The position numbers were made by a program, and so were the translations under genes. DNA of 37,804 nt from Alphaproteobacteria bacterium. Its GTDB lineage: Bacteria; Pseudomonadota; Alphaproteobacteria; Micropepsales; Micropepsaceae. Below, in pieces: positions 1 to 37,804 of the stretch. Numbering within the stretch: position 1 is the first letter of the stretch; every line of letters begins with the position of its first letter. The notes beneath the pieces are model-generated. The model was not told the origin of the DNA. It searched no databases and saw only the letters and a list, made by a program, of their open reading frames with translations. The stretch lies in NCBI GenBank assembly GCA_013140995.1, contig JABFRX010000125.1, positions 1 to 37,804 on the forward strand. The letters run 5' to 3'.

Positions 1-1079
<1,079 letters not shown>

Positions 1080-1086
1080 GGGCCGC

Positions 1087-1743
1087 GTGACACCCGATGT
1101 GCGCATGATCCGGCTTTTGATGGAGTTGCGCCGCCACGGCATCGCGGACACCGGCGTTCTGTCGGCGCTCGAGACCACGCCGCGCGAGATGTTCGTACCC
1201 GAAGTCTTTGCTGATCGCGCCTTCGACAACACGGCGCTGCCCATTGACGAAGGCCAAACGATCTCCCAGCCGTTCATCGTCGCTTACATGACCCAGGCGC
1301 TGGAGCTTAAGCCCACCCACCGCGTGCTCGAGGTCGGCACCGGCTCGGGCTACCAAGCCGCGATCCTCGCGAAGCTGGTCAAGCGCGTCTACACGATCGA
1401 GCGTCACGCGGCACTCCAAGAACAAGCCGTAGAGCGCTTTAAGAAATTGCACCTCTTTAACATCGACGCCCGCGTCAGCGACGGCATGCGCGGCTGGCCC
1501 GGCCAAGCCCCTTTCGACCGCATCATCGTCACCGCCGCCGCCCGCGAAAAACCGCCAGCCGAGTTGTTAAATCAACTCGTTATTAAGGGCTCCATGGTTA
1601 TTCCAATAGATCGAGGTGTCGATGGGCAGGTGCTAGTCCGCATAAGACGGACGGCGCATGAGTTTCAGAGCACGGATCTCTTGCCCGTGAAATTCGTGCC
1701 CTTGTTGGAAGGCGTGGCGAAGAACGATGGAGCGGTCGAATGA
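1087..1743 (+). CDS. pcm: Protein-L-isoaspartate O-methyltransferase
   Basis: 218-residue SAM-dependent methyltransferase that repairs isoaspartyl residues in damaged proteins. The substrate-side motif GQTISQP is at about 56-62, and SAM motif I, VLEVGTGSGYQA, is at about 80-91, followed by the acidic residue of YTIE; DRIIVTAAA forms the later motif. The start is a GTG at 1087, seven bases after the surE stop. The downstream ATG at 1105 would also be in frame, but the residues before it fit the family N-terminus. The 3' end overlaps the next gene by 17 bases, so the pcm and nlpD-like genes are translationally linked. Base composition becomes less GC-rich near 1560-1620, without any break in the frame. 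Confidence 0.95.
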   Translation: MTPDVRMIRLLMELRRHGIADTGVLSALETTPREMFVPEVFADRAFDNTALPIDEGQTISQPFIVAYMTQALELKPTHRVLEVGTGSGYQAAILAKLVKRVYTIERHAALQEQAVERFKKLHLFNIDARVSDGMRGWPGQAPFDRIIVTAAAREKPPAELLNQLVIKGSMVIPIDRGVDGQVLVRIRRTAHEFQSTDLLPVKFVPLLEGVAKNDGAVE

Positions 1744-2926
1744 TCCGCGCGGTCGTCGCCCAAACCGCAAGCGTAAGGAGCAGACGGCGCAGTCGTTGAT
1801 CGCGGCGCTCTTGCTCGGAACCGCAAGCGGCTGCGCGACGGTTGATATGCAAGCGCCCGTGTACAATGCACGGCTCGCGCGGCCCGCGACTGTTGTCCTG
1901 GTTCAGCAAGGCGACACCGTCCCAAGTCTCGCGCGCCGCTACAATGTGCCGGCAGAGGCGATCATCGAAACGAACGGCCTCTACGCGCCGTACCGGTTGA
2001 CGTACGGCCAACGTATCGTCATCCCGCCGGCATACGTCGCGGCCGCGTGGCAGCCGCAGACAACGGCGCAACCGAAACCGCGCCCGCGCAAGCTCGCCGT
2101 CGAAGCCGTCGAACAAACCGATCTCCCGCCGCTGCCGAAACCTCGGGAGGCGCCACGCGTGGCGCCAGTCAAGAGGGCGGCGCTCACTTCGCCCGTCGTG
2201 GTCGAGTCAGGCGAAACGACGCCAGACCCGCGCCTCGAAGGCGCACGCTTCTATGCGCTGGGCACGCCGCGCGCGAAGCCTGCGTTCGAAGGGCAGGGCG
2301 GCCCAGAAGAACTGACCGCACCGAAATTGGCCGACGCAGGCGTGTTCATGCCCCGGCCGAAGCCGAAGCGTGACATCGCCCAACCCGACCTCGACGCGCC
2401 TTACGAACCGCCGAAGAAGGTGAAGCTGCGCGATCCCGATCTCGCCTACGACGAAAAGCCGAAAGCAAAGTCCGTGGAAGTCGCCGAACGCGACCCCGAT
2501 GCCGCGTTCGACGAACGCCCGGCGGCGAAGAGCACGGGCCGCTTCCTCTGGCCGGTGCAGGGCAAGGTCGTGTCGAACTTCGGCCGGCGTGGCACGGGCG
2601 TCCATAACGACGGTATCAACATCGCGGCCGACCCGAACACGCCGGTGAAAGCAGCCGATACCGGCACGGTCGTCTACGCCGGCAATGACATCGACGCTTA
2701 TGGCAACCTGCTGCTCGTGCGCCATGCGAACGGCTACGTCACAGCGTACGCGCACAACAAGAAACTGCTCGTCGGCCGCGGCGACACGGTGAGCCGCGGC
2801 GACACGATCGCACTCGTTGGCTCCACGGGCGATGTCGACCGCCCGCAACTCCACTTCGAAATCCGCAAAGGCGACCGCGCCGTCGACCCGAACCGCTACC
2901 TCATCCGCGAAACCGCAAGCCGGTAG
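1727..2926 (+). CDS. nlpD: LysM and LytM (M23-like) envelope protein, NlpD/EnvC type
   Basis: 399-residue envelope protein. A basic N-terminus is followed by a short hydrophobic stretch ending at Cys36 (LGTASGC), which could be a weak lipobox. A LysM peptidoglycan-binding domain spans about 57-101. A proline- and lysine-rich linker contains two near-identical repeats (RDPDLAYDEKPKAKS and RDPDAAFDERPAAKS, about 234-268). The LytM domain covers about 273-391. Its zinc motif is changed: the usual HxxxD reads H-N-D-G-I-N, and the usual HxH reads QLH in RPQLHFEIR. This predicts a non-catalytic LytM domain, as in E. coli NlpD and EnvC, which activate cell-wall amidases. Position after surE-pcm supports an NlpD-like role in cell separation. 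The start overlaps pcm; a later start would remove the basic leader. Confidence 0.85.
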   Translation: MERSNDPRGRRPNRKRKEQTAQSLIAALLLGTASGCATVDMQAPVYNARLARPATVVLVQQGDTVPSLARRYNVPAEAIIETNGLYAPYRLTYGQRIVIPPAYVAAAWQPQTTAQPKPRPRKLAVEAVEQTDLPPLPKPREAPRVAPVKRAALTSPVVVESGETTPDPRLEGARFYALGTPRAKPAFEGQGGPEELTAPKLADAGVFMPRPKPKRDIAQPDLDAPYEPPKKVKLRDPDLAYDEKPKAKSVEVAERDPDAAFDERPAAKSTGRFLWPVQGKVVSNFGRRGTGVHNDGINIAADPNTPVKAADTGTVVYAGNDIDAYGNLLLVRHANGYVTAYAHNKKLLVGRGDTVSRGDTIALVGSTGDVDRPQLHFEIRKGDRAVDPNRYLIRETASR

Positions 2927-2934
2927 CGCGCCAG

Positions 2935-4206
2935 CTAGTGCCGCGTAATCTCCGCCCGGCCCACCACCATGTGATGCACTTCATCCGGCCCGTCGGCGAA
3001 GCGCAGGTGGCGCTGGTGCGCGTACATTTCGGCGAGCGGCGTCCACTGCGAGATGCCGGTCGCACCGTGAATCTGCATCGCTTGGTCGATGATCTGGCAC
3101 ACGCGCTCCGGCACCATCGCCTTGACCATGCTCACCCACACCCGCGCTTCGCGGTTGCCCAGCACGTCCATTGCGCGCGCGGCTTTCAGCACCATCAGCC
3201 GCATCGCCTCGATATCGATGCGTGCCCGCGAGACGAGTTCCAGATTCTTGCCGAGATTGATCAGCGGCTTGCCGAACGCCTCGCGCGAGACGCCGCGCTT
3301 GACCATCAGATCGAGCGCGCGTTCCGCCTGGCCGATCGAGCGCATGCAGTGATGAATACGCCCCGGCCCAAGCCGCAGCTGCGAAATCTCGAACCCGCGT
3401 CCCTCGCCGAGCAGCATGTTGGTCGAAGGCACGCGCACGTTGTCGAACCGCAAGTGCATATGCCCGCGTGGCGCGTGATCCTCCCCGAACACCGACATGG
3501 CGCCCAGGATCTTCACGCCGGGCGTGTCCATCGGCACCAGGATTTGCGAGTGCTGGAACTGCGCGGCGGCATTCGGGCTCGACTTCACCATCACGATCAT
3601 AATCTTGCAGCGCGGGTCGCCCGCACCTGAGATGTAGTATTTTTCGCCGTTTAGAACCCACTCGTTGCCCGCCAACTCCGCGCGCATCGAAATGTTCTTC
3701 GCGTCCGACGAAGCGACACCCGGCTCCGTCATCGCGTAAGCGGAGCGGATCTCGCCGTTCAGCAGTGGCTTGAGCCAGCGTTCCTTCTGCTCAGGTGTAC
3801 CGACACGCTCGATCACTTCCATGTTTCCGGTGTCGGGCGCCGAACAGTTCAACGACTCCGACGCCAGCGACTGCTTGCCCAACTCCGCGGCGATATAGGC
3901 ATAGTCGAGGTTGGTCAGCCCGCGCCCGATCTCCGCATGCGGTAGGAAGAAGTTCCACAAGCCCGATGCCTTCGCCTTGTTTTTCGCCGTCTCCAGCAAT
4001 TCAAGCTGTCCAGGCGCGAACGACCAACGATCCTTCCGCCCCTTACCCAACCGGTGGTACTCCGCTTCGATCGGCGCGACGTTCTCCGCGATATGCTTCT
4101 TCACCGCCTCGAACAAAGGCTGTGCCTCGTCCGACATCGCAAGATGGTTCAACCGCGGGTCGAGGTGATCGGGTTCGGCTGCGCTGCGCTTGTGGGCTTG
4201 GCTCAT
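2935..4206 (-). CDS. Acyl-CoA dehydrogenase (ACAD10/11-like)
   Basis: 423-residue flavoprotein oxidising acyl-CoA to enoyl-CoA with electron transfer to ETF. It has the helical N-domain (about 30-130), the middle beta-domain signature AYAMTEPGVASSDA and the flavin-contacting stretch GEKYYISGAGDPRCK. The C-terminal helical domain contains RGVSREAFGKPL and QIHGATGISQW. Near the C-terminus, LRFADGPDEVH occupies the place where medium-chain enzymes carry the catalytic Glu in YEGT; an Asp here is, to my knowledge, usual for the ACAD10/11-like branch. Substrate chain length cannot be read from sequence. The gene is convergent with the nlpD-like gene, with 8 bases between the stops. A broken paralogous N-terminus lies just upstream at 4425-4538. 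Confidence 0.93.
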   Translation of the reverse strand: MSQAHKRSAAEPDHLDPRLNHLAMSDEAQPLFEAVKKHIAENVAPIEAEYHRLGKGRKDRWSFAPGQLELLETAKNKAKASGLWNFFLPHAEIGRGLTNLDYAYIAAELGKQSLASESLNCSAPDTGNMEVIERVGTPEQKERWLKPLLNGEIRSAYAMTEPGVASSDAKNISMRAELAGNEWVLNGEKYYISGAGDPRCKIMIVMVKSSPNAAAQFQHSQILVPMDTPGVKILGAMSVFGEDHAPRGHMHLRFDNVRVPSTNMLLGEGRGFEISQLRLGPGRIHHCMRSIGQAERALDLMVKRGVSREAFGKPLINLGKNLELVSRARIDIEAMRLMVLKAARAMDVLGNREARVWVSMVKAMVPERVCQIIDQAMQIHGATGISQWTPLAEMYAHQRHLRFADGPDEVHHMVVGRAEITRH

Positions 4207-4296
4207 GTTTCAACTCCTATGGCATGTCGAATAGCGATGGGCTCACTCTAGCGTGACGGAGCGCGGATGGGTAGCAGGCACGAGCGCGGCTCCTCC

Positions 4297-4424
4297 TCAG
4301 TCGGGTACCTTCAGCATCGGTGGAGGCGTGTAGTCCTGCCGCTGCAAGGCCTGGCCGGTCAGGTACGCACGCAAGAACAGGTTGAACTGGCCGCGCGGCG
4401 TCGGGAGCCAGTTCGACTGACGGC
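4297..4424 (-). pseudogene. C-terminal remnant of a DUF1254/DUF1214 protein
   Basis: Reading leftwards to a TGA at 4297-4299, the frame encodes NWLPTPRGQFNLFLRAYL and then a tail with YTPPPMLKVPD. This matches the characteristic C-terminus of DUF1214-domain proteins (NWLPAP, a run ending in LRLYWP, then PPP). The rest of that protein, normally several hundred residues, is absent. Upstream the frame runs directly into the fragment of an acyl-CoA dehydrogenase gene (4425-4538), with the two similarities in different frames. It is best read as the scar of a deletion that fused two neighbouring genes. The exact junction is uncertain by about 10 bases. Confidence 0.6.
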
Positions 4425-4538
4425 TTGCTTCTTCACTGCGTTGAACAGCGGCTGCGCCTCGTCCGGCATCGCAAGATGATTCAACTGCGGGTCGAGATGA
4501 CCGGGTTCGGCTGCGCTACGCGTCTGCGCAAGGTTCAT
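4425..4538 (-). pseudogene. N-terminal remnant of a second acyl-CoA dehydrogenase
   Basis: From an ATG at 4538 the frame reads MNLAQTRSAAEPGHLDPQ, then LNHLAMPDEAQPLFNAVKK. This is almost the same as the N-terminus of the intact dehydrogenase at 2935-4206 (RSAAEPDHLDPRLNHLAMSDE, with EAQPLFEAVKK). Similarity stops after about 38 residues, where the sequence changes to the DUF1214 tail. The upstream sequences of the two copies do not look alike, so this is more likely the relic of a diverged paralogous gene than a recent tandem copy. It is non-functional as a dehydrogenase. The rest of 4207-4706 contains no gene I can support. Confidence 0.75.
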
Positions 4539-4706
4539 GAGTTCGCTCCGGCGGCGTTGTTGGATGGTGATGCACCACCATAGCGGGATAAGGCAGTGCC
4601 GCCACCACGCGCCTTGGCTTTCGCCCGCAGAGGCGCGAGACTGACAGCCGCGTTTTGCGCGCATTCTGTGGTACGCGCGGTACCCCGCTGCAAGGTTCCG
4701 TCCCCC

Positions 4707-5023
4707 ATGGACCGGCACACGCTGTGTAAGACGATCTTAGCCTCGCTGCTGCTGCACGCGGGCGTCTTGGCCTATGTCGCGATGTGGGGCGTCGTGCCAA
4801 CGCACCTGGAAGCGCGGAGATCAGAGTGATAGCCAAGGAAGGCGTTGTGCAACAGCGCATCACCATTCATCCGAACGGCGCGGTGAGCGAGGCCGCCGTC
4901 GTCGCGGCCCGCCCGCAAGGCTGGTTCGAGACGGCCGCGCTCTCGGCGGTCAGACGCTGGCGCTACGAATCCACCGGCCGCGTCAGCACGACCGTCGTGG
5001 AAATCGAATTCAAACTGGAATGA
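4707..5023 (+). pseudogene. TonB-like protein, apparently frameshifted
   Basis: An ATG at 4707 opens a frame with a single membrane anchor (LASLLLHAGVLAYVAMWGVV), stopping at 4829. In a second frame (from about 4810 to the TGA at 5021-5023) lies a typical TonB C-terminal domain: AEIRVIAKEGVVQQRITIHP, the NGAVSEAAVV stretch, then WFETAALSAVRRWRYEST and a terminal beta-strand VVEIEFKLE. Anchor plus periplasmic TonB domain is the expected order for a small TonB/energy-transducer protein, so one single-base indel near 4805-4825 would rejoin them. The proline-rich spacer of true TonB is missing, so even the restored protein would be short. The frame change is a real mutation, a sequencing error, or two separate ORFs; a GTG at 4784 could start the second. 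Confidence 0.6.
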
Positions 5024-5132
5024 GGCGGGCGTTCACCTCAACGTTTACGCCGCGCCGGGGTTGACCGCCTTCGCGTTAGGGAACCTTGCGCGGTCTGCGG
5101 CGTTCCTTTTGCGAGACAACGAGGGACCCAAG

Positions 5133-5528
5133 ATGAGCGATGCCCAAAATATCAAGGTTATGAGCAGCTATGTCGATTCCTTAGGTAAGGGAGACATGGA
5201 AGCGGTAGGCCGGCTCCTCGCAGAGGATGTCAAGTGGCATCAACCGGGCCGCAGTCATCTATCCGGCCTCCACAACGGGAAGACGGAACTGTTCGCGCAT
5301 CTCGGCAAATTCATGGAGCTAAGCGGCAACACGTTCCGCGTGACCGAAGTCGGATCGGTGATGGCCAATGACGACATGGTGACGGCCACGCTGCACTTCA
5401 TGGCAGAGCGCCCGGGCCGGACGCTCTCGATGGATGGTGTCGATGTAATGCGCATTGCAGACGGAAAGATCAAGGAAGTCTGGTTGTTCTCCGGCGATCA
5501 GGCGGCTGAAGACGCGTTCTGGAAATAA
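5133..5528 (+). CDS. SnoaL-like / NTF2-fold protein
   Basis: 131-residue cone-shaped alpha+beta protein of the SnoaL/NTF2-like superfamily. The N-terminal helix (IKVMSSYVDSLGKGDMEAVG), the LLAEDVKWHQPG strand, and the late VMRIADGKIKEVWLF motif are typical of ketosteroid-isomerase-like small proteins. Family members act as isomerases, hydrolases or scaffolds; the substrate cannot be told from the sequence. The ATG at 5133 is chosen because a GAGGGA Shine-Dalgarno lies just upstream; an in-frame TTG at 5061 would add 24 residues that do not fit. It is flanked by a decayed TonB-like gene and an IS remnant, so it may be a surviving accessory gene. Confidence 0.8.
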   Translation: MSDAQNIKVMSSYVDSLGKGDMEAVGRLLAEDVKWHQPGRSHLSGLHNGKTELFAHLGKFMELSGNTFRVTEVGSVMANDDMVTATLHFMAERPGRTLSMDGVDVMRIADGKIKEVWLFSGDQAAEDAFWK

Positions 5529-5629
5529 CCCCCGCGCAACGCCTTCACGCGCTCCTCCTTTCACCCAGCGGCGGATCAAGTCCTAATGGTGCGCGCGCCG
5601 GAGGTAAATGCGGTGACAGTGCACTGGAG

Positions 5630-5790
5630 TGGACCCAAAAATTGAGACACGCAAAATAGGAGACAGTTCTCGGAAGGAGAACTGAATGCCTAAAGGAACT
5701 CACGTATTTTACGTCGGAACAGAAGGTTTCAACCGTCAAGCGCATGCTTGCGGGTGAAGACGTGAGTGCAGTCCCGCGAGTGGTGACCGG
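5630..5790 (+). mobile_element. Decayed insertion-sequence fragment (IS3-like end and transposase N-terminus)
   Basis: TGGACCC followed by AAAAATTGAGACAC at 5630 resembles the terminal repeat of IS3-group elements. About 55 bases on, a frame starting near 5690 encodes YFTSEQKVSTVKRMLAGEDV and SAV, the helix-turn-helix start of an OrfA-type transposase. The expected ATG (5686, after a GGAAGGAG ribosome site) is one base out of frame with this stretch, and the similarity ends by about 5790. No second end or DDE domain is present. The rest of 5529-5871 shows no gene I can support. This is a dead relic; the exact IS family needs a database match. Confidence 0.6.
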
Positions 5791-5871
5791 GCCTTGCGCA
5801 TCACCGATAAGGCCATCGAAGTGGCACAGCGTTAGCGGCGGTCCGTTTGTCTCGTATCGAACGCCAAAGCT

Positions 5872-6720
5872 TCAAAGCCGCTGCCCCAACTCGCCCGCCA
5901 AGTCCTCGATAAACTGCCACGCCACGCGCCCCGATCGGCCGCCCCGCGTGACCGCCCACTCGAGCGCCCGGCGCTGCAAGGCATCGGCTGCGATCTTTAG
6001 CTCGAAATGCTGGGCGTAACCGGCGACGATCGCGAGGTAGTCGCCCTGGCTGACGTTGTGGAACCCAAGCCACAGCCCGAACCTGTCGGAGAGCGAGATC
6101 TTCTCCTCCACCGCCTCGTCCGCGTGGATCGCAGTCGAGCGTTCGTTCTCGATCATCTCGCGCGGCATCAAATGCCGCCGGTTCGACGTCGCGTAGAAGA
6201 TGACGTTAGCCGGCCGCCCGGCGAGCCCGCCCTCGAGCACGGTCTTGAGCGCCCGGTAAGCCGCATCGTTCGCGTCGAAAGACAGGTCGTCGCAGAACAG
6301 CACCGCCTTCACCGGTGCCTCGGCGAGCAGCCTGAGCAACGCCCCCAACGTCGCGATATCCTCGCGATGGATCTCGACAAGCTTGAGGGCCGGAACCTCG
6401 GCCGCCACCGCCGCATGCACCGCTTTGACGAGCGCGCTCTTGCCCGTGCCGCGCGCACCCCACAGCAGCGCGTTGTTCGCAGGCAGTCCTTGCGCAAAGC
6501 GGCGGGTGTTGGCGAGCAACTGATCGCGCTGCCGGTCGATTCCTTTCAGCAGCGCGAGCGGCACGCGGGCAATCTTCGCCAGTGGCATAAGCGCGCGGGC
6601 CTCGGCCTCCCAAACGAAGCCCTCGTTGGCCGCCCAAACCGGGGCCGGGGCACGGGTCGGCGAAAGCCGCTCCAAAGCCTTCGCGATACGCTCCAAAAGT
6701 GCCGGTGAGTCTTGGGCCAT
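5872..6720 (-). CDS. DUF815 family ATP-binding protein (AAA-like)
   Basis: 282-residue cytosolic P-loop protein of the DUF815 family. The Walker A motif GARGTGKS is at about 88-95, preceded by the family-typical NALLW. The Walker B-like strand is AVLFCDDLSFD at about 139-149. IFYATSNRRHLMPREM is the sensor-like segment, and SLSDRFGLWLGFHNVSQ followed by DYL is the conserved block near the C-terminus. The length is normal for the family. Members resemble AAA+ clamp-loader/DnaA-like ATPases, but no reaction is established. It is divergent from yajC, with 137 bases between the two starts. Confidence 0.9.
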   Translation of the reverse strand: MAQDSPALLERIAKALERLSPTRAPAPVWAANEGFVWEAEARALMPLAKIARVPLALLKGIDRQRDQLLANTRRFAQGLPANNALLWGARGTGKSALVKAVHAAVAAEVPALKLVEIHREDIATLGALLRLLAEAPVKAVLFCDDLSFDANDAAYRALKTVLEGGLAGRPANVIFYATSNRRHLMPREMIENERSTAIHADEAVEEKISLSDRFGLWLGFHNVSQGDYLAIVAGYAQHFELKIAADALQRRALEWAVTRGGRSGRVAWQFIEDLAGELGQRL

Positions 6721-6857
6721 ACGCCTTGATTACGCGATGCCGGAAACCCTCACCAGAGCGGCCTTGCGGCTTGGTTGCATTGCCCCGGTCGCTGGCTATA
6801 GTCCGCCCGCAAATCCGGCACCCCCACGAAATTCGTTAACGAAGCGACGCCCGACCG

Positions 6858-7208
6858 ATGTTCATTTCGCCTGCCTTCGCCCAAGACGCCACCGGTGCCG
6901 CCGGCCCCTCGTTCCTGATCCAGCTGATCCCGTTCGTGGCGATCATCGGGATCATGTACTTCCTGATCATCCGCCCCCAGCAGCAACGCATGAAGGCGCA
7001 CCAGACGCTGATCGCGGGCGTCAAGCGAGGCGACACGATCGTCACGTCGGGCGGCATCATCGGGAAGGTCATCAAGGTGATGGAGAACGACGAAGTCTTG
7101 GTTGAAATCGCGGACGACGTGCGCATCAAGGTCGTGAAGTCGACGATCGCCGACATCCGCTCCAAGACGGAACCGTCGGACGGCAAAGCCGCCAACGACA
7201 CGAAGTAA
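6858..7208 (+). CDS. yajC: Sec translocon accessory subunit YajC
   Basis: 116-residue single-pass inner-membrane protein that associates with SecDF. The transmembrane helix covers about 19-41 (FLIQLIPFVAIIGIMYFLII) and is followed immediately by the family signature RPQQQRMKAHQ. The cytoplasmic domain contains GDTIVTSGGIIGKV. The ATG at 6858 gives the short MFISPAFAQ leader usual in alphaproteobacteria. secD starts 19 bases after its stop, so the two are surely one operon. Transcription presumably begins in the 137-bp gap shared with the divergent DUF815 gene. Confidence 0.95.
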   Translation: MFISPAFAQDATGAAGPSFLIQLIPFVAIIGIMYFLIIRPQQQRMKAHQTLIAGVKRGDTIVTSGGIIGKVIKVMENDEVLVEIADDVRIKVVKSTIADIRSKTEPSDGKAANDTK

Positions 7209-7227
7209 GCCCGAAAGACCGCGCCTC

Positions 7228-8856
7228 ATGCTTCAGTTTCAGACCTGGAAAGTCTTCGCCGTTCTGGGCGTCGTTCTGCTCGGCTTCCTGATGGCGATGC
7301 CGAATTTCGTGCCCGAGGCCTGGCGCGTGGCGATCCAGCGCAACGCAAGCTTCCTGCCGCACAAGCCCGTGACGCTGGGGCTCGACCTGCAGGGCGGATC
7401 CTACGTCTTGTTCGAGGCGCAAATCGAAGTCGCCGTGAAGGATCGCCTGCAAGGCCTACTGGAAGACATCCGCCGCGGCTTCCGCAAGGAAAGAATCCTC
7501 TACAACAGCCTTAGCGTCAGCCCGTCAGCGCTCGGCGTACGCGTGGCCGATCCTTCGAAAATCGAGGAGGCGCGCACATTCCTGCGCGGCCTAGCAAACC
7601 CGACCGGCACGTCGGTTGTCGGCATCACCTCCAGCGACTTCGACGTCCGCATCGACGCCGAAGGTAACGCGACGATGACGATGACGGATTCGGGCCGCGA
7701 ACAGATCCGCGCGAACGCAATGGCCCAGTCGGTCGAAATCCTGCGCAAGCGTATCGACCCCGAAGGCACGAAAGAAGTCACGATTCAGCCGCAAGGTGCG
7801 AACCGCATCATCGTGCAGGTTCCTGGCGAACAAAACCCGCAAGAAATCATCCGCCGCGGCAGCACGGCGGCCAAGCTCACGTTTCACATGGTCGACGAAA
7901 GCGTTTCGCTCTCCGACATCGAGGCCAAGCGCATTCCGCCGGGCTCTAAATTGATGTCGGAAAAGCGCGGCAATGGCTCGACCGCGCAGGACTATCCCCT
8001 TGTCATCAAGGAACGCGCAATCATCTCCGGCGACATGCTGGAGAAGGCGTCGGGCACGATCAGCCCGGAGTCGCAACTGCCGATCATCTCGTTCAAGTTC
8101 AATGCGCAAGGCGCGCGCCGCTTCGCCGACGTCACCAAGAACAATGTCGGCAAGCGCTTCGCCGCCGTCCTCGACGACAAGGTCATCACCGCACCTGTGA
8201 TCCGCTCGCCGATCCTCGGCGGCCAAGGCATCATCGAGGGCGACTTCTCGATCGAAGAAGCGAACGAAACCGCCGTGCTGCTAAACTCCGGCGCGCTCTT
8301 CGTACCGCTGAAGGCAGAAGACCAACGCACCGTCGGCGCCGAACTGGGTAAAGACTCGATCGAGAAGGGTCAGTACGCTGCGCTGGCAGGTCTGCTGCTC
8401 GTCGTCGCGTTCATGATTTTGCAGTACCGCCTGTTCGGCATCTTTGCGAACGTGGCATTGGTCGCGAACCTGGTGCTGCTCTTAGGGCTGATGACGTTCG
8501 TCGGCGCGACGCTGACGCTGCCGGGCATCGCCGCCTTCGTGCTCACGATGGGCATGGCGGTCGACGCGAACGTGTTGATCTATGAACGCATACGCGAGGA
8601 ACAGCGCAACGGCCGCTCGATCATGTCCGCAATCGACGCGGGTTTCGAACGCGCCATGGCGACGATCGTCGACTCGAACCTGACCACACTGCTCGCCGGC
8701 CTCATCCTTTGGGTGATGGGCACCGGGCCGGTGAAGGGCTTCGCGGTCGCGCTGTCGCTCGGCATCGTCACGTCGGTCTTTACGGCGGTCTACGTGACCC
8801 GGCTTCAAGTGATCTGGTGGCTGAGGAGCGGCCGGCGTACCGAAATTCCGGTCTAA
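7228..8856 (+). CDS. secD: Protein translocase subunit SecD
   Basis: 542-residue inner-membrane component of the SecDF complex, which uses the proton-motive force to help late steps of protein export. After the first transmembrane segment (about 8-26), the GLDLQGGSYVLFE motif is present (D53-G56), then the large periplasmic P1 domain. The C-terminal bundle of transmembrane helices starts near residue 385 and contains GMAVDANVLIYERIREE, the SecD signature. It ends as SecD alone, without a fused SecF. SecF usually follows directly, but here a terminator comes next and then an unrelated membrane gene. SecF must be encoded elsewhere or be absent. Confidence 0.96.
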   Translation: MLQFQTWKVFAVLGVVLLGFLMAMPNFVPEAWRVAIQRNASFLPHKPVTLGLDLQGGSYVLFEAQIEVAVKDRLQGLLEDIRRGFRKERILYNSLSVSPSALGVRVADPSKIEEARTFLRGLANPTGTSVVGITSSDFDVRIDAEGNATMTMTDSGREQIRANAMAQSVEILRKRIDPEGTKEVTIQPQGANRIIVQVPGEQNPQEIIRRGSTAAKLTFHMVDESVSLSDIEAKRIPPGSKLMSEKRGNGSTAQDYPLVIKERAIISGDMLEKASGTISPESQLPIISFKFNAQGARRFADVTKNNVGKRFAAVLDDKVITAPVIRSPILGGQGIIEGDFSIEEANETAVLLNSGALFVPLKAEDQRTVGAELGKDSIEKGQYAALAGLLLVVAFMILQYRLFGIFANVALVANLVLLLGLMTFVGATLTLPGIAAFVLTMGMAVDANVLIYERIREEQRNGRSIMSAIDAGFERAMATIVDSNLTTLLAGLILWVMGTGPVKGFAVALSLGIVTSVFTAVYVTRLQVIWWLRSGRRTEIPV

Positions 8857-8864
8857 ACACCGTA

Positions 8865-8889
8865 AATCCCTGAAATTGACAGGGTTTTT
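8865..8889 (+). terminator. Rho-independent terminator after secD
   Basis: CCCTG (8868-8872), a 7-nt loop and CAGGG (8880-8884), followed by TTTTT. The stem is short but the position 10 bases after the secD stop is right. It closes the yajC-secD transcript before any secF could be read. Confidence 0.7.
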
Positions 8890-8967
8890 CGGGTGAGCGG
8901 TCGATTGTCGGACGCCGCGCGTGTAATGTTCACGCCATCATAATTTGAGTCGAGGGGAGAGCCGAAC

Positions 8968-9609
8968 ATGGCTGCCATTTTAACGAACGTCAGGAACACC
9001 ATCATCGCGGGTTTTGTCCTCGCGCTTGTGATCTTCATCATCTTCCTCGCCATCAGCGGCTACAACGTCACCGAGATGCTGCGCGGCGAACAGTTCTGGG
9101 GCTTCGTGCTGCGCTGGTTGCACGTGCTCTTCGGCGTGCTCTGGATCGGGCTGCTCTACTACTTCAACTTCGTGCAGATCCCGATGATGCCCAAGATCCC
9201 GGACGATCAAAAACCCGCGGTCTCGAAATTCATCGCCCCTGAAGCGCTCTGGTATTTCCGCTGGTCCGCGATGGGTACGTTCGTGCTCGGCATTCTGCTC
9301 GCGCTGATCAACCACTATTTCCTGGACGCGATCACGCTGGGTGCGACGCAGGGCTTCGTCTCCGCTGGCACCACGCTGATCGGCATCGGCATGTGGCTGG
9401 GCACGATCATGTGGTTCAACGTCTGGTTCGTCATTTGGCCGAACCAGCAACGCGCGCTCAACATCGACAACAAGTTCCCGGATTTGAGCAAGGACCAGAA
9501 GGCCGCCCACGGCCGCACGGCGATGCTGTTCTCGCGCACGAACTTCATGCTCTCGATCCCGATGCTGTTCTGCATGGTCGGCGGCGGCATCAACGCAAAC
9601 CTGGGGTAA
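8968..9609 (+). CDS. DUF989 / urate-oxidase N-terminal-type membrane protein (PuuD-like, no cytochrome domain)
   Basis: 213-residue integral membrane protein with about five helices, near 12-32, 44-68, 93-113, 128-152 and 190-208. The block WLHVLFGVLWIGLLYYFNFV, then PMMPKIPDDQKP and ALWYFRWSAM, matches the membrane part of PuuD, the urate hydroxylase family (DUF989). In PuuD this part is fused to a C-terminal cytochrome c domain; here the protein ends without a CXXCH motif. Stand-alone versions are common in alphaproteobacteria and have no proven function, so urate oxidation should not be assumed. A GAGGGGAGA ribosome site precedes the ATG. It is monocistronic, bounded by terminators at 8865-8889 and 9629-9657. 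Confidence 0.8.
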   Translation: MAAILTNVRNTIIAGFVLALVIFIIFLAISGYNVTEMLRGEQFWGFVLRWLHVLFGVLWIGLLYYFNFVQIPMMPKIPDDQKPAVSKFIAPEALWYFRWSAMGTFVLGILLALINHYFLDAITLGATQGFVSAGTTLIGIGMWLGTIMWFNVWFVIWPNQQRALNIDNKFPDLSKDQKAAHGRTAMLFSRTNFMLSIPMLFCMVGGGINANLG

Positions 9610-9628
9610 GGGGTCGCGTATGGAATAG

Positions 9629-9657
9629 GGGGCTGTGCTTAGCCGCGCAGCCCCTTT
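9629..9657 (+). terminator. Rho-independent terminator after the DUF989 gene
   Basis: GGGGCTG (9629-9635), a 12-nt loop and CAGCCCC (9648-9654), then TTT. It lies 20 bases after the gene stop. It also shows that the next gene's real start is downstream of 9657, not at the in-frame codon at 9635. Confidence 0.75.
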
Positions 9658-9673
9658 GCCGTTGAGGAGTAAC

Positions 9674-10486
9674 GTGACCGAAGACGAATGGCGCGACCTT
9701 GAAGAAACCGTGGCGGCGTACGACCCCGACCGCCACGTCGCGACGTTCTTTGCCCCGAAGCGCGCCCGCAGGCACCTGCTCGCCCTCTACGCCTTCGACC
9801 GCGAACTCGCCCACATCGGCGAAGCCGTGCGCGAACCGATGGCCGGCCACGTGCGCTTAGCGTGGTGGCGCGAACAGCTGGGCGTGATCTACGCAAACGG
9901 CACGCCCGCATCGCCAACGGGCCGCGCACTCGCCGAAGCGATCAAGGCCCAAGCACTCCCCCGCACACTCCTCGACGCCGTGATCGACGCGAGAGCCCAC
10001 GACCTCGAAGAAACCCCGTTCGCTGACGAAGCGGCCCTCGAAGCCCACGCGGACGCCACCACCGGCAACATCATGCGCCTCGCCGCCAGAATCTTGGGCC
10101 TCCACGACCGCGTCGACAAAGCCGCCCACCACGCCGCCGTCGCATACGCTTACACCACGCACGTCCGCGACGTAACTCAGTTCGCGAAACTACACCGCTG
10201 CCGTTTGCCTCTCACCTGGCTAATCGGCGAGAACCTGAATGCCGAAGACGTCTTCTCGGCAACGTCGATGAAGCCCGCTCCGCAACGCATCGCGACCCGC
10301 GCCGCCGCCCGCACGAAAGCCGCACTCGCCGCAGCCAACGCCGCGCGCTTCCCGCCAAGCGCGATGCCCGCGCTAAGCTACGCCACTCTTGCCCGCATCC
10401 CGGGCGATCCGTTCGCGCCGAAGCCGCTGGCGCCTTGGGCCCGCGTCGCCCGCATAGCTCTCGCCAGCCTCATGTGGCGGATCTGA
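9674..10486 (+). CDS. Squalene/phytoene synthase-family protein, NDUFAF6-like
   Basis: 270-residue all-helical protein of the squalene/phytoene synthase fold. The block RRHLLALYAFDRELAHIGEA and EPMAGHVRLAWWREQL match the alphaproteobacterial branch related to NDUFAF6, a complex I assembly factor. True prenyl synthases carry two DxxxD motifs for magnesium-diphosphate binding. In the first position this protein has FDRELAHI, and in the second (ARILGLHDRVDKAAH) the motif is also incomplete, so prenyl condensation is unlikely. The GTG at 9674, with GAGGAG just upstream, is preferred over the codon at 9635, which lies inside the terminator hairpin. The function is an inference from family; complex I genes are not nearby. 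Confidence 0.7.
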   Translation: MTEDEWRDLEETVAAYDPDRHVATFFAPKRARRHLLALYAFDRELAHIGEAVREPMAGHVRLAWWREQLGVIYANGTPASPTGRALAEAIKAQALPRTLLDAVIDARAHDLEETPFADEAALEAHADATTGNIMRLAARILGLHDRVDKAAHHAAVAYAYTTHVRDVTQFAKLHRCRLPLTWLIGENLNAEDVFSATSMKPAPQRIATRAAARTKAALAAANAARFPPSAMPALSYATLARIPGDPFAPKPLAPWARVARIALASLMWRI

Positions 10487-10528
10487 GAAAGACAAGTATG
10501 ATGTCACCGTATTCGTTGGGGGACTAGA

Positions 10529-12028
10529 TTGCAGCGCGTTGTGATTGTCGAAAGCGGCCGCGAGGGCCGGGTGGAGTACGCCGAAGCGTCCGGCACCATC
10601 GGCGGCTATTGGGAGTTCGGCGGCGACGATATCGTCACCATCGTGAACATGGGCTCGCGAGAGGACTGGCAGCGGTCGCATACCTGGGGCCTCGAAAAGC
10701 GGGCGAGTATCCTGCGCTTCATCGCCGATGAAGTGATCCGCCAGCGCGCGCCGTCGTGTAGCGCCGAAATCGACGAGCAAAGCGGCAGCGTCGTCTTGCG
10801 GCAAAAACCCGGCGCGGCATCGCACGCGCCCACGAACGCAAGCCAAGCCAAAGCGGCGGCTTTCGTTGCGAAACTTCGGGATCTCAAATCGATGCTGGCC
10901 ATCGGCGTTCTTGCCGTAGCACTCATCGCCGGCGCACTTGTGTGGTTGGGTCAGAAAGCACTTACCGTAGCACCCGGGAGTGGCTCGCCTTTGAACGAGA
11001 GCGTACGCTTTGACGGGAACCCCGGCGGCATCGCCACGCTGATCCGTACAACCGATTCCCGCTTTCGCGACATCAGCGGGCGCGGCGGCAACGACACCAC
11101 CAGCCTCAGCATCCTGATCACCCCACTGGACGGCGCTGAGCCGCGCCTGATCCCGGTGGTGGGCAATCTCTCGTCGCACGGCTACGACCTCGCGCGCATC
11201 ATGGGCAGCGACGGCCGCACGGTCTGGTTCGATGCGATGGGCTTTTACGGCGTGCGCTTGGACGGCCTCACCCTCGTCACACCGAAGGACCTGCGTACCG
11301 CAAACCCCGATCTCGATCTGTCGTGGTGGGACGATCCGCGCGGCATAGACATCGTCGACGGCAAGCTCAACGTCATGCGCATCGATCGATCCGCCGCCGT
11401 GATCGTGGACCCGGACACATGGAAGGCCACGCCCACCGGGCCGAAGCCCACCAACGCGCGCTTCGAGCGGCGCGAACCGGCGGATCATCTGGCAGCCGGC
11501 GTTCGGATCGCACCGGACACCTGGCTCGGCTTGCATTCGCAGGCGGAGCGCGCGGGGGACTTCAAACCCGGCAAGTGGATCAAGCCCGTGGAAAGCGCCA
11601 ACGCGGAAAGAGAGAAGCGCAGCCTTACCAAAGCAGTGCTGGAGGCTTCGTCAGACGGCAATCGCTACCGCATCCGCACCATCGTGCCGCTTGGCGACGC
11701 CGAGTATCTTGAAGCCGCGTTTCTGCGCATGAACGCCAAGTCTGAGCCGCTACGCGTGAGCGAACCCGCCAGCACCTTGATGATCCACACCTCAGGCCAG
11801 GGCGGCGCCAGCACGCTGGTGGTCTCGCGCGTGGACGATCAAGGCAACCTGTTGTGGAGCACCGACACCGGCCTCGACCGCTTCAGCCTGAAGCAAATCC
11901 TCCCGGGCCAAGATGTGCTCGCCTTCATAGGCACACGACCGCCCATCCCAGACAAACTCAGCCAACCGCTGATCGTGCTGGTGGAGAGCAAAACCGGAAA
12001 ACTGACTAGCCACTCGCTGTCGCGATAG
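10529..12028 (+). CDS. Unrecognised single-pass membrane protein with large extracytoplasmic domain
   Basis: 499 residues, start TTG at 10529 preceded by GGGGGA; a GTG at 10541 is an in-frame alternative. The N-terminal 115 residues look soluble and cytosolic, with a WEFGGDDIVTIVNM strand pattern. One transmembrane helix lies at about 121-141 (SMLAIGVLAVALIAGALVWLG). The remaining 350 residues would be periplasmic and are rich in short beta-strands (LSILITPLDG, MIHTSGQGGASTLVVSRV, NLLWSTDTGLDRF), suggesting a beta-propeller-like or sandwich domain. I do not recognise the family. It stands alone between the SQS/PSY-like gene and a convergent secreted protein, which gives no functional clue. 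Confidence 0.75.
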   Translation: MQRVVIVESGREGRVEYAEASGTIGGYWEFGGDDIVTIVNMGSREDWQRSHTWGLEKRASILRFIADEVIRQRAPSCSAEIDEQSGSVVLRQKPGAASHAPTNASQAKAAAFVAKLRDLKSMLAIGVLAVALIAGALVWLGQKALTVAPGSGSPLNESVRFDGNPGGIATLIRTTDSRFRDISGRGGNDTTSLSILITPLDGAEPRLIPVVGNLSSHGYDLARIMGSDGRTVWFDAMGFYGVRLDGLTLVTPKDLRTANPDLDLSWWDDPRGIDIVDGKLNVMRIDRSAAVIVDPDTWKATPTGPKPTNARFERREPADHLAAGVRIAPDTWLGLHSQAERAGDFKPGKWIKPVESANAEREKRSLTKAVLEASSDGNRYRIRTIVPLGDAEYLEAAFLRMNAKSEPLRVSEPASTLMIHTSGQGGASTLVVSRVDDQGNLLWSTDTGLDRFSLKQILPGQDVLAFIGTRPPIPDKLSQPLIVLVESKTGKLTSHSLSR

Positions 12029-12139
12029 GCGTCTGACCGCATTTGGTGTGTTACTCGCCAACACGGGGATTTTGGCAGACGTGCGCGGACATGTGTTCTC
12101 GAACTGCTGTCCGGCGATTGAATGCCGTCGATTGTGGCT

Positions 12140-12874
12140 TTACTCCGCGAGTTTCGTCCGCTTCAACGTCCAGACAATGCTCTCGTCAACGAATTCGTAG
12201 AACTTGTCGCGAAGGGCAGGAGCTTGTTGAGCCGAAGGGAGGCCTTCGTCGCCCGGCCAAAAGTTGTCGTCGATTTCACGGCGTGCTGTCGAGGGTTCGA
12301 AGATGCTGGTTTCGATGCCGCCAGTGCGATTCTCGATCGTTTCGCCTGTGCGCGCATCGAGGATCATGAGGCGGTAGAAGGCGAACAATGCCGTCACGTC
12401 GTCGAACGGATGCCAGCGGCGATAGAGTGCTAGTCCGTGCGTGGTGAGGAACGCGGTCATCTCGACCGAGCTTTCGTCGTGGCACAGAACGATGTAGGCG
12501 TCGATGTCGGGTCGTGGCGGCAATTTCGCGACGATGCCGGGCACGTCGTCTTCGTCCAAGATTGGCGTTGTCGGGACGACCCCGGGGGCAAGGCGCACGA
12601 CGGTAAAGCGCGGCGCCAATGCCGTCGCGATCGCGTTCTCGATCCGGGCGTCGATCGCGAAATCCGGAATGACGAACGGGCGCGTCGCGCCTTTCCAGAC
12701 GGTGACCGGCACGGACGGTTCGGCATTGTAGAGCAGAATGCTATCGCCTAGTCGCGAGATGACAGCCACCGAGCGAACGGGGCGGCCGTCGCGCGTGGTC
12801 AGCTCGCCAGCTACCGCCGGGAAGCTCATCGTGAACAGAAAACACGCGAGGAGAAGCGTCGTCCTGGTCCGCAC
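12140..12874 (-). CDS. Unrecognised secreted protein
   Basis: 244 residues with a clear Sec signal peptide (basic MRTRTT, hydrophobic core LLLACFLFTMSF, cleavage after AVA near 22). The mature part starts with a strand-rich segment (SVAVISRLGDSILLYN) and contains DIDAYIVLCHDES and FAFYRLMILDARTGETIE. The overall pattern resembles lipoprotein-like proteins that read out a value with alternating strands, but I cannot place it in a family. No cysteine follows the signal, so it is probably a soluble periplasmic protein. It converges on the membrane protein at 10529-12028. Confidence 0.75.
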   Translation of the reverse strand: MRTRTTLLLACFLFTMSFPAVAGELTTRDGRPVRSVAVISRLGDSILLYNAEPSVPVTVWKGATRPFVIPDFAIDARIENAIATALAPRFTVVRLAPGVVPTTPILDEDDVPGIVAKLPPRPDIDAYIVLCHDESSVEMTAFLTTHGLALYRRWHPFDDVTALFAFYRLMILDARTGETIENRTGGIETSIFEPSTARREIDDNFWPGDEGLPSAQQAPALRDKFYEFVDESIVWTLKRTKLAE

Positions 12875-12984
12875 CGGTAGCGCCCTTAAACTTGCTTTTG
12901 CGCCAGCCTAACGCCGTTCGACGTTCCGAACCAGCGCGAACCGCGCCTTGAGTCGACGCGTCTCACCGGGCATGACGCGGGGTC

Positions 12985-13719
12985 TTACGTATACCGCTTC
13001 GTCGTTCGCTGCTCGCCTTCGTCCGCCGCTTCCTTCGCCACACCGCCGTAGCCGGTCAAGCGGTCGGCCACGAACGGGTTCGTCCGCCGCTCGTTCCCGA
13101 ACGTTGACATCGGCCCGTGACCCGGGATGAACGTCACGTCGTCACCGAGCGGCCAGAGCTTATCCGTGATCGAGCGGATCAGCTGCTCGTGATTGCCGCG
13201 CGGAAAGTCCGTCCGCCCGATCGAGCCCGCGAACAGCACGTCGCCCACGAACGCGATCTTCGCCCGCTTGTTGTGAATGACCACGTGGCCGGGCGTGTGC
13301 CCTGGCGTGTGCGAAACATCGAACGTGACGCCTTCGAGCGCTAACGTATCGCCGTCCTCAAGATACCGGTCCGGCGTTACGTCGCGCCCGCCCACGATGC
13401 CATAGCGGCGCGAACTCTCCTCGATCTGATCGAGCCAGAACTGATCGTCCCGATGCGGCCCCTCGACCGCGACACCGGTCCGCTCGCGCAACGCGGCCGC
13501 CGCGCCCGCGTGATCGAGATGCCCGTGCGTCAGCCAAATGCGCTTCAGCGTCAAACCGAAGTGTTTCAGCGCACCCTGCAAAGTGTCCACATCGCCGCCC
13601 GGATCGACGAACGCGGCATGCTTCGTCGCCGTGTCCCAAATCAGCGAACAATTCTGCTGCAACGGCGTCACCGGAATGATGCGCAGCTGCATTTTCGGCT
13701 CGGGTAGGGATTGGCTCAT
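12985..13719 (-). CDS. Metallo-beta-lactamase-fold hydrolase (glyoxalase II-like)
   Basis: 244-residue cytosolic MBL-fold enzyme. The zinc motif THGHLDHAG gives H65, H67, D69 and H70, the later ligand is in the HTPGHTPGHVV segment, and FIPGHGPMSTFGNER near the C-terminus carries the last histidine. The domain arrangement matches the YcbL/glyoxalase II-like group, which hydrolyses thioesters such as S-lactoylglutathione. The exact substrate is unknown. The start ATG at 13719 is 43 bases below the terminator of the porin gene, so it has its own transcription or depends on read-through. Confidence 0.9.
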   Translation of the reverse strand: MSQSLPEPKMQLRIIPVTPLQQNCSLIWDTATKHAAFVDPGGDVDTLQGALKHFGLTLKRIWLTHGHLDHAGAAAALRERTGVAVEGPHRDDQFWLDQIEESSRRYGIVGGRDVTPDRYLEDGDTLALEGVTFDVSHTPGHTPGHVVIHNKRAKIAFVGDVLFAGSIGRTDFPRGNHEQLIRSITDKLWPLGDDVTFIPGHGPMSTFGNERRTNPFVADRLTGYGGVAKEAADEGEQRTTKRYT

Positions 13720-13761
13720 GCGGACTCGATGTCAGCTTTCTTTGCGCCGCGCAAGACTAAG

Positions 13762-13793
13762 AAAAAGAGCCCCGCGACATCGCCGCGGAGCTC
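13762..13793 (-). terminator. Rho-independent terminator of the porin gene
   Basis: On the minus strand GAGCTCCGCG (13793-13784), a 7-nt loop and CGCGGGGCTC (13776-13767; one G-T pair), followed by TTTTT. It sits 30 bases past the porin stop. Confidence 0.85.
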
Positions 13794-13822
13794 CCGGAGT
13801 ATTTCTAAGGCAGGTGGAAACC

Positions 13823-15367
13823 TTAGAAGGTGAACATCATGCGGCCTTGGATGACATCGAAGTCCGCATCCAGGCTCACGCCCGCTGCATTCAGCCGCTC
13901 CACTTCGACCATGTTGTACTCGGCCATCATCTTCAGGTTCGCATTCATGTACCAAGTCGCGCCGACAATCACGTGGGTTTCTTCACCGCCGCGTATCCGG
14001 TTTGCAGCTACCGGAGCGAACTCAAACGCGTTCAGGTTCATGTTGCTGTAGCGCCCGTGGATCGACCACGCACCGATTCCGCCGCCCAGCGACCAAGGCG
14101 AGGCAATCGATGGGCCGCGCCATACGGCGATGTTGTTGTTGGTACCGGACGCCACATAGCGTTTGGCTTCGCCTGTGATGATCCATTCGGCTTCCGCGTA
14201 GAAGCCGTCGAACTCGGGGCTCGCTCCGGCAGCGGTCACACCGCCGACCAATCTGCGGTCGAGTTCGAATTTGTACCATTCACCCGCGAGGTAGAGGTTC
14301 TCCCAATTGAAGCCGACTTCGAAGCCATAGGCCCGTGCTGGGTCGTCCTGCTCAAGGCCCAAAGCGCCGGTGTCGATAAAGCGCTCGCCCGTCACGCGGA
14401 TTTCCGGCCGCTCGCGAAGTTGAAGCGTCCGCGCAGTGCCGGGTGTGTTGCCCTGCAGCGAGTTGATTTGCGCGTAGCTACCGCCGACCTGGAAGTTCGA
14501 CACACCGTCGGACCACAGACGATAAGCCAACCGGCCGAGGAACTGCGTGCGCTCGTCGTCCGGACCGCCGGAGTGGCTGGTACCGTTCGTGGCGACGCGG
14601 TCGCCAGTGAACGCGCCGGACGCCAGGAAGTTGTCGCCATCCCAGAGCAGACCTTCCTTCTGGTACGTGACTTCGACGGCCTTGCGGCCGTTGTCGCCGC
14701 CGAAATTGCCGACGAGCAAGGTCACGACCTGCGGACGTTCCATGGTGGTGAGTTCGGCCGACGAGGTCGAGTCGTACATTGTCAAAATCGGCTGGATCGC
14801 ACCGGCCTGAATGCGCAAGCCCGGGATGCCGACATAACCCACGCGGGCGATGTTGATGATGCCCGCACCTTCGATGTCCGTACCGCCGAAGTCGAAACGC
14901 AGTTCATAGATAAAGTCGCGGAAAAACTTACCTTCGATGCCGAACCGCACGCGGCGGAACACACCGCCCGAGCCAAGGTCGCAAAGCACGTTCGTCGCGT
15001 CGCAGTTGTTCGCCGCGCCGTAGCCCAAGCCGAAGTCGCTCGGATCTTGTTCGAACGCTGCGAAGTCGAGCTGCACGCGCCCGCGGAACGCCATCTCGAA
15101 GCGTCCGTCGCCAGAGCGCACGGAAGGCCGCCCGTCGTTGAACGACCACTGCACGGCGTCCTGCGTATCTTCGACCTTCTTCAGCCGCGAGCTCTGCTGA
15201 ATTTTGTCGTCTTCCGATTCACGCTCCAGACGCTCCAACCTCGCCTTGAGCTCTTGAATTTCTTGATCGCGCCGATCGTCCTTCGTAGACTTCCCGGCAT
15301 ACGCGGGCGATGCGACCAGCATCACCGCTGCGAGGGCCGCCGACCCCAGCCAAATTGATTTCCGCAT
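13823..15367 (-). CDS. Phosphate-selective porin, OprP/OprO family
   Basis: 514-residue outer-membrane beta-barrel. A signal peptide (MRKSIWLGSAALAAVMLVAS, cleaved after AYA) is followed by a coiled coil at about 30-70 (DQEIQELKARLERLERESED), as in OprP/OprO proteins. Then comes a 16-stranded-type barrel with FEMAFRGRVQLDFAAFE, the GGVFRRVRFGIEGKFFRDF motif and a C-terminal Phe (GRMMFTF). Homologues form channels selective for phosphate or pyrophosphate. Two starts are in frame, a GTG at 15376 and an ATG at 15367; the AAGGGG ribosome site is 10 bases from the ATG and too close to the GTG. A strong PHO box lies at 15414-15442, so induction by phosphate starvation through PhoB is likely. Confidence 0.9.
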   Translation of the reverse strand: MRKSIWLGSAALAAVMLVASPAYAGKSTKDDRRDQEIQELKARLERLERESEDDKIQQSSRLKKVEDTQDAVQWSFNDGRPSVRSGDGRFEMAFRGRVQLDFAAFEQDPSDFGLGYGAANNCDATNVLCDLGSGGVFRRVRFGIEGKFFRDFIYELRFDFGGTDIEGAGIINIARVGYVGIPGLRIQAGAIQPILTMYDSTSSAELTTMERPQVVTLLVGNFGGDNGRKAVEVTYQKEGLLWDGDNFLASGAFTGDRVATNGTSHSGGPDDERTQFLGRLAYRLWSDGVSNFQVGGSYAQINSLQGNTPGTARTLQLRERPEIRVTGERFIDTGALGLEQDDPARAYGFEVGFNWENLYLAGEWYKFELDRRLVGGVTAAGASPEFDGFYAEAEWIITGEAKRYVASGTNNNIAVWRGPSIASPWSLGGGIGAWSIHGRYSNMNLNAFEFAPVAANRIRGGEETHVIVGATWYMNANLKMMAEYNMVEVERLNAAGVSLDADFDVIQGRMMFTF

Positions 15368-15413
15368 TTGGAACACACCCCTTGTTAATGCCCGATCTTC
15401 ATGCCGACGCTCC

Positions 15414-15442
15414 GTGACACATCCATGACAGGCATATGACGT
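15414..15442 (-). promoter_or_regulatory. PHO box upstream of the porin
   Basis: On the minus strand three 7-bp half-sites, ACGTCAT, CTGTCAT and GTGTCAC, are separated by exactly 4 bp, giving the 11-bp period of PhoB-bound direct repeats (consensus CTGTCAT/C). The box ends 47 bases before the porin ATG. This is the best match of the four boxes in the window. PhoB is not encoded here. Confidence 0.8.
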
Positions 15443-15560
15443 GTGTAACGCAGCGGGGCGCGCGTTGCGCTAGAGTGACGGTTGAATGCACAGCATTTTG
15501 CACGTTCCACGGAGCGCGCATCTATTGGTTGTGCAGTGGGGGGCGCAGTTCTCCCAAACA

Positions 15561-15586
15561 GACACGGCGCCTCTCGGCGCCGCGTC
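15561..15586 (-). terminator. Hairpin terminator after the 29-residue ORF
   Basis: Arms GACGCGGCGCC (15586-15576) and GGCGCCGTGTC (15571-15561) with one G-T pair and a 4-nt loop, followed on the minus strand by TGTTTGGG. The T-run is poor but the stem is very stable. It lies 33 bases past the stop of the small ORF at 15619-15708. Confidence 0.55.
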
Positions 15587-15618
15587 TCAAGCATTGGAAT
15601 ATTTTCCCAAATCGGGGC

Positions 15619-15708
15619 CTAGAGAGATGTCGCCCAAACGACGGCGGCAAGCATGCACAGCGCAAACAAGGGCCACAGCGGGGCGAGCACAAAGAGGTGG
15701 GATCGCAT
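15619..15708 (-). CDS. 29-residue predicted membrane peptide
   Basis: ATG at 15708 with a strong GAGGAG Shine-Dalgarno eight bases upstream, ending in TAG at 15619. The product begins MRSHLFVLAPLW and continues PLFALCMLAAVVWATSL: a single hydrophobic helix with one arginine and one histidine at the N-terminus, so it should insert in the inner membrane. A stable hairpin follows (15561-15586), giving the unit its own ribosome site and terminator. I know no named family for it. It is too short for most gene finders. It lies between the PHO-boxed porin and the XRE regulator, and its promoter would overlap the palindromes at 15788-15863. Confidence 0.5.
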   Translation of the reverse strand: MRSHLFVLAPLWPLFALCMLAAVVWATSL

Positions 15709-15787
15709 GGCTATTACTCCTCAAAATTGACGCCGTGACATCGAAGCGACCGACGCTTCTCAGCTTGGGCGAAAGACCTCTTACAGG

Positions 15788-15806
15788 CTGTGGAAATTAT
15801 CCACAG
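15788..15806. promoter_or_regulatory. Inverted repeat containing a consensus DnaA box
   Basis: CTGTGGA (15788-15794), 5-nt spacer, TCCACAG (15800-15806). The right side contains TTATCCACA (15797-15805), identical to the consensus DnaA box. A single box can regulate transcription or occur by chance; no cluster of further boxes or AT-rich unwinding region is near, so this is not an origin. Confidence 0.4.
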
Positions 15807-15818
15807 GCGTAACAATAT

Positions 15819-15863
15819 GCACATTGTGCGCTTTATGACAAGTGTGTGAACCGCACACTGTGC
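15819..15863. promoter_or_regulatory. Two palindromic operator candidates upstream of the XRE regulator
   Basis: GCACATTGTGC (15819-15829) and GCACACTGTGC (15853-15863) are both perfect 11-bp palindromes around one central base. They are 34 bp apart and both continue with GCTT, so they are also direct repeats of about 17 bp. They lie 81-125 bases before the start of the helix-turn-helix gene at 15944. The likely reading is autoregulation by that protein, or control of the opposite small ORF. This is inference; no binding data are implied. Confidence 0.5.
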
Positions 15864-15943
15864 GCTTATTCTCTGAAGGTGGCGGTCGCGCCGCCCGGCG
15901 TGGTACTGAACACCCAGAAAAAGACTGCGAGACAGGTGGGCGA

Positions 15944-16282
15944 ATGATGAAGGGAAATGACTTCAAACGGTGGCGCAAAGGCCTTGATTTATCTCAGAAA
16001 GACGCAGCCGACGCGTTGGGCCTCAAGCGTCGCGTGGTGCAGTACTACGAGAAAGGAGAGCGTGGCGGTGGCAAGCCCGTAAAGATCCCGCGGACGGTCC
16101 GTCTCGCATGCTACGCGATCACGACAGGGGTGGCCGACTACGAAGGCCCCGACAACAAGAAGCCCGACAAGGCCAAGAAAAGCAAAAAGGCTGACTCACG
16201 CGAGAACGGTCACGACGCGCTCGACGGCGAGAAGCGGGACGACAAGAAAACGAAGAAAAAGAAAAAAGACAAAGCCGAATAG
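15944..16282 (+). CDS. XRE-type helix-turn-helix protein with lysine-rich tail
   Basis: 112-residue protein from the ATG at 15944 (MMKG; 15947 is equally possible), preceded by GGTGGG. Residues 5-45 form an XRE/Cro-type DNA-binding domain: FKRWRKGLDLSQKDAADALG, then LKRRVVQYYEKGER, with the second helix as recognition helix. After about residue 68 the protein becomes low-complexity and very charged (KKPDKAKKSKK, then KRDDKKTKKKKKDKAE), likely disordered and able to bind nucleic acid non-specifically. Two matched palindromes upstream (15819-15863) are candidate operators. A long hairpin after the stop ends the transcript. No metabolic neighbour identifies its target. Confidence 0.8.
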   Translation: MMKGNDFKRWRKGLDLSQKDAADALGLKRRVVQYYEKGERGGGKPVKIPRTVRLACYAITTGVADYEGPDNKKPDKAKKSKKADSRENGHDALDGEKRDDKKTKKKKKDKAE

Positions 16283-16312
16283 CACCATGCAGCAAAGGCG
16301 GTACTCGAGAGC

Positions 16313-16343
16313 GGCCATGACGGGATTTGGTCCCGTCATGGCC
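16313..16343. terminator. Long hairpin between convergent genes
   Basis: A perfect 13-bp stem, GGCCATGACGGGA (16313-16325) and its complement (16331-16343), with a 5-nt loop. It lies between the convergent ends of the XRE gene and the UrcA gene. No long T-run follows on either side, but the position suggests a bidirectional terminator. Confidence 0.6.
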
Positions 16344-16350
16344 GTTGTCG

Positions 16351-16719
16351 TTAGCGGGCGAGGTCTTCCGCATAGCGCGGCTCAACCGCATCGACGCCGC
16401 GATGGAGAGCGGTCACCAGCGGCGCATTTACTTGCCGGACCGCGCCATCGACAGCTGTACGCACACACGAGCGGAAGTCCCGGGCCGCTCTGAGGTCCCT
16501 CATCGTGCTGATGTGCGGATCGCCGCCGCAAACCTGAGAAGCGGCCGTGCGGATCCGCCGGAGCAAGACCTCCGCGCCAGCTCGGTTCGCAAGGTTGAGA
16601 TCGGAGAACGTCACGTCAAGCGAGGGAACGCCGCCGCCGCTGACATCTGAAGCATTCGCTGGCGCGCCTGCCGCAAACGCAGCCAACGTCAACGCTGCCG
16701 CAAAAAGTTTGGTCTTCAT
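16351..16719 (-). CDS. UrcA family protein
   Basis: 122-residue secreted protein with a signal peptide (MKTKLFAAALTLAAFAAGAP, cleaved near ANA). The mature part has the UrcA pattern: VTFSDLNLANRAGAEVLLRR, IRTAASQVCGG, then FRSCVRTAVDGAVRQV, with two cysteines likely to pair. UrcA proteins are small periplasmic proteins widespread in Caulobacterales and Sphingomonadales, without known function. The start at 16719 is chosen because it begins the signal peptide; an upstream ATG at 16836 in the same frame adds 39 residues that do not fit. It follows pstB on the same strand, 181 bases away, but is not a usual pst-operon member. Confidence 0.75.
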   Translation of the reverse strand: MKTKLFAAALTLAAFAAGAPANASDVSGGGVPSLDVTFSDLNLANRAGAEVLLRRIRTAASQVCGGDPHISTMRDLRAARDFRSCVRTAVDGAVRQVNAPLVTALHRGVDAVEPRYAEDLAR

Positions 16720-16900
16720 GGGAGGTCTCTCTCGTCTACCGCTCGGGCGAGGATCGCCTTCGTCGGCGTGCGGGAGAGAGCCATCGCTCCACGACAATCG
16801 CACCGAGCTACGATGAACAATAAATGATGTTCGCAATGTTCACAGCAAAAGGCACGCGAAGTGGGCTTCGGCAATTGACTCGCGCAAATCGTCGCGCGGG

Positions 16901-17719
16901 CTACCCGAACCGGCCCGTGAGATAATCCTCGGTCCGCTTGACCTTGGGTTTCTCGAACATCGCCTTCGTTTCGCCGTACTCGATCAATCGCCCAAGATAC
17001 ATGAACGCCGTGTTATCGGCGACGCGCGCGGCTTGCTGCATGTTGTGCGTCACGATGATGATCGTGTAGCGGCCTTTCAGTTCGTCGATTAGCTCTTCGA
17101 TCTTCGCGGTCGCAATCGGGTCGAGCGCGGAACAGGGCTCGTCCATCAACAGCACTTCCGGATTGCCCGCGATCGCCCGCGCAATGCAAAGCCGCTGCTG
17201 TTGGCCACCGGAGAGGCCCAATGCACTTTCGTTCAAGCGGTCTTTCGCTTCTTCCCAGAGCGCCGCCCCGCGCAGCGCCGCTTCGCCCGCCTCGCGCAAG
17301 AACTTGCGATTCGTCACCCCATCGACGCGCAACGGATAGACGACGTTCTCCAGGATCGACATCGGGAACGGGTTCGGCTTCTGGAACACCATACCCATGC
17401 GCTTGCGGAGCGCGATCACGTCGATCCGCGACCCGAAGATCGGCTCACCCTCGATATGCATCTGGCCGCCGGTCCTAACCCCGTCGATCAGATCGTTCAT
17501 ACGGTTCATCGACCGCAGCAGCGTCGACTTCCCGCAGCCCGACGGCCCGATCAGCGCGGTGCACAGCCCCTTCTGCACGTCCATATCGACGTTGTAGAGC
17601 GCCTGCGCCTGGCCGTACCAAAGGCTGAAGCTCTCAACACGCAGGCTGACGCCGCTCTGCCCCTCGATCGGGTGATAGACGGTCGTCTCGAATCCGTCGG
17701 CTGTTGCTTTGCCTGCCAT
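16901..17719 (-). CDS. pstB: Phosphate ABC transporter ATP-binding protein PstB
   Basis: 272-residue ATPase driving high-affinity phosphate import. Walker [10 protein letters not shown] is at about 58-66, the signature LSGGQQQRL at 167-175, and Walker B VLLMDEP at 187-193 with the following SALDP and the switch histidine in [11 protein letters not shown]. The ATG at 17719 has a GAGGG site close by and lies 16 bases after the pstA stop; the frame is open further upstream, inside pstA, but that is not needed. In most bacteria phoU follows pstB. Here the next gene is a UrcA-family gene, so phosphate-signalling partners are elsewhere. Confidence 0.96.
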
Positions 17720-17735
17720 GACCCTCAAAAGCCCC

Positions 17736-19469
17736 TCAGAACTGTCCGGCGTCGTAGGTTTTCTTGAGCCGGTTGCGCACCTGTATCGCAAACGCATTCA
17801 AGAACAGCACGATGCCCACCAGCAGCAACGTCGTCACGAACACCATCGGCCGTCCGGCCTCGGAGTTCCGCGATTGAAAGCCGACGTCGTAGATGTGAAA
17901 ACCCAAATGCATAAAGCTGCGCTCGAAATGCACGAACGGCACCGTGAAGTCGATCGGCAGCTCCGGCGCCAACTTCACGACCCCCACGATCATCAACGGC
18001 GCCACTTCGCCAGCCCCCCGCGCCATCGCAAGGATGAGCCCCGTCATGATGCCGGGTGCCGCACGCGGTAGCACGATACGCCAGATCGTCTGCCACTTCG
18101 ACGCCCCGCAGGCGAGCGAGCCTTCCCGCATCGAACGCGGCACTGCGGCCAGCGCCTCTTCGGTCGCGACGATCACGACCGGTACGGTGAGCAAGGCCAG
18201 CGTCAGCGACGCCCACAACATGCCGCCAGTGCCGAACGTCGGTGTCGGCAGCTTTTCAGGAAAGAAAATCTGGTCGATCGACCCGCCCAAGATGTAACAG
18301 AAGAACCCAAGCCCGAAGACGCCGTAAACGATCGACGGCACGCCGGCGAGGTTGTTGACGCAAATGCGGATGAACGAGACCAGCGCCCCTTGCTTCGAAT
18401 ACTCGCGCAGGTAGAGCGCGGTAATCACGCCGAACGGCGCGACGGCGAGACTGAGCAGCACCATCATTGTCAGCGTGCCCACGATCGCGGGTAACACGCC
18501 GCCTTCGGTGTTCGCCTCGCGCGGTTGACCAGTGAGGAACTCCAGCCACCGTGAGGCATAGATCGACCACTTGTCCGCCAGCGACAAGTTGTTCGCCGGA
18601 AAGAGCCGCACGAGCTTCGACACCGGCAACGTCTTCGTCTGCTGGTCGATCGCTTCCAGCGTGACGGTGAAGTTTTCGTCTGTTTGCCGCAGTGCCGAGA
18701 TCTTCGTCTCAAGCGTTTTGTACTGCACTTCCAAGCGCGCGGTCTGCGCAGCGGCCTCAGCCGCAGCGGCTTTTGCCTCGCCGCTGCCTACGCCGTAATC
18801 GAGTTCGCTGCGCCTTACGCCCAGCCGAAGCGCCTCGATCTCGTGGTTGACCTCTGCGATCTCGACCTTGTCCAAACGCTCGATAGCGGCACGGCGGACG
18901 TCGGCCGTTGCAAGAGCTTCGGTCAGGGCAGGGTAGGTGGGCGCCGCAGTCCTTGTGCCGGCAAGGTTGATCTCCTTGATCCGGCCGATGAACGGGCCCC
19001 ATTCGCGCCGTTCGACCAGATACATGTCCTTCGCGAATTTAACCGCCTTCACGTCGAACGAAGGCACCCAGACGAAGTCTTCACCGAACAGGTCGTAGTT
19101 ACCGACACGGTAGAGCGTGCGCTCGGTTGCGCCGAAATTGGCGGTGATTTGTTCGCGGATCGCCTCGCTCTTGCCGGCAAGTTGCTCGGGCGAGGGCTTG
19201 TACGTTTCGCTCCGGAATTCCTCGCCGGCAAACACTTTGCCGTCGGTCATCTCCACGACGACGATCGGCGCCGGCCAAAACGTCACTGCGCCGACGTAGA
19301 TGATCAGCGCAAGGAACCCGATGATCATCGCAAGGCCGGCAACAAGCGACGCACCCATGACCCAAACGAACGGTTCGCCCATCGCGCTCAAATCGCTGCG
19401 CGGACTGCGGCGCACGGTCGAGAGCTGGGTGACAGGTGAGGTGGCGGCTGTGGTAACTGTGTCGCTCAT
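17736..19469 (-). CDS. pstA: Phosphate ABC transporter permease PstA (long form)
   Basis: 577-residue inner-membrane permease. A first helix at about 37-63 ([20 protein letters not shown]) is followed by a periplasmic domain of nearly 270 residues with a coiled-coil part ([19 protein letters not shown] and [20 protein letters not shown]). This is the DUF3333-type N-terminal extension known from proteobacterial long PstA proteins. The permease core starts near 325 and contains the ATPase-contact loop [20 protein letters not shown]. pstC ends 10 bases upstream. The long form is not rare (Pseudomonas has one), but what the extension binds is unknown. Confidence 0.93.
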
Positions 19470-19479
19470 AAAGTCCGCC

Positions 19480-22128
19480 TCACAACTGCGCCGCGCGCTT
19501 GCGGTATCGCTGACGTACGATTTCAGCGACTGTGTTTATGACGAACGTCACGCCGAAGAGCACCAGCGCGCACAGGAAGAGCGTCCGGTAAAGCGTGGAG
19601 TCGCGAACCGCTTCGGGCAGCTCCACGTTGATGTTGGCCGAAAGTGTGCGCAGGCCGTTGAAGATATTGACGTCCAGGATCGGTGTGTTACCCGTGGCCA
19701 TGACAACGATCATCGTCTCGCCGACCGCGCGGCCGAGCCCGATCATGATCGCCGAGAAAATCCCCGACGCCGCTGTCGGGACAACGATCCAGAGCGCCGT
19801 CTGCCATCGCGATGCTCCGCAGGCGAGCGAACCCGAACGCAAGTACGCGGGCACGGCGTTCAGGGCGTCTTCCGAGATCGAGTAGATCAGCGGGATCTGC
19901 GTGAAAGCGAGCGCGAAAGCGACGACCAGCGCGTTGCGCTGTACAAACGTGTCGATCACCCCACCGCGCGCGTCGTAACCCAGAGATTGAAGCATCAGCG
20001 CACCGCCCCAAGCGAGGCCGAACGACAGCGCTAGAATAAGAAGCCAGCTTAAGAGTTCGCTAGTCCCGGCCACAAACTTCGATTGCTCCCGAAGGCGCAG
20101 CCGGTAGGCGCCGTTGAACAGCGGTCGCGTCGCGAGCAGCACAGTGGCGAACGATATCGGCGTCAAGAGCAGAAACAAAAACGGTTGGCCCGAGCCGGCG
20201 CCCGACGTCCACTTCTTGAAGTCGCCGCCGAAGAAAGCGACTTCGATAAGCGGCCCGAGCCGGACGCTGAGCCACACCGCCGCCGCGACGGCTAGGAAGT
20301 AGGCGACGAGCTTTGGGAACCCATCGAGCACATTCGCCACGGGCTGCGGCAAGAGCTGCCACAAGAACGAGACCGAAATGACGGTTAGCGGCAAGACGCC
20401 GAAAGCGATGACGATCGCGGCGATCCAATTTTCGACAATTGGCGACAGCACGAGCGCGGCGATGAAGCCCACTACGACGGATGGGAGCGACGCCATTAAC
20501 TCCATCGTCGGTTTGACGATGCCGCGTGTACGCGGGTGCAAAAATTCCGACGTATAGATCGCGCCAAAGAGCGCAAGCGGGATCGCAAGCATCAGCGAAT
20601 AGATTGCCGCCTTGAACGTACCGAAGATCAAGGGAATGAGCGATAGCTTCGGCTCGGGCGAGTCGGTCCCCGCCGTCGACTGCCAGACGTAGTTTGGCTC
20701 GCCGTAACCCTCGTACCAAACCTTGCCGAACAGCGACTGCAGCGTCGTCTCGGGGTGCGGGACCGAGATACCCCAAAGGATCGCCTGGCCGTTCTTGCCG
20801 ATGCCGAGGATCGCGTCGTCTTTCGGCGCGAAAACGACGGCCTGAAGCCCGTTCGCGTCGGGCGTGCCGGGAAGCCTCAGCAACGTACGGTCTGTGGTTC
20901 CGTGATGAAGCCAAATGCCGCCAGTAGCGTCCGCCGTCGCGAACAACCGGGTACGCTGGCTGACGCGGATTGCTTCGATAGCGGCCGGCTGCTTGGCGAA
21001 GTCCGCGTGCACCTTTGTCAGCACGATCCCGTCGGCGGTCAAAGGCGATTTCTTATAGACGCCGAACCAGATCGCGAGCGAGCCGTCAGACCCGCCCACC
21101 ACGATCGAACTTTCGCCGTTCAGATACGCGATCGCCGACAGCGTCACGCCGTCAGGCACGACCTTCACCGTTTCAACGAGCTTTGGATTTGCGAAGTCAC
21201 GCGTGAGGTAACGCATCACCGTCCCGTCGGCGAGCGCGATCAGCACACGGTCGCCTTGCGTATTGAGCAGAAGCGCGCGCACATCCTGCGGCGACCGGCC
21301 GAGCGGTATCGTCGCACTTGAGACGTGCGTCGTGGCCTCGCCCGTCATCATGTTGAGTTCTGTCGAGGCCTGACTAAGCCGCAGCGTCCCGGCCGCATCC
21401 AGCGTCACAAAGGTGCGTAGTGGCCGTTCCGCTGTTCCGCCGGCGCGATAGTCGGCATTGACGATCGACGTCCCGGCATCGGCGATCTGGATCGGAGCGA
21501 GGAGGGACAGCTCGACAGACGTGCGGCGGAACTGGCCCGGGATGCGGGTGTAAATCGCGTTACCGTCGGTCAGGTCGCGCGCGTCGAGTTTACGCAGTCC
21601 TTGTGGCAACGCTTGCGCCCCAATGACAGACGCCTTCAAGTCGAACCTGCCCGCGCGCACGGAGCCGTCGGCAAACGCGAACAAGATGTCGTCGCCCTTA
21701 AGCGTGCTTGCGAACGCTGTCGCTGTGAGACCGCCGAGATCGAAGCTAGCCGTTTCGAGAGGCGTTCCGGTGGAAGCGTGAAAAGCCGTTACGTGACCGT
21801 CTGCTTGCACGTCGGCCACGATCGTTTGCTGATCGTCCATTTGCGTCGCGACAAACGGCTTGCCGCTCGCGCCGAAGGAAAGCGCACGCGTTCCTGTCAC
21901 GCCCCCGGTCTCGAGCAGCGGCAAGGATACATAAATCAGGAAGACCATGATCGTGAAGACTGCAGCGATCACCGCAAGGCCGCCGACGCGGATACCGATG
22001 CGCGCGAACGCGTCGGCGAAGAGCACCGACGTCTTTGTCTTTTTGTCGCGCTGGTAAAGGACGGAGGCCGGCCGCCTACCTTCCTTCGGTTCTGATCCCG
22101 GCATTGCGTTGTCCGCCACAGCCCTCAT
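19480..22128 (-). CDS. pstC: Phosphate ABC transporter permease PstC (long form with periplasmic propeller-like domain)
   Basis: 882-residue permease, much longer than E. coli PstC (about 320). A first helix at about 47-70 is followed by some 420 residues that look periplasmic. They are strand-rich repeats (DDILFAFADGSVRAGRF, DRVLIALADGTVMRYL, SSIVVGGSDGSLAIWFGVY, DAILGIGKNGQAILWGI), a WD40/beta-propeller-like pattern. The permease core begins near 515 and carries the contact loop SEDALNAVPAYLRSGSLACGA and GLGRAVGETMIVVMATG. Long PstC proteins of this sort occur in other proteobacteria. The start could be 22128 or the ATG at 22104. Two hairpins in the 102-bp gap after pstS may lower expression relative to pstS. 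Confidence 0.93.
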   Translation of the reverse strand: MRAVADNAMPGSEPKEGRRPASVLYQRDKKTKTSVLFADAFARIGIRVGGLAVIAAVFTIMVFLIYVSLPLLETGGVTGTRALSFGASGKPFVATQMDDQQTIVADVQADGHVTAFHASTGTPLETASFDLGGLTATAFASTLKGDDILFAFADGSVRAGRFDLKASVIGAQALPQGLRKLDARDLTDGNAIYTRIPGQFRRTSVELSLLAPIQIADAGTSIVNADYRAGGTAERPLRTFVTLDAAGTLRLSQASTELNMMTGEATTHVSSATIPLGRSPQDVRALLLNTQGDRVLIALADGTVMRYLTRDFANPKLVETVKVVPDGVTLSAIAYLNGESSIVVGGSDGSLAIWFGVYKKSPLTADGIVLTKVHADFAKQPAAIEAIRVSQRTRLFATADATGGIWLHHGTTDRTLLRLPGTPDANGLQAVVFAPKDDAILGIGKNGQAILWGISVPHPETTLQSLFGKVWYEGYGEPNYVWQSTAGTDSPEPKLSLIPLIFGTFKAAIYSLMLAIPLALFGAIYTSEFLHPRTRGIVKPTMELMASLPSVVVGFIAALVLSPIVENWIAAIVIAFGVLPLTVISVSFLWQLLPQPVANVLDGFPKLVAYFLAVAAAVWLSVRLGPLIEVAFFGGDFKKWTSGAGSGQPFLFLLLTPISFATVLLATRPLFNGAYRLRLREQSKFVAGTSELLSWLLILALSFGLAWGGALMLQSLGYDARGGVIDTFVQRNALVVAFALAFTQIPLIYSISEDALNAVPAYLRSGSLACGASRWQTALWIVVPTAASGIFSAIMIGLGRAVGETMIVVMATGNTPILDVNIFNGLRTLSANINVELPEAVRDSTLYRTLFLCALVLFGVTFVINTVAEIVRQRYRKRAAQL

Positions 22129-22165
22129 CCGAGTCTAGGTAAACCCGGAGCCCCCATTCGTTACT

Positions 22166-22218
22166 GTTTGCCCCCGCAAACGAGAAGCCCCGGCGGCAAC
22201 CTACTCAGCCGCCGAGGC
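22166..22218 (-). terminator. Two hairpins in the pstS-pstC spacer (attenuator)
   Basis: In the direction of transcription, GCCTCGGCGGC (22218-22208) pairs with GCCGCCGGGGC (22197-22187; one T-G pair) over a 10-nt loop and is followed by TTCTCGTTT. A second hairpin, GTTTGC/GCAAAC with a CCCC loop, covers 22166-22181. Partial termination here would give more PstS than PstCAB, a usual arrangement for binding-protein transporters. Confidence 0.6.
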
Positions 22219-22230
22219 ATTTCAAATAGG

Positions 22231-23202
22231 CTACTCTCCAAGTCCCAGTTTCGAGCGCTCGTCCTTCGCCATGACGAACGGCATGGGATAGTAACCGTCC
22301 TTCGACGTGTCGTCTTGGCCGCTACCCGAGAGCACGAACTTCAAGAATTCCGCGCGCAGCGGATCGAGCGGCGCCGACGGGTTCTTGTTCACGTAGACGT
22401 AGAGGAATCGGGCGATCGGGTACTTACCCTGATAGGCGTTCGCTTGGTTCGGTTCTTGGCACTGTCCATCGCGCCCAGCGATCGGAATCGCACGAACGTC
22501 CGCCGTCCTATAGCCGATGCCGGAGTAGCCGATCGCGTATTTGTCCGAAGCGACGCCTTGCACAACAGCCGACGAACCCGGTTGCTCTTTCACCGTGTTC
22601 TTGTAGTCACCGTTCAAGAGCGCCACTTCCTTGAAGTAGCCGTACGTGCCCGACGCCGAGTTGCGGCCGAACAGCGAAATCGCCTTGCCGGCGTATTCGC
22701 CACCGAGGCCAACCTGATCCCACGTCTTGAGGTCCGGCGAACCGGACGAGCGCGTGATCGAGAAAATCCCGTCCACCTGCGCCAACGTTAGGCACTTCAG
22801 CGGATTGTCTTTGTTCACAAACACGGCGAGCGCGTCGACCGCCACGCGTACCTGCGTCGGGGCGTAGCCGTACTTTGCCGTGAACTGATCGATCTCTTGG
22901 CCGCGCATCGCGCGCGACATGGGACCGAACTGTGCCGTGCCCGCAATCATCGCCGGCGGCGCCGTTGACGAGCCCTTACCCTCGATCTCGATCTTCACGC
23001 CCGGGTAAATCTTGCGGAAGTCTTCCGCCCAGAGCGTCATCAAGTTGTTGAGCGTGTCCGAGCCGATCGACTTCAGCGTTCCCGAAACGCCCGAGGTCGA
23101 TTGATACGCCTTGTAGCGCGGGTCCATCGTGTCCGCCGCCATTGTCGCCCCGACCACCGCGACGCTGGCGAGCAGAGCAGCCAGTCCAAATCTCTTCATC
23201 AT
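22231..23202 (-). CDS. pstS: Phosphate-binding protein PstS
   Basis: 323-residue periplasmic phosphate-binding protein. The signal peptide is MMKRFGLAALLASVAVVGAT with cleavage near MAA. Family features are SGTLKSIGSDTLNNLMTLWA, GKGSSTAPPAMIAGTAQFGP (phosphate-binding serine/threonine loop), the SRAMRGQEI stretch and GRNSASGTYGYFKEVAL. The ATG at 23202 is chosen because the signal peptide and an AAAGGGA ribosome site start there; the frame extends upstream but the added residues are not secretory. A PHO box lies 57 bases upstream of the start. It is the first gene of pstS-pstC-pstA-pstB, read leftwards to 16901. Confidence 0.95.
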   Translation of the reverse strand: MMKRFGLAALLASVAVVGATMAADTMDPRYKAYQSTSGVSGTLKSIGSDTLNNLMTLWAEDFRKIYPGVKIEIEGKGSSTAPPAMIAGTAQFGPMSRAMRGQEIDQFTAKYGYAPTQVRVAVDALAVFVNKDNPLKCLTLAQVDGIFSITRSSGSPDLKTWDQVGLGGEYAGKAISLFGRNSASGTYGYFKEVALLNGDYKNTVKEQPGSSAVVQGVASDKYAIGYSGIGYRTADVRAIPIAGRDGQCQEPNQANAYQGKYPIARFLYVYVNKNPSAPLDPLRAEFLKFVLSGSGQDDTSKDGYYPMPFVMAKDERSKLGLGE

Positions 23203-23258
23203 CGTCCCTTTGTCCCATTGCGCTCGAATGAGCGCGACCCGATGACAACCATAGCGCC

Positions 23259-23287
23259 GTGAAGCTTTTGTGATGGCGGTGTCACAG
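23259..23287 (-). promoter_or_regulatory. PHO box upstream of pstS
   Basis: On the minus strand, half-sites CTGTGAC, CCATCAC and GCTTCAC are spaced by 4 bp, giving an 11-bp period. They match CTGTCAY at 6, 5 and 4 positions. The last half-site is followed five bases later by TATGGT, a possible -10. The position upstream of pstS is the classic PhoB target. Confidence 0.65.
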
Positions 23288-23404
23288 ACATGATTCAACC
23301 CCAACGAAGACGAGCGGCGCAGAGAAAACAGCTTAGATTTCAACGCGTTGCAAACAGCGGCATAACGCGCACCGGCTCGGTTGGTTTTGGGGAAAACGTC
23401 TCGC

Positions 23405-23461
23405 CGCACTCGCTCGGGAGCGGGGTGCGCTTGGAGCGGCAGGGGCTGCCGCCCCAAGCGC
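23405..23461. repeat. Compound hairpin between the divergent pstS and plcP-like promoters
   Basis: GCGCTTGG (23427-23434) pairs with CCAAGCGC (23454-23461); inside, after a 2-nt symmetric bulge, CGGCAG pairs with CTGCCG around a GGG loop. A weaker inverted repeat (CGCAC near 23405 with GTGCG near 23425) adjoins it. The structure is unlike a terminator because neither flanking gene ends here. It could be a REP/REPIN-type extragenic palindrome. The rest of the 479-bp gap 23203-23681 holds two PHO boxes and no gene I can support. Confidence 0.5.
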
Positions 23462-23581
23462 GGCTTTAGGCAAGGGCACAATCGCGAACGCCGACCATGC
23501 GACGAGCAGAAGAACAGCTTTCCGGTGAACCTGTTGTGACGCCTTTGCGGAATTTTTGTTGTTCCCACAACGAAAATCGGA

Positions 23582-23610
23582 GCTTCACGCATCCGACACG
23601 TATTCTTCAC
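23582..23610 (+). promoter_or_regulatory. PHO box candidate upstream of the PlcP-like gene
   Basis: Half-sites GCTTCAC, CCGACAC and TCTTCAC are spaced by 4 bp (11-bp period) on the plus strand, 71 bases before the ATG at 23682. Each matches the CTGTCAC consensus at 4-5 of 7 positions, so this is weaker than the porin box. A near-perfect inverted repeat (TTTTTGTTGT/ACAACGAAAA, 23553-23576) lies just upstream. Confidence 0.5.
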
Positions 23611-23681
23611 ATCGCGGTGCCAACGATTCTTTGCCGCTGGCTGTAACGATTCGGCCACGCGACAAGATGGGGATCGCAACG

Positions 23682-24548
23682 ATGTCGCTGGTCACGAGCT
23701 TCGACAATCAATCAGCTGAGCGCTTCTGGCCGCGGCCGGTGTCTCCAAAGGCGGCGCCGCCAAAATCGCGCCGTCACCGCACGCTCTGGATCTCGGATAT
23801 CCATTTGGGCTCACGCGGCTGCAAAGCCGAAGCGCTCTGCGATTTCCTTAGAAGCAACGACTGCGATCTCTTGTACCTTGTCGGCGACATCGTCGATGGT
23901 TGGCAGCTATCGCAACGCTGGTACTGGCCCGAGAGCCACAAGGCGGTGATCGACGAAATCCTACGAATGTCGCAATCCGGCACGCGCGTCATTTTCATTC
24001 CCGGCAATCACGACGAAGTCTTTCGCGACTATGTCGGGTTCTGCTTCGCCGGCGTCGAACTCGCGGACGAAGCAATCCATGAGACCGCAGACGGCCGCCG
24101 CCTGCTCGTGCTCCACGGTGACCGTTTCGACGGCGTGGTCACGAACGCGCGCTGGCTCGCCAGGGCAGGGGACTGGGCCCACGCGTGGGCGGTACGCGCG
24201 AACGATTTGGTGGCAGCAGCCCGGCGCGGCCTCGGCATGCCATACTGGTCGCTATCGCGCTGGCTCAAAGACCATGTCAAGGACGCGGTCGAGTTCATCG
24301 GCCGCTTCGAAGACGCAGTCGCAGAAGAAGCGCAGCGGCGTGGCGTTGACGGTGTCGTATGCGGGCATATCCACAAAGCGGAAATTCGCCAAATCGGCGA
24401 CATCATCTACTGCAACGACGGCGATTGGGTTGAAAGTTGCACCGCGCTTACCGAAGACAACGCCGGATATCTCGCGATCGTGCAGTGGAATTCGGGTTCG
24501 CTAGAAATCCCTGTGCGTAAAGCCGCTTTCGCCGACGCTGCGGAATGA
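23682..24548 (+). CDS. Metallophosphoesterase, PlcP-like phospholipase C (LpxH-related)
   Basis: 288-residue calcineurin-like phosphoesterase. All metal motifs are present: SDIHLG (D39, H41), GDIVDG (D69), GNHDE (N109, H110), LHGDRFD and GHIHKAE. Such proteins are usually labelled UDP-2,3-diacylglucosamine pyrophosphatase (LpxH-like). However, the SRGCKAEALCDFLR block after the first motif resembles PlcP of Sinorhizobium, a PhoB-induced phospholipase C that releases phosphate-containing headgroups from membrane lipids during phosphate starvation. The PHO box upstream and the divergent pst operon favour the PlcP reading. No glycolipid synthase (agt) is adjacent. The ATG at 23667 would add five residues; 23682 has the better-spaced GGGGAT site. 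Confidence 0.75.
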   Translation: MSLVTSFDNQSAERFWPRPVSPKAAPPKSRRHRTLWISDIHLGSRGCKAEALCDFLRSNDCDLLYLVGDIVDGWQLSQRWYWPESHKAVIDEILRMSQSGTRVIFIPGNHDEVFRDYVGFCFAGVELADEAIHETADGRRLLVLHGDRFDGVVTNARWLARAGDWAHAWAVRANDLVAAARRGLGMPYWSLSRWLKDHVKDAVEFIGRFEDAVAEEAQRRGVDGVVCGHIHKAEIRQIGDIIYCNDGDWVESCTALTEDNAGYLAIVQWNSGSLEIPVRKAAFADAAE

Positions 24549-24674
24549 CGCACGCGCGAAGCGGCGGGTCTCCGATTGTGACACTTGAATCCCACAGGGG
24601 TGTGGCGGCGCCGCGTCTTGGCATCGCCGCCCACTGTGCAAAACTCCACTCACAAAAAAGAAGGACGTGGGGTG

Positions 24675-24869
24675 ATGTACAAAGTGATCGTGAACGCGGC
24701 TGGCCGAAAGGAAGCCCACCACTTCCCCGACAAGCCCAAAGCAATGAACTGCGCCGTGCGCTTGCTGAAGACTGAAGGCGACGAGATCAAAGTCACGATT
24801 GAAGACGCGACTGGCATCATCTTCAACCATGCCGAAATCGCCCGCGCGAGCGAGGCCGTACGGCTTTAG
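24675..24869 (+). CDS. Small protein, unrecognised
   Basis: 64-residue soluble protein from an ATG at 24675 (GGACGTGGGG just upstream) to 24869. It begins MYKVIVNAAGRKEAHHFPDK and alternates strands and helices (MNCAVRLLKTEGDEIKVTIE, then DATGIIFNHAEIARAS), so it looks like a small folded domain and not a chance frame. No family is recognised. It follows the PlcP-like gene by 126 bases on the same strand; a GC-rich inverted repeat at about 24604-24631 lies between, so it may be a separate unit. Confidence 0.6.
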   Translation: MYKVIVNAAGRKEAHHFPDKPKAMNCAVRLLKTEGDEIKVTIEDATGIIFNHAEIARASEAVRL

Positions 24870-24957
24870 TCGCAGCTTCCCTTCCCTGGCTTGGAGCGCT
24901 CCTTGGGCAGACCGCTCACGTTGATAGGAGCGGCAGGTAGGGGCGCTCGACAAGAGG

Positions 24958-25143
24958 TCAGTCTGCAAACTGAACCGTAACCGTAAGCGTGTGTTCGCAG
25001 CTGCTGCATTTGTAGTCGCGCTCTTCGCCCCATAGCCCAGGTCGAATGGCGGTAACTTGGAGCGCGCTGGCGCATTTCGAACAGAACTTGGCACCCGTGC
25101 GTGTCTTCATCTCCAGTTCGCGCGGGTCTTTGCGCGTCTGCAT
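24958..25143 (-). CDS. Small zinc-ribbon protein
   Basis: 61 residues with two CxxC pairs, C21-C24 (FCSKCAS) and C46-C49 (YKCSSCEH), separated by 21 residues, forming a classic zinc ribbon around LWGEERDYK. Such proteins bind zinc and may contact nucleic acid or protein partners; nothing more can be said. The ATG at 25143 is used; a further in-frame ATG at 25203 would add a hydrophobic 20-residue stretch (MRHLLRWFQGIFLAG) and cannot be excluded. The gene lies downstream of the TonB receptor on the same strand, behind a hairpin. Confidence 0.6.
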   Translation of the reverse strand: MQTRKDPRELEMKTRTGAKFCSKCASALQVTAIRPGLWGEERDYKCSSCEHTLTVTVQFAD

Positions 25144-25280
25144 GGTCGTGACTTCATCGCCCGCTAGGAAGATGCCTTGAAACCAACGGAGGAGGTGACG
25201 CATAGCTGGACATAGTCTCTTCAGTCTGACCGTTCGGCCGGCCCGCTTCTCAAGGCGGCGAGCCTTCCTAGTTCTTAGGA

Positions 25281-25303
25281 GGGCGGCACAACATGCGCCG
25301 CCC
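25281..25303 (-). terminator. Hairpin after the TonB-receptor gene
   Basis: Perfect 7-bp stem GGGCGGC/GCCGCCC with a 9-nt loop, 27 bases past the receptor stop. No T-run follows (TCCTAAG), so it is a weak or Rho-assisted terminator at best. Confidence 0.45.
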
Positions 25304-25329
25304 GCCAATTTGATCGTGAAACCGCGCTC

Positions 25330-27888
25330 TTAGAATTTTGCCTTGAGTTGCACCTGGAACGCTTGCGGCGAGCCCACCTGATAGCGAACCGTCGAGCCTG
25401 CGCGCAGGCTGACAGCGGCCGTCGGGTCAATGTCCACCGGTTCCGCGTTCAGTGTGCTGGAGATGTTGCCCAGCCACTCTTCGTCGAACAGGTTCGACGC
25501 GTTGAACTGCAGGATCACATTCTCCAAACCAAGCGCGGTGAAGTCGTAGGCGATGTCGGCGTCGAACAACGTGTAGGACGGGGAGACCTGGTCGTTCATG
25601 TCGGTTGAAAAGCGGTCGCCAACATATTTGCCCTGGAAGCCGAGGACTAAGCCTTCAACCGGCGCGTACTGAATGCGACCGCCGAACGTCCAGTCGGGCG
25701 TCTCGACCAGCGCTTTTCCCTTGGTCGGGAAGTAGAGCGTTCCACCAAGATTGGCCGCTTGGTTGTTTCGCAGTTCTGAGTCGATATATGAGGCCGAAAC
25801 GTAGAGGCCCAGTTCGCTCACCGGCCGCCAGCCGATTTCCGCGTCGACGCCTTGCAGGATCACTTTGCCCACGTTGCGATCGACGTTCGTGCCGCTCACC
25901 GGATCAAATGACGTCACGATGCGGTTCTGGAACTCATTGTACCACAAGGCGGCGGATGCGGTGACGGTCTCACCCTGGATGCGATAGCCCACGTCATAGG
26001 CCTTGGTCTTTTCGGGCTGAACGCCCGGCAGTGTGACGGTGTCAATGCCGGCGGTTTCCACGCCCGGCGTCGCCGGAGCGCAAGTTTCGCAAATCACGAA
26101 GTAGAGGTTGTCAGTTCGTGGTGCGGATAGCCCTTCGGCGAAGCTTGCGTAGATGATGTTCCCCTCGAACACTTCGAAGCTGACCCCAACGTTCGGCAGA
26201 ACCGCATCGTACTCGAACGTGGCGTCGAAGGGTCTGGCGTAGTTCGTCGCCCCGCCACCGGCAAGCGTGCCGATCCCGTCGCCGTCGGCGTCGGTGAACG
26301 GTTCGGTGGAGCAGCGCACGTTGCTGGAAGCCAATTGCGTGAAGCAGAGCTGGTTCAATTCGCGCTTGAAGAACGGCGCCCGCAAGCCAACGTCCACCAG
26401 CAAGCGGTCTTCGAAGAACCGTCCGGTATAGCTTGCCGAAAACTGATCTAGGATGGCATTGGAGATACGATCGCGACCCCGCAGGAAGCTGCCGTCCGTT
26501 CCGAACACGCGCGCGTTCGAATGATCGAGACCGCCGAAGATGTCCACGGGATCGCCGTTGGCGAGCAGCTTGCTGAACGCACCCGTTTGGCGATGACGCC
26601 CGTAGTCCTTGGTGTAGGCGACGCGAACGTTGCTGCTTTCGTCGATGTCGTAAATCAGCGACGTGGTCAGTCCGTAGCGGCTGGTGTTGGTATTGTTCGG
26701 CGTGTAGAGGCGCACAGTGTCAAGCGTGTCGCCGTCGCCGCTCAAGTCGACGCCACCACCGCCCGGCGCAAGCCTGCGATCGGTTTCACTGACCGTGTTC
26801 GTTCCGCCGCCGTTCGCTTTGACATATTGCCAGGTGGGGTCGACCGTCAGGCGAAAGTTGTCGGAGAGCTGAAAACTGCCTTGAGCACGGATGTTGCCCG
26901 TGTTCGAGGGATTGATACGCAGATTGTAGAAGTTCGTGCAGCTTGATGGGTTGGCGAGATTGTTGGTGTCAGCGCCGCTACCGTCGCTTTGCGCACCGGC
27001 GCCGAACGTGGCGCGGGTACAGGTCGCGAAATTGTCAAAGCCGGTGCCGAACGTGGGGATATCGCCCGGCAGCGACGGCAATAAGCCGTTCGCGTTCAAA
27101 AGGCTCAGCGTGCGGTAGAAGTTATTCCGGTTTTCGTTGTAGTGGCCGATGACGCTGATGAAGCTATCCTCGCCGATCTTCTGGTAGATACGAGCGTTGC
27201 CCTGTTGCTTTTGCAGTTCGCCCGGACCCTTGAACTTATCGTATTGCTGGAACGAGTAGCCCGCGAAGGAACTGACGCCCCGGTACTCGCCAAGGTCGAT
27301 GATCGCGGCGATACGCCGATAGTCGAACGAGCCGGCGGAGCCGGTTGCCGTTAGCGTAAAGTCTTCGTAGGGTTTGCGCGTTACGAGGTTGATCGTGCCG
27401 CCGACCGCTGAGGCTGTAGGGCTGTCGACGTCCGTCGTTCCTGTGTTCACCGTCGCGCGCGACAGGTACTCGGGATCCACCATCTGGTTCGTGAAGATGG
27501 CGTAGTTGCCGGTATCGTTGAGCGGCGTACCGTCAACCGTGAGCGACACGCGATTGCCGTCAAAGCCGCGAACGCGCACGTTGCCGCCGCTCGATCCGTA
27601 AGGATCGGAGTTCGTGAAGTTCACGCCGGGCGCCAAGTTCAGGCTTTGAAACACGGTTTGGCCACCGGGCTGTGTTTTCAGGTAATCTTGGGTGACCGTC
27701 GAACGGGTTTTTGGGCGCTGCTCCTTGACGATTTGGCCATTGGTGCCTTTGCGCTCACCCGTGACCGTAACCTTCTCGACCTTTTCGACCTCTTGTGTGC
27801 CGGTCGACTGTGCATATGCAGGTGCCGTTAGCGCCAGAAGCGCCAAGGTCGACACAGAACACGCAAACATACCCCTCAAGAAACGCAT
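25330..27888 (-). CDS. TonB-dependent outer-membrane receptor
   Basis: 852-residue receptor. Signal peptide MRFLRGMFACSVSTLALLAL, cleaved after AYA. The TonB box region is probably EKVEKVTVTGERK (about 34-46). The plug contains VFQSLNLAPGVNF, GGNVRVRGFDGNRVSLTVDG and VGGTINLVTRKPYED. The rest is a 22-stranded-type barrel ending in a terminal Phe (QVQLKAKF), with aspartate-rich loops such as DADGDGIG. The imported substrate is unknown. Its promoter region carries a PHO box (27977-28005) and it is divergent from phoD, so uptake of a phosphorylated or phosphate-bearing compound is a reasonable inference. A terminator-like hairpin lies in the leader. The ATG at 27888 has a GGGGG site just upstream. 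Confidence 0.92.
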   Translation of the reverse strand: MRFLRGMFACSVSTLALLALTAPAYAQSTGTQEVEKVEKVTVTGERKGTNGQIVKEQRPKTRSTVTQDYLKTQPGGQTVFQSLNLAPGVNFTNSDPYGSSGGNVRVRGFDGNRVSLTVDGTPLNDTGNYAIFTNQMVDPEYLSRATVNTGTTDVDSPTASAVGGTINLVTRKPYEDFTLTATGSAGSFDYRRIAAIIDLGEYRGVSSFAGYSFQQYDKFKGPGELQKQQGNARIYQKIGEDSFISVIGHYNENRNNFYRTLSLLNANGLLPSLPGDIPTFGTGFDNFATCTRATFGAGAQSDGSGADTNNLANPSSCTNFYNLRINPSNTGNIRAQGSFQLSDNFRLTVDPTWQYVKANGGGTNTVSETDRRLAPGGGGVDLSGDGDTLDTVRLYTPNNTNTSRYGLTTSLIYDIDESSNVRVAYTKDYGRHRQTGAFSKLLANGDPVDIFGGLDHSNARVFGTDGSFLRGRDRISNAILDQFSASYTGRFFEDRLLVDVGLRAPFFKRELNQLCFTQLASSNVRCSTEPFTDADGDGIGTLAGGGATNYARPFDATFEYDAVLPNVGVSFEVFEGNIIYASFAEGLSAPRTDNLYFVICETCAPATPGVETAGIDTVTLPGVQPEKTKAYDVGYRIQGETVTASAALWYNEFQNRIVTSFDPVSGTNVDRNVGKVILQGVDAEIGWRPVSELGLYVSASYIDSELRNNQAANLGGTLYFPTKGKALVETPDWTFGGRIQYAPVEGLVLGFQGKYVGDRFSTDMNDQVSPSYTLFDADIAYDFTALGLENVILQFNASNLFDEEWLGNISSTLNAEPVDIDPTAAVSLRAGSTVRYQVGSPQAFQVQLKAKF

Positions 27889-27910
27889 ATCGCCCCCGCG
27901 ATTTGATTAG

Positions 27911-27937
27911 AAAAAAACAACCGGACGGAACGTCCGG
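27911..27937 (-). terminator. Terminator-shaped hairpin in the 5' leader of the TonB receptor
   Basis: On the minus strand CCGGACG (27937-27931), loop TTC, CGTCCGG (27927-27921), then TTGTTTTTTT. This is a textbook intrinsic terminator for leftward transcription. It stands between the PHO box (27977-28005) and the receptor ATG at 27888. A transcript from the predicted start would therefore meet it after some 20 bases of leader. It may be an attenuator, or end a tiny leader RNA. Confidence 0.7.
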
Positions 27938-27976
27938 CCCCCGTGGAAGACAAAGCGCGATGGAGATTTAACTTCC

Positions 27977-28005
27977 GCGACTGTTACGTGACGCATGCGT
28001 GACGA
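27977..28005 (-). promoter_or_regulatory. PHO box upstream of the TonB receptor
   Basis: On the minus strand half-sites TCGTCAC, GCGTCAC and CAGTCGC are spaced by 4 bp (11-bp period). They are followed by TTAAAT (27971-27966), a plausible -10. The orientation fits the receptor and not the divergent phoD gene. I see no equally good box facing phoD in the 275-bp gap. Confidence 0.65.
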
Positions 28006-28163
28006 AAGCGGCACGAACCGCTTTGTGTTGCGCGCTGGCTTCACACGGTTTGGGCGAGTGGCTCTGTGAAGGTTCTCTTACAGTTTTGATTCAGTGCGAC
28101 ACACCTTGCGTTGTCGAACACTCCGCGTAGTTTGCGAGCCGCAAAAAGACCCGAGGCTAGTCC

Positions 28164-29744
28164 ATGACAGACGCATTTCGTTCGAGCCGCCGCGACTTGT
28201 TGCGGCGTGCGGGTGCACTCGCCGCGCTTTCGATCGCTGGCGCTACCGTTCGCGCAAGCCAAGGGTTCGCGGCGGCGCGGCCGAAGTTCGGCAGCTATCC
28301 GTTTTCGCTCGGTGTCGCATCGGGCGATCCGGTGGGCGACGGCTTCGTCATTTGGACACGGCTTGCGCCCGATCCTTTTGACCGGTTGTCGGTTGGCGAG
28401 GAAATCGTGCCCGTCATCTGGGAGGTGGCGAGCGATGCACGAATGCAGAAAATCGTGCGGCGCGGCACAAAGCTTGCGACACGCGACCTCGCACACGCAG
28501 TGCATGTAGAGGTGCGCGGTCTACCGCCTGGGCGGCCCTATTGGTATCGGTTCCGGGTTGCCGGATCGGACGCGAGCGCGATCGGCCAAGCGTGGACGGC
28601 GCCGGAGCTCGGCGCGCCACTCGACCGGTTTCGCTTCGCCGTCGCCTCGTGCCAGCACTTCGAGCAAGGCTACTTCACGGCGTACGACTATATGGTCAAG
28701 GATGCGCCGCAGCTGATCCTGCATCTGGGCGACTACATCTACGAATCCTCATGGGGCGATCCCGTGCGGCGGCACGACGGCCCCGAGCCCGTTACGCTTG
28801 ACGAATATCGAGACCGGCATGCGCTCTACAAGACAGACGCCGCACTGCAACGCGCGCACGCGCATTGTCCTTGGCTCGTCACGTGGGACGATCACGAAGT
28901 GGACAACGACTATCAGGCGCTCGAGTCGGAGGATTGGCAGGCACCGGCGGCGTTCGTGAAGCGCCGCGCCGCGGCGTTTCAGGCGTACTATGAGCACATG
29001 CCGCTGCGCCGGATTGCAGTGCCGCGCGTAGAGGAGATGCGGCTCTATCAGCGCTCGGTGTTCGGCGACCTCGTCAACATCGCGATGCTCGACAATCGCC
29101 AGTATCGTTCGCCCGCGGCGTGCCGGTCGAAAGAGGACGGTGGCGGACAAGTTGTGACGGCGGCATGCAAGGAGTTGTTCGAAAGCGGGCGCACGATGCT
29201 CGGCGACGAACAGGAACGTTGGCTGACCGGCGGCTTCGCGCGCTCGAAGGCGATTTGGAACGTTATCGGTAATGGCGAGATGTTCTCACGGCTGCATCAG
29301 AAGACGTCCCAGGGTGAAGAAGGCTGGTGGACCGACGATTGGAACGGATTCCCAAGCGCTCGCGAGCGCGTGATCACCGCACTCGCACGCTCAAAGATGC
29401 CCAACCCTGTGTTCGTGACCGGCGACATCCACTCGTTCTGGGTCAACGACGTGAAGGAGGATTTTCGCAATCCGTCTTCGCCTTCAGTGGCGACGGAACT
29501 TGTTGGAACCTCGATCACCTCAGCGGGCGTTCCTTATGATCAGTTTGCTGCGCTCCTACCCGGCAATCCGCACGTAAAGTTCTTCGAAAGCCGCAAACGC
29601 GGCTATCTTCTGTGTGACGCCAGCCGCAAGACGATGACCACCGACCTTCGTATCGTGGAAAACGTTCGCGACCCCAAGACGCCCGACGGCTCCGCCGGCC
29701 GGTTCGCTATCGAAGCGGGCCGCCCGGGCGCGGTCGTGGCCTAG
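28164..29744 (+). CDS. phoD: Tat-exported alkaline phosphatase D (PhoD family)
   Basis: 526-residue phosphatase/phosphodiesterase. A twin-arginine signal is plain (SSRRDLLRRAGALAALSIAG, cleavage near AAA), as required for PhoD, which folds with its iron and calcium cofactor before export. The N-terminal beta-domain (FSLGVASGDPVGDGFVIWTR) precedes the catalytic metallophosphoesterase domain with FRFAVASCQHFEQGYFTAYD, LHLGDYIYES, TWDDHEVDNDY and VTGDIHSFWVND. It releases phosphate from extracellular phosphoesters. The gene is divergent from the TonB receptor. A Pho role is inferred from family and neighbours; no clear PHO box faces it. Confidence 0.95.
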   Translation: MTDAFRSSRRDLLRRAGALAALSIAGATVRASQGFAAARPKFGSYPFSLGVASGDPVGDGFVIWTRLAPDPFDRLSVGEEIVPVIWEVASDARMQKIVRRGTKLATRDLAHAVHVEVRGLPPGRPYWYRFRVAGSDASAIGQAWTAPELGAPLDRFRFAVASCQHFEQGYFTAYDYMVKDAPQLILHLGDYIYESSWGDPVRRHDGPEPVTLDEYRDRHALYKTDAALQRAHAHCPWLVTWDDHEVDNDYQALESEDWQAPAAFVKRRAAAFQAYYEHMPLRRIAVPRVEEMRLYQRSVFGDLVNIAMLDNRQYRSPAACRSKEDGGGQVVTAACKELFESGRTMLGDEQERWLTGGFARSKAIWNVIGNGEMFSRLHQKTSQGEEGWWTDDWNGFPSARERVITALARSKMPNPVFVTGDIHSFWVNDVKEDFRNPSSPSVATELVGTSITSAGVPYDQFAALLPGNPHVKFFESRKRGYLLCDASRKTMTTDLRIVENVRDPKTPDGSAGRFAIEAGRPGAVVA

Positions 29745-29750
29745 CGGACT

Positions 29751-29771
29751 CAAGGGTCCTGTCAACCCTTG
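29751..29771 (+). terminator. Hairpin after phoD
   Basis: CAAGGGT, 7-nt loop, ACCCTTG, beginning 7 bases after the phoD stop. No T-run follows, so termination by this hairpin alone is uncertain. Confidence 0.45.
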
Positions 29772-29882
29772 CCGCAGGCTTACGGCCGAACGCCCCGTCA
29801 ATGTCGATGTGAGTTTGAAATCGGCCGTCCCATTTCGGTCGGCTCGGTTGCGGAGCAGCAGGGTGCACCCCATATTCGGTCC

Positions 29883-29981
29883 ATGGAGAAGCTCAGCCCG
29901 ACCGTCAAGATCATCGCAGAGATCGTGCTGGCCGCCGCCGCCTTCGGTGGCTTGTTTTGGCTCCTGTTCGGGCAGTCCTGA
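29883..29981 (+). CDS. 32-residue predicted membrane peptide
   Basis: From an ATG at 29883 the frame gives MEKLSPTVKIIAEIVLAAAA and then FGGLFWLLFGQS. A short amphipathic start is followed by one transmembrane helix. The regular hydrophobic pattern argues for a real peptide, but the upstream sequence has no clear Shine-Dalgarno. It follows phoD after 138 bases. Unknown function. The rest of 29745-30271 shows only a weak minus-strand frame (29993-30271) that I cannot support as a gene. Confidence 0.4.
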   Translation: MEKLSPTVKIIAEIVLAAAAFGGLFWLLFGQS

Positions 29982-30271
29982 AAGCCCGTAAGCTAGGCTT
30001 CGCCGTCTTCCGCGGACTGTTCATTCCAATGAACCCAGACGCGGTCATCGCGATCCGGGACAAGCTCAATGGGTTCGCGTTCGAAGACGTGTAGGGCTAC
30101 CCATGGAGACGGAACATCATAGGCGGTGCGCGAAGCGCCTTGGATGCTGTTTATCTGCTCAGGACATCCTCGCCGAGTATGTGAAGAGTGAATGCACCGG
30201 CGATCAACGGGCTTCACCATGATCCCGGCTGGTTGGCGCTGTTGTTCACTGGACCAAGCAATGCCTAGCAA

Positions 30272-30589
30272 TCAGTTGTTGAGCGTAGTCGACGCGACGT
30301 AGTGCTTGGCAATCGCCTGCAGCGCAGCGACTTCGTTCGGAAACACTTTATCGAGCTTCACGAAGTCGCTCATCCGCCCGCGGCGCACGGAACGCAAGAT
30401 CGACGCTTCGACACCGCCGTCGGCACGCTTGATCATGCCGGCATCGCGCCATTCGTCATCTGCGACGAAGCCCTCGTCCGTGCGGTGGGCGAGGTGGGTC
30501 TTCACGGGGGCTTTGTCGCCGAACGCGGCGTTGTCGAGCGCGAACTCGCGGAATGTGCCGTTGCCTTCGTCTTTCGAGCAGATGATCAT
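30272..30589 (-). CDS. Small protein downstream of nrdJ, unrecognised
   Basis: 105-residue soluble protein from the ATG at 30589 (MIICSKDEGNGTFREFALDN); an in-frame ATG at 30643 would add 18 residues but overlaps an inverted repeat. It is rich in charged residues and ends with a helix (FPNEVAALQAIAKHYVAST). The pattern looks like coding sequence and lies 84 bases after the nrdJ stop on the same strand, so co-transcription is possible. I do not recognise the family. Confidence 0.6.
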   Translation of the reverse strand: MIICSKDEGNGTFREFALDNAAFGDKAPVKTHLAHRTDEGFVADDEWRDAGMIKRADGGVEASILRSVRRGRMSDFVKLDKVFPNEVAALQAIAKHYVASTTLNN

Positions 30590-30631
30590 GTGTTCTCGGC
30601 TTCCTAGTTTTCTTGTTCTTCCCACCAGCTC

Positions 30632-30650
30632 GCGGGAGTTCATCTCCCGC
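30632..30650 (-). terminator. Inverted repeat after nrdJ
   Basis: Perfect 7-bp stem GCGGGAG/CTCCCGC with a 5-nt loop, 24 bases past the nrdJ stop and before the next gene. There is no T-run, so it may be an RNA-stabilising hairpin or a weak terminator. Confidence 0.4.
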
Positions 30651-30673
30651 TGAGCCCATCCTTGGCTTGAGGC

Positions 30674-33600
30674 TCAGCTGCAGCCGGTCGTCGTTCCGCA
30701 GCTGTCGCACTTCAAGCACGTGCCGTTGCGCACCAGCGTGAAGTTCCCGCAGTTCCCGCACGCATCGCCCTCGTAGCCCTTGATGCGGGCTTCGGCCATC
30801 TTGCGCGCACGCAAGTGAGCGGTCGAAACCGTCACCTCGCGCTCCACGATCTCAATCTGTTGCGCGACCGGGTTGGCGAGAGCGCGGCGTGCCTGCGCGT
30901 CCAGCGCAAGTTCGCTCGCCGTCGCCAGCATCATCTGCGCCGGATCGAGCTTCACGGCGGCGCCACCTTCGACGACCATGAGCTGTTGCGGCATCTGACC
31001 GCGCACGAGACCGGCCGACACGATCCGCGCGGTGTTCTGCGCCGGTGTTGCAGGACGCTTGCCTTCGCTGTCGCCGCCGCCGATCTCGCTGTCGCCGGGA
31101 ATGACGTGCGCCAAGTCGTGACGGCCGAGATACGACACCGCCAGTTCACGGAACACGTAGTCCAGGATCGACGTTGCGTTCTTGATCGCCTCGTTGCCCG
31201 TCACCATACCGGCCGGTTCGAAGCGCGTGAATGTGAACGCTTCCACGAACTCGTCCAGCGGCACGCCGTATTGTAGCCCAATCGAAATCGCGATCGCGAA
31301 ATTGTTCATCAAGCTGCGGAAGGCAGCGCCCTCCTTGTGCATGTCGATGAAGATCTCGCCGATCCGGCCGTCGTCGTACTCACCGGTGCGCAGGTAAACC
31401 TTGTGCCCGCCGACGGTCGCCTTTTGCGTATAGCCCTTGCGGCGATGCGGCAGCTTCTCGCGGTCGCGCTTCGTGATTTCGATCACACGCTCGACGACGC
31501 GTTCGGCCAGCGCTTGCGCGCGTGCGCCTTGCGCCATTTCGGGCAACGCGTCGACGAGGTCGTCCTCCTCATCGTCGGTCGCCAACAGCGAGGACGCGAG
31601 CGGCTGCGAGAGTTTCGACCCGTCGCGATAGAGCGCGTTCGCTTTCAACGCCAGCTTCCACGACTTCATGTAGGCGTCGGCGCAATCCTTCACCGTCGCC
31701 GCCATCGGCATGTTGATCGTCTTCGAGATCGCGCCCGAAATGAACGGCTGTGCCGCCGCCAGCATCAAGATGTGGCTGTCGACCGACAACGCGCGTTTGC
31801 CGAGCTTGCCGCACGGGTTTGCGCAATCGAACACCGCCAGATGCTCGTCCTTCAGGTGCGGCGCACCCTCCAGCGTCATCGCCCCGCAGCAATAGAGGTT
31901 CGCCGAGTCGACTTCGGCCTTCGTGAAGCCGATCTCGAGCAGCAGGTTGAAGTCCGGCGCATCCAAACGCTCCGGCGCGAGGTTCAGCGTCTTCCTGCAG
32001 AACTCTTCGCCCAGTGTCCAACGGTTGAACACGAACGAGATGTCGAACGCAGTCGCTAGCGATGCCTCGACCGCCTCGAGCTCCTTGTCCGTGAACCCCT
32101 TCAGCTTCAGCCACTCGTGGTTCACGCCAGGCGCGCCTTTCAACGTGCCGCGGCCGACCGCGTAGTTGATGATCGCGTCCGTCTGCTCCGGCCGGTAGCC
32201 CAGCACGCGCAACGCCTCCGGCACCGACTGGTTGATGATCTTAAAGTAACCGCCGCCGGCCAGCTTCTTGAACTTAACCAGCGCGAAGTCGGGCTCGATG
32301 CCCGTCGTGTCGCAATCCATCACGAGGCCGATCGTGCCGGTCGGCGCGATCACCGTCGTCTGCGCATTGCGATAGCCGTAGAGAGCGCCTTGCGCCAACG
32401 CCTCGTCCCACGATCCGCGTGCGCGGTCGATAAGTCCCTCATAGCCGGTCGCCGGCATCTCGATCGCGTTCAGCGGCACGGGCTTGATCGACAGCTTCTC
32501 ATAGCCGTCGACCGCGCCATGTGCCGCGCGGCGATGATTGCGGATCACGCGCAGCATCTGGTCCGCGTTTTTGGCGTAGCCTTTGAACGCGCCAAGCTCG
32601 CGCGCCATCGCAGCCGACGTGGCGTAGGAAGCGCCCGTCATCAGCGCCGCCAAGGCACCCGCAACTGCGCGGCCTTGCTGCGAGTCGTAGGAAATGCCTG
32701 ACGTCATGAGCAGGCCGCCGATATTGGCGTAGCCGAGGCCAAGCGTGCGGTACTCGTAGGACAGCTGCGCAATTTCCTTCGACGGGAACTGCGCCATCAT
32801 CACCGAGATTTCGAGCACGATCGTCCAAAGCCGGACCGCATGCTCATAGGCCGCTACGTCGAACACCTTGCGCCCGTCAGGACCATCCTTGCGGAACGCC
32901 ATCAGGTTCAGCGAGGCGAGGTTGCACGCCGTATCGTCGAGAAACATGTACTCCGAGCAAGGGTTTGACGCGCGAATCTGGCCGGAGTTCGGGCAGGTGT
33001 GCCAATCGTTGATCGTCGTGTGGAACTGCAAGCCGGGGTCCGCGCACTGCCACGCGGCTTCGGAGATTTTGCCCCACAGGTCGCGCGCCTTCACGGTCTT
33101 GTGCGTTTTGCCGTCGATGCGGCGTGCCAGCTGCCAGTCCGCGTCTTGTTCGACCGCACGCAAGAAATCGTCCGTCACGCGCACGGTGTTGTTCGAGTTC
33201 TGGCCGGAGACAGTGTAGTAGGCCTCACCGTCCCAATCCGTGTCCAGGACCGGAATGTCGATCGATGTGTAGCCCTGGCGCGCGAACTGAACCGCACGCT
33301 GAACCGCGTTGTCCGGAATCTGCACCTTGCGGGCGGCTTTGATTTCGCGCTTCAAGGCCGGGTTCTGCAGCGGATCGAAGCAAGCATCGCCGTCCGCCGA
33401 GCAATTCACGCACGCCTTGATGATCAAGTTCAGGTGCTTATTGAGCAGGCGCGAACCAGCGACGAGAGCTGCCACCTTCTGCTCTTCCAGAACCTTCCAA
33501 TCGATGAAGGCTTCGATGTCCGGGTGGTCGGCGTCAACGATGACCATCTTCGCTGCGCGCCGCGTCGTGCCGCCCGACTTGATCGCGCCGGCCGCACGGT

Positions 33601-34384
33601 CGCCGATCTTAAGGAAGCTCATCAAGCCCGATGACTTGCCGCCGCCCGACAGCTTTTCGTTCACGCCGCGCAGAGCGGAGAAGTTCGAACCCGTGCCCGA
33701 GCCGTATTTGAACAAACGCGCCTCACGAACCCAAAGGTCCATGATCCCGCCTTCGTTCACGAGATCGTCCTTGATCCCTTGAATGAAGCACGCGTGCGGC
33801 TGCGGATGCTCGTATGAGCTGGCCGAAGCCGTGAGCTCGCCGGTCCAGTGATCGACATAGTGGTGGCCTTGAGCAGGACCATCGATGCCGTAGGCCCAAT
33901 GCAGGCCGGTGTTAAACCACTGTGGGCTGTTCGGCGCCGCCATCTGCGCGGCCAGCATGTAACGCATCTCGTCGAAGAACGCGCGGGCATCGCTCTCTTC
34001 GTCGAAATAGCCGCCCTTCCAACCCCAATAGGTCCACGTGCCGGCGAGACGGTCGAACACCTGACGTGCGCTCGACTCGCCGACGGCCTTCGGTTCGTCC
34101 TTCAGCTTCTTCAGCGCCGCCTCGTCCGGCGCCATGCGCCACAACCATTCCGGCACCTTGTCCTCTGCAACAGGCTTCAGCTTTGCCGCGATACCCGCTT
34201 TACGAAAATACTTCTGCGCCAGCACGTCGGACGCAACTTGGCTCCAACGCTCCGGCACTTCGATGTTCTCTTGGCGGAAGACGACCGAACCGTCCGGATT
34301 GCGGATCTCGCTCGCTGTCGTGCGGAACGAAATGCTCTGGTAAGCCGATTGTCCGTCAACGGTGAAGACGCGGTCGATGCGCAT
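30674..34384 (-). CDS. nrdJ: Adenosylcobalamin-dependent ribonucleotide reductase, class II
   Basis: 1236-residue NrdJ, which reduces ribonucleotides to deoxyribonucleotides using a cobalamin-generated radical, with or without oxygen. The N-terminus ([20 protein letters not shown]) is typical of the alphaproteobacterial group. Further landmarks are [38 protein letters not shown] (active-site cysteine region), the [20 protein letters not shown] block and a C-terminal zinc ribbon with CGNCGNF and CLKCDSCG. The ATG at 34384 follows a GAGGGG site and gives the normal start. No B12 riboswitch is visible upstream; instead there are three NrdR-box-like elements at 34534-34613. The lineage therefore depends on cobalamin for at least this reductase. 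Confidence 0.97.
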
Positions 34385-34533
34385 GCGTGAAGCCCCTCTT
34401 GAGTGCCCTTGGGTGACGACTGTTCCCTGAGGGCCGTGATGGGTTCGGAGCTTCTTGGGACCTACATCCGCGCGCTTCACCAAAGTCCCCCGCGCGGGTC
34501 AGTCCCTGGTGCCCAAAAATCTTGGCTAACAGG

Positions 34534-34613
34534 GACCCCTATCTAGTACCTACATTTTGATCGCCGCAACAGATTTAGTGTTAACAGGCGTTAGCAAATA
34601 CCAGATTTAGTAG
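34534..34613 (-). promoter_or_regulatory. Three NrdR-box-like elements upstream of nrdJ
   Basis: Three 16-bp elements at 34598-34613, 34566-34581 and 34534-34549 share ACTA(A/G)AT on the minus strand. They resemble the NrdR box ACACTATATATAGTGT; the middle one, ACACTAAATCTGTTGC, matches at 11 of 16 positions. Their spacing is exactly 32 bp twice, three helical turns, as expected for NrdR box pairs. They lie 150-230 bases before the nrdJ start. The remaining part of the 463-bp gap (34385-34847) shows only short inverted repeats (GTCCCTG/CAGGGAC at 34502-34536 and CATCGA/TCGATG at 34637-34650). Confidence 0.6.
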
Positions 34614-34847
34614 GTGTGCGGAATCCTTTCTGTGGACATCGATTTCGATGCCGCAATGCCCAGAACGGGCCACAGGATGCCCACAGAAGAGGGCACATAT
34701 ACCAAGCAAAAACCCGCCGGTGGCCGCACTCGCAAGCGCGATCCGATCCACGAAGGAACCGGACTTCCACGCGGAAGCATGCACCGATTCTAGGGAGCGT
34801 AGAAAAGGCAATTCGAGTGTGCCGGAGATTCGGCGGGAATCCGCGGC

Positions 34848-36032
34848 CTAAGGGCCAAACATCTTGTTGCTGATTCCGCAAAGTGCCTTCGGAATCGCGC
34901 CCATGCCCTTCAGCGTGAGAGACGGATCCATCGCAGCTTGCGCAAGACACACGGCAAGCTTGTCGACCGGCACGCCGTCGTTGCTCGCAAGCACGGCGAC
35001 GGAAACCCACCCATTCGTCGACGCGTTGAAGTAGATGCCGTCATACGACGTGAAGCCGGGGATGATCCCACTGTGATTGAACCAGATATGGGTTGGCGTC
35101 GTCGTGGTCACCCAGCCCATCGCATAGGTGTCGCCCGGGGGTGGCGCTACCATCGTCACGCGTGACGTTTTGCTGAAGAGTTTGTCCTTCATAAGCGCCG
35201 TATGCCACTTCAGCAGGTCCGTCACGGTCGACACGACATCGCCTGCGCCGCGGGGCCAGTCCGGCTTGTTGAGCAGCGATTTGGTCGTGTCGAACGGCGG
35301 TTGTGCCAGTTGAACGCCCGTAGGCGGCGCACCGATAAAGCCCGACTTCGACATGCCGGCGGGCTGAAACACGTACAGCTTCATCGCATCGCGGTAGTCG
35401 GCAACGCCACCAAGTTTTTCGATCATCAGCGAAGCCAGATAGTAGTTCGTATTGTTGTAGGCGTGCTTTTCGCCCGGTGCTGGCAGCGCCGCCGCCGGAA
35501 ACTGGCGCAACAGCGAATACACATAGCCACGCAGCCTTTGGCGCTCGATCGGTGCCGTGCCATCCGGCACGTTGGCCGCACCCGCCGGTGGCTTCGTGTA
35601 AGTCGCGTAGCCCGTACGCTGGTTTAAAAGATTGCGGATCGTCTCCGCGCCGGACTTTGAGAACGGAAAACTGTCCTGCAGCGTGTCCTTGACCTTCGTC
35701 TCAAGCGAAAAGGTGTTGCCGCCCTTTTTCTCGATCAGCGCTAGCATCGTGGCGGCAGTCAGTTGCTTTGTCAGCGAGCCCAGTTGATAGCCGGTATGCG
35801 CAGTCGCCGGCGTTCCTGAAAACGCCACGCCCGCGCCGCTCGTGAAGACCGGGTTGCCGTTGACCGAAACCCCAACCGAAATGCCAGGCGTTTGCCCGGC
35901 GGATGTGCCGACAAGCGCCTGCATGCGCGCAGTTGCCAGGGTCGTTTTCTCGGGCGACCAAGCCTCGGCGCTGGCAGTTGCAGCAAAGAACGCAGCAAGC
36001 ACGGCGGCAAAGAGCAACGAACCACGTAGCAT
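34848..36032 (-). CDS. Serine beta-lactamase-fold hydrolase (class C/esterase-like)
   Basis: 394-residue secreted protein with a signal peptide (MLRGSLLFAAVLAAFFAATA, cleaved after ASA). Active-site motifs of the class C beta-lactamase/DD-peptidase superfamily are in place: S86-L-T-K89 (GSLTKQ), Y192-N-N194 (AYNNTNYYLA) and H320-S-G322 in place of KTG. This combination is common in class C-like esterases and peptidases as well as in true AmpC, so beta-lactam resistance should not be assumed. The start at 36032 begins the signal peptide and has GGGG upstream; the frame extends to 36119 but the added residues are not secretory. It is divergent from the M16 protease gene, 224 bases away. Confidence 0.85.
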   Translation of the reverse strand: MLRGSLLFAAVLAAFFAATASAEAWSPEKTTLATARMQALVGTSAGQTPGISVGVSVNGNPVFTSGAGVAFSGTPATAHTGYQLGSLTKQLTAATMLALIEKKGGNTFSLETKVKDTLQDSFPFSKSGAETIRNLLNQRTGYATYTKPPAGAANVPDGTAPIERQRLRGYVYSLLRQFPAAALPAPGEKHAYNNTNYYLASLMIEKLGGVADYRDAMKLYVFQPAGMSKSGFIGAPPTGVQLAQPPFDTTKSLLNKPDWPRGAGDVVSTVTDLLKWHTALMKDKLFSKTSRVTMVAPPPGDTYAMGWVTTTTPTHIWFNHSGIIPGFTSYDGIYFNASTNGWVSVAVLASNDGVPVDKLAVCLAQAAMDPSLTLKGMGAIPKALCGISNKMFGP

Positions 36033-36256
36033 CGGTTTTCCCCGTTTTGGATCGCCCACGCGTAGCACGCGATCGCTGCAACGGCCTCGTGAAACCGCCT
36101 GTTTCGAGGTCGCGGTCACAACGCCGGGATAAGCCCACGGCAGGGGGCGACAAGGCGCGCAGAAACGGCATAATGCGGATTCTCAAAGCCTTATCTGAGC
36201 CGCATTTCTGATGTCAGTCGCGCTTGGATACGAAAGCACCGGACCAGGAGTGATTG

Positions 36257-37804
36257 ATGCAGGAGTGGCGTTTGTTCGGCCGCGGGTTGTTTGCGGCCTC
36301 TTTCTTCGTGCTTTTCCTCCTTGTCCTAGCTCCCGCCGATGCCCGCGGGATTTGGCCCCACGAAGGGTCCGACCTCAAACCCGATGCCACGATCAAGTTC
36401 GGCGTGCTGCCGAACGGCATGCGCTATGCAATTAAGCCGAACCGCAACCCCGAAGGCACGGTAACGCTAAAACTGCGCGTCGCTGCGGGCTCGCTGCACG
36501 AGAACGAGAACGAGCGCGGCGTCGCGCACTTCCTCGAGCACATGGCGTTCAACGGCTCACAGAACTACCCCGAAGGCGAGATGTTCCGCGCCCTGCAGCG
36601 CATGGGCATTCAAATCGGCGCGAACGCGAACGCGGCGACCGATTTCGACAACACGTCGTTCACGATCTCGCTGCCCAGCGTTCGTCCTGCAACGCTCGAC
36701 GCCGGCTTCAACATCATGCGCGAGATGGGCGACCGCCTCACGCTGTCGGAGCAGGCGATCAAAAACGAACGCGGCGTGATACTCTCCGAGGAACGCTCGC
36801 GCGACACGCCAAGCCAGCGCGCGAACGAAGGGCAGATACGTCTTCTGTTCGCGGGCCAAAAGTACCCGACGCGCTTCCCGATCGGGGACACGAACTTCAT
36901 CCGCAAGGCCGGTCCCGCAGAGCTGCGCAGCTTCTATGAGCGCCACTATAGGCCCGAGCGCTCGCTTCTCGTCGTCTCGGGCGACGTGAACCCGGTACTT
37001 ATCGAAGCCAAGATCGCCGCCGTCTTCGGGTCGTGGAAGCAAGCCGGTCCGCTGCCGGCCGAAGACTTCGGTAAGCCGAAGCAGCGCGGTCTCGAAGTCG
37101 CGCAGTCGATTCAGCCGGGCCTCGACGAGAGTATTGTGTTGAGTTGGGTGGCGCCGGAAGAAACCCGCGGCGACTCGACAGCGCGCCGCCGTGAAATTCA
37201 CGCTCGCCTGGTCGCGTTCACGGTTTTGAACCGCCGTCTGAGCAAACTCGCGCGTCTGGCCGACGCGCCGTTCATCGAAGCTCATGTCGGCCGCGAACAG
37301 ATCGGCGGGGCAGGGGTCGTGAACTCACTCCAGATCCGTACGAAAGCGGGCGCCTGGCAAAAGGGATTGGCCGCCGCAGAGCAGGAGTTGCGCCGCGCGC
37401 TCGTTCACGGATTGCAGCAAGCCGAAGTCGACCGCGAGGCGCTGGAGCAGCAATCGCCCTACAAGCTCGTCGCCGCGAACGAAAACACGCGCTCCAACGC
37501 CGACGTCGCCGACCTAATCATGGGTTCCCTCGAAGCGAACCGCGTGCCGACGGACGCGAAAACCGACCTCGCGCTCTACAGTGCCAGCATCAAGGGCTTG
37601 AAGGCGCAGACGGCAACGCAGGTGTTGAAAGCTTCGATGGGGAACGGCGCGCCGCCGCTGATCTTCTTCACGAGCTCGCAAGCACCCGCCGGCGGAACCG
37701 ATTCGATCCGTACAGCCCACCTCGCCAGCACGAAAGTGCCTGTCGCGGCTCCGCCCGCAAGCACGATCAAAGAGTTCAGCTACCGCGACTTCGGCCCCAA
37801 AGGC
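36257..37804 (+). CDS. M16 family zinc metalloprotease (3' part outside window)
   Basis: The frame starts with ATG at 36257 and stays open for 516 codons to the window end. The hydrophobic N-terminal segment LFAASFFVLFLLVLAP with cleavage near ADA marks a secreted or membrane-anchored protein. The first M16 domain has the inverted zinc motif H91-F-L-E94-H95 and the distal ligand E171 in NERGVILSEE, 76 residues after H95, the normal distance. The second domain (about 220-450), with RRLSKLARLADAPFIEA, looks like the usual inactive partner. M16 proteases of this size (about 950 residues, pitrilysin-like) degrade periplasmic peptides. No Shine-Dalgarno of note precedes the start. Confidence 0.9.
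   Translation, partial: MQEWRLFGRGLFAASFFVLFLLVLAPADARGIWPHEGSDLKPDATIKFGVLPNGMRYAIKPNRNPEGTVTLKLRVAAGSLHENENERGVAHFLEHMAFNGSQNYPEGEMFRALQRMGIQIGANANAATDFDNTSFTISLPSVRPATLDAGFNIMREMGDRLTLSEQAIKNERGVILSEERSRDTPSQRANEGQIRLLFAGQKYPTRFPIGDTNFIRKAGPAELRSFYERHYRPERSLLVVSGDVNPVLIEAKIAAVFGSWKQAGPLPAEDFGKPKQRGLEVAQSIQPGLDESIVLSWVAPEETRGDSTARRREIHARLVAFTVLNRRLSKLARLADAPFIEAHVGREQIGGAGVVNSLQIRTKAGAWQKGLAAAEQELRRALVHGLQQAEVDREALEQQSPYKLVAANENTRSNADVADLIMGSLEANRVPTDAKTDLALYSASIKGLKAQTATQVLKASMGNGAPPLIFFTSSQAPAGGTDSIRTAHLASTKVPVAAPPASTIKEFSYRDFGPKG

Follow-up and report, generated by a model that had tools for sequence, protein, structure and literature searches.

A possible leaky intrinsic terminator in the short leader of a TonB-dependent receptor gene divergent from phoD

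Results

The receptor-phoD locus and its candidate Pho promoter

The window, which is the whole stretch of 37,804 nucleotides that was analysed, carries a TonB-dependent receptor gene with its ATG at 27888 and, divergently transcribed from 28164, a phoD alkaline phosphatase gene, leaving a gap of 275 bp between the two (Table 1). Both the plug and the barrel domains were present in the receptor, and the match of phoD to NF058638 was under the cut-off of that model. The window also encodes PstS, Pst permease-type proteins and an ABC ATPase in the same cluster, as well as an OprO/P-type porin. Together with phoD, the pst genes and the porin mark this region as a Pho island.

Two of the Pst permease-like proteins, of 882 aa (19483-22128, reverse strand) and 548 aa (17736-19382, reverse strand), far exceed the ~300-aa PstC and PstA models, and the 882-aa protein has a long N-terminal extension. 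Tandem PHO-type repeats (TGTCAT/TGTCAC) were found at 15415-15441 on the reverse strand, ahead of the porin gene (13823-15322), and this site is clearer than the repeats in the receptor leader.

In the receptor leader, three 11-nt PHO-type repeats are followed immediately by TTAAAT. Counted as a pattern, the PHO repeats were not above chance when taken alone, and their assignment depends on their position, the neighbouring genes and a register that is kept in G005, one of the relatives described below. A Pho promoter ahead of the receptor is plausible, supported by the divergent phoD, the Pho island and the repeats in register in G005. TonB-dependent receptors controlled by PhoB have been reported in Caulobacter crescentus (PMC11208175). 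From the position of TTAAAT we infer a transcription start near 27961-27958, so that an RNA terminated at the T-run would be approximately 44-51 nt long.

Table 1. Features of the receptor leader and the genes flanking it
Feature	Position	Strand	Basis
Three PHO-type repeats in direct orientation, 11 nt each: CGTCACGCATG-CGTCACGTAAC-AGTCGCGGAAG	28004-27972	-	sequence; G005 alignment
-10-like TTAAAT, adjoining the third PHO repeat	27971-27966	-	sequence
Leader segment GCTTTGTCTTCCACGGGG	27956-27939	-	15/18 identity to G005, aligned place
Hairpin core stem CCGGACG-TTC-CGTCCGG, 7 bp, G+C-rich, triloop TTC	27937-27921	-	sequence
Extended stem GGCCGGACG-TTC-CGTCCGGTT, 9 bp (7 Watson-Crick and 2 outer G-U)	27939-27919	-	
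T-run TTGTTTTTTT, predicted RNA 3' end	27920-27911	-	sequence; missing in G005
Weak 5-bp hairpin ATCGC-GGGG-GCGAT, loop is the G-rich Shine-Dalgarno-like segment	27902-27889	-	folding
TonB-dependent receptor, 852 aa, N-terminal signal peptide	25330-27888	-	PF00593 8.6e-36, PF07715 1.5e-14
Divergent phoD alkaline phosphatase	28164-29744	+	PF09423 5.5e-106, PF16655

Between the -10-like element and the ATG, a G+C-rich hairpin is followed directly on its 3' side by a T-run, which is the sequence signature of an intrinsic terminator. Its sequence and its leftward orientation, between the PHO box and the receptor start, are as the preliminary description had given them. The weak hairpin in the Shine-Dalgarno region was not seen in the G005 sequence.

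The preliminary description had also allowed that the hairpin ends another leftward transcript. Such a terminator would stop RNA antisense to phoD, or read-through, and shield the receptor gene, and leftward genes do lie beyond phoD (30272-34483). A terminator with a shielding role, however, should lie upstream of the promoter, because between promoter and gene it also stops the transcripts of the gene itself; no separate leftward gene was found within the 275-bp gap, and phoD is more than 1.5 kb long. We consider this explanation rather improbable.

Terminator signals in the genome background

A loose scan for terminators found 20 sites compared with 19.7 in shuffled sequences, with the leader site at the top of the list. 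As the loose scan was close to the shuffles, a stricter search was made with 1,076,230 bases, about 27% of the genome, as background. A custom gene caller applied to this 1.08 Mb gave 959 genes at a coding density of 0.857; it put the receptor start at 27855, which is 33 nt downstream of the true start at 27888, and the class of the site is unaffected by this.

The strict search gave 34 candidates, 20 of which lie at most 150 nt behind a gene in the sense direction, 7 within genes, 3 in leaders only and 4 elsewhere. One of the other leader-only candidates (L127:5837) was rejected as a second case, since it actually lies behind rpmA, which had been overlooked by the ORF caller, and another was discounted for a score below zero. 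Thus, among the candidates from the strict search of 1.08 Mb, only the site ahead of the receptor is a credible case in which the leader belongs to a divergently transcribed gene. With 20 of 34 candidates behind sense genes, and one more behind rpmA, this class of signal mostly represents real termination in this organism.

In the receptor leader, 9 of the first 10 tail bases are T, which makes this T-run the richest among the 34. Among intergenic stems of 7 bp or more, a tail of 9 or more T in 10 was observed twice in the 1.08 Mb against 0.0 in shuffled sequences, and a tail of 8 or more T in 10 was observed 11 times against 0.1. These counts bear on whether a palindrome and a homopolymer run simply came to lie side by side by chance. 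The outcome of the loose scan would fit with chance adjacency, as would the lack of conservation in related species, but under the strict criteria there were 11 intergenic sites compared with 0.1 or fewer in the shuffles, which gave no tail of 9 T or more, making it quite improbable.

The strength of the signal is more modest. The 7-bp core stem has a folding energy of -10.6 kcal/mol, or approximately -13 to -15 kcal/mol with the outer pairs included, and is both shorter and weaker than the terminators at 3' ends in the same genome, which have 8-12 bp and roughly -14 to -27 kcal/mol. By a d'Aubenton-Carafa-type score, the leader site was positive in all registers tried (23.5, 20.3 and 9.5) and ranked 23rd of 34; some candidates within genes scored similarly or above it (38.5 and 20.5). 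The score lends no support to an earlier expectation that most transcripts would end at the hairpin. I read the hairpin and its T-run, from their sequence, as a probably real yet leaky terminator.

Searches for an attenuation switch and a downstream start

Attenuation had been suggested in the preliminary description, together with an alternative antiterminator pairing, and neither was borne out. No fold of similar strength was found in the leader, the best one without the terminator helix having -8.4 kcal/mol compared with -15.8 kcal/mol. Rfam gave no match in the window at gathering scores, and inspection of the ~20 nt before the hairpin revealed no credible short ORF with a start and a ribosome site that could encode a leader peptide. 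The leader is too short to accommodate an aptamer or a leader peptide and its alternative fold is weak, so a classical switch is unlikely. The T-run is also not kept in G005 and G010, which makes a conserved attenuation switch unlikely. Constant partial termination is the simplest reading of the leader, and what remains is either a terminator that is leaky and specific to the lineage, or else an RNA by-product.

The leader could also be divided differently, with the Pho promoter serving a separate tiny RNA that ends at the T-run and the receptor being transcribed from a start further downstream, for example from TCTAAT at 27911-27906. This hexamer agrees with TATAAT at 5 of 6 positions, the layout of the product would be that of a small RNA derived from a 5' UTR, and the genome encodes Hfq. 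There is, however, no suitably spaced -35-like element and no sigma-70 type match at TCTAAT, a downstream start would leave a leader of only ~15 nt, and G005, having no T-run, would not make such an RNA. A separate tiny RNA of this kind is therefore improbable.

Conservation of the leader in relatives

An orthologue search in ten other genomes of the genus identified two with a close orthologue of the receptor, at 70 and 66% identity. These genomes, G005 and G010, both keep the divergent phoD, and no other relative searched shares this gene pair. A contig scan gave two relatives, the G005 contig CADEFU010000014.1 and a fragment without a readable leader. In G001, which carries a phoD of 65% identity (L138, 3000-4000), the divergent neighbour looks like a different gene and not the TonB receptor described here, so within the genus phoD does not always have this receptor as its partner.

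Whether homologous receptors keep the hairpin, a point raised beforehand, has a divided answer. In the alignment of the leader in the window with that of G005, the PHO repeats are in the same register, and in the corresponding position G005 has a 9-bp hairpin with a triloop, standing 22 nt ahead of the ATG. Precisely where the T-run lies, the alignment opens a gap of nine columns, and the stem in G005 is followed by AAAAAA. G010 has a longer leader and a different hairpin, and the T-run is missing there too. Promoter, leader and terminator are therefore not conserved as a unit. Among twelve more distant homologues, the 220 nt before the start contained no hairpin with a comparable T-run; several of them have other hairpins 16-46 nt from the start, none with a T-run. 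Several receptor homologues (among L015-L018, L023 and L026) carry strong palindromic GGCCGG...CCGGCC hairpins right after their stop codon, which are probably their own terminators.

The 15/18 match of GCTTTGTCTTCCACGGGG to G005 was also reached in shuffled sequence over all offsets, so this segment gives positional support only. In a covariation test on the alignment of the window and G005, the column-by-column pairing of the hairpin was no better than in shuffles. Since neither the pairing nor matches of 15 in 18 bases exceeded the shuffles, equivalence of the two hairpins is likely but not proven. A hairpin of at least 9 bp occurs in the last 70 nt of only 12 of 467 leaders of the same genome, and this rarity favours a shared leader hairpin. 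As the G005 hairpin has no tail, the T-run appears to be a later addition in this lineage, and the hairpin probably predates it.

The strongest rival explanation builds on the same observations. The hairpin could be mainly a structural 5' stem-loop, affecting mRNA stability or ribosome access, with the T-run being incidental and causing little termination. The G005 hairpin with AAAAAA in place of T, the scarcity of such hairpins in leaders and the tailless hairpins of the distant homologues are consistent with this. Against it, no other candidate in the 1.08 Mb has so rich a T-run, common descent with the G005 hairpin is unproven as the pairing is no better than in shuffles, and the hairpin of G010 is different in a longer leader. 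A purely structural role is unlikely on balance, although it deserves to be taken seriously.

No copies of the receptor leader were found elsewhere in the genome except weak, short matches, and other receptor genes in the same genome (7 places) showed no comparable leader terminator where the start could be read.

Discussion

The sequence, the genome background and the gene context all support a terminator-like element that separates the receptor gene from a plausible Pho promoter; the meanings first proposed for it are more tentative. At a probability of about 0.5, and hence only marginally favoured over all alternatives together, we suggest that it is a leaky, lineage-specific intrinsic terminator within the short 5' UTR of a PhoB-driven receptor mRNA. 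The weak stem, the rank of 23rd of 34, the missing tail in G005 and G010 and a PHO repeat that is not above chance on its own all count against a leaky terminator.

If it does act as one, RNA polymerase would start at the Pho promoter near 27960 and make ~20 nt before reaching the hairpin. The hairpin of 7-9 bp would then form and, at the T-run, a fraction of the complexes would stop at 27918-27911. The stopped complexes would release an RNA of ~45-50 nt, and the remainder would read through into the receptor gene. Receptor output would then probably be damped to a constant degree. The leader terminator may also be modulated in trans, by either an sRNA or a protein, but none of the present observations suggests this.

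Terminators in 5' UTRs and the small RNAs released from them are of an already known kind, of which the receptor leader is a plausible instance. UpsM of Rhodobacter sphaeroides is a 5'-UTR-derived sRNA ahead of the dcw cluster (PMC5089854). It likewise comes from an alphaproteobacterial leader with a Rho-independent terminator, where polymerases that stop yield a small RNA and those that read through yield the mRNA; the UpsM leader, however, is 268 nt long and kept across the Rhodobacteraceae, whereas the receptor leader is ~70 nt, has its T-run in one species and gives a predicted RNA (PMC5089854). In E. coli, the premature 3' ends that Term-seq revealed in 5' UTRs also reflect early termination in leaders, some of it leading to stable small RNAs, but those ends were experimentally mapped and many are Rho-dependent, whereas the receptor leader is known from its sequence alone (PMC7815308). 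In the metZ SAM-II leader of Sinorhizobium meliloti, an intrinsic terminator also lies between promoter and gene, and the receptor leader differs from this riboswitch and attenuator arrangement in having no aptamer, leader peptide or alternative antiterminator fold (PMC9373788). A narrow literature search found no published report of premature termination combined with TonB receptors.

The released RNA, of ~48 nt and induced by PhoB, could conceivably have a function of its own. The G-rich CACGGGGGCC segment in the leader resembles the ribosome site of the receptor, and it might sequester Sis/alpha-r8-type sRNAs directed against Shine-Dalgarno sites. A single phosphate-starvation promoter would then have two outputs, one by termination and one by read-through; we regard this as very improbable. 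The alpha-r8/SisA sRNA core has been reported for Caulobacter (PMC12559287). Elsewhere in the genome, the L155 locus (G000:C21:9442-9451) contains TTTCCTCCCT, which is the alpha-r8/SisA core, and within ~20 nt after it a GGGCCGC...GCGGCCC hairpin followed by TCTTTTATT; this locus is a candidate Sis-type anti-ribosome-site sRNA.

Across the genus, receptor control is not expected to rely strongly on termination, and the consequence of a leaky terminator would be confined to this lineage, as a local and modest regulatory feature and not a new mechanism. If the terminator is real, the output of a Pho-activated receptor would be limited by early termination just behind its promoter. It would also hint at a way in which such a brake can emerge, namely through the addition of a T-run onto a pre-existing leader hairpin.
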